A stretch of DNA of 64,000 nucleotides from a filamentous cyanobacterium CCT1 (lineage in GTDB: Bacteria > Cyanobacteriota > Cyanobacteriia > Phormidesmidales > Phormidesmidaceae). The stretch spans positions 1 through 64,000 of the forward strand of contig PYER01000006.1 of the NCBI GenBank assembly GCA_003017855.1, read 5' to 3'. The notes beneath the pieces were generated by a model, which was not told the DNA's origin, made no database searches, and saw nothing but the letters and a program-made list of their open reading frames with translations. This document shows positions 1 through 64,000 of this stretch, piece by piece; the first letter of the stretch is position 1, and each line of letters begins with the position of its first letter. The position numbers and the translations under genes were made by a program.

Positions 1-256
1 CCCCCTCAGGCACCACGGTCACCTGCAGCTCAATGGCCTTGCCCAAAATATTGTTGACCACCTGGGTGATGGTGCCCGCGTAGTGCTTCTGCACCCAGTT
101 GCGGGCAAAGGGGTTGGGGGTTGAAATCACCAGGGCGCGATCGCTCAGGGTTTGCGCCTGGGCGGGTTTAATCCAGGTTTCAAACGTGGGGCGGCTCAGC
201 TCCACCTGAAGCTGGCTCAGCACCTCTTCCCACAACCGATTTAGGGCCTGATCCAC
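1..256 (-). CDS. dnaA: Chromosomal replication initiator DnaA, N-terminal part (cut by window edge)
   Basis: Reading the minus strand from a GTG at 256, preceded by a GAGG ribosome site, gives MDQALNRLWEEVLSQLQVEL and continues with the motif FETWIKPAQA and the stretch NPFARNWVQKHYAGTI. This is the DnaA domain I signature (the N-terminal oligomerisation domain that binds partner proteins). Only about 85 residues lie in the window; the AAA+ ATPase and DNA-binding domains are beyond the left edge. DnaA binds the chromosomal origin and opens it for replication. The gene is divergent from def. The frame is open throughout, with no sign of damage. Confidence 0.9.
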   Translation of the reverse strand, partial: MDQALNRLWEEVLSQLQVELSRPTFETWIKPAQAQTLSDRALVISTPNPFARNWVQKHYAGTITQVVNNILGKAIELQVTVVPEG

Positions 257-674
257 GGTTTACCTCTTAAAGAACCGCTGCCCAAAGGCAGACATATCGC
301 AGGGTTAGTCAATCGGACTGCCACCTCTATCCCGCTAGATTCTGACGCCAGAACTGGGCACCAGAATTGGGGTTTCCAAGAGGTGTAGCCGCTCTCCCGA
401 AACCTGACCACAGACTGGAGCAACCCAGCCGTGGTCGCGTCGGGGATCTTTAGGGTACTAGATATACGGCAAAAAAATGTCCCTGATTCTACATATAGCG
501 TTTCGACAACATTGGATCCTGTAGTGCCCCAGTTGAGTCAGGCGCCAGCGGCGGCCTGCTGGTTTATTGAAGCACAGGTACCTGGCTCCTGGGGTCGATG
601 TATACAATGACTACAGTATTTTGATCACAGCCCTGCAAGTAGTCCCGTAATTTGAACCTCTTCGGCCACTGACT
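257..674. other. Divergent intergenic region between dnaA and def
   Basis: This 418-bp gap must carry the promoters of both dnaA (minus) and def (plus). I looked for DnaA boxes (TTATCCACA or TTTTCCACA on either strand) and saw no clear copy, so I do not call an origin here. Short AT-rich patches occur near 455-500 and 600-645. Nothing else is recognisable. Confidence 0.5.
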
Positions 675-1250
675 ATGACTTTGCCCGAGCCCTCTCAGCC
701 CCATCTGCCCGCCGCCCCGGTGCTCACCCTGGGCCACCCGGTGCTGCGCCAGGTAGCTCAGCCTGTAATGTCGCCCGCCACAGCGGCGAAGGATAGGCCT
801 CTGCAACAGTTAATTGATCAGATGCTCGATACTATGCAAGCCGCCAACGGCGTCGGCATTGCCGCTCCCCAGCTGGGCCATGCGCTGCGAGTGCTGGTGG
901 TGGCTTCGCGCCCGAACCTGCGCTACCCCCACGCTCCCCAAATGGAGCCGGTGGTGATGCTGAACCCCCGGCTGATAGCTGCCAGCGACGACTTGGAACT
1001 GGGCTGGGAGGGCTGCCTGAGCGTGCCGGGAGTGCGCGGTCGGGTGCCCCGCCATCGGGTCGTTGAGGTGGAGTACTGCGATCGCTACGGGCAGCCCCAG
1101 CGCCAGGTGTGGGAAGGCTTCGTCGCCCGCATCTTTCAGCACGAAGCGGACCACCTTGAGGGCAGGGTATTTCTCGATCGAGTGCAGTCAGAGACCGACC
1201 TACTCTCTGAGGAGGCCTACCAGGCGATAGAAATTGCCGATCTGCCCTGA
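675..1250 (+). CDS. def: Peptide deformylase
   Basis: Removes the formyl group from the N-terminal methionine of new proteins, a cytosolic Fe/Zn metalloenzyme acting at the ribosome exit. The 191-residue product has all three family motifs in order: GVGIAAPQLG (motif 1), EGCLSVPG with the metal-binding Cys (motif 2) and QHEADHLEG, the HEXXH-type motif with the two His ligands and catalytic Glu (motif 3). Length is normal, with a short proline-rich N-terminal extension. It starts at ATG 675. A short inverted repeat around the stop (GCCCTGAGGCAGGGC) may help termination. The neighbour dnaA is divergent. Confidence 0.95.
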   Translation: MTLPEPSQPHLPAAPVLTLGHPVLRQVAQPVMSPATAAKDRPLQQLIDQMLDTMQAANGVGIAAPQLGHALRVLVVASRPNLRYPHAPQMEPVVMLNPRLIAASDDLELGWEGCLSVPGVRGRVPRHRVVEVEYCDRYGQPQRQVWEGFVARIFQHEADHLEGRVFLDRVQSETDLLSEEAYQAIEIADLP

Positions 1251-1399
1251 GGCAGGGCCTGAAGCAGGAATATTGGTCCATTTCTAAAAACTATCCAACA
1301 GAACCAGGGCTAATCGCAGAGATTCAATTACCCTGAAACCTCTGGTCAGGTCTACCCTGTGCAGATGTTTTTGGCCGCTCTCAGGCCATAGGAGGCAGC

Positions 1400-1762
1400 T
1401 TGAATTCCCATTCCCAGCCCCGCATTGTTCCCCTCGATATGTTGGATACCGACTACGCCAAAATGGCGGCGGGTGAGCCCATTCCTGACGACAAAAAGCA
1501 GCGGCTGGCCCAGGATAGCTACGACTTTACCCGCCTGGGCAAGCACATTGCCCGCTACCGCTACGGCGGTCTTGATCAGCAGGGGCGCGACGACATTCTC
1601 TGCACCCTGGGCACCACCGCCGGGCTGTTTACCCTGGCCGATACCGAAGACATGAACGATCGCCTCCGCCAGACCGGCCGCTTCTACCTCACCCCCGGCG
1701 AACGCCAGCAGGTGATCAATTGGCTTGTCGATGAGTTAGGCGTTGATTTAGAGGCTGAGTAA
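1400..1762 (+). CDS. Small soluble protein of unknown function
   Basis: The 120-residue ORF begins at TTG 1400 behind a good GGAGG site at 1391-1395. The product is hydrophilic and acidic, with no signal peptide or membrane segment. It contains MLDTDYAKMAAGEPIPDDKK near the N-terminus and a C-terminal helix-rich part (PGERQQVINWLVDELGVDLE). I do not recognise a named family. Codon use matches the neighbours and the strong ribosome site supports it as real. It stands alone between def and chlP. Function cannot be inferred from context. Confidence 0.65.
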   Translation: MNSHSQPRIVPLDMLDTDYAKMAAGEPIPDDKKQRLAQDSYDFTRLGKHIARYRYGGLDQQGRDDILCTLGTTAGLFTLADTEDMNDRLRQTGRFYLTPGERQQVINWLVDELGVDLEAE

Positions 1763-1805
1763 GCTCAGCTTCCTCAAAGTAGTGCCGCCAGAACCTAGGC
1801 AACCA

Positions 1806-1895
1806 TTCTTCCTTACCTTCCCCATCCCCTTATCCTCCTCATCCTTTTACTTTCTCCATTTCCTTAATTATCCTCTCCCACTCCCCCATTCCTAC
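1806..1895. repeat. Pyrimidine-rich tract upstream of chlP
   Basis: About 90 bp in which the plus strand is almost entirely C and T, with loose repeats of CCTTATCCTCCTC / CTCCCACTCCCCC. There is no coding potential. It lies 165-255 bp before the chlP start. The mirror-image purine-rich tract near 46657-46720 upstream of the helicase gene is similar in kind. Confidence 0.6.
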
Positions 1896-2059
1896 CTATA
1901 GAATTCTCTCTGGACAAGGAATAGATCGCCGCCCAATCGGGATAACTCAATGTAAACGAGTGTTTCAATCGAGTTACAACCCGTGAGAGTGGCCCAAAAT
2001 GCCCAAAATCCCGTGATACGATTCATCCGTAGCTTTTTGCAATAGTGGAGTAGGCACCC

Positions 2060-3295
2060 TTGGTACTTCGGGTAGCAGTAGTAGGATCAGGTCCAGCAGG
2101 CTCCTCGGCTGCTGAGACATTAGTCAAAGCCGGTATTGAAACGTACCTCTTCGAGCGCAAGCTCGACAACGCAAAGCCCTGCGGCGGGGCGATTCCCCTG
2201 TGTATGGTCGATGAGTTTGACCTGCCGCCCGAGATCATCGATCGCCGCGTGCGCAAGATGAAGATGATCTCCCCCTCCAACGTTGAGGTCAACATCGGCA
2301 GCACCCTCAAGAATGACGAATACATCGGCATGTGCCGCCGCGAAGTGCTGGACGGGTTTCTGCGCGATCGCGCCGCCCAGCACGGGGCCAAGCTGATCAA
2401 CGGCACCGTTCACACTCTTGAAATTCCCACCTCCGAGAATGGGGCCTATACCCTGCACTACACCGAGCACCGCGAAGACGGCTTGGTGGGCGACAATCGG
2501 TCTCTCCAGGTCGATCTGGTGATTGGGGCCGACGGGGCTAACTCCCGCGTTGCCAAGGCGATCAAGGCGGGCGACTACAACTATGCGATCGCCTTCCAGG
2601 AGCGCATTCGCCTGCCCGAAGACAAAATGGCCTACTACGAAGACCTGGCCGAAATGTACGTGGGCAACGATGTCTCCCCCGACTTTTACGCCTGGGTGTT
2701 CCCCAAGTACGACCACGTCGCGGTTGGCACCGGCACCATGCGGGTCAACCAGGCCAAGATCAAGGGCCTCCAGGCCGGCATTCGCGCCCGCGCCGCCAAG
2801 CGCCTAGAAGGTGGCGAAATCATCAAAGTTGAAGCTCACCCCATCCCCGAGCATCCCCGTCCTCGCCGGGTAGTAGGGCGGGTAGCGCTGGTGGGCGACG
2901 CCGCCGGTACCGTCACCAAGTCCTCCGGTGAGGGTATCTACTTTGCTGCCAAGTCGGCCCGCATGTGCGCCGAAACCATTGTGGAGTTCTCCAACGGCGG
3001 GGCTCGAATCCCCACCGAAGCCGACCTCAAGGTCTATCTCCAGCGCTGGGATAAGCAGTACGGCATCACCTACAAAGTGCTCGACCTGCTGCAAACGGTG
3101 TTCTACCGCTCCGACGCCACCCGCGAGGCCTTTGTCGAAATGTGCTCTGACATGGACGTGCAGAAGCTCACCTTCGACAGCTACCTCTACAAAACTGTGG
3201 TGCCCGCCAACCCGCTGGTGCAGATGAAAATCACGGCCAAAACCGTGGGCAGCCTGATTCGCGGTCATGCGCTAGCGCCCACCCGCAGCTGGTAG
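2060..3295 (+). CDS. chlP: Geranylgeranyl reductase ChlP
   Basis: Reduces geranylgeranyl to phytyl groups for chlorophyll (and tocopherol or phylloquinone side chains), using NADPH, at the thylakoid membrane. The product is 411 residues, the usual ChlP length. It opens with the dinucleotide-binding motif VAVVGSGPAGSSAAE, then FERKLDNAKPCGGAIPLCM and RRVRKMKMISPSNVEV, which are highly characteristic of cyanobacterial ChlP. A second FAD motif is GRVALVGDAAG near residue 280. The start is TTG 2060, chosen because MVLRVAVVGSGPAG is the expected N-terminus; a GGAG lies at about 2046-2049. A strong hairpin terminator follows. The gene appears monocistronic. Confidence 0.97.
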   Translation: MVLRVAVVGSGPAGSSAAETLVKAGIETYLFERKLDNAKPCGGAIPLCMVDEFDLPPEIIDRRVRKMKMISPSNVEVNIGSTLKNDEYIGMCRREVLDGFLRDRAAQHGAKLINGTVHTLEIPTSENGAYTLHYTEHREDGLVGDNRSLQVDLVIGADGANSRVAKAIKAGDYNYAIAFQERIRLPEDKMAYYEDLAEMYVGNDVSPDFYAWVFPKYDHVAVGTGTMRVNQAKIKGLQAGIRARAAKRLEGGEIIKVEAHPIPEHPRPRRVVGRVALVGDAAGTVTKSSGEGIYFAAKSARMCAETIVEFSNGGARIPTEADLKVYLQRWDKQYGITYKVLDLLQTVFYRSDATREAFVEMCSDMDVQKLTFDSYLYKTVVPANPLVQMKITAKTVGSLIRGHALAPTRSW

Positions 3296-3347
3296 CCCAC
3301 CTGTAGTCAATTGCGATCGTTCAGTCCTTTCCTGAACCCCTAAACAG

Positions 3348-3382
3348 CTGGCTTTGGCAAAGATTTGTCAAAGCCAGTTTTT
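3348..3382 (+). terminator. Rho-independent terminator of chlP
   Basis: Arms CTGGCTTTG (3348-3356) and CAAAGCCAG (3369-3377) are perfectly complementary, with further CAAA/TTTG pairing inside, and five T residues follow at 3378-3382. It is 52 bp after the chlP stop. Confidence 0.9.
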
Positions 3383-3508
3383 GTTTGCTATTTAAGGTTT
3401 CTTATACAAGGTTGGAAGTCACAAACCTTAGCTCAAAACGGATATTCAGTAGAGGCAAACGACCGTTTCCCCCTTAACCGATCGAGGGTAAGCAACCAGA
3501 ATTTAGTA

Positions 3509-3892
3509 TTATTCCAAACCCAGGCTTTGACGCACCGCTTGCCTGACCTGAGTACACAGGTCATACATTTCATCTGCAATCTCCTCACTGGCAAAAAAGC
3601 CTGGATACCGGACTTCAACAGCGGCCATTGTTAAATCCGTTAAAGCATTTTCCCACTGCTGCCAGGATGGCTCGATTGGGAGCAAAGACTTCAACAAGAT
3701 GCGTAAATCATGGATTTTTTTGAAGGGGATGTCAGATTCATACAAGCGGGCCTTAAAGTACTTTTCGACACATTGCTGAGTGTGAAAACAAACCGAGTCG
3801 TAGTTCGGAGCTGGCTCAGCAGACAGTTCTCGCCCAGCAGTCCTAAAGTCCCCTTCGGCTTTTTCAACCCACTCTCGGGTGAGCGGTTTCAT
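3509..3892 (-). CDS. HEPN-domain protein (toxin-like partner of the MNT gene)
   Basis: A 127-residue helical protein starting MKPLTREWVEKAEGDFRTAG, with SVCFHTQQCVEKYFKARL and KKIHDLRILLK, the pattern of COG2250-type HEPN proteins. HEPN proteins paired with a minimal nucleotidyltransferase usually act as toxin and antitoxin. The canonical HEPN RNase motif R-x4-6-H is not evident; the nearest R to the IHDL histidine is ten or more residues away, so nuclease activity is uncertain. The start (ATG 3892) lies inside the 3' end of the MNT gene, a 29-nt overlap that implies translational coupling. The function is inferred from family and gene pairing. Confidence 0.85.
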   Translation of the reverse strand: MKPLTREWVEKAEGDFRTAGRELSAEPAPNYDSVCFHTQQCVEKYFKARLYESDIPFKKIHDLRILLKSLLPIEPSWQQWENALTDLTMAAVEVRYPGFFASEEIADEMYDLCTQVRQAVRQSLGLE

Positions 3893-4193
3893 GCAAAACC
3901 TTACCTTCTTTATAAATTTCTTGAAAAAAGAAGTCTCCTGACTCTAGCTGTTCTTGAAATTGCTCAGGTGTTCGGGCCAACAAATCGACCGCAAAATCAG
4001 GATCAGTAATTCTCAGAATTTCCGAAGCCTTGCGGAATGGATATCCCTCAAAGGGCAGAATAACCAGGAGATCCACATCAGAATCTTCAGTAGGTTCGCC
4101 GTAGGCATAGGAGCCAAATAGAATAATGCGATCGGGGTTAAACTGCTCGGCGATTTGTCGACTCAGCGCTTCAATCTGCTGCATGTCAACCAT
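3864..4193 (-). CDS. Minimal nucleotidyltransferase (MNT), antitoxin-like
   Basis: A 109-residue protein with the pol-beta-type nucleotidyltransferase motif GSYAYGEPTEDSDVDLLV: GS at the start and the catalytic DxD acidic pair at the end. A third acidic residue may be the D in FAVDLLA. In known HEPN/MNT pairs the MNT protein neutralises HEPN by modifying it with AMP groups; the same is plausible here but unproven. It is the upstream gene of the pair, starting at ATG 4193 and overlapping the HEPN gene by 29 nt. It follows the guaB3 terminator, so it needs its own promoter between 4194 and 4276. Confidence 0.88.
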   Translation of the reverse strand: MVDMQQIEALSRQIAEQFNPDRIILFGSYAYGEPTEDSDVDLLVILPFEGYPFRKASEILRITDPDFAVDLLARTPEQFQEQLESGDFFFQEIYKEGKVLHETAHPRVG

Positions 4194-4276
4194 GGTTTGT
4201 CTCCAGCTGTTTCACCAATTCTGCCATAGCTGCCAATACCAAAACCTGTGGAGAGATCCTAGAACTCATAAAAATA

Positions 4277-4310
4277 ATGGCTTTGGAGAATCTAGATTCT
4301 CCAAAGCCAT
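4277..4310 (-). terminator. Perfect 34-bp palindrome, probable guaB3 terminator
   Basis: A 34-bp sequence, ATGGCTTTGGAGAATC and onward, equals its own reverse complement with no mismatch. On the minus strand it lies 31 bp after the guaB3 stop and is followed by the AT-rich tail ATTATTTTATG. It can form a long hairpin in RNA. Because it also precedes the MNT gene, an operator role is an alternative. Confidence 0.7.
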
Positions 4311-4341
4311 CTCTCAACGGTTGAGTCTTTGTCAGATTTAC

Positions 4342-5529
4342 TTATTTGCCCATGCCTAGCTGCTGAGCCTTCTGGTACACCTTGCCCTCGGTCAGCAGTG
4401 AGGGTGCAATTATCACCTCCACCTGCTGCATTTCCTTGAGGTCCTTGGCTCCCAGTGTGCCCATGCTGGTTTGCAGCGCCCCTAAAAAGTTGTGGGTGCC
4501 GTCGTCGAGCTGAGCCGGTCCACGCAAGATTTGCTCCAGGCTGCCGGTGGTACCCACCTTGATGCGGGTGCCCCGCGGCAGCACCGGGCTGGGGGTCGCC
4601 ATCCCCCAGTGAAAACCACGACCTGGGGCTTCGGCGGCGCGGGCAAAGGGCGAGCCAATCATGACCCCGTCGGCTCCGCAGGCAATGCATTTACAGATGT
4701 CACCGCCGGTTACCAGGCCGCCATCGGCTACGATCGCCACATAGCGCCCCGTTTCGGCAAAGAAGTCATCGCGGGCAGCGGCGCAATCAGCTACTGCCGT
4801 CGCCTGGGGAACGCCGATACCCAGCACTCCGCGGGAGGTACAGGCTGCCCCTGGACCAATGCCGACCATTACGGCGGCGGCCCCGGCTTTCATTAAATTG
4901 AGCGCGACTTCGTAGGTGACGCAGTTGCCCAAAATTACAGGCATAGGCATTTCGGCGCAGAAGGCGGCCAGATCGAGCGGGCTGATTTCTGCTGGCGATA
5001 GGTGCGCGGTGGACACCACCGTGGCCTGTACAAACACCAGGTCCGCCCCGGCTTCGGCTACCGTCTTACCGAAGCGAGCCGCCCCGGCGGGAGTCAGGCT
5101 GACAGCAGCGACGCCGCCACCCGCTTTAATTGCCTGAATGCGCTTGGTAATTAGCTCAGGCTTGATTGGCTCAGAATAGAGAGACTGCATCAGCCCCACA
5201 AACTCGTCTTTGCCCACCGAGGCAATTTGATCGAGAATGGGGTTGGGGTCGTCGTAGCGGGTTTGAATGCCTTCTAGATTCAGCACTCCCAGCGCTCCTA
5301 GCTGAGACAGCCGAATGGCCATATCCACATCGACAACCCCATCCATGGCGCTGGCGATGATCGGAATTTCGCGCTCAATACCGCCGATTTGCCAACGGGT
5401 GTTGGCCAGGCTTGGATCCAGAGTTCTTGGCCCTGGTACCAGGGCAATTTCATCGATACCGTACGCTCTGCGGACTACTTTGCCGCGACCAAGTTGTATA
5501 TTCACGTCCCTCTTTACCCTCTGGGCCAA
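4342..5529 (-). CDS. guaB3: GuaB3-type IMP dehydrogenase family protein
   Basis: An IMP dehydrogenase/GMP reductase-fold protein of 395 residues without the CBS pair of ordinary GuaB. It begins with the GuaB3-like N-terminus [20 protein letters not shown], has the substrate flap region [11 protein letters not shown], and the catalytic loop [12 protein letters not shown] with the nucleophilic Cys at about residue 230. Cyanobacterial GuaB3 has been reported to oxidise IMP to XMP in guanine nucleotide synthesis; that activity is taken from family knowledge. The gene begins at ATG 5529 and diverges from the K+ regulator gene. A 34-bp palindrome follows the stop. Confidence 0.9.
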
Positions 5530-5683
5530 ACCATTAGGTTAGCCTAGCAAAAAAGATTTCTCGCCGTATAGCCATTGGGCTAGAACCTAGCCAGCCCTAG
5601 GGATACGGTGGTGGGTGATAAGATTGGTCAGGCTCGGGCCAGAGCACTGTTGAGAGCACTATTTTTAGCGGGGAAAAAGGGTT

Positions 5684-6388
5684 GTGAATCTGTCGTCGCT
5701 GACGTTTTTGCGCAAAATGCGATCGCCCAATCGCCAGTTTGCCGTTATTGGCCTGGGGCGCTTTGGCCGAGCGGTCTGCGGTACTCTCAACAACCTGGGC
5801 TACGAGGTACTGGCGGCCGACACCGACGAGCGTCGGGTGAGCCAGGCGCTGACTGACCAGATTGCCGCCCACGCTCTCCAACTCGACACCACTCAGCCCT
5901 CGGCCCTGCGCGAGGCGGGCATTACCGACTTCGACACCGTGATTGTGGCGATCGGCAACTACGTGGAAGAGAGCATCATCACCACCCTCAATCTCAAAGA
6001 AGCCGGGGTTAAAAACGTCGTGGCCAAGGCATCGTCCGAAATCCACGGCAAGCTGCTCGATCGCGTGGGGGCCGACCACGTGGTCTTTCCTGAGCACGAG
6101 ATGGGCTGCGAACTGGCGCGATCGCTCACTACCCCTGGCATCCTCGATCGCTTCGAGATCGACCCCGACCACTGCATCGCCGAAGTAATTGTGCCCAAGG
6201 CCTTCGACCAAAAGACCATTGTTGACCTTGACCTGCGCAACCGCTACGAGCTTACCCTGCTGGCCATTAGCCAGGACAACGACCCCGACAAGTTTGAGAT
6301 CAACCCCAGCCCTGTCACCCGGCTCAAGGCGGGCGGGCTGATGGTGGTAATCGGCAGCAACAAAGGTTTAGAGCGTTTACCGGTATAG
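5684..6388 (+). CDS. ktrA: TrkA/KtrA-type NAD-binding regulator of potassium transport
   Basis: A 234-residue peripheral membrane protein. The N-terminal RCK_N Rossmann domain is marked by FAVIGLGRFGRAVCGTL, an acidic DTDE after strand 2, VIVAIGNYVEESI and GADHVVFPEHEMGCELA; the C-terminal RCK_C (TrkA_C) domain has EVIVPKAFDQKTIVDLDLR. Such subunits gate KtrB/TrkH pores in response to nucleotides. No pore gene is adjacent. The start is GTG 5684. It ends 3 bp before anmK, suggesting co-transcription. The family is secure; the symbol (ktrA rather than trkA) rests on general cyanobacterial usage. Confidence 0.85.
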   Translation: MNLSSLTFLRKMRSPNRQFAVIGLGRFGRAVCGTLNNLGYEVLAADTDERRVSQALTDQIAAHALQLDTTQPSALREAGITDFDTVIVAIGNYVEESIITTLNLKEAGVKNVVAKASSEIHGKLLDRVGADHVVFPEHEMGCELARSLTTPGILDRFEIDPDHCIAEVIVPKAFDQKTIVDLDLRNRYELTLLAISQDNDPDKFEINPSPVTRLKAGGLMVVIGSNKGLERLPV

Positions 6389-6391
6389 CCT

Positions 6392-7564
6392 ATGCGAGTG
6401 ATTGGTTTAATCAGCGGTACCTCCGTCGACGGCATCGACGCCGCTCTGGTAGACGTGATCGGGCAGGGCTACGAGCTCACTCTTTCTTTAATAGACGGGC
6501 TGACCTGGCCCTACCCGGCCGAGCTACAGCAGCAGATTTTGGCTCTCTGCGCCGGCGAGGCCGTCGGCCTGGAGCACCTGGCCCGTTTAGATGACGCCGT
6601 AGCCCACAGCTTTGCCGATGCCGCGCAGGCATTAATGAACCAGGCTGGCCCCGCCGAACTGGTGGCCTCCCACGGGCAAACGGTCTTTCACCGCCCGGTA
6701 GACCGCCCGGCCCTGGTGGGACAGAGACCCATTGAGCTGGGCTATACGCTACAGCTGGGGCGCGGTGCCGTGCTGGCGCAAAGACTCGGCCTACCGACAG
6801 TCAGCGACTTTCGCCAAGCCGATATCGAAGCGGGTGGCGAAGGTGCCCCGCTAGCCCCGGTGCTAGACCTCTGCCTGCTCAGCCACCCCACCGAGCGCCG
6901 CTGCGTGCAAAATCTGGGTGGTATTGGCAATGTTGCCTACCTACCCCCGTGGGATCGCCAGGGCCATCCCCCCAAGGTGCTGGGGTGGGATACCGGGCCA
7001 GCTAATTCCCTCATCGACATTGCTATCCACACCCTGTCGGAGGGCAAGCTCACCTACGACGCTGACGGAGCCTGGGCCGCTCAAGGAACCCCTTGTTTGC
7101 CGCTGGTTGACGAATGGCTGGAGCACCCCTACTTTCTGCAGCCACCGCCTAAATCTACCGGCCGCGAGCTGTTTGGCTGGGAGTTTTTTCAAGGCTGTCA
7201 CCAGGCGGCTCAGCGGCAGGGCCTCAGTTCTGTGGATATTATCGCAACGCTCACGGAGTTCACTGCCGCTTCGGTGGCCCGTGAGTATCGCGCCTTTTTG
7301 CCGGCCCTGCCCGATCGCGTGCTGGTCGGCGGCGGCGGCAGCCACAACCCGGTCCTGATGGCCCGCCTCCAGGCTCAGCTGCCCGATTGCCCTGTACAGA
7401 CCACCGATGCGGTGGGGCTGTCGGCCAGCTACAAGGAGGCGATCGCCTTTGCCGTACTGGGCTACTGGCAGCGCCAGGGCTTTCCCGGCAATCTGCCCAC
7501 TGTCACTGGCGCTAGCGGCCCCAGGGTCCTTGGGCGCGTTAGCGATCCCCTGCTCAACCCCTGA
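6392..7564 (+). CDS. anmK: Anhydro-N-acetylmuramic acid kinase AnmK
   Basis: Cytosolic kinase that hydrolyses and phosphorylates 1,6-anhydro-MurNAc to MurNAc-6-phosphate in peptidoglycan recycling. The 390-residue product starts RVIGLISGTSVDGIDAALVD, a hallmark of AnmK, with VASHGQTVFH, VQNLGGIGNVAYLP and GWDTGPANSLID (sugar- and nucleotide-binding segments) and VGGGGSHNPVLMARL near the C-terminus. Length is normal. The start at ATG 6392 lies 3 bp after the TrkA/KtrA-type gene, so the two are probably translated from one message. Confidence 0.95.
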   Translation: MRVIGLISGTSVDGIDAALVDVIGQGYELTLSLIDGLTWPYPAELQQQILALCAGEAVGLEHLARLDDAVAHSFADAAQALMNQAGPAELVASHGQTVFHRPVDRPALVGQRPIELGYTLQLGRGAVLAQRLGLPTVSDFRQADIEAGGEGAPLAPVLDLCLLSHPTERRCVQNLGGIGNVAYLPPWDRQGHPPKVLGWDTGPANSLIDIAIHTLSEGKLTYDADGAWAAQGTPCLPLVDEWLEHPYFLQPPPKSTGRELFGWEFFQGCHQAAQRQGLSSVDIIATLTEFTAASVAREYRAFLPALPDRVLVGGGGSHNPVLMARLQAQLPDCPVQTTDAVGLSASYKEAIAFAVLGYWQRQGFPGNLPTVTGASGPRVLGRVSDPLLNP

Positions 7565-7698
7565 GCGCGGGGTTATCCTGGCTTGGGGGTTCAGTCTGAG
7601 CAATAGGGCGTATGCTTGAGAAGCACAGGACAAATGACAGCGGGCCAGGCTGAACCAAACAGGATCAAAGGGAATGTTAATGGCTGGGGGAGCGGTGT

Positions 7699-8160
7699 GT
7701 GGTGCATAGCTTTTTAATTGAGCCTGGCCGGTGGACTCTACAGGGCAGCTGGATGGAGCGCGATCGCCTCCCCACCCCGGTCAAGGGCAAAATCTTGATT
7801 GCCTGGAGCCGTGACGACTGGTTCACCATGATTATGAAACTGGCGATACCGGAGGCCCAGCCCGACGAAATGGCGCTGCAGTACCGAGGTCGCCTGACCA
7901 GTGGCGACTGCCAGTATACCTTTGTGCTGCAGCACAGCCTGTTAGGGCGAGTGGAGGGTGAAGGTTGGGTTGCCCCTGACTCGATTATTCAGCGGTACTG
8001 GGCACTGGGCGATCGCCAGCGCCGCACCGGGTTTGAGACCCTTTACCGTCTCGATAGCGATCGCTACCACCTCTCCAGCGGCATTATGACCGGGCACTAC
8101 CTGACCAGCGCCATGGAAGCTACCCTGCACCTGCAGAGCACCCCACCCCTGGGGGGGTAG
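7699..8160 (+). CDS. Unknown 153-residue protein
   Basis: The predicted protein is beta-rich (FLIEPGRWTLQGSWMERD, MALQYRGRLTSGDCQYTFVLQHS, GEGWVAPDSIIQRYWALGD) with no signal peptide or membrane segment, and looks like a small lipocalin-like or beta-barrel fold. That fold guess is mine from the strand pattern and conserved-looking Trp/Gly positions. The start is GTG 7699, followed by a second GTG. It follows anmK by 134 bp on the same strand. I do not recognise a named family. Confidence 0.6.
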   Translation: MVHSFLIEPGRWTLQGSWMERDRLPTPVKGKILIAWSRDDWFTMIMKLAIPEAQPDEMALQYRGRLTSGDCQYTFVLQHSLLGRVEGEGWVAPDSIIQRYWALGDRQRRTGFETLYRLDSDRYHLSSGIMTGHYLTSAMEATLHLQSTPPLGG

Positions 8161-8535
8161 CCGGCTCGCCCACCCGGCGGACCGGCTCAATGCCTGTAAT
8201 GGCCCGTAATGGAATGTACTACAGTGGAAATAACGTCTTTAAGCTGTAGTTGGGCATATTAACTCTATCCCAGGGCCAAGCAGCTGGCCTAACCCTGGAG
8301 AGATATCTGGGTGTACGGGGGTTGATAACCAGTTGCACTGGCCCCTAGGTCAAGTTCAGGGAAGGTGCAAGGCCTTGTCCCATCATCCATTGGTGCTCGT
8401 CGCTGTGGTTGGCTAACCCAGCGGCATCAGTCTTTAGACTCTGCATTCAGAACACAATCCCAGCTCGGCTCGCTGTTCGTCTATTCGTATCGTTTCGCCA
8501 CTGCCCCGCCCCCGACTCTTGGCTAAAACCGTTTT
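8161..8535. other. Leader region of the Ser/Thr kinase gene
   Basis: A 375-bp gap before the kinase gene. It contains an NtcA-like half-site pair (listed separately) and a short direct repeat GTAATGG at 8196 and 8206. I see no ORF with coding character, tRNA, or hairpin terminator. Confidence 0.4.
8206..8245 (+). promoter_or_regulatory. Candidate NtcA-activated promoter
   Basis: GTAATGGAATGTAC (8206-8219) matches the NtcA consensus GTA-N8-TAC exactly. A TAN3T-type -10 element, TAAGCT (8240-8245), starts 20 nt after it, within the spacing known for NtcA-activated promoters. The consensus is short and several chance matches are expected in 64 kb, so this is only a candidate. If real it would place the kinase gene under nitrogen control with a 5' leader of about 280 nt. 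Confidence 0.3.
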
Positions 8536-10077
8536 ATGGCTGACTCAAATCTGGGCTGCAAATTAGCAAACCGCTATGAATTACTAGAACCCATTGGTCA
8601 GGGGTCCATGGGTCGCGTGTACCTGGCTGAAGATTTGCTGTTGGGTAGCGTCAAGGTTGCCGTAAAACTGCTGTCCCAGACTATGCCCGGCGAAAAGATG
8701 CGCGATCGCTTCATGCAGGAGGCCATGACCTGCGCTCAGCTGGGCCAGAAGAGCATCCACGTGGTGCGCGTCACCGACTACGGCGTCAGCGACGAAGGAA
8801 TCCCCTTCTACGTTATGGAATACCTGCAGGGGCAAAGCCTGAGCCAGCTGATCAACCTCCAGCCCCTGCCCGTGCCTCGATTTTTAGGCCTGATTCGGCA
8901 AATTTGCCTGGGTCTACAGGCTGCCCACGACGGTATCACGTTAAAGACCCAGCCCGAGCCGGTGCCCATCATCCACCGCGATATCAAGCCCAGCAACATC
9001 ATGATCGTGCAGGACCCCACGCTGGGGGAACTGGCCAAAATTTTAGACTTTGGCATTGCCAAGCTCATGCAGATTGACAGTGACCAAACCAACTGCTTCA
9101 TGGGCACGCTGGCCTACGCCTCCCCTGAGCAAATGGAAGGTCGCGACCTAGACAGCCGCTCTGACATCTACAGCCTCGGGGTGATGATGTTTCAGATGCT
9201 GACGGGCCATCTTCCCCTGCGGGCGAGCAGCCACACCTTTGGCGGCTGGTATAAAGTGCACCAGACCCAGTCCCCAAAGCGCATGGGCGAGGTGGCCAGC
9301 AACATCAAGATCCCCAAGCTGCTCGAAGACCTGGTCATGAGCTGCATGGCCAAGCCCCCTGCAGACCGCCCCCAAAACACCCAGGAACTTCTGCAAACCC
9401 TGGAGCCACTTCAGGCGCGCTACGTCAATGGTTTTCGCATCAGCCAGCGAATTGGCACGACCCTCAACCGGGTGCCCGTTACCCGTCAGCCCGCAGCTGC
9501 TGAGGGCGTTCAAGAGGATCAGGTCTGCAAGCTGACTGTATGGCCTGTCACCAAGCCCGTTGCTGAAATTGTCTTTCCCCATCCGCTGCCCACCAGCAAG
9601 GGCACCTTAGCTACCCTCTGGGCCATGATGCCCGATGCTGAAATCAACCGGCGGCTCGTCAGCACTCGCTACAACACCTTTATCTGCACCATGGCTCCCC
9701 ACCCCATGATGCTGTGGCTCACTGTCCTCTATAGCAGCGCCTATGGCGCCCGCTGGTTGCCCTGCTATCTCGACCTCAAAACGCCCCTGGGCCAGGAGAT
9801 AGCCGGGCTGCTGAGTCAAATAGGCGTCTACAAACTGCTGCTGTTTGCCCTCGAAAACCCGCGTCGCTGCGCCCACGTGCTGAGCTGTAGCGTCTCTGAC
9901 CCCCAGCGCAGTCTGCTGCAGGATTGGGTCCTCACCGCCCGCAGCCGGCCCTCAACCGGGGCTATTACCACCAGCCGTGACCTGTTGCGCAATGAGCTGC
10001 AGACTAAGCTCAAGGCCAAGGTGCTGCAAAAGCTGGAGTCTATCTACGTTGATACTGGATCCAGCCTTTCTGATTAA
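8536..10077 (+). CDS. Eukaryotic-type serine/threonine protein kinase
   Basis: A 513-residue kinase. The catalytic domain (about residues 14-290) has the glycine loop GQGSMGRVYLAED, ATP-anchoring Lys in VAVKLL (K44), the catalytic loop IIHRDIKPSN (D149), DFG at 171-173, and TLAYASPEQ at the activation segment, so it should be active. Residues 300-513 form a second region with no motif I recognise (LWAMMPDAEINRRL, MLWLTVLYSSAYGARWLPCYLDL); it may bind substrate or localise the enzyme. No transmembrane segment is evident. The partner phosphatase could be the PP2C gene at 12.3 kb; that link is by proximity only. Confidence 0.93.
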   Translation: MADSNLGCKLANRYELLEPIGQGSMGRVYLAEDLLLGSVKVAVKLLSQTMPGEKMRDRFMQEAMTCAQLGQKSIHVVRVTDYGVSDEGIPFYVMEYLQGQSLSQLINLQPLPVPRFLGLIRQICLGLQAAHDGITLKTQPEPVPIIHRDIKPSNIMIVQDPTLGELAKILDFGIAKLMQIDSDQTNCFMGTLAYASPEQMEGRDLDSRSDIYSLGVMMFQMLTGHLPLRASSHTFGGWYKVHQTQSPKRMGEVASNIKIPKLLEDLVMSCMAKPPADRPQNTQELLQTLEPLQARYVNGFRISQRIGTTLNRVPVTRQPAAAEGVQEDQVCKLTVWPVTKPVAEIVFPHPLPTSKGTLATLWAMMPDAEINRRLVSTRYNTFICTMAPHPMMLWLTVLYSSAYGARWLPCYLDLKTPLGQEIAGLLSQIGVYKLLLFALENPRRCAHVLSCSVSDPQRSLLQDWVLTARSRPSTGAITTSRDLLRNELQTKLKAKVLQKLESIYVDTGSSLSD

Positions 10078-10115
10078 TTCCCCCAGCAGGAGGTTAGGCT
10101 TGTATAGCTAAAATT

Positions 10116-10988
10116 TTAATTGGGAAAAAAGAGTACCGGATGCCAGCTGCCCCGCAGAATCTCGCGGGTGAGACTGGGGGATGACCACCTGAGAATACCT
10201 TCGATGTTGCGAGAGCAGATGGCGATCGCGCTAATGTCGTGAATTTCGGCCGCTTTCACAATTTCCTGGAGGGGGCTGCCCTCTACAACGGTTGTGTTGA
10301 CCACCAGGTTGAGTTCGGCCAGTTCAGCCTGCAGTTTATCAAGCTCCTGCTGGGCCTGCTGTACAGGACGGGCGCCCTGCAGCTCACGGCGCCCGTGGTT
10401 GTCGATTACCCACAGCAGTCGCACCCGCTCCAGCACCGAATTGGGATGGTGCTTCACCTGGTGGTGAATGTACTGAATTATTTTTTTCCCCCCTTCGGTG
10501 CCGTCGTAGGGTATCAGCAGGTAGCGAAACAAATGACTACAGCGCAGCTCTAGCTCAGCGGTAGTGTAGGTCGACATCAGCTGGGGCCGCAAAATGATCA
10601 TCGGCACGTCTGTTTTCTCGGCCAGGGTAGCGGTGGTGCTGCCAAACAGCTTTTCCTCCAGCAGCGTGCGCGTTGGGCTACCCAAAAAAATCACGTCGGC
10701 CCGGTGCTGCTTGGCCAAACGCAGGATGCAATCGCTGGCCCGGCCTAGCTGTACCTCGACGGTGATCTCAATGTTGTCAGGGGCCTGTCGCAGCAACTCC
10801 TGCAGGCGCTGCCGAGCGGGCTCCAACTGGGCCGAGTCCTGCCGCGGAATTTCTGGCCCGCTCTCCAGCGATACACAGTGAACAAACACCAGCGACTTGA
10901 ACCCTCCGGCAGCCAAACTCGGCACAAACTGAGCTAGGCGGTACATGCCATCGGTAAAGTCGGTACAGATGAGCGCGCGCTGAAACAT
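10116..10988 (-). CDS. Tandem universal stress protein (two UspA domains)
   Basis: Two UspA-like domains in one chain of about 290 residues. The first begins MFQRALICTDFTDGMYRLAQ and ends HRADVIFLGSPTRTLLEEKLFGSTTATLAEKTDVPMIIL in pieces that match the USP C-terminal pattern; the second starts YLLIPYDGTEGGKKIIQYI and ends with ISAIAICSRN. The classic ATP-binding G-2x-G-9x-G(S/T) motif is only loosely matched (LGSPT...FGSTT in domain 1), so nucleotide binding is uncertain. I chose ATG 10988, which has GGGGGA just upstream, over the TTG at 11012. It converges with the Ser/Thr kinase gene. Confidence 0.85.
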   Translation of the reverse strand: MFQRALICTDFTDGMYRLAQFVPSLAAGGFKSLVFVHCVSLESGPEIPRQDSAQLEPARQRLQELLRQAPDNIEITVEVQLGRASDCILRLAKQHRADVIFLGSPTRTLLEEKLFGSTTATLAEKTDVPMIILRPQLMSTYTTAELELRCSHLFRYLLIPYDGTEGGKKIIQYIHHQVKHHPNSVLERVRLLWVIDNHGRRELQGARPVQQAQQELDKLQAELAELNLVVNTTVVEGSPLQEIVKAAEIHDISAIAICSRNIEGILRWSSPSLTREILRGSWHPVLFFPN

Positions 10989-11606
10989 AGTTCCCCCGTT
11001 CAGGTGCAACAAAATTGGTCGAGTATTCGATGGTTAAAGACCGGCCCTATTGCAGGCCATCACCTGGCTCAACAGGCAAGCTCGCCAATTGTGAGGGGCA
11101 TCGATTTCCAGCCCCATACCAGCGGCGGGGCGATCCCTCTCTATTAACCATAGCGTTTGACCGGGATGTTTTAACCCCAATTGAGCAACCAGAAGCGTTG
11201 GTGCTAGAGGCAGTTGACCGGGTCTGCCCACAGGCAAAAGTGGGTTGAGGTGAAACTATTGAACAGGGAGTGGGCGGCTTGGCCCTGGCACCCTCAGTGG
11301 ATAAATGTCTAAAACACTGGGCCAGCATTGTCTGGAGTGCTACTCGACAGACTATTGTTGCGGTGTCTCGGAAGGCATTGCTGAAAAAGGATGCCTGGAG
11401 CCACTCATTTGTTGGTTACTAGTGGTGGTTACTGGACTCAGTTACTGGACTCAGTTACTGGACTCAATAGTTGAGCCCCTGGTTAAGAGCTTTGAGAGCA
11501 TTGAAGCTGACGCCCCGACATCCCCGGCCTGATTCAAGGTAACCCTGCAAGAGAGGGAGGTCGTCGTCTTCATGCTGTTTCATGAGGTCGTGAACAGAGT
11601 TAGAGA
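10989..11606. other. Non-coding stretch between nblA and the USP gene
   Basis: About 620 bp with two short plus-strand ORFs (11015-11248, 11305-11532) that lack ribosome sites and recognisable content, so I do not call them. It holds the 3' flank of nblA and the promoter region of the USP gene, plus a three-copy 13-bp tandem repeat listed separately. Confidence 0.45.
11429..11467. repeat. Three tandem copies of a 13-bp repeat
   Basis: TTACTGGACTCAG occurs at 11429-11441 and 11442-11454, then TTACTGGACTCAA at 11455-11467. It is non-coding as far as I can tell. Confidence 0.85.
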
Positions 11607-11801
11607 CTAGATCTGGGGATTTGGCCCAATCCCCCATTCGTGCTTGAGAAAGTGCTTGTACATGCTTTCTCGCATCATCATCTGCTCGTACAGCTTGACT
11701 AAGAACTGCTGAGCTTGCTCACGACTCATTTTGTCCACCTGAGTTTCAAACGATCGCAGACTAAACTGCTGCTCCAATGAGAGTTGCATCGGTTCGTTCA
11801 T
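11607..11801 (-). CDS. nblA: Phycobilisome degradation protein NblA
   Basis: A 64-residue protein with the typical NblA sequence: LSLEQQFSLRSFETQV, KMSREQAQQFLVKLYEQMMM and RESMYKHFLKHEWGI. NblA is a small helical dimer that binds phycobiliproteins and hands phycobilisomes to Clp protease during nitrogen, sulfur or light stress. The start ATG 11801 has GGAG seven bases upstream. More than 500 bp of leader follows on the upstream side, which fits a stress-regulated gene. I found no exact NtcA site there; the closest, GTAAAAGATTTAC near 12287-12299, has a 7-nt spacer. Confidence 0.95.
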   Translation of the reverse strand: MNEPMQLSLEQQFSLRSFETQVDKMSREQAQQFLVKLYEQMMMRESMYKHFLKHEWGIGPNPQI

Positions 11802-12329
11802 GGATTTACTCCAGAGAGAGAGAACAACACCCCGGTTAGAATTGGGTCCTCAGATTTACACCTGAGTCACTGGCCCCAAGGCCTTCAACCAGCTTTCTAC
11901 ACTGAGAAACCAAGCTGAATGCCCTTGACCTCCTAGTCGGGATGGGTTTGACCACAACGCCAATCGCAGTCAATGCGCGATTGTTTACAAATTATAACAA
12001 CCATTTGACAAAGATCCAGTTGTTGGCGTTATGAGCGAATATAACAATTCATCCCCAAACCGTCATCTGCCGGCAGAGAATTTACAATTTTTAGCAATGA
12101 AAGCTAAGCAAAAATGCTCAGGGCAAACTTCTTAACATATTCTTCGCTTGAGCGGATATAGCCTGGGCTAAAGGTTGATTTATCGGCACGACCACGCAAA
12201 ACCAACAGTTTGAGAGGCCAGGAGCTACGATTACCTAGCACTATCTCAGGCTTAGCAGCATGAGCCTGAGGGCAGATCCGCTAGCCGTAAAAGATTTACC
12301 CCTAGTAAGAGGGATATTAACGGGCGCAG
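11802..12329. other. Upstream region of nblA and downstream flank of the PP2C gene
   Basis: A 528-bp AT-richer stretch. On the minus strand a TATAAT hexamer at 11996-11991 is a candidate -10 element for nblA, about 190 bp from its start; no good -35 is seen 17 bp upstream, as expected of an activated promoter. An inverted repeat CTCAGGCT...AGCCTGAG (12245-12270, 10-nt loop) lies 60 bp past the PP2C stop and might weakly terminate that operon; it has no T-run. Confidence 0.45.
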
Positions 12330-13130
12330 CTAAGCGTCAGCGCTGAGATCGGCCTTGGTCTCGGCGCTGTTTAACGACGGCGTTACATTCACCACCACCA
12401 CCGTTATGTTGTCGCGGCCCCCCCGCTGCTTGGCGGAGTTGACCAGCGCTGTAGCGGCTGCTTCGCAAGCGCGAATGGATTTGAGGTGAGAGGCAATTAG
12501 GTGGTCTGACAATTCTTCGGTGAGCCCATCGCTGCACAGCAGCAGGCGATCGCCCGCCTGCACCTCGATCGGCTGAATATCAATTTCACTCAGGTCATCG
12601 CGCCCGAGGCACTGGGAGAGCACATGTCGCCACGGATGGCTGCGCGACTGGGCTGGCGTTACCTCACCAGCCCGAATGGCCTTGGCAATCCAGGTGTGGT
12701 CTTCAGTCAGCTGCTCCAGGTGATGCCCCCGCAGCCGGTAGAGGCGAGAATCGCCCACGTGGGCACACCAGGGTTGGGGATCGCTGTCGCGAAAGGTGAC
12801 CAGCACCACCGTGGTGCCCATGTCGGCTCGCTCCGGGTGTCGCCGCTGATCGTCGAGAATGGCGTTATTGGCCTGCTTTAGGGCCTGCTCCAGCAGCAGC
12901 GCTGTGGCGGTCTCAAGATGCCAGTGCTGGTCTAGAAAGGTTTTGATGGCGCTAGTGGCCAAACGGCTAGCCTCCTGCCCCCCAGCGTGGCCACCCATGC
13001 CATCGGCAACAATAAAAAAACGCCCGTTAGGGTCGACGTAGTAATCGTCCTGGTTGCTAGTGCGCAGCAGCCCTGGGTCGGATAGGCCTGAAAAAATGCA
13101 ATCTACCATAGCAAACTCGGACCAAACCAT
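12330..13130 (-). CDS. PP2C-family protein phosphatase
   Basis: A 266-residue Mg/Mn-dependent Ser/Thr phosphatase of the short bacterial PrpC/Stp type. Motifs run in order: [28 protein letters not shown] (metal-binding Asp and GGH), [42 protein letters not shown] and [11 protein letters not shown]. It should reverse phosphorylation by Ser/Thr kinases such as the one at 8.5 kb. The ATG at 13130 shares its A with the TAA of the upstream UbiB-family gene (TAATG), so the two are translationally coupled; this supports the longer start over the internal Met at residue 8. Confidence 0.93.
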
Positions 13131-15013
13131 TAGGGCAGGCGATCGGCCCGGTTAATCTTAAATACCGATCGCAGAAACGCAATGCCAGTGCCCACCGCCA
13201 GCACCCCCGGTATCAGGGCCAGCCAGACAAACTCTGACAGCAGCAGTCCGGTGGCCGAGAGGGTGAATGCGCCGAGCAAAATAGCGTAGTTGTTGGCCAT
13301 CGATACGCTGCTGATGCGGCGCAGGGCGCGATCGGTCTCGATGGAGCGCACCCGCACGCGAATATCCCCGCGCTCTAGCTTGTCGAGGGTATCTTCAATG
13401 CGTCGGGGCAGGCCCAGGGCAGAGGTGCTCACCTGGGCAGCCTGGCGGCTCAGCTCGCCCAGCAGACTGTTAGCGCTATCGGTCGGATTGCCATTAGACA
13501 TAAGCTGTGCAGCAAACGGCTTAGCCGCTTCCATAAAGTTAAACTCGGGGTCGAGCCCTTTACCCACCCCTTCCAGGGTCGAAAAAGCCCGCATGACAAA
13601 GGTAAAGGTGGCCGGAAAGCGAAAGGGCTGGTCGTAAGCCACCGCATACAGGTCATCACTGATGGCGTTGATGGACTGCTCCTCGAAGGGCTTGTCCATG
13701 AAGTTATCCAAAATATACTGGATAGAGCGCCGCACCGGGCTCATGTCCTCGATTTCAGCTAGCGCCCCTAGCTCTACCAGCGAATTCATCACCTGCTCAG
13801 CGTTGCGCTGGGCGATGCCCATAAACGTATTCATCAACCGCTGGCGGGTCAGCGGCTGCACCTGGCCCATCATGCCAAAGTCGTAGAAAATGAGCGAGCC
13901 ATCCAGGCTGACGGCGATGTTGCCGGGGTGGGGGTCGGCGTGGAAAAAGCCGTTGTTGAGCAGCTGGTGCAGATAGGCCTGAGCGCCCAGGCGGGCCAGG
14001 CGGCTGCGGTCCAGGCCAGCGGCCTCCAGGGCATCGTAGTGGCTGATCTTGATGCCCGGCATGTATTCCAGGGTGACGACCCGCGAGGAGGTTAGCCGCC
14101 AAAAGACCCGAGGTACATTAACCCAGTCTTCGCCTCGAAAGTTGCGGCGAAAGGTGTCGGCATTGCGCCCCTCGTTGAGGTAGTCAATTTCTTCCCACAG
14201 AATGCGGCAGCACTCGGCGTAAATACCAAGCCAGTCGCGCCCTTTTCCCCAGCTGGGATGGTTTTGAAAGTAGTGGGCAATGCCTTTAAGAATCGAGAGG
14301 TCAATGGTGAAGAGCGATCGCAGCCCCGGTCGCTGCACCTTGACGACCACCTCTTCACCGCTGTGCAGCTGGGCGCGGTGCACCTGACCCAGGCTAGCAG
14401 CGGCCAGAGGAATGGGGTCGAAGGTGCGGTAGAGGGTGTGGATGGGCTTACCTAGGTCGGCCTCAATAATGTCGCGGACCTGCTCATAGCTAAACGCGGG
14501 TACGCGATCCTGCAATTTAGAGAGCTCTTCGACAAACTCGATGGGGAAAATATCGGCTCGAGTCGAGAAGAGCTGACCTACCTTAATGAACGTCGGCCCT
14601 AGATCGAGCAGCGTTTCGCGAATCCATACCGCTAGCTGATGCCGCCGCGCCGCCTGGGCATCGGGGGTCATAGCGCCGCCATAGCTCCAGGCTTTGCCAT
14701 AGAGCCAGCGGGCCCACAGCAGCTGCAGCACAAAACCCCAGATATCGACAAAGCGGCGCTGGCGAGAGTAGCGGCCCTGATTCCAGCGGTAGGCTTTTTG
14801 GCTAAAGGGCAGACCCTTTTCGTCAGACGACTCAATGCCAATCGTACTGGCCAGGGGCAGCTGTGACGTCGTTTCACCCTCCGGCAACTGGCCGGGGGGC
14901 AGTGGGTCTAGGACACCGCCGTTGACTTCCAAACCATGACCCAAGTTACCCTCCCCGTGGACTTGGGAGGACGGTAGCTTGGACGACGCAGACGAATCGG
15001 AAACAGCAGACAC
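13130..15013 (-). CDS. ABC1/UbiB/AarF-family atypical kinase
   Basis: A 627-residue member of the UbiB/ABC1 family, linked to quinone metabolism and, in plastids, plastoglobule kinases. Key motifs are present: the family-specific [11 protein letters not shown] (KxGQ, residues 144-147), the ATP-binding Lys in [21 protein letters not shown] (catalytic loop) and FYDFGMMG (metal-binding Asp). Two hydrophobic helices near the C-terminus (around 575-615) should anchor it in a membrane. The N-terminal 60 residues are a Ser/Gly/Pro-rich extension. It starts at GTG 15013 behind TAGGAG. Its stop overlaps the PP2C start by one base. Confidence 0.93.
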
Positions 15014-15128
15014 TCAGGCTCCTAGGCAGGGAAAACAGGGGCGACAGCAGCGGCCTTAGATGGCGCCATCCCAGCATTGGACAGCGGCGATGGATGCTTA
15101 AACTGCCAAGCTAGGGTGCAGGGCACCT

Positions 15129-15449
15129 CTAGACCTGGGAGGTGGTTCGATACTGCTGTAGAGCAACCCGTACCTGAGCAATTTCGGCTCGCAAGGTGTC
15201 GATAGTGGCTTGCAGATCGGTCTCGGCAGCCGTCGGGGCAGTGCTGGAGTAAGTCACTCCGGCCTCGGCCTCAGCCTGCTGGGCCCGGGCCATGACGTCT
15301 TCAGTAAACTGCCGAAAGTATTCCCGCTGCTCGGCGTCAAACTTGCCTACCAGGCTGAGGCCGTCGGTCAACAGTCGCTCAGCCCGCTCGTTGATGGCGT
15401 CGGCCAAAGCGCGGCCAACGTAAAACGCATGCAGCACAGGGCTACTCAT
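15129..15449 (-). CDS. Small coiled-coil protein, DUF6825-like
   Basis: A 106-residue protein with no signal or membrane segment, reading VLHAFYVGRALADAINERAE and then GKFDAEQREYFRQFTEDVM, with a C-terminal heptad-like helix (TDLQATIDTLRAEIAQVRVAL). The N-terminal pattern resembles a cyanobacterial and plastid family I know as DUF6825; no molecular role is established. It sits upstream of the UbiB-family gene on the same strand with a 115-bp gap. Confidence 0.7.
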   Translation of the reverse strand: MSSPVLHAFYVGRALADAINERAERLLTDGLSLVGKFDAEQREYFRQFTEDVMARAQQAEAEAGVTYSSTAPTAAETDLQATIDTLRAEIAQVRVALQQYRTTSQV

Positions 15450-15569
15450 GGTAAACCTCAGGGAAACGGATCTTGTAGTAGAAATACTAACTGTAGAGAA
15501 TTATAACGTTCTTATTCATCTAACACCGGGCAGATATTCAGGTAAATTCTGGCCCGCCTCGCTCGGTGT

Positions 15570-17141
15570 CTAGCTAGACGCCGGGGCTGGCGCCGCGGGC
15601 GGGCGGGTCGGCGCGGTGATAGGAGCCGGTGCAGCTCCCTCTGGAGGGGCGGTTAAGGGAGGGGCCTCGAGCGGTGCCGGCGGTGCCAGCGGCTCTGGCG
15701 CCGGGACCGGAGCGACGCTGGGTTGAGGGGGCGGATCTGCCGGCAGGGCTGGCTCCCCTGGCTGGGGCCAGGGCTCGACCGGAGTCTCCCAGGGTTCTTC
15801 CCAGGATTCTTCGGGTTCGGCAACCGGGTCAGAGGTGGGCTGAGGTTGGGGCACAGCCGGCGGAGGGGCGGCAGGTTCCTGCGGATCGGGAGCAAAGTCG
15901 GGAGCAGGCTCAGAACCCGGGGGCGGTGTATTGCCGTAGTCAGGGCGATCGCGCAGAGCCGGAGCATCGTTCCAGGGTTGCCAGAGTTCGCTGCCATCCC
16001 AGTCGGGTAGGGGTGGAAAGGACTGATTGGGGTTGAGCCGCTCGGGGTTGGCCGAGGTGGCGGGCTGCAGGCGAGCATAGAGACCCAGGCCCAGGCCGCT
16101 TACAGTAGCCACTAACCCGGTCAAGGCCAGAGCCAGAGTCGTGGAGGACCGTCGGGAGGGGGTGCTAGCGGCGGTAGCGCGGGGGCGATCGCGCCCCCAG
16201 GTCTGCGGTTCTAACTGACTAACTGAAGTGGAGCGGCTAGCCACAACTACGGTCGCTGGCCCAGTCGAGGGCGGGGCCGCCGCCGGGGCGGCAGGATCAG
16301 TTGACCGTTCAGTAGATAATTGAGCTGGGGGTAGCTCAGTGTCAGCGGGCAGCAGCGCGGTCCAATCCGTTAGCGAAAGCTTGGGTAACTGTCCGGCGGC
16401 GGGGCTACCGGCCTCCAGGGCCGCATCTAGACTGGTGGGTAAGGCTGGGTGGCAGCGGCGGAACTCGACGGTGAGCGGGGCCTTGGTGGCCTCAGCCCGC
16501 TGCCCGGTCAGTAAAAAATACAGCAGATAAGTGAGACCTCGCACCAGGGTCGATTCTATGGCCGATTCTGCGCGAGAGACAGAATCACTCGCCGCTGAAC
16601 TGGTCTCTGCTGGGGGTAATTGAACCAGGTCAAACCCTGTAAAGGTAATAGTTTTAGCCTCTGGGGCATACCAGACTTGATCGGGGGTGAGCCGCAGCCC
16701 AGCCCAGCCCAGGGGACGCAACGTTTCAAGTACCTCGATCAGCTGACGCAGCACAGCTAGGCTAGTTCGAGGCGGAAGGGGAGCCTGACCAGGGATAAGG
16801 CGATCGAGCGGCATACCGGCTGGGTTGGCCAAAGTTTGGTAGCAGACACCCTCTTCTTCAAACCCGCCCAGACGCTGCGGCAGAGCCCTGTGCTTAAGCC
16901 CATTCACCTGATCTAGATAGCGGTAGAAGGCTTGCCTCTCCGAGACGTCGGGCAGGGTCTCTGGCTTGCGGCTGCCCAACACACGCAGCTGAATCCACTG
17001 CCCCCGAGATACGTCCATGGCCAGGTACAGGGGGCCAACGGCGTCATCGGCTACCCACGCATCGATGACGTAGGTACCATTTTGCAGGGCGGTGCCCACG
17101 GCTAGGGTCATAAACACAGGGCGGTCAAATATCTTTGCCAC
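15570..17141 (-). CDS. Probable pseudokinase with membrane anchor and proline-rich tail
   Basis: A 523-residue protein. Residues 15-220 look like a protein-kinase fold: TYVIDAWVADDAVGPLYLAMD and WIQLRVLG resemble the N-lobe, and LRPLGWAGLRLTPDQVW with ITFTGFDLVQL sit where HRDxKPxN and DFG belong. The catalytic Asp of the HRD loop is absent, so phosphotransfer is unlikely. A hydrophobic helix LALALTGLVATVSGLGLGLY near residue 340 should span the membrane; the remaining 150 residues are Pro/Ala/Glu-rich and low in complexity. The start is GTG 17141; ATG 17111 is an alternative. It lies 56 bp after the DHH-CBS fusion gene. Confidence 0.6.
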   Translation of the reverse strand: MAKIFDRPVFMTLAVGTALQNGTYVIDAWVADDAVGPLYLAMDVSRGQWIQLRVLGSRKPETLPDVSERQAFYRYLDQVNGLKHRALPQRLGGFEEEGVCYQTLANPAGMPLDRLIPGQAPLPPRTSLAVLRQLIEVLETLRPLGWAGLRLTPDQVWYAPEAKTITFTGFDLVQLPPAETSSAASDSVSRAESAIESTLVRGLTYLLYFLLTGQRAEATKAPLTVEFRRCHPALPTSLDAALEAGSPAAGQLPKLSLTDWTALLPADTELPPAQLSTERSTDPAAPAAAPPSTGPATVVVASRSTSVSQLEPQTWGRDRPRATAASTPSRRSSTTLALALTGLVATVSGLGLGLYARLQPATSANPERLNPNQSFPPLPDWDGSELWQPWNDAPALRDRPDYGNTPPPGSEPAPDFAPDPQEPAAPPPAVPQPQPTSDPVAEPEESWEEPWETPVEPWPQPGEPALPADPPPQPSVAPVPAPEPLAPPAPLEAPPLTAPPEGAAPAPITAPTRPPAAPAPASS

Positions 17142-17197
17142 TGTAACCCGTTCTCAACGCGTTCAGAGCGGGGATGTGCCAATATCTTGCGCCCTGG

Positions 17198-19966
17198 CTA
17201 GGGCCTGGGATAACGCTGGGCCAGCCAGGTCTCGGCCTCTGCTGACGTAGTAATCTCACCGTTGAGCTGGGCTGCAAACAGAGCATCCAGCATGGGTCTA
17301 AACTGAGGCCCTGGTCGATAGCCCAAAGCTTTGAGCTGGTTGCCATCGATTAGGGCCGGGGTGACGGCCCACTGCATCAGGTATTGCCAGATGGCTGGTC
17401 CTAGACGGCGGGGGTGGCGGGCGCTGGCCAGCAGCAGGGTGGCCCTGTCGGCTTGGCTAAACGCGGTGTAGAGATCGCTGGGAGCAGGGTTAGTAGCCGC
17501 CAGGGCCTGCCAGCGGTGTTCTCGCTCGTCGAGGTGGGTAAGGCGCTCTTGGGTGCGATCGCTCAGGTGCAGGTCGGCAGCCAGGGGCGATCGCGCCTCG
17601 GTCGGTACCGCGGCCAGCAGTCCCTCCAGCCGCAGCAGCCAGGGTGGCTCTACCTCTGCCCAGTCAAAGCGCTCTACCCAGCGGCTGAGCCGACGCAGCT
17701 GCTGCCATAGGGCCGGGGTCATCGCCAGGTCGTCGTGGAGGCAGCGCAGGGCCTGCAGCTGGTCGAGCAGGGCCAGGGCGGCCTCCCAGTAGCGGGCTTC
17801 GAGAATGTACTTGAGCTCGTTTTTAAGCCGGGCCTGGAGGGCAGGGGCGCGCCTGACCTGGCGCTGCATTTGGGTGTAGGCTCCGCTGGCCAGGGCGTGG
17901 CGAATGTAGCCCTCGGTTTGAGCATCGAGGCCAAACCCCAGGCGCACCGCAAACCGCACGGCTCGGTAGATGCGGGTGGGGTCTTCAATAAAGCTGTTGG
18001 CGTGCAGAACGCGAATTGTGCCCTGCCGCAGGTCCATCAACCCGCCAAAGTAGTCGAGCAGCTGCCCAGCACCGGGCGAGGTCAGCCGCAGGGCCAGGGC
18101 GTTGATGGTGAAGTCGCGGCGGTACAGGTCCTGCTGAATGGAGCTGGCCTCGACCTCGGGGTTGGCCGCCGGGTAGGGGTAAAACTCGGTGCGGGCGGTG
18201 GCGATATCGACCATCAGTCCAGCCAGGCTGTGGTCGAGATCTTTGCGCCACACCAGAGACGCCGTCTGAAACCGCCCGTGCACCTGCACATCGACTTCTG
18301 GGAAGTGCTGCTCGACCACGGCAGCCAGCTCCACCCCAGCCCCCACCTGAACCGCGTTCAAGCCGCCATCGACCACCAGATCTAGGTCGGGTAAGACGGT
18401 TGAGGCGCGATCGCCACCGATCAGCAGATCGCGTACGGCACCGCCCACCAGGTAGAGGTGCCAGCCGCGCTCCTGGGCCGCTGCCGCAATCTGCCGCAAA
18501 ATTTCCTGCAGCTCAGGCGATAAATTGGTCTCTAAGGTCTGCTGCAGAGTTGCCGCCGTGGGCCGAGCGGGGAGTGCCTGCTTAGCAACGGCAGAAACTG
18601 GCTCCTGATGCAGGTGGCGCAGCAGATCAGTGCGCGTCACAATGCCGACCAATGCCCCTTCCCGCAGCACCGGCAGACGGCCAATGTCGTAGGTCACCAT
18701 CAGGTGTTCGATGTCGGACAGGGGAGTGTCGGGGGCGACGGTTTTGAGGTTGGTGGCCATGTAGCCCTTCACTGGCGCGTGGCTAAAGCCGTGGTGGAGG
18801 GCCAGATCGAGATCTCGACGGGAGATCACGCCCACCAGGCGATCGCTCTCATCCACCACCGATAGGCCCGAGTGGCCGTAGCGCAGCAAAATTCGCTGGG
18901 CCTCGCGAATTGTCGTCTCAGGGCGAATGGTGCGGACCGGCGACGACATTAGATCGCGGGCGGTGGGCTGGGGCGGCAGCTGCGATCGCGCTTGCTCCAG
19001 CAATCGCTGCACCACCGCCTCCGGATCGGCCGTCGTTGTCGCCGCCGAGGCCGCCGTTGGGTGCCCACCGCCGCCCACCGTCGCCAGGAGTGCGCCCCAG
19101 TCCAGGCGATCGCCCAGACGGCCCCGAGCCCGAGCAATCAGCGTCAGCTTTTGTGGAATGGATACATCCTCCGCCTGAGAAGACTCCTTTTCTTGTCCAG
19201 GATAGTAGGCTCCAAACAGCAGAGCGTCGGCCTCGGCCAGCGACATCAGCTGCTCGGCCAGCCCCGATAGCCCCGGCAGGTAGCGATCGATTTTGAGCAG
19301 CACCCAGGCCAGGCTGTGGCCCTCTACCGTCTCTACTTGGAGCGCCGCTAGTGCCTCCGTCAGCAAGTCTTGCAGCGTTGGGCTGAGCGCTGGTTCGACA
19401 AAGTCGGCCATCACGGCAAGGCTGGCTCCGTGACCCATCAGCCAGGCCAGAGCAGCCGCATCGCGGGCAGTGGCGGTTTCGTACAGCAGCGAGCCTGTAT
19501 CCACATGAATGCCCAGGGCCATCACCGTTGCCTCGGCAACGGTGGGCTCAACATTCTGCTGCTGCAGCGCCTCTACGACCAGCGTAGTTGCGGCCCCCAC
19601 GGCCTCAATTGTGCGCTCCTGAGCCACCACCGCCCCCGATTCATCCGTCTTCTCAGCGGCGGGATGATGGTCGTATACGGTGACAGGCACCTGATTTTTT
19701 GCGGCCTGGGTGATCCAATCAGCCGCTGGGCCAAACCGCTCGGGCTGTTGGGCATCGACCAGAGTGAGGTGGCGAATCTGGCTGGGATCGACGGCCCGCC
19801 GCTCAATCAGCGGATACTCATCGCGGTGGAAGGCTAAGAACCGCTGCACCGTGGGGTGACTGCCCCCGGTCAGCACGATTCGCCGCCCTGGCTGCAGGCG
19901 CGTCAGCCCCACGGCAGCCCCCAGGGTGTCGAAGTCGGCGGTAGTGTGGCAGAGCACTAGGTCCAT
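17198..19966 (-). CDS. DHH phosphoesterase - CBS pair - tRNA nucleotidyltransferase fusion
   Basis: A 922-residue three-part enzyme. Residues 1-330 are a DHH-family phosphoesterase: CHTTADFDTLGAAVGL, YDHHPAAEK (DHH at 99-101), MALGIHVDTGSL and GGGGHPTAASA. Two CBS domains follow at about 340-455 (DLMSSPVRTIRPETTI, GVISRRDLD; GYMATNLKTVAPDTPL, GIVTRTDLL). The rest is a class II poly(A)/CCA nucleotidyltransferase: LYLVGGAVRDLLIGG, PDLDLVVDGG and RRDFTINALAL. Similar fusions are known in cyanobacteria and some other bacteria, where the nucleotidyltransferase may add A or CC to tRNA 3' ends. The exact addition specificity cannot be read here. It starts at ATG 19966 and diverges from psbZ. Confidence 0.88.
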   Translation of the reverse strand: MDLVLCHTTADFDTLGAAVGLTRLQPGRRIVLTGGSHPTVQRFLAFHRDEYPLIERRAVDPSQIRHLTLVDAQQPERFGPAADWITQAAKNQVPVTVYDHHPAAEKTDESGAVVAQERTIEAVGAATTLVVEALQQQNVEPTVAEATVMALGIHVDTGSLLYETATARDAAALAWLMGHGASLAVMADFVEPALSPTLQDLLTEALAALQVETVEGHSLAWVLLKIDRYLPGLSGLAEQLMSLAEADALLFGAYYPGQEKESSQAEDVSIPQKLTLIARARGRLGDRLDWGALLATVGGGGHPTAASAATTTADPEAVVQRLLEQARSQLPPQPTARDLMSSPVRTIRPETTIREAQRILLRYGHSGLSVVDESDRLVGVISRRDLDLALHHGFSHAPVKGYMATNLKTVAPDTPLSDIEHLMVTYDIGRLPVLREGALVGIVTRTDLLRHLHQEPVSAVAKQALPARPTAATLQQTLETNLSPELQEILRQIAAAAQERGWHLYLVGGAVRDLLIGGDRASTVLPDLDLVVDGGLNAVQVGAGVELAAVVEQHFPEVDVQVHGRFQTASLVWRKDLDHSLAGLMVDIATARTEFYPYPAANPEVEASSIQQDLYRRDFTINALALRLTSPGAGQLLDYFGGLMDLRQGTIRVLHANSFIEDPTRIYRAVRFAVRLGFGLDAQTEGYIRHALASGAYTQMQRQVRRAPALQARLKNELKYILEARYWEAALALLDQLQALRCLHDDLAMTPALWQQLRRLSRWVERFDWAEVEPPWLLRLEGLLAAVPTEARSPLAADLHLSDRTQERLTHLDEREHRWQALAATNPAPSDLYTAFSQADRATLLLASARHPRRLGPAIWQYLMQWAVTPALIDGNQLKALGYRPGPQFRPMLDALFAAQLNGEITTSAEAETWLAQRYPRP

Positions 19967-20126
19967 AGGTTTGGGGGCACATCTTTTCGGGCCATACTTT
20001 TCGCAGGGGCCTCTTTCTGATAGCGTACTGGTTAGGGTAGTGTGGCTGTTAACCTGGCCTTGGGCTATTAGCTGGGTTGCTTACCGCCGTCTCCGCTGCT
20101 GTGTTTGAGAGAGTAAAGATAAACCA

Positions 20127-20315
20127 ATGGTAATTCTGTTTCAGCTCGCGCTGTTTGCCCTGGTGCTGATGTCTTTTGTGCTGGTGGTGTACGTGCCGGT
20201 GGCCTACGCCTCTCCCCAGGACTGGGATCAGTCTAAGCGGTTGATTCTGTTTGGCTCTATTATTTGGGGCGTGCTGGTTGTTGTCGTTGGCGGCCTCAAC
20301 TACTTTGTGGTGTAG
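20127..20315 (+). CDS. psbZ: Photosystem II reaction-centre protein PsbZ (Ycf9)
   Basis: A 62-residue protein with two transmembrane helices, [20 protein letters not shown] and [22 protein letters not shown], joined by the conserved loop [14 protein letters not shown]. PsbZ sits at the edge of the PSII core near CP43 and helps stabilise the complex and energy dissipation. Length and sequence are typical. It starts at ATG 20127 and is followed after 13 bp by ribH, so the two are probably co-transcribed. Confidence 0.96.
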
Positions 20316-20328
20316 AGACTAATTATTT

Positions 20329-20904
20329 ATGGCGGTATTTGAGGGCACGTTAGTTTCCACCGGGTCTCCCCGGTTTGCCATCGTGCTGGGCCGATTTAAC
20401 GATTTAGTTACCGGCAAACTGCTGGAGGGCTGCCAGGACTGCCTCAAGCGCCACGGTATCGACGTTAATCCCGAGGGTACCCAGGTGGACTACGCTTGGG
20501 TACCAGGTAGTTTTGAGATTCCGCTGGTGGCGCGACAGCTAGCGCTCAGCGGGCGCTACAACGCCGTTATTTGCCTAGGGGCCGTCATACGAGGCGCTAC
20601 GCCTCACTTTGATTATGTGGCGGCAGAAGTGGCCAAGGGTGTAGCCGCCGCCGGGTTTCAAACCGGGGTGCCCATCATCTTTGGGGTACTCACGACCGAT
20701 ACCCTGCAGCAGGCTCTTGAGCGGGCTGGCATTAAAGCCAACCACGGTTGGGATTACGCCATGAGCGCCCTAGAAATGGCTAGCCTGATGGGGCAGATTC
20801 ACTCGGTGATGGGCAGTGGTGACAGTAATGGCACAGCCCGCCTGGGGCCTGGGGTTACCGTATCGGCTCAGCCGGTTATTGCTCCGGATGCTAGCTCGGT
20901 CTAA
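20329..20904 (+). CDS. ribH: 6,7-dimethyl-8-ribityllumazine synthase
   Basis: Condenses a ribityl-aminouracil with dihydroxybutanone phosphate in the penultimate step of riboflavin synthesis; forms cytosolic multimers. Signature segments are [10 protein letters not shown] (substrate-binding strand), [32 protein letters not shown] (with the catalytic His), [21 protein letters not shown] and [14 protein letters not shown]. The core ends near residue 160; the last 30 residues are a Gly/Ser/Val-rich tail not needed by the fold. It starts at ATG 20329. Confidence 0.95.
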
Positions 20905-20928
20905 GCCCAGAAAAATTTCAAGAAAATG

Positions 20929-20957
20929 TTGACATAGTCACAGTTTTTTGAGATTCT
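20929..20957 (+). promoter_or_regulatory. Candidate sigma-70-type promoter of tRNA-Gly
   Basis: A perfect -35 TTGACA at 20929-20934 is followed after 17 bp by GATTCT at 20952-20957, a weak -10. The tRNA begins 48 bp later. No other gene is close enough to use it. Confidence 0.5.
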
Positions 20958-21005
20958 AGACAAGGTCAAAACCAGCGAACGAGCACCTCCGACTCTGGTT
21001 TTTAT

Positions 21006-21077
21006 GCGGGTATAGCTCAGTGGTAGAGCGTCACCTTGCCAAGGTGAATGTCGCGCGTTCGAATCGCGTTACCCGCT
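21006..21077 (+). tRNA. tRNA-Gly, anticodon GCC
   Basis: Full cloverleaf: acceptor GCGGGTA pairs with TACCCGC, D arm GCTCAGTGGTAGAGC, anticodon arm TCACC-TTGCCAA-GGTGA with anticodon GCC, and T arm GCGCG-TTCGAAT-CGCGT (one G-T pair). The discriminator is T; CCA is not encoded. Confidence 0.96.
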
Positions 21078-21198
21078 TATCTCTCGATACGGGAATCTGA
21101 GGTTTTAGATTCCTTCTCCAATAGCTCTCTGGAGCTGTTCTTGTCATAGCTTTATGGAGCTAGGCCAGAATGGTAGAAAGTTAGCTCAGTGAATCCCC

Positions 21199-21816
21199 AT
21201 GATTGAAGCTGCGGAGGAAACTGCTATAAGCAGTCTCCAGGCTCTAGCCTCCTACGGGACCATTGCAACCCGGGAGACCTGGGAGGCATTAAAAACCCCT
21301 GAGAACGTTCCTATATTCCTGAGCAGCTTGATCAAGTTCTCCTTAGGTCCTACTTTGGCCTTCCTATGGGGTCGTAAGGCTTTCAACTATCAAGAGAACT
21401 TTAGAAGAGAGCAGGAGGCCGAAAAGGAGGCCAAGGAAGCTGAGGCTTTTCGCCTAATGCTAGAGCTAGAGATGAAACAGAACTTAGATACGCTTGAGAA
21501 GTTAAAAGAAGAGCTAACAAGCCTCATTAAGAAAACTCAGGGATCCGACCCTATTCATAGGAGCCTAAAACCTGAACTGATCGCACCCCCCTCCTGTGAA
21601 CGGGCTGTTTACAGTGCAGTGGCCGGAAAACTGCCAGGAATATATAAAACCCAGCCGGAAAAACTATCGAAGGTGGTTAAGCATTATCAATATTTAACGT
21701 CTTTTTCAATACGCTATGAGACTGAAATCCAGCCTAAACATGAAATGAGGCTTGCCGCTGCTCAAGCATTAGTTCAAGATGTTGGCCGGTTCCTAAAGAT
21801 AAACCAGAAAACTTGA
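21199..21816 (+). CDS. Unknown protein with one hydrophobic segment and a coiled coil
   Basis: A 205-residue protein. Around residues 37-58 (VPIFLSSLIKFSLGPTLAFLWG) lies a possible membrane helix. Residues 65-120 are strongly charged and heptad-like (NFRREQEAEKEAKEAEAFRL, LDTLEKLKEELTSLIKK), a likely coiled coil. The C-terminal 80 residues are helical and basic. It starts at ATG 21199, 120 bp past tRNA-Gly. Base composition is more AT-rich than the neighbouring housekeeping genes, consistent with an acquired segment beside a tRNA. I recognise no family. Confidence 0.6.
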   Translation: MIEAAEETAISSLQALASYGTIATRETWEALKTPENVPIFLSSLIKFSLGPTLAFLWGRKAFNYQENFRREQEAEKEAKEAEAFRLMLELEMKQNLDTLEKLKEELTSLIKKTQGSDPIHRSLKPELIAPPSCERAVYSAVAGKLPGIYKTQPEKLSKVVKHYQYLTSFSIRYETEIQPKHEMRLAAAQALVQDVGRFLKINQKT

Positions 21817-21924
21817 GGCTCTCTTTTTTCCCCCTAGAGGTTAACCCCGGGGCTACAATGGGACCCATAAGAAAGGCCCAAGGACACCCCCCGGGCCATA
21901 TCGTTCTGTTAGCTATCAGATCCC

Positions 21925-22173
21925 CTATTGACCCTCTTGGAGCCTGCTAGCTTCGGGAGGGTTTTCAGTGGGGATGGGTGGCAGTTCCCGGCCTTCCAGG
22001 GTATAAGCCCCGGCTAGGACGGTTGCTAGGCCAGCTAGGACCCACGGTAGCCCTCTAAGAAAACCACTAGCGATCGCCTTCTCCAGCAAGGCCTCCGAGA
22101 TCCTGATAGTGATCTCTAGACCTACGGGATCCTCTACAGGGTCCGGTTTTGGCTTAGAAAGCCATTTCAGCAT
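21925..22173 (-). CDS. Unknown small membrane protein
   Basis: An 82-residue ORF starting at ATG 22173 with a near-perfect ribosome site, AAGGAGGTCAAA, directly upstream. The N-terminus is charged (MLKWLSKPKPDPVEDP), then comes an amphipathic part (LEITIRISEALLEKAIASGF) and a hydrophobic helix LRGLPWVLAGLATVLAGAY; the C-terminus is Pro/Glu-rich. It converges with the 205-residue gene, with GC-rich inverted repeats such as GGCCC...GGGCC near 21876-21898 between them. No function can be given. Confidence 0.6.
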   Translation of the reverse strand: MLKWLSKPKPDPVEDPVGLEITIRISEALLEKAIASGFLRGLPWVLAGLATVLAGAYTLEGRELPPIPTENPPEASRLQEGQ

Positions 22174-22747
22174 TTTGACCTCCTTAGGAGTTGTCCCAGG
22201 AGACCCAGTAGGAACTAACTACACTGGCGTTCTTGCAGACAGGGTTGTTGAGGTCAGCACCGATAGCCCCCACTGAGCAACTCAGTGGGCGTGTAGAGTC
22301 CTTGGGGACTCGGGGGTTATCAAGTGCTGAACATGCGCGCTAGAGGACGGCAGAGGGGAGATGTTCAGCTATGTATGGACCACGTACACATCCGTCCTGT
22401 CGAGAAATGCCTTAATGTTGAATAAGGTAGCACATCTCTCTACATCTGCCCACTCTCCCCCAGGTTTCTCCACCTAGAACACTAGCTATAGGGGTAGGGG
22501 CTTCCTCAGGTGGACTTGTAAGGTGATCAGGGTTGTCACCTAGGCTCAAAGGCCACCCGATGACATCAATGACACTCAAGCAGTGTCATCATGGTAACCC
22601 TTGATGCATAAGGGTTGCAGCCATTTTGGAGTGGCGCGTCAGCGACATGTGGCGTTGCTCTAAAAATAGCCATTCCCTAGCCCCTCTGGGGCGGCTTCAC
22701 CAACGACTTCGCTCAGGGAATGGCCATGGCTATGTCTTCCCTAGTTA
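22174..22747. other. Non-coding region with a cluster of hairpins
   Basis: No convincing ORF in 574 bp, but at least five perfect inverted repeats. (1) CCCACTGAG 22269-22277 with 22281-22289, 3-nt loop. (2) GCTGAACAT 22326-22334 with 22361-22369. (3) ATGACACT 22569-22576 with 22582-22589, 5-nt loop. (4) AACCCTT 22596-22602 with 22610-22616. (5) GCCATTCCCT 22669-22678 with 22715-22724, enclosing the small hairpin GCCCC-TCT-GGGGC. This density suggests a structured RNA or mobile-element remnant rather than simple terminators. I do not match it to tmRNA, RNase P, SRP or 6S RNA. Confidence 0.5.
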
Positions 22748-24532
22748 TCAAAGTCCTGGACCGACACTGTTACCCATGGCCCTCAGCGGGCAGAACAGCG
22801 CCTCAGGGCGGTGCCCTTGCAGCCAGTAGGTTTCCATATCGCCTCGGCCTTTGACGGAGATATAGCCTCGCTTTTCGAGCCGGTAGTTGTCTTTGAGGCG
22901 CTCGTAGGTGGTGGCGGTAACTTGAATATGGCCCGGCTCGCTTGATGATTCCATGCGGCTGGCCACGTTAACGGCATCGCCCCAAAGGTCGTAGATAAAC
23001 TTTTTGGTGCCAATCACCCCGGCGACCACAACGCCCGTATTGATGCCAATTCGAATTTCAATTGGTTCTCCCAGCTCAGCCTGAAACGACGCCATCACCT
23101 GCTGCATGGCCAGGGCCATTTCGGCGATCGCTTCCGCGTGGTCTTCTTTGGGGGTGGGCAGCCCCGCCGCCACCATGTAGGCATCGCCGATGGTCTTAAT
23201 TTTTTCTAGCCCTAGCTGCTCCGCCAGGCTATCGAAAGCCGAAAAAATTCGGTTGAGCAAATCGACTAGCCGAATCGGCGACAGCCGGTTGGAAAGGCTG
23301 GTAAAGCCCACAATATCGGCAAATAAAATGGTCACTTCGTCGAAGTGTTGGGGAACAGAAGCCTTGGTCTGCATCAGCTCTCCGGCGATCGCAGCGGGCA
23401 GAATATTAAGCAGCAGCTGCTCGGCCTTTTGCTGCTCGGCGATCAGCTTTTCACGACTAATTTGCAGTTCGCCCAGCATATCGTTAATTTGATGACTGAG
23501 ATGGCTCAGCTCATCGGTGCCCTTTACCGAGGTTCGCTGGGTGAGATCATTAGAGCGGCCAATGTGCTGCACTTGCTGGCTGAGCCCTAGCAGCCGCCGC
23601 AAAATGACGCGATCGAGCAGCAGCAGCATGCCGCCAGTAAACACCAGGCACGACCCCAGCAGCGACCAGCCCAGGTAGTGGCGGCTAACCTGCCCCTGGT
23701 AGTAGATATCGCGGGGGAGCTTAACCTCCAGCAGCGCCTGGGGCTGGCCGTACACGTTGGGCCAGAGGGCATACCCGGCCAGGATATCGGCTGACTGAGT
23801 GCGCACCAGGGTAGGAAAGTTGGCTAGATCGGTCGCCTGACTGAGCGTCGCGGCAATGGGCTGCAGCGTCTCTGGTAGCTCACTCTCTGTTAGCGCATCT
23901 TCTTTAATGGGGTAGAGGCGCAGATCGAGGCGGGTGCGCAGCGCTAACGATTCGACTACATCTGGGCTTACGTAGCGCCCCATCAATAAAACCCCTCGGG
24001 CTGGACCAGTGGCATCGCTGCGCAAAATCGGTTCTACCACCACCAGCATGAGCTTGCCATCTACCGTCATCAATCCCTGGTGATGAGCGGCCAGGTGCTG
24101 AAACTGCATTAGCGGGCTATCGGGTGCAAGCTGCGGCGCCAGATCGGTCGGGAGGGATGAAAAAGCTCGATTTTCGAAGTCGTAGCTGGTGCCGTAGACG
24201 ATCGTTCCCTCGCGGTTCACAACGGCGACCAGATTGAGCTGCAGGCTTTCGAATGCGTACTTGCTCAGGTTCGACTCGACATAGCTAGGGTCGCGGTCTT
24301 GAACGAAGGTGTAGGTGTCATTCCAGGCGGCCCAGTCTTCGGTAAGACTTTGCAGTTGAGCCAGATCGCCTGCCAGCACTTCATCGACCCGCTGTAAGTT
24401 GCGCTGGGCGTCTTGCTGTTCTAGGCGACCGTAGCTGCGCTGCAAGATCACTGAAAAACTGCCGAACAAAATGGCCATCAGCCCCAGCAGGGGCAGGGTA
24501 GTCAAGAGTAATGTTTTGTGACGCAGATTCAT
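22748..24532 (-). CDS. CHASE4-HAMP adenylate cyclase
   Basis: A membrane class III nucleotide cyclase of about 594 residues. From ATG 24532 it starts MNLRHKTLLLTTLPLLGLMA, an N-terminal membrane helix; then an extracytoplasmic CHASE4-like sensor (LTEDWAAWNDTYTFVQDRD, NREGTIVYGTSYDFENR), a second helix, a HAMP linker (RLLGLSQQVQHIGRSNDLTQ) and the catalytic domain with TILFADIVGFTSLSN (metal Asp pair), EKIKTIGDAYM and YDLWGDAVNVASRM. The Lys in EKIK and Asp in YDLWG point to ATP rather than GTP. An upstream extension to 24718 is open but lacks sense, so the shorter start is preferred. The signal sensed is unknown. Confidence 0.9.
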   Translation of the reverse strand: MNLRHKTLLLTTLPLLGLMAILFGSFSVILQRSYGRLEQQDAQRNLQRVDEVLAGDLAQLQSLTEDWAAWNDTYTFVQDRDPSYVESNLSKYAFESLQLNLVAVVNREGTIVYGTSYDFENRAFSSLPTDLAPQLAPDSPLMQFQHLAAHHQGLMTVDGKLMLVVVEPILRSDATGPARGVLLMGRYVSPDVVESLALRTRLDLRLYPIKEDALTESELPETLQPIAATLSQATDLANFPTLVRTQSADILAGYALWPNVYGQPQALLEVKLPRDIYYQGQVSRHYLGWSLLGSCLVFTGGMLLLLDRVILRRLLGLSQQVQHIGRSNDLTQRTSVKGTDELSHLSHQINDMLGELQISREKLIAEQQKAEQLLLNILPAAIAGELMQTKASVPQHFDEVTILFADIVGFTSLSNRLSPIRLVDLLNRIFSAFDSLAEQLGLEKIKTIGDAYMVAAGLPTPKEDHAEAIAEMALAMQQVMASFQAELGEPIEIRIGINTGVVVAGVIGTKKFIYDLWGDAVNVASRMESSSEPGHIQVTATTYERLKDNYRLEKRGYISVKGRGDMETYWLQGHRPEALFCPLRAMGNSVGPGL

Positions 24533-24857
24533 AAATAGACAGCGGGGTGGGGGGTGGCACCCCTCAAAAGTACCTGTAGGGTACCCAGCGCAGACCAGTG
24601 GAATAGTGTCCCTTACGATTGCTTTGAAATATATCGGAGTTTTTAACAGCCTTTGTAAGGCTGGCCGAGCTGAGGTGTTACCAAACTTAATTACAGGCCA
24701 TTGAGGTAAATTCTGCACAATTGTGGGAGTATGGCTGGCTAGTTCAGTGGGGGTGCGATCGCCCCTCTAAACGCTTGGCAGAAGCAAGCGATCGCGCACC
24801 GATCGCGCCACCGCCCTAAAACGGCGCTAAATTTTAGAGAATTTCCCAGGCGACCCT
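24533..24857. other. Divergent promoter region between cyclase and marC
   Basis: A 325-bp region with three CGATCG-containing sites close together at 24756-24806 and a short inverted repeat CGCTTG...CAAGCG around 24771-24789. No ORF or RNA gene is seen beyond an implausible extension of the cyclase frame. Confidence 0.4.
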
Positions 24858-25529
24858 ATGCCCATTGTTCTGCCGCTCTTTGCTAAGGCCTTCTTTACCC
24901 TGTTTGTCGTAATCGACCCGGTGGGGCTAACGCCTCTGTACCTGGCTCTGGTGGGCGATCGCAGCGAAGCCGAGCAAACCCAAATCGCCACCCGCGCCGT
25001 AGTCGTATCGGCCATTATTTTGCTGGTCTTTGGGTTGACGGGGGCCTACGTGCTGCACAACCTTGGCATCAGCCTGCAAGCCTTTCAAATTGCGGCGGGG
25101 TTTCTGCTGTTTAAGATTGCCCTCGACATGATTTTTGTGCACCAAGAGCGTGAGACCAAAGCCGAGGCCGAGGAAGCGGTGGAGCGGCAGGATGTAAGCG
25201 TGTTTCCCCTGGCGATTCCGCTGATTGCCGGGCCGGGCAGCCTGGCCAGCATTTTGGTGCTGTCACGGGAGTCGACCAACTACTACCTGGGGCTGGCCGT
25301 AGTGCTGGGCGCTGCCGGGGTGGTGATTTTGCTGTGCTACGTCTTTTTGCTGCTGTCACAGCCCCTGGGCAAGTTTCTGGGTCAAATCGGTATCAATGTA
25401 GTTACCCGCGTGCTGGGGGTACTGCTGGCGGCGCTGGCGGTGCAGTACATGCTCGACGGGCTGCTCAGCGTGCTGCAGCTGCCGCCGGCCCAGGCCTTTG
25501 GCCTCGATACCGAGCTACCTGAGTTGTAG
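24858..25529 (+). CDS. MarC-family integral membrane protein
   Basis: A 223-residue protein with about six transmembrane helices, beginning AKAFFTLFVVIDPVGLTPLYLALV, where the IDPVG motif is typical of MarC/UPF0056. The half-repeat FPLAIPLIAGPGSLASILVL carries the second family motif (PL.AGPG). The physiological role of the family is not known; older links to multiple antibiotic resistance were not upheld. It starts at ATG 24858. It converges with the aminotransferase gene across a shared hairpin. Confidence 0.92.
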   Translation: MPIVLPLFAKAFFTLFVVIDPVGLTPLYLALVGDRSEAEQTQIATRAVVVSAIILLVFGLTGAYVLHNLGISLQAFQIAAGFLLFKIALDMIFVHQERETKAEAEEAVERQDVSVFPLAIPLIAGPGSLASILVLSRESTNYYLGLAVVLGAAGVVILLCYVFLLLSQPLGKFLGQIGINVVTRVLGVLLAALAVQYMLDGLLSVLQLPPAQAFGLDTELPEL

Positions 25530-25550
25530 ACGACAAGCCCTCGGACGACA

Positions 25551-25584
25551 AGACCTCCGAATTTTGAGAAAAACTCGGAGGTCT
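25551..25584. terminator. Hairpin between convergent genes
   Basis: AGACCTCCGA (25551-25560) pairs with TCGGAGGTCT (25575-25584), with an AT-rich 14-nt loop. It lies 21 bp after marC and 27 bp after the aminotransferase stop, so it may terminate both. There is no long T-run on either side. Confidence 0.65.
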
Positions 25585-25611
25585 AAAGCGAGAGCTACAC
25601 TATTTAGCTCT

Positions 25612-26760
25612 TTAAGCCAGCAGCGCCTGCCCGGCGGCATTGACTCCGGCACCGGGGGTGAACTGGTCGTAGCCAAGGTGGGTGAGGGTTGATTCGAGAG
25701 CGGCAACGGCGGTTAGAATATCGCGATCGCACACGAAACCCAGGTGGCCAATCCGAAAGATCTTGCCCTTCAGGTGGTCCTGGCCCCCCGCCAGAACAAT
25801 GTCAAACTGCTTCTTCATCACCGAACGAACTTGCTCGGCATCTACCCCCTGGGGCATAACGGCGGTGATCGCCGGGCTGGCGCAGTCGTCGGCCCCGAAT
25901 AGCGGCAGGTTGAGAGCCGCCATAGCGGCGCGGGTAGCTCGCTTCTGGCGATCGTGGCGGGCAAAGATGGCCTCCAGCCCTTCTTTCTGCATCATTTGCA
26001 GCGCTGCGTGGAGGGCAAAGAACAGGTTAACCGGAGGAGTGAAGGGGGTAGTATTTTTAGCGGCTCCCTTGCTGTAGGGCTTGAGGTCGAGGTAGTACTT
26101 GGGTAGGGTCGCCGTTTCGTAAGCTTCCCACGCCCTGGCGCTGACGCTGACAAAGGCCAGACCGGGCGGAATCATGTAGCCCTTTTGAGAGCCAGACGCC
26201 ACCACGTCCAATCCCCATTCATCGACAGGTACGGAGCAAGCCCCCAGGCTGGTCACCGCATCGACCATGATCAGTGCGCCGTGGGCCTTGACGTGGCGAT
26301 TGATGGTTTCCACATCGTTGAGCACCCCAGTGGAGGTTTCACTGTGGGTGATAATCACCGCTTTGATTTCTTTGGCGGTGTCGGCCTCCAGAGCCGTCTT
26401 GAAGTCGTCAGGATTCAGCGGTTTGCCCCACTCGGCGGTAATTTCCTGGGTGTCGAGGCCGTAGGCGCGGGCTACATCGCCCCAGCGTTCGCCAAACTTG
26501 CCGTTGTTGCCCACCAGCACCTTATCCCCTGCGCTGAGAAAGTTGATAATGCCTGCTTCCATGGCCCCGGTGCCGCTGGCGGCCAGTACCAGCACGTCGT
26601 TTTGCGTCTGGTGCAGCCACTTGAGGCCTTCGGTAACCTCGCCCATGAGGGCGCTAAACTCGCCGCTGCGGTGGCCCATGGGGTGCTTGGCCATGGCCAT
26701 CAGCACCTGCTCCGGTACCGGGGTCGGCCCCGGAATCATCAGCATCAATTTATTGTCCAT
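25612..26760 (-). CDS. Alanine-glyoxylate / serine-pyruvate type aminotransferase
   Basis: A 382-residue PLP enzyme of aminotransferase class V. It starts KLMLMIPGPTPVPEQVLMAM and HPMGHRSGEF, then ASGTGAMEAGI (cofactor phosphate), THSETSTGVLND, VDAVTSLGACSVPVDEWGLD (PLP-ring Asp) and SGSQKGYMIPPGL with the PLP-binding Lys. Such enzymes convert glyoxylate to glycine with alanine or serine as donor and act in photorespiration; in cyanobacteria some were annotated as soluble hydrogenase small subunit by mistake. The preferred amino donor cannot be read from sequence. It starts at ATG 26760. Confidence 0.92.
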   Translation of the reverse strand: MDNKLMLMIPGPTPVPEQVLMAMAKHPMGHRSGEFSALMGEVTEGLKWLHQTQNDVLVLAASGTGAMEAGIINFLSAGDKVLVGNNGKFGERWGDVARAYGLDTQEITAEWGKPLNPDDFKTALEADTAKEIKAVIITHSETSTGVLNDVETINRHVKAHGALIMVDAVTSLGACSVPVDEWGLDVVASGSQKGYMIPPGLAFVSVSARAWEAYETATLPKYYLDLKPYSKGAAKNTTPFTPPVNLFFALHAALQMMQKEGLEAIFARHDRQKRATRAAMAALNLPLFGADDCASPAITAVMPQGVDAEQVRSVMKKQFDIVLAGGQDHLKGKIFRIGHLGFVCDRDILTAVAALESTLTHLGYDQFTPGAGVNAAGQALLA

Positions 26761-26929
26761 GCCTGCTACTGCCCTACTCTGCGATCGAAGAACAAACCTT
26801 CAGCTTACCAAGTAAGGATGGAAGGTTTTGCATTTCTTCGCGGTGTTGTAAGAAGTGTGAGGGGATTTTAGATTTCGGATTGGGTTATGGAGTGCATCCC
26901 AGGTCATTGCTTTAAAAAGGACCATGCCT

Positions 26930-27003
26930 GTCATTCCCGCGGAGGCGGGAATCTACTTGGTAGCAGCTGCCCTCGATTAGATGCCCGTTTACACGGGTAT
27001 GAC
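26930..27003. repeat. REPIN-like inverted pair of palindromes
   Basis: Two 26-bp segments, 26930-26955 and 26978-27003, are imperfect inverted copies (about 20 of 26 positions match), and each is a hairpin by itself (ATTCCCGC...GCGGGAAT; GCCCGTTTACACGGGT). GGACC/GGTCC flank them. The first arm, GTCATTCCCGCGGAGGCGGG, resembles the REP-type CATTCCCGC repeats common in other bacterial groups. It may be a non-autonomous element moved by a RAYT-type transposase encoded elsewhere. Confidence 0.7.
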
Positions 27004-27182
27004 GGTCCAGCGAGCAATCAGGACCATGAATTCGCAAGTTCTGGGTTCACCTTCGGATGTGGCTGATGGATCTAGGGTCAGGGTAATTTTCAGGACTATT
27101 CAGCGAGTGCCAGAGATAAGCAGGCAAAGCTTTCCGGAAAGCGGTCGGCTATCTTGGTGGTGATTAAGTAGCCCAGGCATAA

Positions 27183-31613
<4,431 letters not shown>

Positions 31614-31742
31614 TTGGGCTGTGGGGCAGGGTTCACAGGTTTGCCCAGGTACCCGGTACCTCACCCGTGAGATGGTCGAGGCGTTACGGATTAGGGTTGG
31701 TGGAAGATTCTACAATTGAAGAAACAAGGACTACGAAAGGCG

Positions 31743-31967
31743 ATGATTTCAGTCCCGATCACGCTAGAACAACTGATTCAAGCCGTTCGGCAATTAGAGC
31801 CAGACGATCGGGCTCGGGTCGCTAACGCTTTGGTTGAATTAGACTTGCGCTCTGACCTGACTGCGCTGCTGACGGAACTCTATACTCAGCCGCCCGTAGA
31901 CGAGGTGACCGACGACGACATCATGGCCGAGGTCAATGCGGTACGCCAACAACCGCGCCAAGCATGA
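31743..31967 (+). CDS. Antitoxin-like partner of a PIN toxin
   Basis: A 74-residue acidic protein, MISVPITLEQLIQAVRQLEP then DDRARVANALVELDL, ending DEVTDDDIMAEVNAVRQQPR. The order (small acidic protein, 4-base overlap, PIN-domain gene) matches type II toxin-antitoxin operons. The ATG at 31743 has AAAGG before it; a TTG at 31716 would add nine residues. Its stop overlaps the ATG of the PIN gene (ATGA). The toxin is truncated, so this antitoxin may be a relic or act on other targets. Confidence 0.7.
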   Translation: MISVPITLEQLIQAVRQLEPDDRARVANALVELDLRSDLTALLTELYTQPPVDEVTDDDIMAEVNAVRQQPRQA

Positions 31968-32173
31968 CCCCGCGCACAGTTATTGACACCAACATTTGGA
32001 TTCGCATTTTGCTGAGAGGGCGTACCATGCTGCTGATATTAGCGGCATTTAGTGCAGACCAATTTCAACTCGTGATGAGCCAACCCCTCTTTGATGAATT
32101 CCATGACGTTTGGCAGCGTCCGCGATTGAGGCAACGTATCGATCCCAATCAAGCAGAGCGTTTGGAACACTAG
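31964..32173 (+). pseudogene. PIN-domain toxin, truncated by a premature stop
   Basis: The 69-residue reading frame begins TPRTVIDTNIWIRILLRGRT, with the first catalytic Asp of a PIN RNase, followed by QLVMSQPLFDEFHDVWQRPR, the pattern of PIN proteins of COG1569 type, which are normally about 135-145 residues. The frame stops at TAG 32171 after AERLEH. Reading past the TAG gives LSRLSLRGGG, resembling the next part of the family, before another stop about 20 codons on. The distal acidic residues that complete the active site are therefore missing, and I judge the toxin inactive. Confidence 0.7.
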
Positions 32174-32930
32174 CTCAGTAGGCTTTCTCTTCGCGGTGGT
32201 GGTCCACTTCAGAAGGTCGTTTCGCAACGCTAGGGAAAGGGTTTTGAGCCTGAGCAATAAATTCCTGTCTATAGGATGAATAATCCGCATTGATGGAAGA
32301 ATCATTTCAGGCCGTGGAAGGACCTTCTTTAGTCATAGATAAAGATTCCAGTCAATGCGATCGCAGCTCCGCATTGATGGAAGAATCATCTTCGCTGCCG
32401 GATGAATGATCTTTGATGCCGGATAAACGATCTTCGACGCCGGATGAACGATCTAAGCGGCTAGAAGACTTCTCTCGCTGTCTGAATAAAGCTTTCAGCC
32501 TGGCAAATGAACGATTGGCTTATGAGGATAACTATTCCGCCCGGTTGAATAAGCCTCTTAGACGCCCGATATCGCGAGTGGTGCATTGCGGCCAAAAGCA
32601 GAGACTGTGGGGCTTTGCGCGGATTTGTGGGCCGCTAATGCACCCTACGGCTGTTCATAATCTGTCGCCAAAATCCAAAGTCGCCCTACGGTTATGTGCG
32701 GCGGGCGAATGGCGTATTGTTTTTGACTAGAGTTGTTTCCGTGCAACTTCATCCCCGAACATTTGGTCGGCACTGGAAGGTGGTCTCAACACCAACCAGC
32801 GCCTAACCCGTAGACAGAAGTAGGCTGTCCACAGGCTGTGCTTATTTTGCCACCCTGCGTTAGCTCTGCGTCTTGCGGTGGCCAACTATTCGGGGATTCC
32901 TACCAACTCTTCGTGGAGGAATCCCCTCAG
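32174..32930. other. Repeat-rich stretch without a convincing gene
   Basis: This 757-bp stretch follows the broken PIN gene. It holds a 19-bp direct repeat GCATTGATGGAAGAATCAT at 32288-32306 and 32371-32389, the 21-bp tandem array (listed separately), and an imperfect inverted pair GGTGCATTGCGGCC / GGCCGCTAATGCACC (about 32580-32593 and 32630-32644) of the TGCACCCTACG type also seen near 45 kb. The frame 32293-32730 is open except for one TGA at 32407, but its second half runs through the inverted repeat, so I do not call a gene. Confidence 0.5.
32368..32514. repeat. Degenerate 21-bp tandem repeat (about seven units)
   Basis: Units such as TCTTCGCTGCCGGATGAATGA, TCTTTGATGCCGGATAAACGA and TCTTCGACGCCGGATGAACGA (32389-32451) follow one another exactly, flanked by weaker copies from 32368 to about 32514. 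In one frame each unit encodes a heptapeptide like SSxPDER; the unit at 32389-32409 has TGA where others have CGA. Confidence 0.75.
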
Positions 32931-33212
32931 ATGCTACAAATTCAATACTTCCTGCCGTCCCCGTTGCCGGAGGCGGCTCTGCCCGTGCGGCCCGACGGCA
33001 TGCCCCAGCGCAGGCGCAGACGGCTGCGGCTGTACCTGGTGGGCAGCGAGGCCGACACCCAGCACACCATCGACCACCTGCACCTGCACCACGCCATCGA
33101 TCGCATCGAGTGGAACCCCAGGGCGATCGCCCTGCCCGCCACCGGAGTGATGATTCGCCCCGACCCTGACAATGTGCTGCGCTACCTGCAGCGCGATCGT
33201 CTATTTGGGTAG
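32931..33212 (+). CDS. Unknown small basic protein
   Basis: A 93-residue product from ATG 32931, starting LQIQYFLPSPLPEAALPVRP and followed by the basic run QRRRRRLRLYLVG and IRPDPDNVLRYLQRDRLFG. GGAGGA lies 11-16 bp upstream of the ATG. The frame is open further 5' to 32838, but that part looks non-coding. The HIP1 octamer at 33123 falls in frame. It is probably a small soluble protein, perhaps nucleic-acid-binding judging only by charge. No family is recognised. Confidence 0.55.
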   Translation: MLQIQYFLPSPLPEAALPVRPDGMPQRRRRRLRLYLVGSEADTQHTIDHLHLHHAIDRIEWNPRAIALPATGVMIRPDPDNVLRYLQRDRLFG

Positions 33213-33237
33213 TTTCACCCGTGGGTCTCGTGCCTCT

Positions 33238-33279
33238 ACCCACGCTACGCGGCTCGGTTTAGCTGACCGTAGCGTGGGT
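33238..33279. repeat. Inverted repeat, 12-bp perfect arms
   Basis: ACCCACGCTACG (33238-33249) pairs with CGTAGCGTGGGT (33268-33279), 18-nt loop. It lies 26 bp after the preceding gene and may act as a terminator. Nearby GTGGGTC and GACCCGC copies allow further pairing, so it looks like a REP-type repeat of the kind often found between cyanobacterial genes. Confidence 0.7.
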
Positions 33280-33447
33280 CAACCGCAGGGCGACCCGCGG
33301 GGGTAACGGTCCATGCCGTCTTGCCCGTGGGTTTTGTGGTTTCGCATTACACCATCGCCTCAGGATGCAGGGGTATGCTGTAGGCAGGGGGGTAGAGTCG
33401 CCACCGACGGTATCGTCCCTGGCCCAATGTGACGTCAATGCCATCCG

Positions 33448-34056
33448 ATGAATTTTTCTGCCCTGAACCGTCCCCTGTTTTTGGCCGCCAATTATCCCCC
33501 TCACAGGGCTTGGACGTTCTGTTCACTCTGGGTTGGCCTAACGGTTTTAGGCTGTGGATTAGCCATGATTAGCATCCCCGCTGAGCCAACCCGAATCACT
33601 CCCTATGTTCTGGGAGCTGCAGTCGGTCTCTTGCAGGGTTCAATGCTGCGTTTGGGGGCTTCGGGGACGGTGCGATGGACTCTGGCCACGATGTTAGGGG
33701 TAGTGCTGAGCAGCATGGTGCGGCCCTATGTTGCCTTTCACAGCAGCTTAATCATGAGTGGAGCCGTAGGAGGCATCATAATCGGCGGTATTCAGGGGCT
33801 GGTGTTTTATACCCAGATTCCTGGTATGGCCTGGTGGGTTTTAATTCAAATCATTAGCGGTGCGGTGAGTTGGGGGCTAGGCTGGTTCATTTTGGGTTCT
33901 GTTGCCCGAGCTATCGGCCATACAACCACCGGGTTGATTTTGACGAGCTCGGTTGCGATCGCCATGATGTGGGGTATCTCTGCCACCATGACAGGTATGG
34001 TGATGTATCGGTTGCTGGCTCTACGCCACAATCGCCGCCACAATCGCCGTACGTAA
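33448..34056 (+). CDS. Unknown integral membrane protein
   Basis: A 202-residue protein with about five hydrophobic helices. Two glycine-rich helices look like an internal repeat: LGAAVGLLQGSMLRLGASG and GAVGGIIIGGIQGLVFYTQ, which resembles glycine-zipper packing. The C-terminus ends in a short basic tail with two NRRHNRR-like units (RHNRRHNRRT). It starts at ATG 33448. The family is not recognised and the neighbours give no clue. Confidence 0.6.
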   Translation: MNFSALNRPLFLAANYPPHRAWTFCSLWVGLTVLGCGLAMISIPAEPTRITPYVLGAAVGLLQGSMLRLGASGTVRWTLATMLGVVLSSMVRPYVAFHSSLIMSGAVGGIIIGGIQGLVFYTQIPGMAWWVLIQIISGAVSWGLGWFILGSVARAIGHTTTGLILTSSVAIAMMWGISATMTGMVMYRLLALRHNRRHNRRT

Positions 34057-34138
34057 CGGGCGGCCCAGTGCCGAGCCACTGAATTCAATCAACCGATCGC
34101 CTTCAACGAGAGCCTGTCAAAATTAAATTGCTCAAGCA

Positions 34139-34831
34139 CTAGCCCTCCAGTGAAACTACAAACGCCTCATGCTCTGGCGACTGAAGCCCTAGCTGCAATA
34201 CCGCCAGCACCTGAGCCATATCTCCCTGAAGAATGGCGCTCACCGCCAACCACAGTCCCGGAAACTGGCGGCTGCGAATTATCCCGTCATCCCCCATTGG
34301 CAACGATTGATAATCACCATCGTTGAGCACATACCAGTCAACTTTGTTTTCAAACACCTGCCAGACCAGGTATTCTGCCACCCCGTTGCGCCGATAGGCC
34401 TGCTTTTTATCGCCCAGATCAATGGCCGCACTGCTGGGGGCAATCTCAATTACCAGCTCCGGCGAGCCTTCTAAATAGCCATCTTCGCTGAGCCGAGCCC
34501 GTCCGCCCGCCAGTTCATCTATCAACAGCACAATGTCGGGCTGAGGCTCATTATCTAAATCGAGGCGCACCGTGGGTTCAATGCCTGAACGAGTGCCGGG
34601 GGTGAAGGCTACATAGGTGCCCAGCCAGGTGTCTAACCGGCTGTGAGGCTCGGCGTGCTGTTGAAACCGCAGGGGCGAGGCCACGTAGACGACTCCTTCG
34701 ATTAATTCGGCTTTGGTCACAGCGGCAGCAGCATAGCGGCGCTCAAACTCGGGGCGAGTGAGGCGATCGCCGCTTTCCAACGGGGGAGCCTGGAAACGTG
34801 AGGACTGGCGGGTAAGCTGGGGAGCCGTCAT
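34139..34831 (-). CDS. Uma2-family (DUF820) restriction endonuclease-like protein
   Basis: A 230-residue protein with the Uma2 pattern: AELIEGVVYVASPLRFQQHA, then TVRLDLDNEPQPDIVLLI, SPELVIEIAPSSAAIDLGDK and YRRNGVAEYLVWQVF. The Asp of PDIVLL and the ExA/K of VIEIAPSS...DLGDKK form the PD-(D/E)xK nuclease site. Uma2 genes are expanded in cyanobacteria; targets and roles are not established, and many may be defence- or transposon-related. It starts at ATG 34831. Confidence 0.9.
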   Translation of the reverse strand: MTAPQLTRQSSRFQAPPLESGDRLTRPEFERRYAAAAVTKAELIEGVVYVASPLRFQQHAEPHSRLDTWLGTYVAFTPGTRSGIEPTVRLDLDNEPQPDIVLLIDELAGGRARLSEDGYLEGSPELVIEIAPSSAAIDLGDKKQAYRRNGVAEYLVWQVFENKVDWYVLNDGDYQSLPMGDDGIIRSRQFPGLWLAVSAILQGDMAQVLAVLQLGLQSPEHEAFVVSLEG

Positions 34832-35032
34832 AGCAATAAACCAGAGGCAGTAGTTCTATCGTAGGGGTATAACCGATAGCCTTTGCTACACCCTTTACAA
34901 TTAAATCTGTTGTCAAGGGAGAAAGATTCGTGGCTGTCGGCATCTGGCTGTGTGAGACCAACCTCACGGTACGGATTGCCTGAACCCAGCCCAAAGCTTG
35001 TATCTTCTGTGCTTCCCCAGCGAGGTTTTGCG

Positions 35033-35530
35033 ATGGCCTTACCTCTGACCCTCCACCAGCTCTCTGCTCAACCTATTACCCCAAAGTCCTTTGCCCCCTT
35101 TGGCCAGGTTATCTTCCCCAGCCTTGACGGGGCTCCCTTTGGCCCCGCCGATGCCCAGCTCAAGCTGGATGCTGGCATTCCCCGCTTCTACATCATGACC
35201 CTGTCGAATAGAGGTATGCGGTTTCGCACCGTTACCCGGCACCAGCGCTGCACCCAGTGCCTGGGAGCGCTGGAGGGCAAAGACTGGCTGATGGGGGTAG
35301 CGCCGCCGGGGGCAGCAGAGCAGCCCAACCCGCAAGATATCCGCGCCTTTCACATCCCCGGTAACTGCTTTATCAAGCTGGCGGTGGGCACCTGGCATGC
35401 GGGGCCGTACTTTCGCCACCCCGTCATCAGCTTCTACAATCTGGAGCTAAGCGATACGAACATTACTGACCACTACACCTGCAACTTGGCGCAGGAGTTT
35501 GGGGTGGAGTTTGAGATTGTGGATGGGTAG
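35033..35530 (+). CDS. Ureidoglycolate lyase/hydrolase family protein (AllA-like)
   Basis: A 165-residue cupin-type protein beginning MALPLTLHQLSAQPITPKSF then APFGQVIFPS, with FRTVTRHQRCTQCLGALEG and FIKLAVGTWHAGPYFRHPVISF, features of the AllA/COG3194 family, which splits ureidoglycolate in allantoin breakdown. No other purine-catabolism genes are nearby, so the substrate is not certain. ATG 35033 with GAGG upstream is preferred over the open extension to 34883. The stop lies inside an 8-bp tandem repeat. Confidence 0.8.
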   Translation: MALPLTLHQLSAQPITPKSFAPFGQVIFPSLDGAPFGPADAQLKLDAGIPRFYIMTLSNRGMRFRTVTRHQRCTQCLGALEGKDWLMGVAPPGAAEQPNPQDIRAFHIPGNCFIKLAVGTWHAGPYFRHPVISFYNLELSDTNITDHYTCNLAQEFGVEFEIVDG

Positions 35531-35560
35531 ATGGGTGGATGGGTGGATGGGTGGATGGAT
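35521..35560. repeat. Five tandem copies of an 8-bp repeat at the end of the AllA-like gene
   Basis: GGATGGGT, AGATGGGT, GGATGGGT, GGATGGGT and GGATGGAT follow each other from 35521 to 35560. The first two units include the last codons and TAG stop (35528-35530) of the gene. Changes in copy number would alter its C-terminus or length. Confidence 0.85.
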
Positions 35561-35586
35561 ATAGATCACACTCATCCACTCTCCCA

Positions 35587-35973
35587 CTACCTGGCGATCG
35601 CAGCTTCCACCTCCTCCACCGCCAACGGCGGCAGCACGTAGGCTATGGCCTGCTTGATGGCAGGCGATCGCAGCCCGTAGGGCACTTTGCCCATGCTAGC
35701 GGCAGCATACTGGCGGCAAAATTCTGCCAGGTCGGGGGCGGCCTGATGGGGCGATAGGTCGTTGAAGATGAAGGTGAGCTTGCCGGGGGCAGAGAGGGCA
35801 GCGTTGCAGGCGCGATCGCAGGCGGCCATACAGCGTACCGGCTGCAGGTTAACCGTACCGTCTTCGAACTGGGGCATGAGCTGATCGATCAGGTGCTGGC
35901 CCCCGGTGGTGTCACTGGTCTCAGCAGTGGGGAACTTGCACAGGGCGCAGACAAACAGTGTGGGTTGAGTCAT
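35587..35973 (-). CDS. DUF1636 predicted metal-binding protein
   Basis: A 128-residue protein with LFVCALCKFP near the N-terminus and VRCMAACDRACNAALSAPGK in the middle, the cysteine pattern of DUF1636 (COG5469), a thioredoxin-like-fold family thought to bind metal. The rest (FIFNDLSPHQAAPDLAEFCR, PAIKQAIAYVLPPLA) also fits. The family often occurs with cobalamin or metal-homeostasis genes, but none is adjacent here. It starts at ATG 35973 and converges with the AllA-like gene. Confidence 0.82.
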   Translation of the reverse strand: MTQPTLFVCALCKFPTAETSDTTGGQHLIDQLMPQFEDGTVNLQPVRCMAACDRACNAALSAPGKLTFIFNDLSPHQAAPDLAEFCRQYAAASMGKVPYGLRSPAIKQAIAYVLPPLAVEEVEAAIAR

Positions 35974-36627
35974 AAAAATTGGCGAAAGACATGAATGTAC
36001 ACAGGACTGGGCGGCGCCAGCCTTCGTCGCGGCCTAGCGCTGGCGCTAGTGGACTGATTTGGGCTGCGGGGCCAGGCTAATCTTGGAATCGCAATTCTTC
36101 AGGGACGAACACTTGTCCCCAGGCGCAACCAGGCTACAGCCCTGGCTCAGGAGCCTCTACCGGGCGGTGCCGATGAACAACCAGCATTCGTGAATAGACA
36201 GCGGCGGCCAGAGCAGCCCTGCCGCAGGTGGTTGTGGCTACGCACAGCTAACCTATAGGAGGCTGAGTCAGCACCATGATCAAAGAAAGCCCTGAGCTAC
36301 AACACCCCAGGACAGGCAAGACTTTATAAGCAGTCATCTGTACCTCGCAGATGGAAAGAAAAATGAGCATCCATCGGCGGGCATTCTGACTGACACAATT
36401 TTGAACTTCGGTTTTGGATTTTGGTTTCACGCTCCGCCAAAATCTAAAATCCGAAATCTAAAATCGGCTCACAGCTGCGGGACAGTGGCAGATTTTCACT
36501 GCGCTTTCCCCGTTTCCTTTAGCGGCTGATCTCCGCTAAAACCGACAGAGTTGCATACTAGCACCTGAGCGGCAGGTCTACGTGCAGCCGGTCTAGATTC
36601 TTGACCTGCGGCAACAAATACCCAGCC
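35974..36627. other. Non-coding stretch with several hairpins
   Basis: A 654-bp stretch with no credible ORF. Inverted repeats include CTAGCGC-TG-GCGCTAG (36034-36049), GGGAC...GTCCC near 36103-36120, and TTTAGCGG...CCGCTAAA (36518-36540), which lies 88 bp past the 36628 gene stop and may be its terminator. I checked for a cobalamin riboswitch before DUF1636 and did not see the B12 box in the right orientation. Confidence 0.4.
36407..36455. repeat. AT-rich inverted repeat of the GATTTTGGATTTTGG type
   Basis: TTCGGTTTTGGATTTTGG (36407-36424) and CCAAAATCTAAAATCCGAA (36437-36455) are near-complementary, 12-nt loop. Similar TTTTGGATT/TTTTAGATT words occur near 26866-26886, 44941-44960 and 45062-45080, so this is a small dispersed repeat. 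Confidence 0.6.
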
Positions 36628-36945
36628 CTAGTGGCCCTGGGGGGCCTGGCGGCGACGGTAGGCGGCCATATAGACCACGTTGTCACCGGCACGATGATCG
36701 CCATGGGCGGCCACCAGCCCAGCTGCTTTGACTTGCTTAGCCAGGGCTACGGTTAGGGTTGAACCTGGCTCGGGAGGAACCCAGAGCTGCTTGAAGCTAA
36801 CGTTAAGCTCTGCCTCTGGGGCCCAGTCTTGCTGGCGCACCCAGCAGCGATCGCGATCGCATCGAATAACCACAAAGTCTGGCACATGGTCATCCTGCCC
36901 CTTGAGGCGCACCCGTGACCCTGGCCGAATTGTTAAGGAAGCCAT
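36628..36945 (-). CDS. Unknown small protein
   Basis: A 105-residue basic product starting at ATG 36945 (AGGTGCAGCGCT upstream). It begins ASLTIRPGSRVRLKGQDDHV then PDFVVIRCDRDRCWVRQQDW, an arrangement of short strands like a small SH3-like barrel, and ends in a basic tail (AAYRRRQAPQGH). The fold idea is mine from the spacing of Gly/Val/Arg residues. Codon use matches the chromosome and a HIP1 octamer lies within it. Confidence 0.6.
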   Translation of the reverse strand: MASLTIRPGSRVRLKGQDDHVPDFVVIRCDRDRCWVRQQDWAPEAELNVSFKQLWVPPEPGSTLTVALAKQVKAAGLVAAHGDHRAGDNVVYMAAYRRRQAPQGH

Positions 36946-37197
36946 AGCGCTGCACCTGGAGTAGGCTAGCCGTTATAGATCCAACAATAGTTCATTTGAA
37001 CTGATTTTTGAACAGGAGATACACAAAAAATTAATTATTGACTTCATTCTAAAAGATCGTGCCGAGATTTGCGGTTAACAGTTGGCAGCGCGGAGTTAAC
37101 GCCAGGTTTAGAATTCCCCAGGGCTGGCTGCTCAAGGGCTAGTGTTTGTGCCGGGCTGTTTATGACAGACTAAAGACGTCGTCGGCTTTGGTTGTCT

Positions 37198-38529
37198 ATG
37201 CCCCTTCAGACTGCCCCGCTACCGCTAGCCAGCATGCTTCAGCAGCGCCGCGATCGCCTCGCCGAGCTGCACCCCCGGCCTGTGCTGCTGTGGTCGGGGC
37301 AGGCGGTGGCGCGTAATTTTCCGGCCAACGTTTACCCCTTTCGGGCCAACAGCCACTTTTTGTACTTTGCGGGCTTACCCCTGGCCAATGCCGCCATTCA
37401 TCTAGAGGGGGGGCGACTGACCCTATTTATGGATGACACCTCCCCAGAAGCGGCCCTGTGGCATGGCCCAACCCCCAGCCGAGACACGATTGCCGCCCAG
37501 ATTGGGGCGGCGGCGGCCTATCCCTATGGCGACGTAGAACGCTACCGGGCTGAGGCTGCAATGCTGCCTGCCCAAGCTAAGTCTGACCTGGACCACAGTC
37601 AGGCCCTAATCGAAGCCCTGGTCACTCTGCGGCTATACCACGACGACGAGGCCCTGGCGCAAATCAAGCGCGCCGCTGCCGTGTCAGTTGCCGCTCATCG
37701 GGCCGGAATGGCGGCTACGCCTAAAGCCACCACCGAAGCGGCGGTGCGAGCCGCCATGGAGCAGGTGATTATTGCGACAGGAATGACCTGCGCCTACAAC
37801 AGCATTGTCACCGTCCACGGCGAAGTGCTGCACAACGAGCAGTACCACCACACCCTGGCTGCTGGTGATCTACTGCTGGCCGATGTCGGGGCCGAGGCCC
37901 CCAGCGGCTGGGCCTCAGACATTACCCGCACCTGGCCAGTGGCAGGCCAATTTACCGCTCCCCAGCGGGATATCTATGACGTGGTGCTGGCGGCCCACGA
38001 TGCCTGCATCGCGGCGGCCCAACCTGGCGTCGAGTACCGCGACCTGCATCTGCTGGCCTGCCGTACCCTGGCCGCTGGGCTGGTTGACCTGAGTCTGCTC
38101 AAGGGCCACCCCGACAGCCTGGTCGAACAGGATGTCCACGCCCTGTTCTTTCCCCACGGGGTGGGGCACCTGCTGGGTCTCGATGTTCACGATATGGAAG
38201 ACCTGGGCGACGTGGCGGGGTATGCGCCGGGGCGCAGCCGCAGCGATCGCTTTGGGCTGAAGTTTTTGCGGCTCGATCGCCCCCTGGCGGCCAATATGGT
38301 CGTCACGATTGAGCCAGGGTTTTACCAGGTGCCCGGCATTCTAGATCCGGCCCAGCAGTCGGGCCGGTACAACGACACCGTCAACTGGGAGCGGTTGGGC
38401 GATTTTCAGCAGGTGCGCGGCATTCGCATCGAAGACGACGTGCAGATTACTCCAGATGGCTGCACGGTACTGACCGAGGCGCTCCCCACCCAGGCCAGCG
38501 CGATCGAAGACCTAGTTGCCCCCGCTTAA
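37198..38529 (+). CDS. Xaa-Pro aminopeptidase (M24 family, PepP-like)
   Basis: About 443 residues, a metallopeptidase removing N-terminal residues before proline. The N-terminal creatinase-like domain carries NFPANVYPFRANSHFLYFAGLP, as in PepP; the pita-bread C-terminal domain has the five metal ligands in ADVGAE, SDITRTW, FFPHGVGHLLGLDVHDMED (His), TIEPGFY (Glu) and GIRIEDDVQIT (Glu). The start is ATG 37198; a TTG two codons earlier is possible. It stands alone on the plus strand. Confidence 0.93.
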   Translation: MPLQTAPLPLASMLQQRRDRLAELHPRPVLLWSGQAVARNFPANVYPFRANSHFLYFAGLPLANAAIHLEGGRLTLFMDDTSPEAALWHGPTPSRDTIAAQIGAAAAYPYGDVERYRAEAAMLPAQAKSDLDHSQALIEALVTLRLYHDDEALAQIKRAAAVSVAAHRAGMAATPKATTEAAVRAAMEQVIIATGMTCAYNSIVTVHGEVLHNEQYHHTLAAGDLLLADVGAEAPSGWASDITRTWPVAGQFTAPQRDIYDVVLAAHDACIAAAQPGVEYRDLHLLACRTLAAGLVDLSLLKGHPDSLVEQDVHALFFPHGVGHLLGLDVHDMEDLGDVAGYAPGRSRSDRFGLKFLRLDRPLAANMVVTIEPGFYQVPGILDPAQQSGRYNDTVNWERLGDFQQVRGIRIEDDVQITPDGCTVLTEALPTQASAIEDLVAPA

Positions 38530-38643
38530 CACAAAGCCTAGGCCAATGGATAGACTGTATTTATAAAGTCTTAGTTTTTCTAGGGCTACTGCATCCTTCT
38601 AGGGGCTGATATGATTGCAGTGAGCAGTTTTTAACCGTTCCTT

Positions 38644-39405
38644 ATGAATTCTGTAAATCTCACGGCCCAGTCTCAGCCTAACCTCAGGGTTGGTTTAGGT
38701 CGGGTGCTGGTGGTCGAAGACGAAGAACTGATTCGAGAAACGGTAGCCCTGGGGTTGGCCGAAGAAGGGTTCGACATTCTACTGGCCGAAGATGGCCTGA
38801 CCGCACTGGATATGCTGGGCGGCACCTCGGTATCGAGCCGCACCGATCGCCCGGAAATTAACCTGGTAGTGCTCGACCTGATGCTGCCCGGCATGAACGG
38901 GCTCGACCTGTGCCGCCTGCTGCGTCACCAGGGCATTGACGTGCCCATTCTGGTACTTAGCGCCAAGGGTACCGAAACCGACCGTGTAGTAGGGCTAGAA
39001 ATCGGCGCTGACGATTATCTCACTAAGCCTTTTGGTATGCGAGAACTGGTCGCCCGCTGTCGAGCCCTGCTGCGGCGCCAGCGGGGCAAGGCCACCGCTG
39101 AAAAAGACAATGTGCTCAAGTTCGAAGACATTACGCTGCACCCTCAGGAGTGTCGCGTTTTTTTGCAGGGCGCAGAAATTAATCTTTCGCCCAAGGAGTT
39201 TCGAATTTTAGAGTTGTTTATGAGTCAGCCCCGGCGGGTCTGGTCGCGTGATCAGATCATTGACCAGGTATGGGGTCACGACTTCATGGGTGACAACAAA
39301 ACCGTTGACGTGCACATTCGCTGGATTCGCGAAAAGCTGGAGGTTGACCCCAGCCATCCTCAGTACCTCAAAACCGTGCGCGGCTTTGGCTATCGCCTGG
39401 GCTAG
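38644..39405 (+). CDS. OmpR/PhoB-family response regulator
   Basis: A 253-residue two-domain regulator. The receiver has VLVVEDEELIRE (acidic pocket), VVLDLMLPGMNGLDLC with the phospho-acceptor Asp, VLSAKG and DDYLTKPFGMREL. The winged-helix domain contains INLSPKEFRILELF, DQIIDQVWG and VDVHIRWIREKLEVDP. The sequence resembles cyanobacterial SphR-type (phosphate) regulators, but no sensor kinase is adjacent and I leave the symbol empty. It starts at ATG 38644. The next gene is also a response regulator, separated by 203 bp. Confidence 0.93.
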   Translation: MNSVNLTAQSQPNLRVGLGRVLVVEDEELIRETVALGLAEEGFDILLAEDGLTALDMLGGTSVSSRTDRPEINLVVLDLMLPGMNGLDLCRLLRHQGIDVPILVLSAKGTETDRVVGLEIGADDYLTKPFGMRELVARCRALLRRQRGKATAEKDNVLKFEDITLHPQECRVFLQGAEINLSPKEFRILELFMSQPRRVWSRDQIIDQVWGHDFMGDNKTVDVHIRWIREKLEVDPSHPQYLKTVRGFGYRLG

Positions 39406-39608
39406 TTCTCGTTCCCTTGCGCTTTATTAAGGGTGACTGAGCAACTACTCACAGGGGGTTTAACTTCGGCAACAAATAAACCTGTAACCTAGATTCTCGT
39501 TTAGGCTATGAAGGCAGGGGTGTATAACCGGGCTGCGTGCCAGGGTCTAAGTTGTGGCCGTTGGCCGTCGAGGTTTTCCTGCCGATGCTTTAGACCTGGT
39601 GTAACGTC

Positions 39609-40322
39609 ATGCCGCTCACTATTTTAATTGCGGAAGACGACGAGGGCACTCGCCTTTCGCTGTGTGACTTTTTGGAGCTTGAGGGCTACTCTGTGCTGAT
39701 GGCCAGCCACGGTGAAATGGCGCTGCAGCAGGTGTTTAGTCACCAGCCCCAGCTAATTATTACCGATGTCGGCATGCCTGGGCTAGACGGCTACTCCCTG
39801 GTGCAAAAGGTGCGTCAGTTCCCGGCCTTTCGGCTGCTGCCGGTTATTTTTCTGACCGCCCACAACCAGATTCAGGATCGCATCAAGGGCTACCAGATGG
39901 GCTGTGATCTATACCTGCCCAAGCCCTTTGAGCTGCAGGAGATTGGGGCCATTGTGCGCAATCTCCTGGAGCGATCGCAGCTGATTCAGTCAGCGTGGAT
40001 TCAGCAGGTAGCGCTGAGCACCGCCCAGCAGCGGGCTCTACAGGTTAGCGATATGCTCACCGATAGGCCGCCGCCGGTGGTTCCGGAGGTGGCCGTGACC
40101 TGGTCGCCGCCCCCGACCGACCTGGTCGCTGACTTCACCGCCCGCGAACACGATGTTTTGGCGCTGCTGTCAGATGGGTTGTCGAATGCTCAGATTGGCG
40201 ATCGCCTGTTTTTGAGCCCCCGCACTGTCGAGAAGTACGTCAGCAGCCTGCTGCGCAAGACTGAAACCAGCAATCGCTCTGAGCTGCTGCGGTTTGCCAT
40301 CAGCCATCACCTGGTGCCCTAG
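39609..40322 (+). CDS. NarL/LuxR-type response regulator (Ycf29/Rre1-like)
   Basis: A 237-residue regulator. The receiver reads ILIAEDDEGTRLSLCDFLEL, IITDVGMPGLDGYSL (phospho-acceptor Asp), IFLTAHN and YLPKPFELQEI; the C-terminal LuxR helix-turn-helix has FTAREHDVLALLSDGLSNAQ then RLFLSPRTVEKYVSSLLRKT. A 45-residue Pro-rich linker joins them. This arrangement resembles Ycf29/Rre1 of cyanobacteria and red-algal plastids; I cannot confirm orthology. It starts at ATG 39609. Confidence 0.9.
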   Translation: MPLTILIAEDDEGTRLSLCDFLELEGYSVLMASHGEMALQQVFSHQPQLIITDVGMPGLDGYSLVQKVRQFPAFRLLPVIFLTAHNQIQDRIKGYQMGCDLYLPKPFELQEIGAIVRNLLERSQLIQSAWIQQVALSTAQQRALQVSDMLTDRPPPVVPEVAVTWSPPPTDLVADFTAREHDVLALLSDGLSNAQIGDRLFLSPRTVEKYVSSLLRKTETSNRSELLRFAISHHLVP

Positions 40323-40333
40323 TTTCATAAGAA

Positions 40334-41038
40334 TTGTTGTATCACCTGTGTACCCGTTTAGCTGTGGCGCGTTTTTTGACCCCAGTTCTGCTGTTGCTGC
40401 TGCTGCCGCTAGCCAGCTGCCGCCTGCCCGCCGACCCTGACTCCACGGCGGCTCAGCCACCCTCTGCTGATGTGGCCGAGCCCGCTCAGACCGCCGATAC
40501 CCTGGTGGTGCCGGGGCAGCGGGTTGGCCCTGTGACCGCCGAAACCAGCCGGGCTGATTTAGCCGCTCGCTACGGTGAGGCTGCTCTTGAAGACGCTTCT
40601 ATTCCAATGGGGGAGGGCACTACCGCACCGGGCACCATAGTTACCCCTGGCCCCGATCGGCAGTTTTCAGTGGTGTGGCAAGATGCCAGCCAGACTCGAC
40701 CCCAGCTGATCAAAGACTTTGGCCTCGCCTGGCAAACCCCGGAAGGGCTGGGAGTGGGCGTTCCTTACTCAGAGGTAGAGGCGATTCTGGGCGACTTTGC
40801 GCTCTACGGTTTCGCCTGGGACTATGGCGGTACCGTGATGCTGGAGGACAGTCAGCTGGAGCAGTACGACGGCTACTTGCTGCTGCGGTTAAAACCAGCG
40901 GCGACGGCGATCGACCAGCACGCTGAGGCTTACCAGGCGGTGATGGGTGACCAGCTGTTTGCCAGCGACAACCCCAGTCTGGACCAGCTAGATCCCTCAG
41001 TTTCTGAGATGATCGTTTATTTTGAGGCCCTGCCCTAG
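40334..41038 (+). CDS. Predicted lipoprotein of unknown function
   Basis: A 234-residue exported protein. The N-terminus has Arg then the hydrophobic run FLTPVLLLLLLPLASC, where LASC is a lipobox and Cys29 the lipidated residue. After a Pro/Ala-rich linker comes a beta-rich domain (RADLAARYGEAALEDASIPM, GLGVGVPYSEVEAILGDFAL, YGFAWDYGGTVMLEDSQ). Two start choices exist, TTG 40334 and GTG 40364; the shorter one begins just before the signal sequence. It lies 11 bp after the NarL-type gene, so it may share its transcript. Confidence 0.7.
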   Translation: MLYHLCTRLAVARFLTPVLLLLLLPLASCRLPADPDSTAAQPPSADVAEPAQTADTLVVPGQRVGPVTAETSRADLAARYGEAALEDASIPMGEGTTAPGTIVTPGPDRQFSVVWQDASQTRPQLIKDFGLAWQTPEGLGVGVPYSEVEAILGDFALYGFAWDYGGTVMLEDSQLEQYDGYLLLRLKPAATAIDQHAEAYQAVMGDQLFASDNPSLDQLDPSVSEMIVYFEALP

Positions 41039-41050
41039 TACAGTACCTCT

Positions 41051-41881
41051 CTAGCCTGACAGCCCACTGCGGGTAGGGTAGCGGCGCAGCAGCGCAAAGA
41101 AGCCCTGCCCGTTGAAGCTGCGAGGATCCATCCGGCTGCCGGAGCGATCGACCGCCTGGTGGGTTGTGATGCGGCTGTCGGGGATGGTGGTTTGGGCCAG
41201 CAGCCAGGCCAGGGAGGCGTACTGGGCTGGGGTGTAACCGCTATGGCTGCGGCGGTTGTTCATGCCGTCGCCTGGGGTCTCTAGAGAAACATGGTAGGCA
41301 AAGTTGTTGACCGAGGGGGGAAAAGCCGCATTGGTGCGAACGGTTTCTGGCCCGTTGGGGCCGTTAAATACCGAATTGCCCGCGCCAAAGGCTCGCTTTT
41401 CGGGCGGCACGATGTAGTAGATCGTGCCATCGCGGCCAATCAGGGCGTGGTAGCTGACCTGATCCTGGTCGCGGGGGTGATGAGTGCGAAACAGGTTGAT
41501 AGCGCTCTGGGCTGAACCTACGGTCTCGTGCAGCACGGCAATAAAGTCGTTGTGCAGCACCCGTCCGTCGATGTCGGTGGCGTAGCGATCGCCGTAGTTA
41601 GAGGGGTCAGCCAGGGCTGTAACCTGGCGCGGTGGCGCCGCCTGGGCCAGCTGCAGATCGGCCTTGGCGGCACTGGTACCATCGCTGTCGCCTGACGGCA
41701 GTGACTTGAGAAACTGTAGCGATGTCTCCGCCGTGGTTTGGATGGGAGATAGATGGCTCACGATGAGCTGGGAGGGCAGTTGAGGGGGCAGCGGTGGCGC
41801 TACCCGGGCCGCAGCCAGCCCCGCACTCAGCAGCGCCACCACCAGTCCTATCAAACCAATCCAGATCCAGCGACGAGCCAC
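41051..41881 (-). CDS. N-acetylmuramoyl-L-alanine amidase (Amidase_2)
   Basis: A 276-residue exported protein with an N-terminal signal or anchor helix (WIWIGLIGLVVALLSAGLA). The amidase domain spans about 110-265: DFIAVLHETVGSAQSAINLF (first zinc His), QVSYHALIGRDGTIYYIVPP (Tyr and His), NNFAYHVSLE, and ITTHQAVDRSG (second zinc His). It cleaves the bond between MurNAc and the stem peptide in the periplasm. The GTG start at 41881 gives the signal sequence. It converges with the lipoprotein gene. Confidence 0.87.
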   Translation of the reverse strand: MARRWIWIGLIGLVVALLSAGLAAARVAPPLPPQLPSQLIVSHLSPIQTTAETSLQFLKSLPSGDSDGTSAAKADLQLAQAAPPRQVTALADPSNYGDRYATDIDGRVLHNDFIAVLHETVGSAQSAINLFRTHHPRDQDQVSYHALIGRDGTIYYIVPPEKRAFGAGNSVFNGPNGPETVRTNAAFPPSVNNFAYHVSLETPGDGMNNRRSHSGYTPAQYASLAWLLAQTTIPDSRITTHQAVDRSGSRMDPRSFNGQGFFALLRRYPTRSGLSG

Positions 41882-41962
41882 GGCGGCTTCCCTCAGTGCA
41901 GTTAGCTGTCTATTTTGTAGCGCGAATTTAGCTAAGTGAAAGCTTCTGCCGCAATCAAATCG

Positions 41963-42409
41963 TCAGGAGGCCCAGCGATCGAGGGCGCGCTTGCCCCCCC
42001 AGCGAGCGACAATTTCGTCGTCGTAGCTGTCGGCAATGCGAATGACGGTGGTGACAGAATGGTTCAACCCTCGGCGATCGCAGGTTTCGCCCACCAGGCT
42101 GTGTTCAAATACGATGTCATCTTCGGCGTCGTAGGCAAAACGGCCAAAATAAATGCCGTTGTTTTCGCGCAGCAGGTAGTAGCTCAATTCGGTGGTGAGC
42201 TGAATATCGGTAACAACGTAGGATCGCGTTGTGATCAGAGTTTCATCCTGGTGCCAGGGCACAACCCGAGTAGAAGCCACAGCCGACCCCAGGTTGACAA
42301 TGAACAGGGGCTCATCCTCAAAAACCACCAGCGATTCGCCAAACAGCTCGTGCATCCAGGGCAAAATTCGATGGTAAACCGCCTCCTGTCCGGGGGTTCT
42401 AAACTCCAT
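41963..42409 (-). CDS. YbjN/type III chaperone-like family protein
   Basis: A 148-residue acidic protein resembling the YbjN/T3SC-like alpha-beta fold: LPWMHELFGESLVVFEDEPL, VVTDIQLTTELSYYLLREN and FGRFAYDAEDDIVFEHSL. Proteins of this fold bind other proteins, but the partner is unknown. It begins at ATG 42409. The match is by pattern only, and the family name is less certain than the gene itself. Confidence 0.6.
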   Translation of the reverse strand: MEFRTPGQEAVYHRILPWMHELFGESLVVFEDEPLFIVNLGSAVASTRVVPWHQDETLITTRSYVVTDIQLTTELSYYLLRENNGIYFGRFAYDAEDDIVFEHSLVGETCDRRGLNHSVTTVIRIADSYDDEIVARWGGKRALDRWAS

Positions 42410-42714
42410 AACATTTCTAGCAAGGGGCGAACAGCAGAACCTCAGCCGTAGGCTAAAGCCTTAACAGATTATCCTTAGAGCAGCCCTAAAGAAAAGCCAC
42501 CTAGGTATTGTCTTACTGTTGCTTTGGAAAGGGAAAGTCAGAAAAATCTGGGGAAATGCCCCGCGATCGCCCTAAAACAGCTAAGAGCAGGGTAAGGCTA
42601 GCTCTGCAGTAGGCTTTGAGGGGTTTTATCCGGGTTATTTCTTAACGTATTGGTAGCGCCGCCCCCCGGCCCTCACGCTGTTATACCTACCTGTACCTCT
42701 ACTTCGTCACCTCT
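42410..42714. other. Divergent intergenic region, nothing recognised
   Basis: This 305-bp stretch lies between the YbjN-like gene (minus) and the HAD phosphatase gene (plus). It contains one HIP1 octamer near 42563 but no clear promoter, RNA gene or repeat. Confidence 0.4.
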
Positions 42715-43536
42715 ATGGCCTGTATTGTATTTACCGACCTTGACGGCACCTTGCTCAATGGTGAAACCTACGCCTACGCAGCGGCGTTGCCCACCCTGGC
42801 CAAGCTCACCGCCCTGGGCATTCCGGTGGTGCCCGTGACCAGCAAAACCCGCCAGGAAGTAGCCCAGCTGCGGCAGGACGTGGGGCTGCGCGACCCGTTT
42901 GTGGTCGAAAACGGCAGCGCTGTCTATATTCCCGCCGATCACCCTCGCTTTGCCCTGCCGCCGGGAGACGATGTGGACGGCTACCGGGTGCTGCAACTGG
43001 GCTGCAACTACGTCACCGCTCGGGCCGGGCTGAAGGCGATCGCTCAGGATCTGGGCCGCCCCCTTAAGGGCTTTGGCGACTGGAGCGTGGAGCAGGTGGT
43101 ACAGCTGACAGGGCTGTCGCCAGAGGAGGCCAAACAGGCCAAAGCCCGTGAGTTTACCGAGCCCTTCATGACGCCTAAGAATGTGCCCGCCGATCAGCTG
43201 CGGGAGGCGGTGGAGTCGATGGGCTTTCGGGTGGTGATTGGCGATCGCTTTTCTCACCTGATTGGGGCCGAGGCGGGCAAGGGCAACGCCGTATACCAGC
43301 TGGTGCAGCTCTTTCAGGCCCAAAATCCTGACGTCAAAACCATCGCCACCATCGGCCTGGGCAACAGCCCCAACGACCTCGACATGCTCGAAAATGTCGA
43401 CTACCCGATTGTGCTGCCCAGCGCCCACGGCCCCCATCCCCAGCTGGCCGACCGTGGCTGGCCGGTCGCTCTTGCCCCTGCCCCAGAGGGGTGGGCCCTG
43501 GCGGTAGAGAATGCGTTGACCCAGATTGCTGCCTAA
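42715..43536 (+). CDS. HAD-IIB phosphatase, mannosyl/glucosyl-3-phosphoglycerate phosphatase type
   Basis: A 273-residue HAD phosphatase. Motif I is VFTDLDGTLLNG (nucleophile Asp), motif II VTSKTR, motif III a Lys in the region GAEAGKGNAV, motif IV GLGNSPNDLDML. The cap and the segment FVVENGSAVYIP match the MpgP/YedP group, which dephosphorylates mannosyl- or glucosyl-3-phosphoglycerate to make compatible solutes. A glycosyltransferase follows 197 bp downstream, but it is membrane-bound and not the known synthase. It starts at ATG 42715. Confidence 0.85.
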   Translation: MACIVFTDLDGTLLNGETYAYAAALPTLAKLTALGIPVVPVTSKTRQEVAQLRQDVGLRDPFVVENGSAVYIPADHPRFALPPGDDVDGYRVLQLGCNYVTARAGLKAIAQDLGRPLKGFGDWSVEQVVQLTGLSPEEAKQAKAREFTEPFMTPKNVPADQLREAVESMGFRVVIGDRFSHLIGAEAGKGNAVYQLVQLFQAQNPDVKTIATIGLGNSPNDLDMLENVDYPIVLPSAHGPHPQLADRGWPVALAPAPEGWALAVENALTQIAA

Positions 43537-43733
43537 CTCAGCCCTGGCCCCAGCCTACGCATCTATACGGATGTTTGAAGCTCCTGTAAACCTGGCCGGT
43601 GGGGTTGGGCTGCGATCGCCCCAGTTCGATAGGGTAGCTAAAAACAGTTTAGGGGCTATCAGCGGCTTGCGTAATCTGGCGCAACTGCTCGGGCAACCTG
43701 AGATCGACGATTCACTGGGGAAGATTGGCCGCT

Positions 43734-44936
43734 ATGAACGTAAGTTGGAGCGAGTTGCTCACCGCAGTTCTGGCTACTGTGCCGCTGCTGCTGCTAATAA
43801 CCTCAGCCTTCTTGGCCCTAGAGTGCCTGGCGGCACTGCTCAGCCGCACCCCAGATGTAGCCCCGCCTTCCCTGCCATCCAATCGCTCCCTGGCGGTGCT
43901 GGTGCCTGCCCACAACGAAGAAGGCGGCATTGGGGCAACGCTAGCCACGATCACCCCCCAGCTACGGCCCGGCGATCGCCTGGTGGTAGTTGCCGACAAC
44001 TGCACTGACACCACCGCTGCCGAAGCCTGTCAGGCCGGGGCCACCGTAATCGAGCGCCAGGACTCAACCCGTCGCGGCAAGGGCTATGCCCTCGACTTTG
44101 GCCTGCGCCACCTGGCCCCCGATGCTCCCGATGTCGTAGTTTTTGTCGATGCCGACTGCACCCTGCACCCCGGCGCATTGGCTGCCCTAGCCAGCCAGGC
44201 TCAAAGCACCAATCGCCCCGTACAGGCGGTTTATTTAATGGAGAAGCCTGCTGATCCTGGGCTGAAGGACGGCATTTCGGCCTTTGCCTTCAAGGTCAAA
44301 AACTGGGTGCGCCCGCAGGGGCTGTACGCTCTGGGGCAGCCCTGCCTGCTGACGGGTACCGGCATCGCCATACCCTGGGCGGCGGCAACCTCGGTCAGCG
44401 TCGCCAGCGGCCACATCGTCGAAGACATGAAGCTGGGTCTGGATCTGGCCTTGGCAGGCTACGCACCTCAGTTCTGCCAGGCCGCCTGGGTGACCAGCCG
44501 CCTGCCCAGCGGCGACAAGGCTGCCACCACCCAGCGTACCCGCTGGGAGCACGGCCACCTGCAAATCTTTACCGAGTACGTGCCCAAACTTTTGGGCCAG
44601 GCCGTCAGACAAAGACGGCTGGATCTGCTAGCCCTGGCCCTGGAGCTATCGGTGCTGCCGATTACGCTTCAGGTCATGGCTGTGGTTGCGATCGCCCTTC
44701 TCAGTCTGGTTATCGCCCTGGCTGGCCTCGGCTGGCTGCCCGCAGCTCTGGCCCTAGCGGCTCTGGTCTGCCTGGTGACAGGTGTTGGCCTGGCCTGGGT
44801 AGGATACGGTCGCAGTGACCTGTCGCTGCGAGACATTCTGGCAGTGCCCGCCTACATGCTGAGCAAGTTTTCCATCTTCTCCAAGTTCTTAACCAAACCC
44901 GAACAGAGCTGGATCCGCACCGAGCGCGACGGGTAG
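43734..44936 (+). CDS. Membrane glycosyltransferase family 2
   Basis: About 400 residues. An N-terminal helix (LLTAVLATVPLLLLITSAFL) precedes a GT-A domain: LAVLVPAHNEEGGIGATLAT, VVVADNCTDTT (nucleotide-binding), VVFVDADCTL (the DxD metal site), GTGIAIPW and HIVEDMKLGLDL (the ED base), then TQRTRWEHGH (the Q/RxxRW acceptor motif). Two or three helices follow (LVIALAGLGWLPAALALAAL). This pattern is that of processive or lipid-linked beta-glycosyltransferases at the inner membrane. ATG 43734 is preferred over TTG 43725. Confidence 0.88.
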   Translation: MNVSWSELLTAVLATVPLLLLITSAFLALECLAALLSRTPDVAPPSLPSNRSLAVLVPAHNEEGGIGATLATITPQLRPGDRLVVVADNCTDTTAAEACQAGATVIERQDSTRRGKGYALDFGLRHLAPDAPDVVVFVDADCTLHPGALAALASQAQSTNRPVQAVYLMEKPADPGLKDGISAFAFKVKNWVRPQGLYALGQPCLLTGTGIAIPWAAATSVSVASGHIVEDMKLGLDLALAGYAPQFCQAAWVTSRLPSGDKAATTQRTRWEHGHLQIFTEYVPKLLGQAVRQRRLDLLALALELSVLPITLQVMAVVAIALLSLVIALAGLGWLPAALALAALVCLVTGVGLAWVGYGRSDLSLRDILAVPAYMLSKFSIFSKFLTKPEQSWIRTERDG

Positions 44937-44962
44937 GTCAATTTTGGGTTTTGGATTCGGTG

Positions 44963-45055
44963 TAGTCGTAGGGTGCATTCGCGCGAAGCGCAATGCACCG
45001 CAAGGGTAAGACGCTAAGAACGGTGCATTGCTGCGCGAATGCACCCTACGCTACT
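44963..45055. repeat. REP-type inverted pair with the GTGCATT...TGCACC motif
   Basis: Two inverted copies: 44967-44999 (starting CGTAGGGTGCATTCGCGCG) and 45022-45050 (ending GCACCCTACG) match on most positions, and each is itself palindromic (GGTGCATT...AATGCACC). GTAG and CTAC flank the pair. A related half occurs at 32580-32650. TTTTGGATT-type words lie on both sides (44941-44960, 45062-45080). Confidence 0.75.
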
Positions 45056-45087
45056 AAGGTTATTTTGGATTTTGGATCCGGTCTAGC

Positions 45088-46656
45088 CTAAATTGCTTGG
45101 AGATTGGCCAGGCGATTAAAGCTGCCGGGGCCGCATTCTTTCTCGAACTCCTGCACAATCCAGTCCTGGCGCTTGCCGATGCGCTTGGCGCTTTTTTGCA
45201 GGTACTCAAAATACTCCAGCATTTGGGTTGGAGTGGGACGAGGACCAAAAATTGAGCCAAAGCACCAGGCATCCTTTGGCCAGCGACCGCAGTGTTCCCA
45301 GAACGATCGCTCGGCCCAGGTCGGCGCGTTGCGGCGCATGTAGGCGCGGCGGCGGTGGCTGTGGAACAGCTCGATCAGGGTGGGGATGTCGTTGATCTGG
45401 TGGGCCTGGTCGGCAGAATAGATTTCCACCATGTCTTCCAGGTTGAGCGGGCGCTCGGTAATCCACTGGTGGCCGCAGTCGGGGCACCTGGCAATAAACG
45501 CCAGCACGATGCGGCCGCACTGGGGGCAAGGCTTCATCGGCGGGGGCTTGCTCTCGCCGCCGCCGTCTTTTTTCACGGGCAGGTGGTAGTCCTTGATGTC
45601 TTCGGGAAAGCCCAGGCGCTCCAGGTTGCCCGCCTGGTCGAGAATCATGCCGTACAGCTTGCCGGTCTGGGGCGAGATTCGCATCACCCGACCAATTTGC
45701 TGCAGGTGCAGGGCGCTCGACTGGGTGGGCCGCAGCATCAGCCCTACCTCCACGCTGGGTTCGTCAAAGCCAATGCTGATCACGTTGCAGGAGGTAAGCA
45801 CCAAAATCTTTTCCTCCCGCAGGTCGCTGTACATGCGCTTGCGGTCTTTGATTGGGGTGCCGCCCTCCACCGTATCGGCGGGGATACCGGCAGCATTGAA
45901 AGCATCGGCGACGTGGCGGGCGTGCTCGATATCCACACAGAAGGCGATCGTGCGCTTGCCGGGGCAGAGGCGCTGCCATTCGGAGACAATTTTTTCGATC
46001 AATTCGGGGCGATCGCAGGCATTCTTCAGCCCGGCTTCGTCATAGTCGCCCCGTACAGTCTTGACTTCCTTGAGGTTGGCCACCCCGTCGGGGGGCATGC
46101 TGTAGTACTTCATGGGAGCCAGAAAGCCCCGCTGCTGCAGGTCGCTGGGCACAGGCGATGCCACCAGGGTATCCATGTAGTCGCCCAGCTGCTCTTTACC
46201 CAGGCGCTCGGGGGTAGCCGTCATCACCAGATGCACCGCATTGGGAAAGGTCTTGAGCACCTTTTTGCCGACTTGGCTAAACAGGGTGATGTGCCCCTCG
46301 TCGTAAAACACCACATCGGGCACCCACTGCTTCCACCACTGCCGCTTCGACATGGTTTGAATGCTGGCGATTTGGATCGGGGCCTCGCGGTTTTCTTCCC
46401 AGCCCGCTTTGATGAAGCCGCAGTGCAGGCCAAAGGACTTCATTTTTTCGTAGGTCTGGCCCACCAGCACATCCAGGTGCACCAAAAACATCAGCCGCTT
46501 GCCCGCCCCCTCGGCGTGGGCACAAATCTGACCGCTGATCACCGTCTTGCCCGCCCCGGTACCGGCCACGATCGCCACCCGCTTGTGCCCTTCGTTGAGC
46601 TTACGGTAGAGGTCGTTGATCAGGTCAACCTGGTAGGGACGGAGCTGAGGAGGCAT
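45088..46656 (-). CDS. DEAD/DEAH-box superfamily 2 helicase
   Basis: A 522-residue SF2 helicase of the SSL2/XPB-like kind. Motifs: LRPYQVDLINDLYRKL (Q-like), VAGTGAGKTVIS (Walker A), VVFYDEGHI (motif II, DEGH instead of DEAH), VMTATPER (III), ISIGFDEPSVEVGLMLRPTQ (V) and LQQIGRVMRI (VI). A zinc-ribbon follows with CPQC...CPDC. The C-terminal 130 residues are basic. It starts at ATG 46656, after a purine-rich tract (46657-46720). Such helicases occur in both repair and phage/mobile contexts; no partner gene here decides between them. Confidence 0.88.
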   Translation of the reverse strand: MPPQLRPYQVDLINDLYRKLNEGHKRVAIVAGTGAGKTVISGQICAHAEGAGKRLMFLVHLDVLVGQTYEKMKSFGLHCGFIKAGWEENREAPIQIASIQTMSKRQWWKQWVPDVVFYDEGHITLFSQVGKKVLKTFPNAVHLVMTATPERLGKEQLGDYMDTLVASPVPSDLQQRGFLAPMKYYSMPPDGVANLKEVKTVRGDYDEAGLKNACDRPELIEKIVSEWQRLCPGKRTIAFCVDIEHARHVADAFNAAGIPADTVEGGTPIKDRKRMYSDLREEKILVLTSCNVISIGFDEPSVEVGLMLRPTQSSALHLQQIGRVMRISPQTGKLYGMILDQAGNLERLGFPEDIKDYHLPVKKDGGGESKPPPMKPCPQCGRIVLAFIARCPDCGHQWITERPLNLEDMVEIYSADQAHQINDIPTLIELFHSHRRRAYMRRNAPTWAERSFWEHCGRWPKDAWCFGSIFGPRPTPTQMLEYFEYLQKSAKRIGKRQDWIVQEFEKECGPGSFNRLANLQAI

Positions 46657-46876
46657 GGGGAAGGTAGGGAAGATGGGGGGATGAGGAGATGGGAAGGCAA
46701 AATGGTCAATTCAAAAGGCAAAATGCAGGAGATGAGCTTTCAGGCTGAATTTTGCACTCTACAGTCCTAACCTCGCTTTCAATAATAAACAAGTACTATC
46801 TTCTGCCCCTCTAAGCAAGCGCTACTGGGCCAGAGCGTTATTATGCAGGTAATGAAATTTGGGAACGGCGGTTCGT

Positions 46877-47839
46877 ATGGAAACGCGCAGGCTGGGCAAT
46901 ACCGATATTGAGATCACGCCGCTGATCTTTGGCACCTGGCAGGCGGGCAAGAGCGGCTGGGTTGACATCGAAGACCAGGCGGTCATCGACGCGATGCAGG
47001 CGGCCCTGGATGCGGGCATCACCACCTTCGATACGGCGGAGGTCTATGGCAATGGCTATTCTGAAGAACTGGTGGGCAAGGCGCTGGGAGATAGGCGCGA
47101 TCGGGTGATTCTGGCCACTAAGGTTTTCGCCAACCACCTGAAGCACGACCAGGTGATCGAGGCCTGCGAAAATTCGCTCAAGCGGATGCGAACCGAGGTA
47201 ATCGACCTGTACCAGATTCACTGGCCCGCTGGTTCCTTCAACAGCGACGTGGTGCCGATTGGTGAAACGATGGGGGCGCTGAATGCGCTCAAGGAGCAGG
47301 GCAAGATTCGGGCGATTGGGGTGTCCAACTTTTCGGTACAGCAGCTTGAAGAGGCGATGACCTATGGCCGCATCGACAGCCTGCAGCCGCCCTACTCCCT
47401 CTTCTGGCGCGGGGTGGAAGTCGATCTGCTGCCCTATTGTGTCGAAAATAACCTCACCATTCTGGCCTACTCGTCAATGGCCCAGGGATTGCTAACGGGT
47501 AAGTTTGGCCCCGATCATCAGTTCCCCAAAGAAGACATTCGCAGCAAAAACAAGCTGTTTCAGCCGCCGCTCTACGACAAAGCCCAGGCCGCCCTGGAGA
47601 AGCTGCGCCCGATCGACGATCGCCACCATACCACCCTAGGTAACCTGGCCCTGGCTTGGCTAATCGCCCAGCCGCAGACCACCGCGATCGTCGGGGCGCG
47701 CAACGTTTCGCAGGCGAAGGAAAATGCTCAGGCCGCTACGGTTTCGCTCTCTGATGCTGACCTGGCAGAAATTGATGCCATCAGCCGCACCGTGACCGAC
47801 CATCTGCCCAATGACCCGGTAATGTGGAATTTTGGATAA
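46877..47839 (+). CDS. Aldo/keto reductase
   Basis: A 320-residue NADP-dependent reductase of the AKR superfamily. The catalytic tetrad is visible: Asp and Tyr in FDTAEVYGNGYSEELVG, Lys in ILATKVF and His in LYQIHWP. IGVSNFSVQQLEEA and the C-terminal cofactor segment TAIVGARNVSQAKENA also fit. The substrate is unknown. ATG 46877 is chosen over TTG 46859 because METRRLGNTDIEITPLIFGT is the expected AKR N-terminus. It diverges from the helicase gene. Confidence 0.92.
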   Translation: METRRLGNTDIEITPLIFGTWQAGKSGWVDIEDQAVIDAMQAALDAGITTFDTAEVYGNGYSEELVGKALGDRRDRVILATKVFANHLKHDQVIEACENSLKRMRTEVIDLYQIHWPAGSFNSDVVPIGETMGALNALKEQGKIRAIGVSNFSVQQLEEAMTYGRIDSLQPPYSLFWRGVEVDLLPYCVENNLTILAYSSMAQGLLTGKFGPDHQFPKEDIRSKNKLFQPPLYDKAQAALEKLRPIDDRHHTTLGNLALAWLIAQPQTTAIVGARNVSQAKENAQAATVSLSDADLAEIDAISRTVTDHLPNDPVMWNFG

Positions 47840-47953
47840 CCAGCATTGGGCCCCTACCACGACTGATGCCCACGCTCCAGAAAGTCCTCCAAAGAGTGTA
47901 TTAAAGTAGTTGAGGGTGGATGGCTCAACTGCCCCCAATCATTCTCTTTGGCG

Positions 47954-48253
47954 ATGAAAATTCCGGTTTTTAGCCGTGTCTACAACGGTCTGTTGAAGCA
48001 TCCTCGCTACCGCTGGGTAGTGATGGGAGCATCGTTAATCTACCTAATCAGCCCCATCGACATTTCTCCCGACCTGATTCCTGTGGTGGGCTGGATTGAC
48101 GACGGCGTTGTGGCCACACTGCTGGCAACTGGCATTACCCAGGTGCTGCTCGATCGCCGCCAGGCCATGAAAGACCAAAAGGCGCTGACTGAGCAGGCTG
48201 AGGGGATTTCTACCGATGTCGTGGCTCTACCCACCGACTCTGATCAAACGTAA
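47954..48253 (+). CDS. YkvA-family (DUF1232) membrane protein
   Basis: A 99-residue protein with the DUF1232 motif WVVMGASLIYLISPIDISPD then LIPVVGWIDDGVVATLLATG, two hydrophobic segments around the invariant SPIDxxPD turn. The family is widespread but its role is unknown. The TAA stop overlaps the ATG of the ABC permease gene (TAATG), so the two are coupled. The start is ATG 47954; TTG 47948 is possible. Confidence 0.85.
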   Translation: MKIPVFSRVYNGLLKHPRYRWVVMGASLIYLISPIDISPDLIPVVGWIDDGVVATLLATGITQVLLDRRQAMKDQKALTEQAEGISTDVVALPTDSDQT

Positions 48254-49092
48254 TGGATTGGCTTTTGGATCCGCTTAACTACGATTTTATGCGCCAGGCG
48301 CTGCTGGCCAGCTTTTTGGTCGGCATTCTTTGCCCGGTGGTGGGCACTTACCTGATTGTGCAGCGCATGGCCATGCTGGGGGATGTAGTGGCCCACGGGG
48401 TGCTGCCTGGTCTAGCGATCGCCAGCTTTTTCAACCTGCCCGTTTTACTGGGGGCCTTCACCTGCGGCCTGCTGAGCACCGCTGTCATCGCCTGGATCCG
48501 CGCCCAGTCGCGCATTAAAGTCGATACCGCGATGGCGATCACCTTTTCCACCTTTTTCTCCCTGGGCATAACCCTGCTGACGGTGTTTCGCAGTCGGGTC
48601 TCCCTAGAACAGCTGCTGTTTGGCGACATTCTCAGTATTAATGCCGCCGATGTCTGGCAGATTGGGGCGATCGCCGGGCTGGTACTGGTTGCGGTCGGAT
48701 TGTTTTACAAAGAACTGCTGTTCTTCACCTTCGACCCCCTTGGGGCCGAAGCCCTGGGGCTACCCGTCAACCGCATCAACCTGGGCCTGATGGCAGGCAT
48801 CACCCTAGCCATCATCGCTGGCATAGAAACTGTAGGCGTGATTCTGGTCGTGGCCCTCATGGTTGGCCCCGCCGCCACCGCCTACCTGCTGGTCAAAGAG
48901 TTGCACTGGATGATGGGTTTAGGTGCTACCCTAGGCGTGCTATTTAGTGTGGTGGGCATGTACAGCAGCTACTATCTGGATATACCATCGGGACCTGCGA
49001 TCGGGCTGACGGTATTTGTAGGATTTTTGCTGGCCCTGCTGTTTAGCCCACGCCAGGGAATTATTGGACGCTGGGTTAGCAGCCATACCTAA
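48253..49092 (+). CDS. ABC-3 family metal-ion transporter permease
   Basis: A 279-residue inner-membrane permease with about eight helices, of the ZnuB/MntB/TroC family that imports zinc or manganese. It carries FLVGILCPVVGTYLIVQRMA, MLGDVVAHGVLPGLAIASFF (the conserved SHxxLPGxA-like segment) and ETVGVILVVALMVGPAATAY. No ATPase or binding-protein gene is adjacent, so its partners must be elsewhere. It is translationally coupled to the YkvA gene. The metal cannot be told from the sequence. Confidence 0.88.
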   Translation: MDWLLDPLNYDFMRQALLASFLVGILCPVVGTYLIVQRMAMLGDVVAHGVLPGLAIASFFNLPVLLGAFTCGLLSTAVIAWIRAQSRIKVDTAMAITFSTFFSLGITLLTVFRSRVSLEQLLFGDILSINAADVWQIGAIAGLVLVAVGLFYKELLFFTFDPLGAEALGLPVNRINLGLMAGITLAIIAGIETVGVILVVALMVGPAATAYLLVKELHWMMGLGATLGVLFSVVGMYSSYYLDIPSGPAIGLTVFVGFLLALLFSPRQGIIGRWVSSHT

Positions 49093-49290
49093 TACATAGG
49101 TGGATATCAGGCCCCTTTGCTCATTGCCAGCGAAGATAGTCGATTCCCTTTCAACCCGGTCCTTTATACGTATAGCACTGTTCCTAGTCTGTATAGATGC
49201 CTTTAACTAGAGGAATAGCACTTTGATAGGTAAGCGCCAGGTTAAGGTATGGTGACTGTGGTTTAAGTCTTATTGTTAAGGTAGGTTACG

Positions 49291-50160
49291 GTGGCGATTG
49301 TCCTGACCCCCCTGAAAGCCCTATGGCGAAAGAAAACTCTCATCAAACGTTGGCTGCCGCTAGATGACGCCCAATGGGGCAAATTGAATCTACTCAAAAC
49401 TTTGGTTCAGCGAGACTTAGAGGCGCGCTATAAAGGCTCTATTTTAGGCAAGCTTTGGCCCCTGCTCAACCAGGTGTCTCAGTTGCTGATCTATACCTAC
49501 GTGTTTGGGGTCGTGCTCCAACTCAGGCTCAGTTTGATTGGGCTACCCGAAGACAATTCCTTTATCTTTGGGCTATGGCTATTTGCCGGTTTGCTCCCCT
49601 GGTTGGCCTTCAGCGGCGGACTATCCCAAGCGACCACGTCGGTTATTACCCAATCCAATCTGGTCAAAAAGGTTGTCTTTCCTCTCTCTCTACTCCCCCT
49701 AGTGCCTATTCTCTCTACTTTTATTGAAAGCACCTTTGGCCTCATGGCGCTGATTACCTTCGTGGTGCTGGCCACCCAAAAGCTGCACCCAACCCTATTA
49801 CTGTTGCCTCTGGTATGGTTCCCCCAGCTATGTTTGACCGCTGGCCTAGGGTTTTTGACCGCCGGTCTGTCGGTATTTTTGCGCGACATTCCCCAAACCC
49901 TAGGGGTCATTCTTAATCTATGGTTCTATGCCACACCGCTCATTTATCCAGCTAACATGATTCCTCAACCGTTTCAAAGCTGGGTGTTTTGGCTCAATCC
50001 TATGGCAGCCATAGGCGAACTGTATCGAGATATGATTTTAACGGGAACCGTGACCCACTGGAACGAGTGGGCCGTGGCGACAATTGCATCCATAATGATT
50101 CTGCTAGGGAGCTTCTGGTGCTATCGCAAACTACGGCCTGCCTTTGCTGATGTTCTGTAG
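49291..50160 (+). CDS. Polysaccharide ABC exporter permease (Wzm-like)
   Basis: A 289-residue ABC-2-type membrane protein with six helices. Family features are LLKTLVQRDLEARYKGSILG, KLWPLLNQVSQLLIYTYVFG and FLRDIPQTLGVILNLWFYAT then PLIYPANMIP. It forms the channel that carries a lipid-linked glycan across the inner membrane. The start is GTG 49291. It is the first gene of the polysaccharide cluster; the ATPase partner follows after 180 bp. Confidence 0.93.
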   Translation: MAIVLTPLKALWRKKTLIKRWLPLDDAQWGKLNLLKTLVQRDLEARYKGSILGKLWPLLNQVSQLLIYTYVFGVVLQLRLSLIGLPEDNSFIFGLWLFAGLLPWLAFSGGLSQATTSVITQSNLVKKVVFPLSLLPLVPILSTFIESTFGLMALITFVVLATQKLHPTLLLLPLVWFPQLCLTAGLGFLTAGLSVFLRDIPQTLGVILNLWFYATPLIYPANMIPQPFQSWVFWLNPMAAIGELYRDMILTGTVTHWNEWAVATIASIMILLGSFWCYRKLRPAFADVL

Positions 50161-50340
50161 CGCGATCGCGAAACATTACAATAACTCGGGAGTATCAACC
50201 ATACTTTTGACGGTTATTACGGTCTATTAAAGAAAAATAAACCTGGCCGAATGAGGAACTACAGACGCCGCTAAATCTCCAAGAAATTGACCAAGTAGCG
50301 TTAGCGATAGCTGTCTAAACAGGAAGGATTGTGGGGAGCA

Positions 50341-52311
50341 ATGACTGAGGGACTTGCAATTTCGCTGCAGAATGTATCAAAGGTGTATAAGCGATATCAC
50401 CAACCCGTGGATCGTTTAAAGGAGATTTTGTTGCCCGGAAAACCCAGGGCAGAAGAATTTTGGGCACTACAAGATATCAACTTAGATATTTTTCAAGGCG
50501 AATCGCTGGGTCTCATTGGCCGAAATGGTTCTGGTAAAAGTACTCTGCTGCAAATTATTGCAGGCACCCTTACCCCAACAACGGGAGAAGTAAAGGTCAA
50601 TGGACGAATGTCAGCGCTACTGGAGCTAGGCAGTGGATTTAACCCAGAGTTTACAGGACGGCAAAACGTATTTTTTAATGGTCGTCTTTTAGGATTGACT
50701 CAGGAAGAAGTTGAGAATAAGTTTGATGAAATTGCTGCCTTTGCTGACATCGGCGATTTTCTTGATCAGCCAGTGAAAACCTATTCTAGTGGTATGTTTG
50801 TTCGCTTGGCCTTTTCGGTAGCGGTTAATGTTGATCCTCAGATCTTAATTGTAGACGAAGCTCTAGCCGTGGGAGATGTTTTTTTTCAACAAAAGTGCTT
50901 TGGCAAAATGCGGCAGCTAAAGGCATTGGGTAGCAACCTACTATTTGTCTCCCACGATTCTTCCACAATTTACAAACTCTGTAGTCGGGCAGTACTTTTA
51001 GAGAATGGTCACTTGGTTCTAGATAGTCAGCCGAGGCAGGTGATTGATTTATACGAAGCTAAGGTCTTGAAAGAAGCAGATCAAGATTCTGACTCCCTAG
51101 ATGTCAACGTGATTTTTGAAACAGATCAACCAAAAGGCAACCCTGACTCGGAAGATGTAATACAAGGAATGCCAGAAAACGTAGAAGAGATAAAACTTCA
51201 TCGATCGGACGTTACTATCCGCTCGGTTCAGCTTTTGACTGCTGATGGAGAAACGACCCAAACTCCTACTATTGACCAACCCGTCCGGCTGGCGATAAAT
51301 CTACAGTTTCACAAAGCTTTTGAAGATCCGCACGTTGGATTTAAAATTCGCGATCGCACAGGCATGGATTTATTCATGACTAATAGTTACATCATGAATC
51401 AGCCGTTGGGAAGGGTCGAAGCTGAAGAAACTGTAGAAGTGAATTTTGATTTTTGCACATATATCATTGAAGGAGATTACACAGTAACAATTGGCATAGC
51501 TGATGGTGGTCATGGCCATGGCATGTTCCGCACAACCCTTGCCTATGCCCACAATGCCCTGTCGTTTAAGGTGTTGCGAGAGGCTGAAAAAGCCGAATGG
51601 TTTGGACTTGTAAGTCTCAATCCAAAATTAACCGTAAAGCGAAGCCAATTAAAAGCGACTCAGCCAATTTATCGTCCGCCTATTTCAACACCCGCTAACG
51701 CCTTTGTGGATGACCGGCTTTTTACTTTACTACAACCTTATACCTTATGCAGTCGGATTCGCCTTGAAAAACTAGCCAAGCTAGCTAACCAGGTAAACGA
51801 TCAAAAAGTACCGGGTGACTTTGTCGAATGTGGCACTTATAAAGGCGGTTCTGCTGCATTACTTAGCAGATTTTTGGGCTTAGAACGTCATCTCTGGCTT
51901 TACGATAGTTTTCAGGGAATGCCGTCTACCTCTGCCAAGGATGGCGAAAATGCTGCAGAGTGGGTTGGGAGATGTGTTGCGGACGTCTCTGATTTGCAGG
52001 AAGTTTTAGACCACGTTTCAGCGCCTTTAGAAAAATGCCATATCAAACCAGGTTGGTTCAAAGAAACGTTTCAAGAAGAGTTGCCTGAGCAAGTAGCATT
52101 GCTACATTGCGATGCTGATTGGTATGAGTCCGTTTCTCTTGTCTTGAACACGTTTTACGATCGTATTCCCAAAGGTGGATGCATTATCTTAGACGACTTT
52201 GGTTACTGGGAAGGGTGTCGCGAAGCATTTTATGATTTCTGCCGCAAACGAGATGAAAAGCCGCTTTTAGAGCGCACTGGCTCAACGCAAGCTTATTGGA
52301 TTAAAGGCTAA
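50341..52311 (+). CDS. Wzt-like ABC ATPase with glycan-binding domain fused to a TylF-type methyltransferase
   Basis: A 656-residue fusion. Residues 1-245 are an ABC ATPase: LIGRNGSGKST (Walker A), TYSSGMFVRLAFSVAV (signature), ILIVDEALAVGD (Walker B) and LLFVSHD (H-loop). Residues 285-415 form a beta-rich Wzt-C-like glycan-binding domain (VRLAINLQFHKAFEDPHVGF, YTVTIGIADGGHGHGMFR). Residues 485-656 are a TylF/MycF-family O-methyltransferase: GDFVECGTYKGGSAAL (SAM), YDSFQGMP, ALLHCDADWYESV and CIILDDFGYWEG (metal acids). In Wzt systems the C-terminal domain recognises a capped chain end; here the capping enzyme may be attached. The TTG at 50329 is an alternative start. No frameshift is seen at the junction. 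Confidence 0.9.
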   Translation: MTEGLAISLQNVSKVYKRYHQPVDRLKEILLPGKPRAEEFWALQDINLDIFQGESLGLIGRNGSGKSTLLQIIAGTLTPTTGEVKVNGRMSALLELGSGFNPEFTGRQNVFFNGRLLGLTQEEVENKFDEIAAFADIGDFLDQPVKTYSSGMFVRLAFSVAVNVDPQILIVDEALAVGDVFFQQKCFGKMRQLKALGSNLLFVSHDSSTIYKLCSRAVLLENGHLVLDSQPRQVIDLYEAKVLKEADQDSDSLDVNVIFETDQPKGNPDSEDVIQGMPENVEEIKLHRSDVTIRSVQLLTADGETTQTPTIDQPVRLAINLQFHKAFEDPHVGFKIRDRTGMDLFMTNSYIMNQPLGRVEAEETVEVNFDFCTYIIEGDYTVTIGIADGGHGHGMFRTTLAYAHNALSFKVLREAEKAEWFGLVSLNPKLTVKRSQLKATQPIYRPPISTPANAFVDDRLFTLLQPYTLCSRIRLEKLAKLANQVNDQKVPGDFVECGTYKGGSAALLSRFLGLERHLWLYDSFQGMPSTSAKDGENAAEWVGRCVADVSDLQEVLDHVSAPLEKCHIKPGWFKETFQEELPEQVALLHCDADWYESVSLVLNTFYDRIPKGGCIILDDFGYWEGCREAFYDFCRKRDEKPLLERTGSTQAYWIKG

Positions 52312-52421
52312 CCTTGTCGACCAGTTATGCTGTTGTTCTAAATTTAGTATAGATAAAACCCATATTTTGATAATTTTTCAATTGGGATTACCTCATTCAT
52401 AGTCGTATCGTTGTCCTGGGA

Positions 52422-53336
52422 GTGTTGTTGGTGAAAATCAAGAGTCCTATTACTGGGTACGACAACGTGACTCTCCTAAAAACATTTTCGACGCAAAAGA
52501 TTGTTGGCGATTGGCAAGAATTTTTTGGTATAGATATCAATGCGGAACTTGGCTCTTACCCAGACTTCCACCTCTTTCAATGTAATGTTACTGGCCTCCG
52601 CTTTTTCTACCCATTAGATATTTTTGGCTCAGCTCAGCTTTATGAAAAACTCATGAAGTTTGAATGGTATTATATGAATGATAAATGGGAATATAGAATT
52701 GCTCTTCAAGATCTGCAGAACTGTGGAACAGCTTTAGAAATTGGTTGCGGACATGGTCACTTTGTAAATCAAGCTAGTAAAAAGGGAATTCAAATTGAAG
52801 GTATAGATTCTAATGATAGAGCAATACTTGAAGCCCAGCAAAATGGACTCAACGTTCACAAAGGATCAGTTGAAGAGCTACTAGCTCAAAAGAAAAATCA
52901 ATACGATTATCTGTGTAGCTTTCAAGTTCTAGAGCACCTACCTGATCCATTAGAATTTTTGAAAAACTGTACAGAGCTTTTAAAGCTAAACGGACAATTA
53001 TTGTTAAGTGTACCCAATATAAACAGTTTTTTGAAATATCAGTACAACTTGCTGGATATGCCCCCTCATCACATGACCCAGTGGTCTGTCTACTCTTTTC
53101 GTGCTTTAGAAAATTTCTTACCACTAAAACTCGAAAACGCCCGTTTTGAACCTTTGGCTGATTACCATATTTCCGGCTACTTACAAGCAAAAGAAAATCA
53201 ATTTAAAGAGATAGTATCTCGACTACCTGAACCCTTAGTTAAGTCGGTAATAAACAAGTGCGAAAGTTTTTTGAGAAAAGGCTTAAATAAATATACAAAA
53301 GGTCAAAGCCTGTACGTCAAGTTTCGGAAGAAGTAA
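52422..53336 (+). CDS. SAM-dependent methyltransferase of the polysaccharide cluster
   Basis: A 304-residue class I methyltransferase. It has LEIGCGHGHFVNQASKKGIQ (motif I, SAM binding), EGIDSNDRAI (acidic residue at the end of strand 2), YLCSFQVLEHLPDPLEFLKN and LLLSVPNINSFLKY. The first 100 residues are a separate part with VTGLRFFYPLDIFGSAQLYE, probably substrate-related. Probable role: methylation of sugars or lipid intermediates in glycan synthesis. GTG 52422 and GTG 52431 are both possible starts. The TAA overlaps the next ATG (TAATG). Confidence 0.8.
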   Translation: MLLVKIKSPITGYDNVTLLKTFSTQKIVGDWQEFFGIDINAELGSYPDFHLFQCNVTGLRFFYPLDIFGSAQLYEKLMKFEWYYMNDKWEYRIALQDLQNCGTALEIGCGHGHFVNQASKKGIQIEGIDSNDRAILEAQQNGLNVHKGSVEELLAQKKNQYDYLCSFQVLEHLPDPLEFLKNCTELLKLNGQLLLSVPNINSFLKYQYNLLDMPPHHMTQWSVYSFRALENFLPLKLENARFEPLADYHISGYLQAKENQFKEIVSRLPEPLVKSVINKCESFLRKGLNKYTKGQSLYVKFRKK

Positions 53337-55771
53337 TGAGATATCTCAACTTAGGATGCGGTAATCATTTTCACCCAGATTGGGTAAATGTCGATTCTCA
53401 TTCAGCACAAGCTGATGTCATTATCCATGATGTACGTAAGACTTTACCTTTTCCCAACGAAGCTTTTGATGCAGTTTATCACTCCCACGTGCTGGAGCAT
53501 CTTCCTCGGTCTGAGGCCAGATTCTTTCTTGAGGAGTGTTTACGGGTTCTTCGACCGTGGGGAGTTTTGCGGGTTGTTGTACCAGATTTAGAACAGATTG
53601 CTCGTGAATATCTCCGAATATTAGAAGAAACTAGAAATGGTTCTGAAAAGGCAGCGCATGATTATGATTGGATCTTATTAGAAATGTACGACCAAGCTGT
53701 ACGTCACTATTCTGGAGGCGATATGGCTAGGTACCTAGCCGCTAATGATATTCCTAATCAAGACTATGTTATCGAGCGTTTTGGCTATGAAGGTGAAACA
53801 CTAATAAAAAGTTTAAGAGATCGACATTTAAGTGATTTTGAGGAAATAACGGACCCAGAGCATGTAGATGAAACTGCATTAACCGTTGGCCGTTTCCGCC
53901 TCAGCGGCGAGGTCCATCGCTGGATGTATGATCGCTATTCCCTAACCCGATTATTGAAAGCTACTGGATTTAGAGATATTCGCATTTGTGAGGCGACAGA
54001 GTCACAAATTTTAAATTTTTCTGATTACCACTTAGATGTTCTGGAAAACGGGCAGGTTAGAAAACCCGATTCTTTGTTTATGGAAGCCGTTAAGCCTAAT
54101 ACTATTGTTGATTCCTGGGTTTTCTGCAATGAAGAGGAGCAAGGAAAACTGAAAATAGTACAAATTTCAACCAGCGACATACAAGGCGGCGCAGCTCGTG
54201 CTGCTTATCGACTGCATCAAGGATTACGTTTGATTGAGCAGGACTCTTTAGTATTGGTCAAAGATCGAAGTTCAGACGATCAGTTTGTGTGTTCGATATC
54301 TGACTTAAACCCTACAGAAATTCTTTTGAATGACTATAGTCTTTATGAAGAAATTCAGCCTCACTACATTAATAATAACCGTACTGATCTATCAAACACC
54401 TTATTTTCATACCCCTATCCAGCTGTTGACCTGACGAAAGTCGAGCGGATTAACCAAGCCGATATTATAAACTTACACTGGATTGCCCGGTTTCAGTCAG
54501 CTGAAACCATAGCTTCTCTGTTAGCCCTAGGCAAGCCAGTAGTATGGACTCTACATGATATGGCTCCTCTTACAGGAGGTTGTCATTATTCTGCTGGTTG
54601 TCAAAAATATCAAACTAGCTGCAGTCAATGTCCCCAACTAAAAGAGGACAGATACGATTTAGCGGCATCAGTTTTGAGAAACAATGTTAGTAAGCTATCT
54701 GATTTTTCAAATTTAACTATAGTAACGCCAAGCCAATGGCTGGCAGACTGCGCCCGCAGCAGCCGACTGTTTCAAAATAATCGAATTGAAGTTATCCCGT
54801 ATGGTATAAATATAAATGTGTTTAGATATATTCCTAAAATAGTTGCTAAGAAGCAGTTAAACATACCTGGAGATACACTTACGTTGCTTTTTGGTGCCGA
54901 TGACAGTGCTGAAAAACGGAAAGGCGTAGACTTATTGGTTCAAGCGCTAATTAAGTGCTTTCAAAATCCTTCAGTGCAGGAGTTGCTTCGTAAAGGGAGA
55001 ATTAAGATCTTAAATTTTGGTCGTGGCTGCCCCAGCTTGGACAGCTTAAGCAATTTAGATATTCCTATCGTCTCTCTGGGGTATGTTACCTCAGATGAAG
55101 AGCTGAGTTATATTTACTCTGCAGCTAACGTTTTACTACTACCTTCTCTAGAGGATAATCTTCCTAATCTTTTATTAGAAGCTATGAGTTGTGGAACCCC
55201 TGTCATTGCATTTTCAGTAGGTGGAATGGTAGATCTTATAGACGATGGCAAAACGGGAAGGCTAGTAGCATCAGAAGATGTTGATGGCCTTTCTAAGGCT
55301 ATTTTAGACGCCCTGCTAAACCCCAAAAGTTACGAAGAAATGGGTTTGCAAGCTCATTTAAGGATTGAGCAAAGCCATTCTTTAGACGAGCAAGCTAATC
55401 GGTATTTAAAGCTCTATGAAGAGCTAATAAATAACCATCAATCACATAAAGAATCTGTTGTGGCTCAAAAACCTGACTCGTTCAGGCCATCAGGTCTATG
55501 TGAAATTGCTATTGAAGCAGGGCGTCTTGCTCTATTGCATGAGCGGCAGTTTTCTCATGACTTGAACGCAAAAGTTGTGCAGATTCAGCTTGAACTTCAC
55601 CAAACGCAGACTGATCTCTATACAACTCAGGCAGAGCTTCAAAGGATTCAGGTTCAGCTTCAAGAGGCTCAAGCTCATATAGTTGCTATGGAGACTAGTA
55701 ATTTTTGGAAACTTCGGAAAAGCTGGATTCGAATAAAAACTTTGTTAAGTTCAAAAAAACCACCAATTTAA
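53336..55771 (+). CDS. Methyltransferase-GT4 glycosyltransferase fusion with coiled-coil tail
   Basis: An 811-residue fusion. Residues 1-255 form a methyltransferase: YLNLGCGNHFHPDWVNVD (SAM) and VYHSHVLEHLPRSEARFFLE. Residues 270-700 are a GT4 glycosyltransferase of WcaC type: TSDIQGGAARAAYRLHQGLR, WTLHDMAPLTGGCHYSAGCQ, CSQCPQL and LPSLEDNLPNLLLEAMSCGT then GGMVDLIDDGKTG, the nucleotide-sugar binding segment. Residues 735-785 are a heptad-repeat coiled coil, ending METSNFWKLRKSW, a tail I know from other exopolysaccharide GTs. It starts at ATG 53336, overlapping the previous gene by one base. Base composition is AT-rich like its neighbours. Confidence 0.87.
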   Translation: MRYLNLGCGNHFHPDWVNVDSHSAQADVIIHDVRKTLPFPNEAFDAVYHSHVLEHLPRSEARFFLEECLRVLRPWGVLRVVVPDLEQIAREYLRILEETRNGSEKAAHDYDWILLEMYDQAVRHYSGGDMARYLAANDIPNQDYVIERFGYEGETLIKSLRDRHLSDFEEITDPEHVDETALTVGRFRLSGEVHRWMYDRYSLTRLLKATGFRDIRICEATESQILNFSDYHLDVLENGQVRKPDSLFMEAVKPNTIVDSWVFCNEEEQGKLKIVQISTSDIQGGAARAAYRLHQGLRLIEQDSLVLVKDRSSDDQFVCSISDLNPTEILLNDYSLYEEIQPHYINNNRTDLSNTLFSYPYPAVDLTKVERINQADIINLHWIARFQSAETIASLLALGKPVVWTLHDMAPLTGGCHYSAGCQKYQTSCSQCPQLKEDRYDLAASVLRNNVSKLSDFSNLTIVTPSQWLADCARSSRLFQNNRIEVIPYGININVFRYIPKIVAKKQLNIPGDTLTLLFGADDSAEKRKGVDLLVQALIKCFQNPSVQELLRKGRIKILNFGRGCPSLDSLSNLDIPIVSLGYVTSDEELSYIYSAANVLLLPSLEDNLPNLLLEAMSCGTPVIAFSVGGMVDLIDDGKTGRLVASEDVDGLSKAILDALLNPKSYEEMGLQAHLRIEQSHSLDEQANRYLKLYEELINNHQSHKESVVAQKPDSFRPSGLCEIAIEAGRLALLHERQFSHDLNAKVVQIQLELHQTQTDLYTTQAELQRIQVQLQEAQAHIVAMETSNFWKLRKSWIRIKTLLSSKKPPI

Positions 55772-56050
55772 GCCAATTTACATTAGTATTCTACTCTTGA
55801 AATGATTTACTGGCAATCCTTTAAACATATGATTTAAAACCCTTTAAATGATGTGGGTTTACGCTTATTGCAATGAAATACAATTTTTGATTCGCTTATT
55901 CGCTAAGTCATTCATGGTTGGCTAAGTAAGAAAGACATGAAAAAACATTGGATATTAGTAGCCGTATTAGTAAACATTTGTTGTATATCCTCAATTTAAG
56001 ATTAAGGTTGCATTTGACTTATAGAGCACTATTTTAACGAAAGAGAGATT

Positions 56051-59000
56051 ATGAAAAATTACTTGCCTTCAATCAGTGTAGTTGTACCATCATTTAACCA
56101 AAGCCAGTTTCTCAAACAAACATTAGACAGCATCTTTGACCAAGCCTATCCGAAGGTTGATGTTGTTGTTATGGATGGCGGCTCTACCGATGGCAGCGTG
56201 GAAATTATTAAAGCCTATGCCGATCGGTTGTCCTATTGGCAAAGTAAACCTGATGGAGGACAGTCGGCGGCGATTAATGCTGGTATGGAACGATGCAGCG
56301 GAGATCTGGTAGCCTGGCTAAACTCTGATGATTTTTATTATAAAAATTGTTTGTGGGAGGTTGCTTATGCGTACCAGAGTAATCCAGATCGGGGGCTTTA
56401 TATTGGTAACGGATTTCGTTACGTCCAAGAAACAGGGACATATTATCCGTTCTTTGAGCGACATCTAGCTTTTAATCGAAAGGCTTTTACCTATGGCCTT
56501 GATTATGTTCTTCAACCATCAGTCTTCTTCTCTAATCAAGCTTGGAAGCAGGTAGGCGGGCTTGATCCAAACCTTAATTTCTGTATGGATTGGGACATCT
56601 TAATTCGCATTAGTAATAGTTATTCAATCATTCTAATCAATGAGTTTTTGGCTGTTAGTCGTGAGTATTCTGACACTAAAACAAGCAGCGGCAGGCTAAA
56701 GCGAGCCTATGAGATAAATAATGTAGTTACACGGCACACAGGTGAAGAGTTAACCATTGGCAGTGCTTTTTATACGTTAGAAACACTTTTGAACATCTCT
56801 AAAGATGGAGATTTAAATTTTCTCTCTGATGTTCTTTTTTATGCCTTACAAAAGATTCAGCTTTATTTTAGGGACCATTATGGTCATATCGATGGCTTTC
56901 CCGAAATCACTGATAATCTTAGTGATATATACTTGCCTTTTGCACGCTCTAGTGACTACAGCACTATTAAATTTAAGCAGTTTGAAGGCATTACTCTACC
57001 TAAAATTAGTTTAGTTGTACCCTCTTTTAATCAAGCACAATTTTTAGAGCAAACTCTTGAAAGTATACTCAATCAAGATTACCCAAATCTTGAAGTTATT
57101 GTTGTAGATGGAGGATCCTCTGATGGTAGTGTAGAAATTATTAAGGCCTATGAAAACCGATTAACTTACTGGCACTCAAAACGCGACTATGGACCAGCAG
57201 ATGCCATTAACCAAGGTCTAAAAATTGCTAAAGGTGATATCCTCGCCTGGCTGAGTTCAGATGATCTGCTTTCTCACCATGCGCTTTGGGAAGTGGCTAT
57301 GGCATTTCTAACAGATCCTAATCTTGATTTGGTATATGGTAATGCTCTTTACGTGAATGAGGATAATCTACCATATTTGGCCGATCACGGCTTTCATCGT
57401 ACTTACATTTATCACGGTCACTTTCAGCCCTGTGAGAATATTCCTCTGTACTGGACTTATGTACACGCGGTGCCGCAGCCAACAGTTTTTTTCAGTAAAT
57501 CCTTATTAGCTAGAGTTGGCAATCTCGATCAAAGTTACAGTTTTATCTTCGACTTTGAACTATTTTATCGGATTAGTAAGAATTCTAAAATCAAGAAGAT
57601 TGAGCGCGTTCAAGCATTTTATAGAATTCATGCCGACTCTAAAACTAGTAGTTGGAATAATTTCTTAATCGAACTGTATCAATTCAGCCGCCCTCAGTGG
57701 CCATCGATAAAAACTCGTGAATTTTGGGTAGTCTTGAAAAGCTTTTTAAAGTACTATATGAAAGCTTATTACCTGCATTACTCGAGTAAAAGAGATTTTC
57801 GATTTTGGCTCATCGCAATACTGATTTCATTAAGCGTGGTTTCAAAGATTGGCAATCCTGAGTATCTTGAATATCAGATTTCTCGCAGGAATTTTAATTT
57901 TGCCAAAAAGAAAAAACTGCCTGAAACGGAATCTAATTTACACAAATTTGCGCTACTAGATTACCTGCTGCCCGCAGTTACGTATTCTGTCAACCGAGAC
58001 AGCGTTAAGCACAAATCGCTTTTCTGTTCCTACTTTTTACCGCTTCACCCAGGTTATTCTGGCGGTGAAATTCGAGATTTTCATATTGTCAAACACTTGC
58101 TTTCAGTAAGCGAAGTTAGCTTTTTTGCCTTGTACGCTAATCCTTATCAGGATCGAAATGACTGGTTGAAGCCCCACCTCACTAAATATGTTGCGTTGGA
58201 TGAAGTCGATCAACTGGGAGGTGAAAATAGTGCGAGAACGGGTAGGCCTCGAAGCGGTATACAGCGGCTAGTGAGCAATTGTTATCACCACGATGTAGAA
58301 TACTTGCGATCGTTTACAGAAGGAGGTTTTGCGACTATGGTGCAGCAATCTCTGGAAAACGATAAACCTGATTTTTTGTTTGTAAGTCCTCAGGTTAATC
58401 CCGTCATTCTTAATTTAGATACTCGAGCTCTAAACGTACGCTGTATTATGGCTTCTTATGATGTAGAGTTAATTCGAATAAAGCGTGTTACTCAGAAACA
58501 GCGACGTTTGTGGCATCCGAAAAAGATGCTTTGGTCTTACATAGAACCTCGTCGAGCAGCCCGATTTGAGCGGGATAATTTAGTTCATTTTGACGGTATT
58601 ATTGCTGTTAGTGAGCTAGATAAATCGATTTTCGTGTCCGAGTACGGGTTTGAACCAGAGCGAGTATTGGTAGTAAACAACAGCGTCGATACCCAATATT
58701 TCAGTTTCATGGAACGATGGCCAACCGAACAACCCAACATCACTTTTGTGGGCAGTTTGACCTATCCTCCTAACCGGCAGGCAGCCCTGCGCTTGATCCG
58801 AAACATCATGCCTCTAGTTAGGCAGCAGCAGCCTAATGTTCGATTGTGGATTGTGGGCCAAGCCCCCGGTGATGAACTCCTTGACTATAGTGATGGTGAA
58901 CATGTGATTGTCACTGGAAAAGTTGAGGATGTAAGACCCTATCTGGCGCAATCGACGGCAATGTGTGCACCGCTGTCGGCAGGTAGCGGTACAAAGTACA

Positions 59001-59278
59001 AAATCTTAGAAGCGCTCAGCGCTGGAGTGCCCGTAGTTTGCTCTAACCTAGCTTTGGAAGGGTTAAACTTGATGCCAAATGAACATTTGCTGAGTGCAGA
59101 CGAGGATGAAGAGGTGGCATTGGCTATTTTGAAGCTCATAGCTGACCCTGACCTTAGAGTTCGCCTGGCACGGCGGGGAAGGGATCTCATCGATAAAGAA
59201 TATTCTTGGGATATGAGCCTTCAAGGAATTGGCCCGTGGCTTGATGCGATCGCCCGTTTACCCAAGCGAACAGGTTAA
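56051..59278 (+). CDS. Three-domain glycosyltransferase GT2-GT2-GT4
   Basis: A 1075-residue protein with three catalytic modules. GT2-A (about 5-215) has VVVPSFNQSQFLKQTLDSIF, VVMDGGSTDGSVEI and LVAWLNSDD (91-94). GT2-B (316-540) repeats this as LVVPSFNQAQFLEQTLESIL, VVDGGSSDGSVEII and ILAWLSSDD (402-405), so it looks duplicated. A GT4 module (655-1065) has SYFLPLHPGYSGGEIRDFHI, FVGSLTYPPNRQAALRLIRN and APLSAGSGTKYKILEALSAG then VPVVCSNLALEGLNL. It could add three sugars in order or make a polymer. ATG 56051 has AAGAGAG upstream. The first half is strikingly AT-rich. Confidence 0.9.
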   Translation: MKNYLPSISVVVPSFNQSQFLKQTLDSIFDQAYPKVDVVVMDGGSTDGSVEIIKAYADRLSYWQSKPDGGQSAAINAGMERCSGDLVAWLNSDDFYYKNCLWEVAYAYQSNPDRGLYIGNGFRYVQETGTYYPFFERHLAFNRKAFTYGLDYVLQPSVFFSNQAWKQVGGLDPNLNFCMDWDILIRISNSYSIILINEFLAVSREYSDTKTSSGRLKRAYEINNVVTRHTGEELTIGSAFYTLETLLNISKDGDLNFLSDVLFYALQKIQLYFRDHYGHIDGFPEITDNLSDIYLPFARSSDYSTIKFKQFEGITLPKISLVVPSFNQAQFLEQTLESILNQDYPNLEVIVVDGGSSDGSVEIIKAYENRLTYWHSKRDYGPADAINQGLKIAKGDILAWLSSDDLLSHHALWEVAMAFLTDPNLDLVYGNALYVNEDNLPYLADHGFHRTYIYHGHFQPCENIPLYWTYVHAVPQPTVFFSKSLLARVGNLDQSYSFIFDFELFYRISKNSKIKKIERVQAFYRIHADSKTSSWNNFLIELYQFSRPQWPSIKTREFWVVLKSFLKYYMKAYYLHYSSKRDFRFWLIAILISLSVVSKIGNPEYLEYQISRRNFNFAKKKKLPETESNLHKFALLDYLLPAVTYSVNRDSVKHKSLFCSYFLPLHPGYSGGEIRDFHIVKHLLSVSEVSFFALYANPYQDRNDWLKPHLTKYVALDEVDQLGGENSARTGRPRSGIQRLVSNCYHHDVEYLRSFTEGGFATMVQQSLENDKPDFLFVSPQVNPVILNLDTRALNVRCIMASYDVELIRIKRVTQKQRRLWHPKKMLWSYIEPRRAARFERDNLVHFDGIIAVSELDKSIFVSEYGFEPERVLVVNNSVDTQYFSFMERWPTEQPNITFVGSLTYPPNRQAALRLIRNIMPLVRQQQPNVRLWIVGQAPGDELLDYSDGEHVIVTGKVEDVRPYLAQSTAMCAPLSAGSGTKYKILEALSAGVPVVCSNLALEGLNLMPNEHLLSADEDEEVALAILKLIADPDLRVRLARRGRDLIDKEYSWDMSLQGIGPWLDAIARLPKRTG

Positions 59279-59336
59279 TAGTAATGATACTAGCTCTGAA
59301 GCGGCCAGACACAAAGCTATTTATCCTTGATTGATT

Positions 59337-60251
59337 ATGCCCCTGACATTTAGTGTAATTACTCCCTCCTATAACCAGGGGAAATTTATTGAGAGAACTA
59401 TTCAGACTGTTATTACACAGTCGGGGGTGAACTTAGAATACGTAATCTGCGACGGGGGCAGTAACGATGAAACGGTAGACATTTTGAAGCACTATCAAGA
59501 TCGCCTCTACTGGGTAAGCGCTCCCGATGATGGTCAGGCTGATGCCGTCAATAAAGGCCTAGCAATGACTACCGGTGACATTATTGCCTGGCTTAACTCT
59601 GATGATGTTTACTACCCTGAGGCGCTGTCAAAAGTAGCATCGGTTTTTGAGGCAAACCCTGAGTTTCTGGTGGTCTATGGTAACGCTGACTGGATTGATG
59701 ATTGCGATCAAGTGCTAAAAACATTTCCGACAGAACCCTGGCGGTATAACCGTTTGAAGGAAGTCTGCTTTCTTTGCCAACCGGCGGTCTTTTTTAGGCG
59801 ATCGCTGGTTGAACGCTATGGTGGACTAGATAAGACGCTGCAATACTGCATGGACTATGAGCTGTGGTTGCGCTTTGGCGAGCACACAGACTTTTATTTT
59901 CTGCCTGAAAAGTTGGCAGGTTCTAGAATGTACGCCTCAAACAAAACTATGAGCCAAACTCTCTCGGCTCACGCTGAGATTAATCAGATGCTGGAGACTA
60001 AGCTGGGGGTGATTCCGGCTAACTGGTTACTGGGCTATGCTTTGGTCAAGGTAGAAAAAAACTACGGCATTAGCCGTTACGATCGCACCCAAACCCACCG
60101 TTTTGTGTTTCTTCTAGTACAGTTTTCGTGCCGAGAGCTAATAGCGCACAATCCACTGGCATTCTTTAAGGTTTTTCCTAAAATGATTTTTTGGTTTTTG
60201 ATGCCCGACTGGGCTTGGTTTAGGCGCGAAGATATCTTGACGCTAGCTTAG
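59337..60251 (+). CDS. Glycosyltransferase family 2
   Basis: A 304-residue cytoplasmic GT2. Motifs are FSVITPSYNQGKFIERTIQT, EYVICDGGSNDETVDI and IIAWLNSDDVY (DxD-type), then FFRRSLVERYGGLDKTLQYC then MDYELWLRFG. It closely resembles the GT2 modules of the upstream 1075-residue protein, so it may be derived from the same ancestor. The start is ATG 59337; TTG 59331 is an alternative. The TAG is 2 bp before the next ATG. Confidence 0.88.
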   Translation: MPLTFSVITPSYNQGKFIERTIQTVITQSGVNLEYVICDGGSNDETVDILKHYQDRLYWVSAPDDGQADAVNKGLAMTTGDIIAWLNSDDVYYPEALSKVASVFEANPEFLVVYGNADWIDDCDQVLKTFPTEPWRYNRLKEVCFLCQPAVFFRRSLVERYGGLDKTLQYCMDYELWLRFGEHTDFYFLPEKLAGSRMYASNKTMSQTLSAHAEINQMLETKLGVIPANWLLGYALVKVEKNYGISRYDRTQTHRFVFLLVQFSCRELIAHNPLAFFKVFPKMIFWFLMPDWAWFRREDILTLA

Positions 60252-60253
60252 GC

Positions 60254-61402
60254 ATGGTCAGAGTTGTCGTTGATGCTACTCCAGTTTTGCCTAAGCCTAG
60301 CGGGGTTGGACTATACGTGCTGAATCTGCTGGGGGCACTGCGATCGCTGCAAATAACAGAAAACTTCAGCCTTGGTGTTGCCTATCAACCTAGCCTCAAA
60401 AACTGGCTGCAGGGTAATTTAGCTCTGCCAGAGGTGCTGACGACCTATGAGGATGTAACTGTTTTACCCTTACCGGTGCGTCTGCTCAATTTGCTGGCCC
60501 AGGTACCTCAAAATCCTGTATTGAGACGGCTAGAGCAGCGCTTTGGGCAACCTGATTTATACCACGGCACCAACTATGCCGTTTACCCCTGTCGGCGCAG
60601 CCTGCGGGTCATGACGATTTACGATCTCTCATTTCTGCGGTATCCAGAATACGTGACGGCGGTGGTACGGACCTATGGCCAGCGAGTGCGGCAGTGCCTG
60701 GGCTGGACTGATTTGGTGGTGACTATTTCTGAAAGCTCTAAGCGTGACATTGTAGAGCTATTGAATGTGCCGCCTGAACGGGTATGGGTGACGCCATTGG
60801 CCAGCCGTTATGCGGCCGATACCCAAGGTGGCTTTAAGGGGATGACGGCGGTTGATCTAGGCGATCGCCCCTACATTCTCTTTGTTAGCACCTTGGAACC
60901 TCGAAAAAATGTGGTGCGGCTAATCCAAGCTTTTGACTGGCTGAAGACTCAGCGCCAGATCGAACATCAGCTGGTGCTGGTAGGCCAAAAAGGATGGCAG
61001 TTTGAGCCCATTTTTGAGGCGATCGCTGCCTCTCCCTGGCGGCATCATATTCGTCATCTTAACTATCTGTCTGATGCCGAAGTGGCTTACTGCTACAAAA
61101 ATGCCGATGTGTTTGCTTACCCTTCGCTCTATGAAGGTTTTGGCCTGCCTGTGCTGGAGGCCATGACTCTGGGCTGCCCGGTGGTCACAGCCAACACGGC
61201 GTCTTTACCCGAAGTGGCTGGTGATGCGGCCCTAATGGTAGACCCTAACAATGTAGAAGAACTGGCTGAGGCGCTGGGGCGGGTGATTGGCGATCGCGCT
61301 CTGCGGCAAACCATGATTGACCGAGGGCACCAGCAGGCGGCTCAGTTTTCTTGGACTCGCACAGCTAAATCGACTCTGGCGGCCTATCGTTCATTACTAT
61401 AG
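60254..61402 (+). CDS. GT4-type glycosyltransferase
   Basis: A 382-residue GT-B enzyme. It begins VRVVVDATPVLPKPSGVGLY, with MTIYDLSFLRYPEY, ISESSKRDIVELL, LFVSTLEPRKNVVRLIQAFD and [20 protein letters not shown] then [20 protein letters not shown], the EX7E-type donor site. Overall this matches the mannosyltransferase-like GT4 group (MtfB-type); the sugar is not certain. GC content and codon use return to the chromosomal level here. It follows the GT2 gene directly. Confidence 0.9.
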   Translation: MVRVVVDATPVLPKPSGVGLYVLNLLGALRSLQITENFSLGVAYQPSLKNWLQGNLALPEVLTTYEDVTVLPLPVRLLNLLAQVPQNPVLRRLEQRFGQPDLYHGTNYAVYPCRRSLRVMTIYDLSFLRYPEYVTAVVRTYGQRVRQCLGWTDLVVTISESSKRDIVELLNVPPERVWVTPLASRYAADTQGGFKGMTAVDLGDRPYILFVSTLEPRKNVVRLIQAFDWLKTQRQIEHQLVLVGQKGWQFEPIFEAIAASPWRHHIRHLNYLSDAEVAYCYKNADVFAYPSLYEGFGLPVLEAMTLGCPVVTANTASLPEVAGDAALMVDPNNVEELAEALGRVIGDRALRQTMIDRGHQQAAQFSWTRTAKSTLAAYRSLL

Positions 61403-61442
61403 GTAAGCCTAGCCTTTTGATCTGATCCAACGAGCAACTTTG

Positions 61443-62414
61443 ATGGCCAAAAAAGCACTGATTACGGGCCTGACTGGCCAAGACGGGTCGTACCTTGCCG
61501 AGTTGCTGTTGTCGCAGGGTTACGAAGTCTGTGGCATGGTCAGGCGCTCTAGTTCCAGCAGTTTTGAGCGCATCAGTCATTTTTCAGACCAAATTGAAGT
61601 TATTTCTGGTGATTTGCTTGATCAGTTCTCGCTCATTGACGCTATCGATCAGACGCAGCCCGACGAGATCTATAACCTGGCGTCTCAGAGCTACGTGCCC
61701 CTGTCCTGGACACAGCCGGCCTTAACGGCCGAGTACACGGCTCTGGGGGTGTCTCGGCTGCTGGAGGCGATTCGGCGCTGTAAGCCCGATACCCGCTTTT
61801 ACCAAGCGTCGAGCAGCGAGGTATTTGGCCAGCCCGATGAATCGCCCCAAACCGAGCGTACGGCGTTTAGGCCCCGGAACCCGTATGGGGTCGCCAAGGC
61901 CTATGCGCACTGGATGACAATCAACTACCGGCAAAAATACGATCTGTATGCCTGCTGCGGCATTACCTACACCCACGAGTCACCGCGGCGGGGGGCTGAG
62001 TTTGTCTTTCGTAAAATTACCCGGGGGGCGGTGCAAATTAAGCTTGGCTTGGCGAATGAACTGCGGCTGGGTAACCTAGACGCCCGGCGCGACTGGTGCC
62101 ACGCCCAAGATGTTGTAACAGCTATGTGGCTGATGCTGCAGCAGGAGAGCCCTGATGACTACATTATTGCCAGTGGCGAGACTCACTCAGTGCGTGAGCT
62201 GGTAGATTGTGCGTTTAGCTACCTGGGCCTGGACTACCAAAAGTACGTCAGCGTCGACCCGGCGTTTTATCGCCCGGACGAGGATGTGCAGCTAGTCGGG
62301 TCGATCGATAAGATTCAAACGCAGCTAAATTGGCAGCCTCAGTACTCGTTTCAGCAGCTAGTAGAATCGATGGTTGATTACGATCTCAAGACGCTGACGC
62401 AGCAGAAGGGGTAG
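61443..62414 (+). CDS. gmd: GDP-mannose 4,6-dehydratase
   Basis: A 323-residue short-chain dehydrogenase/epimerase. It has ALITGLTGQDGSYLAELLLS (NADP Rossmann), MVRRSSSSSFERISHF, DEIYNLASQSYVPLSW, YQASSSEVFGQP and RNPYGVAKAYAHW (YxxxK catalytic), then THESPRRGAEFVFRKI and GNLDARRDWCHAQDVV, the last two strongly typical of Gmd. It turns GDP-mannose into GDP-4-keto-6-deoxymannose, precursor of GDP-fucose or GDP-rhamnose. No partner reductase (Fcl or Rmd) is in the window. The start is ATG 61443; TTG 61440 precedes it. Confidence 0.93.
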   Translation: MAKKALITGLTGQDGSYLAELLLSQGYEVCGMVRRSSSSSFERISHFSDQIEVISGDLLDQFSLIDAIDQTQPDEIYNLASQSYVPLSWTQPALTAEYTALGVSRLLEAIRRCKPDTRFYQASSSEVFGQPDESPQTERTAFRPRNPYGVAKAYAHWMTINYRQKYDLYACCGITYTHESPRRGAEFVFRKITRGAVQIKLGLANELRLGNLDARRDWCHAQDVVTAMWLMLQQESPDDYIIASGETHSVRELVDCAFSYLGLDYQKYVSVDPAFYRPDEDVQLVGSIDKIQTQLNWQPQYSFQQLVESMVDYDLKTLTQQKG

Positions 62415-62455
62415 GCCGATCGCAGGCATAAGGCACATGACTAAATGGCGACTGA

Positions 62456-63529
62456 ATGACTGAGGCGGCGCTACTCATTAATCTGGCGTTTGTACCCACT
62501 AAACCGACGGGGCTAGGGGTGTACGCGCTCAACCTGATTCAGCATCTTTCTACCAAGAACAGCTGTATTCTGAGCGATCGCGCGATCGCCGGGCACCGCC
62601 ATCAGCCCTCTCCCCAGGGCGCCACGACCGATGCGGGCAAGAAAGGCCATGCTCGGCGGCTGTGGTGGACTCAGTTTCAGGTGCCTCAAATTTACCGGCA
62701 GCTAGGGGCGAAACTATTTTTTTCGCCCGTTCCTGAGGCACCGCTGTGGTCATCGTGCCGCACGGTAGTCACGGTGCATGATTTAATTCCGCTGCACTTT
62801 CCTCAGCCGCGCTCACCGCTCACGTTGTACTCCCGGTACTACCTACCCCAGGTTATTCGGCAGGCGGAACACATTATTTGCGATTCTGAATCGACCCTGA
62901 GGGATATCTACCGCTTTTTTGGTCCGCCACCAGGGGCTACAACCGTAATTCCTCTGGCCTACGACGATAGCCACTATCGGTTTCTGAATTTGCCTCGGCA
63001 GCCCTATTTTCTTTATGTGGGCAGCCACTACACCTACAAAAATTTGGGGCGACTCATTCAGGCCTTTGCCCAAACAAAACTGCCTGACTTTAAGCTTCTA
63101 ATTGCTGGTGTGCCTGACCCTCGCTATACGCCATTTCTTCAAGCTCAGGTGAAGGAAATGGACCTTGGCGATCGCGTCCAGTTTTTGTCCTACGTGCCCT
63201 ATAGCGACCTGCCTCAGTTGATCAACCAGGCGATCGCGCTGGTGTTTCCCAGCCTGTGGGAAGGGTTTGGTTTGCCGGTGCTGGAGGCGATGGCATGCGG
63301 TACTCCGGTGATTACCTCCAGGGTTTCGTCGCTGCCCGAGGTGGCGGGGGATGCAGCCCTGCTGATCGATCCCTACAACGTGGATGAACTGGCTGAGGCG
63401 ATGGGGTCCGTGGTCTGTGATAGCGGCCTATGGGCTCGACTTCAGGGCGCTGGGCTGACGCGAGCCAAGGCCTTTAGCTGGGAGAAAACTGGACGACAGA
63501 CTAACGCCATTCTACAGCAGTATTTATAG
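62456..63529 (+). CDS. GT4-type glycosyltransferase
   Basis: A 357-residue GT-B enzyme related to the one at 60.3 kb: [69 protein letters not shown] and [20 protein letters not shown] then [20 protein letters not shown]. The two probably arose by duplication and flank gmd. The N-terminal loop around residues 40-63 is unusual ([16 protein letters not shown]) and its DNA holds two overlapping HIP1 octamers. It is the last gene of the cluster, ending 3 bp before the convergent PsiE-like gene. Confidence 0.9.
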
Positions 63530-63532
63530 CGA

Positions 63533-63994
63533 CTAGCGATGGCTAAAGCGCACGATCCAGTAGCTGATGGCGAGGGCAAAAATGGCGATCGCCAGCCCAA
63601 TTAGCGTTGTGCCAGACACCAAAGAAAGGTCGAGAATAATGAACTTTCGCCCTACCGCTGTTAGGGCCGTGGCAATCACCAGCTCGACCTGCACCACGTG
63701 CTTTTGGATATAGGCGGTGATGTTTTCTAAAATCTCCAGGGCGATTAGCACTGTTAAAAAGAGGCCAAAAATATCGACTACGGTTTGCACCAGAAACTCG
63801 CCGGGGGCGGTGGTAAAAATGGCCTCAACCAGCACCACTATCAGATCGAATACGATCGCCAGAATCACGATCACCATGGCCACCGAGAGCAGCTTCGAAA
63901 TGCTGCCTTCGAACTGGTGTAGCCGCAGTAGAAACGTTTCATTCTTGAGCTGATCAGTCAGCTGCTTGGTCAACTGCTTGGCCCGGTTCGCCAT
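63533..63994 (-). CDS. PsiE-family (phosphate-starvation-inducible) membrane protein
   Basis: A 153-residue membrane protein. After a charged N-terminus (NRAKQLTKQLTDQLKNETF) there are four hydrophobic helices, including MVIVILAIVFDLIVVLVEAI, DIFGLFLTVLIALEILENIT and LIGLAIAIFALAISYWIVRF. The central part AYIQKHVVQVELVIATALTA then VGRKFIILD matches the PsiE (PF06146) pattern. Its role is unknown; in E. coli psiE responds to phosphate limitation. It starts at ATG 63994. Confidence 0.87.
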   Translation of the reverse strand: MANRAKQLTKQLTDQLKNETFLLRLHQFEGSISKLLSVAMVIVILAIVFDLIVVLVEAIFTTAPGEFLVQTVVDIFGLFLTVLIALEILENITAYIQKHVVQVELVIATALTAVGRKFIILDLSLVSGTTLIGLAIAIFALAISYWIVRFSHR

Positions 63995-64000
63995 AGAGGT

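Follow-up and report, generated by a model that had tools for sequence, protein, structure and literature searches.

A candidate structured RNA upstream of a small putative membrane-protein gene in an insert next to a cyanobacterial tRNA-Gly

In the filamentous cyanobacterium CCT1, the space between a tRNA-Gly gene and the cyclase gene that follows it holds two orphan genes and a non-coding stretch dense in hairpins, which raises the question of whether this is DNA that integrated at the tRNA, a structured RNA, or both. The locus lies in a window of 64,000 nucleotides (the whole stretch of DNA that was analysed, contig PYER01000006.1, positions 1 to 64,000), and the features discussed are collected in Table 1.

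Table 1. Positions of the features between tRNA-Gly and the cyclase gene, numbered from the start of the window.
Feature	Position	Strand	Remarks
tRNA-Gly (GCC)	21006-21077	+	left edge of the insert
ORF205	21199-21816	+	orphan
Terminator-like hairpin 3' of ORF82	21875-21897	-	10 pairs, TTTCTT tail
ORF82	21925-22173	-	small protein; orphan with an 84-residue relative in G009
Shine-Dalgarno (SD) CTCCTANGGAGG	22179-22190	-	strong; own complement directly upstream; found in both members
Structured RNA element upstream of ORF82	22174-22624	- (strand inferred)	from folding and conservation
Conserved RNA core	22258-22398	-	model R2, 151 bits
Helix P1	22262-22268 with 22315-22321	-	encloses P2 and P3
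Helix P2	22269-22289	-
Helix P3	22296-22311	-
Helix P4	22326-22334 with 22361-22369	-	8 pairs, invariant in both members
Helix P5	22345-22350 with 22392-22397	-	one pair longer in G009
Helix P6	22372-22375 with 22385-22388	-	4 pairs, invariant in both members
Dispersed hairpin repeat, outside the RNA	22625-22732	+	matches across the genome

The insert after tRNA-Gly

The stretch from ribH to tRNA-Gly was looked for in 60 genomes from the order and matched in 59; of the loci besides that of the window, the best 29 were inspected. In 15 of the 29 tRNA-Gly is followed by the cyclase gene within the 1.5 kb stretch, with a gap, taken from the end of the tRNA to the first similarity with the end of the cyclase gene, of 66-472 bp as against 1670 bp in the window. 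In a sixteenth locus (G008) the neighbour of tRNA-Gly is the gene that comes after the cyclase in the window, and there is no cyclase within 1.5 kb after tRNA-Gly in the remaining 13. The nearest relative (G016), with 93% identity over the query, has a gap of 357 bp. Neither ORF205 nor ORF82 is found by tblastn at any of the 29 related tRNA-Gly loci.

Comparison with these loci shows the 1.67 kb from tRNA-Gly to the cyclase to be an insert. The original prediction had described a foreign-looking patch whose gene order would not be expected in distant cyanobacteria, and indeed the insert is missing from all 29 related tRNA-Gly loci that were inspected and the order was not found elsewhere. There is a mild though genuine dip in G+C across it (0.46-0.54 in 500-base tiles over 21000-22749), against 0.51-0.57 in the tiles that directly precede it, 0.59-0.66 beyond those to the left and 0.52-0.61 in the cyclase gene. 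The spacer after tRNA-Gly would seem to be a variable spot, since the gap lengths differ and the sequence is hardly shared. By eye, the gaps after tRNA-Gly within the genus (L045-L060) have little sequence in common. A big near-perfect hairpin, GGTTCAAGGTGTACGG...CCGTACACCTTGAACC, was seen by eye in the homologous gap of G007 (L056).

The two orphan genes beside tRNA-Gly, one of them predicted to have a membrane segment and a coiled coil, bear out that description: ORF205 has one hydrophobic segment (residues 39-57) followed by a long predicted helix, and ORF82 also has one hydrophobic segment. There is no integrase among these gene-like frames or their family matches, as had been noted at the outset. 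The longest frame remaining between ORF82 and the end of the cyclase gene at 22748 has 67 codons.

The hairpin-dense stretch and the RNA element

In the 574 bp 5' of ORF82 (22174-22747), where five or more perfect inverted repeats had been seen, there are 7 perfect hairpins (stem of at least 7, loop of 3-40) against a mean of 1.25 in dinucleotide shuffles, with 0 of 300 shuffles reaching 7. Counting this stretch, 5 of the 635 equal-length tiles of the window reach that number. The other hairpin-dense 574-base tiles start at 36301, 36401, 37801 and 44501; a cobalamin riboswitch lies at 36359-36561 on the minus strand (53 bits), where the tiles from 36301 and 36401 are hairpin-dense too. On either strand, 22174-22750 folds more stably than shuffled sequences, with z of -2.76 on the plus and -3.44 on the minus strand.

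These hairpins have two origins. One is the dispersed repeat, which has 46 matching places in the genome, whole or partial and with the window's own counted, and which aligns with seven of its genome copies as one repeat family. The other is the structured element at 22174-22624. The suggestion that the hairpins are a structured RNA is therefore supported for most of the stretch, for which there is a conserved relative, and not for 22625-22732, which is a separate repeat. A blastn search with 22174-22624 found no relative in 63 genomes of the order, its own apart, a result that carries little weight because the G009 member was missed too.

That member was found through the protein. G009, a genome of the same genus, has an 84-residue relative of ORF82 (ORF84; E 5.1e-9, 42-43% identity over residues 1-81), and upstream of its gene is a stretch with the motifs of the window's element, the order and orientation of element and ORF being equal in the two. 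Among 388 genomes of the class searched, G009 is the one further genome with the pair of RNA and ORF82. A search at E<=0.05 gave matches of the ORF82 type in 27 of 376 genomes, and one with a two-row profile at E<=0.01 gave them in 9 of 388; the only convincing carriers are G000 and G009, the remaining matches having E of 7.7e-4 to 0.05. In L104 the weak match shares its place with a longer, 214-codon frame that it overlaps. R2, the covariance model built from both members of the RNA, gave a single match of 7.9 bits when run on 19 of the 20 loci with weak ORF82 matches (L087 being left out).

The genes of the two proteins agree at 44 first, 51 second and 30 third codon positions, each of 81. 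The NG86 method gives dN 0.63 and dS 1.61, and YN00 gives dN 0.78 and dS 0.84, a ratio near 0.93. The maximum 19-residue hydropathy is 1.50 in ORF82 and 1.89 in ORF84, the net charge of ORF82 is negative, and its predicted structure is of low confidence (pLDDT 63). For the two proteins there was no Pfam match above cut-off (for ORF84 only FANCI_HD1 came up, with a sub-threshold E of 0.015), none in PHROGs or PADLOC, one in NCBIfam at 0.22, far below cut-off, and none better than 0.4 among PDB sequences. No relatives were found in phage, plasmid and viral collections, the phage search having been made with ORF82 only.

On the minus strand, 87 of the 134 ungapped columns of the core are identical between the window and G009, and there are five invariant runs of 12, 14, 7, 9 and 11 nt, 53 nt in total. 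The two members score 211.5 and 151 bits with R2. Five other matches, at 18.6-22.3 bits, were reported in the 388 genomes under stricter filters with 7 candidates scored per genome, so that distant members may escape. In four of the five the alignment is confined to the variable loop region. The last, L096 of G305 (21.1 bits, with an E of 0.0096 in the one genome), spans the entire model; its first ~60 bases are core-like and the remainder overlaps a 106-codon frame. It may be a member, but was left out because an E of 0.0096 is expected by chance across 388 genomes.

The helices of the core would form a pseudoknot in both members, since P5 crosses P4. In the hand-fitted alignment, P5 of G009 gains an extra G-C pair through an insertion on each side, and of the pairs that the members share, 5 of 6 in P2 and 2 of 4 in P3 have changed at both bases and still pair. 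Two double changes in P5 in another alignment become one paired insertion once aligned by structure. In the shuffle test of the structure, 133 of 500 shuffles were equally good, and sliding the helix partners by +3 gave an equal number of two-sided changes, yet with just 50% of cells paired. Support from covariation is thin because the family has two members only. The consensus fold of the hand-fitted alignment has z of -5.24 and -5.12, values discounted as proof because the structure itself had guided that alignment. The RNA family of two members is thus presented as a candidate, from sequence comparison and folding.

At gathering thresholds, Rfam gives tRNA and the cobalamin riboswitch over the whole window and nothing else; at E<=10 over 21050-22800 and the G009 element (L078 1440-2200), there are only matches far below gathering. 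The RNA region had no relatives, as DNA or as a pattern, in the phage, plasmid and viral collections. A match of 34 bases to a Vibrio phage (E 0.06) was put down to chance. In the open-licence literature on cyanobacterial or Nodosilinea RNAs, small membrane proteins and type I toxins, no title or start of an abstract describes the element, and an RNA element of this kind with a tiny membrane-protein gene is apparently new to description.

Strand and possible role of the RNA

The minus strand is tentatively favoured for the RNA. This leaning is taken because the element stays before the start of the ORF, because the strong SD has its complement directly upstream in both members (CTCCTAAGGAGG, CTCCTACGGAGG), and because a terminator-like hairpin follows ORF82. 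Folding of the single sequences gives z of -3.02 on the minus against -2.47 on the plus strand for the window element (-3.64 against -2.22 in a repeat with 60 shuffles) and -2.27 against -1.18 for that of G009 (-2.91 against -2.15 in the repeat). Unfitted consensus folding, weakly to moderately better than that of shuffled columns, is better on the plus strand, both for the core (z of -1.82, against -1.11 on the minus) and for the whole element (-2.84 against -2.01). In P1, both species have one A-C mismatch when read on the minus strand, which the plus strand would turn into a G-U pair. These last results would suit a plus-strand RNA leading away from ORF82, such as a small-RNA regulator or an antitoxin with its target elsewhere. 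This is considered unlikely, given that single-sequence folding prefers the minus strand in both species and that the element stays upstream of the ORF start.

On the minus strand, the RNA would most likely serve the ORF82 mRNA as its long leader. Within the ribosome-binding site (RBS), the GGAGG has an unpaired probability of 0.01-0.02 in G009, where it is paired, and of 0.22-0.27 in the window, where it is partly paired. The accessibility of the RBS of ORF82 in the window is 0.36, which is not unusual against a mean of 0.46 for 41 other ORFs of the window; in G009 it is 0.19, below the minimum of 0.24 among those 41 ORFs. Five control ORFs with an SD core have a mean of 0.26.

The reading put forward here, with somewhat less than even confidence, is that of an RNA-gated membrane protein, in which the pseudoknotted leader controls translation of ORF82. 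The fold of the leader would tie up the ribosome-binding site beside its own complement, and the pseudoknot upstream would be a control element, either a ribosome standby site or the binding site of a regulator, that times synthesis of the membrane protein. This anatomy has parallels in Proteobacteria. In the tisB mRNA, a pseudoknot and a distant standby site are reported to serve a sequestered RBS, the product being a small membrane toxin (PMC7708055). In that of timP, which likewise encodes a small membrane toxin behind a sequestered RBS, a pseudoknot is reported as required for translation (PMC11228461). The type I toxin-antitoxin pairs tisB/istR-1 and timP/timR, as described there (PMC7708055, PMC11228461), thus resemble this locus, with its putative small membrane protein and a predicted pseudoknotted leader before an RBS that would be sequestered. 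The likeness is drawn from anatomy. The leader here is ~450 nt, ORF82 is longer, and no antitoxin RNA was identified. Because the toxin mRNAs of tisB and timP reportedly work likewise, ORF82 may by analogy be a growth-halting membrane protein of this general kind. It is longer than the size given for type I toxins, which are put at 'typically under 60' residues in one account (PMC11264685).

A closer parallel in phylum is msoT1/msoA1 of Microcystis, a candidate type I toxin-antitoxin pair reported in 2025 as the first in cyanobacteria (PMC12390103). It is like the present pair, by its description, in joining a small protein with an RNA (PMC12390103), and differs in that the pair here is known without an antisense RNA.

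There are other large RNAs with which the element can be compared. The OLE RNA gene of Bacillota is reported frequently to adjoin that of a membrane partner, OapA, which resembles the CNNM domain (PMC11332333). The element could by the same token be a stand-alone RNA that forms a membrane-bound RNA-protein particle with the ORF82 protein. Like OLE as described there (PMC11332333), it is a large RNA with a strong fold and with invariant runs set in a variable frame, and it adjoins the same small membrane-protein gene in both genomes. The locus differs in phylum and in its family of only two members. Against the particle, where OapA is CNNM-like ORF82 has a single hydrophobic segment and no CNNM or other Pfam match. 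Nor is there an Rfam match above chance, OLE itself giving none across the window at the gathering threshold, nor any at E<=10 in 21050-22800 and L078 1440-2200. A separate promoter or terminator for the RNA is likewise lacking beyond chance: promoter-like sites are at chance level only in the regions of both genomes, terminator-like sites number 3 in that of the window against 2.1 expected in shuffles, and none is flagged in that of G009. Such a particle is rather improbable.

The OLE, GOLLD and ROOL families are in Rfam, and GOLLD and ROOL RNAs occur near tRNA genes. These last two are like the present element in being large folded RNAs, and differ in that there is no Rfam match here and no tRNA on the contig of G009.

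The invariant and partly unpaired runs in a compact, pseudoknotted core before an SD are also what a ligand-sensing leader might have, in which case ORF82 would be a small stress or transporter-associated membrane protein and not a toxin. Ligand riboswitches are widespread, whereas this element is found before one orphan gene only and in 2 of 388 genomes, which makes a riboswitch-like role rather improbable.

If the RNA-gated reading is correct, the interest of the locus lies in its compactness. Few large structured RNAs are tied to one membrane-protein gene and those few are poorly understood; a compact pair with a defined pseudoknot that can be broken would allow the direct question of whether RNA folding gates a cyanobacterial membrane protein.

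Mobility of the pair and distribution of ORF205

In G009, the pair of RNA and ORF is flanked by two other genes on a contig of 8.2 kb in which a tRNA scan of the full length found no tRNA. The tRNA-Gly site of the same genome (L054) is empty, with a gap of 308 bp. The pair is thus present in two distinct genomic places, since the G009 copy sits elsewhere while the tRNA-Gly site of that genome is empty. ORF205 has no match in G009 and for this reason is placed outside the unit of RNA and ORF82. The two orphan genes appear, from this distribution, to occur independently of each other.

The insert would then include a transferable two-part cassette, composed of a structured RNA of ~450 nt with a pseudoknotted core and then ORF82 on the minus strand. 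That such cassettes form a hitherto unrecognised cyanobacterial class, with a tiny membrane protein and a large RNA that holds a pseudoknot working as one device, be it an OLE-like particle or an RNA-gated toxin, and moving without an integrase of its own, is a speculative proposal and on balance a doubtful one.

It was suggested originally that the tRNA might be the site of integration, with a repeat of its 3' end to be sought downstream, and this part of the prediction was not supported. The last 20 bases of tRNA-Gly have no second copy in the 64-kb window at <=3 mismatches, and the sole other match in the whole genome (3 mismatches) is within another tRNA gene (C393:971-1043). No direct repeats of at least 12 bases are present in 20900-23000, a test that leaves room for att repeats of lesser length or greater divergence. 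A site-specific integration event at the tRNA was rejected, the insert being without an integrase or, within these limits, an att-like repeat and the G009 pair being on a tRNA-free contig.

The position of the insert at a tRNA, its sporadic content and the dispersed repeat at one end could also be read as decaying mobile DNA, in which the hairpins would be DNA-level signals, such as ends or origins, of a small element holding the two orphan genes. No integrase, att-like repeat or terminal repeat was found, and a conserved core with paired changes, together with third codon positions that are the most variable, is unlike decay. This reading is considered very improbable.

ORF205 itself is a separate, sporadic orphan. 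Profile searches, with the window's genome counted, place its family in 6 of the 63 genomes from the order and in 9 of the 388 from the class, a scattered distribution. The predicted structure is that of a long helical protein (pLDDT 74), with nothing at E<=0.001 in fold searches of PDB and BFVD. In searches with the single protein or with a seven-member family, the Pfam matches were below cut-off (ANTH at 0.0083 for the window protein, PaREP1 at 0.0023 for one relative), and the best values elsewhere were 0.074 in PHROGs (an Rz-like spanin), 0.058 in NCBIfam, 0.0089 in PADLOC (one member) and 0.012 among PDB sequences. There were no relatives in phage, plasmid and viral collections.

A preference of ORF205 for the neighbourhood of tRNA genes is possible. 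In the stretch read, the loci in G015, G026, G008, G279 and G245 have no tRNA, and nor has one of the pair in G086, the second G086 locus having a tRNA ~4 kb off. G058 (L025 4240-6799) has a tandem pair, of which the closer copy is ~1 kb from tRNA-Asp, a 131-codon frame lying in between, and in G084 (L024 2264-3133) 26 bp separate the end of the relative from the tRNA-Val 3' end. Upstream of the relative in G015 (L014 3980-4110), a unit of ~23 bases was seen by eye to recur in several tandem copies that are nearly identical.
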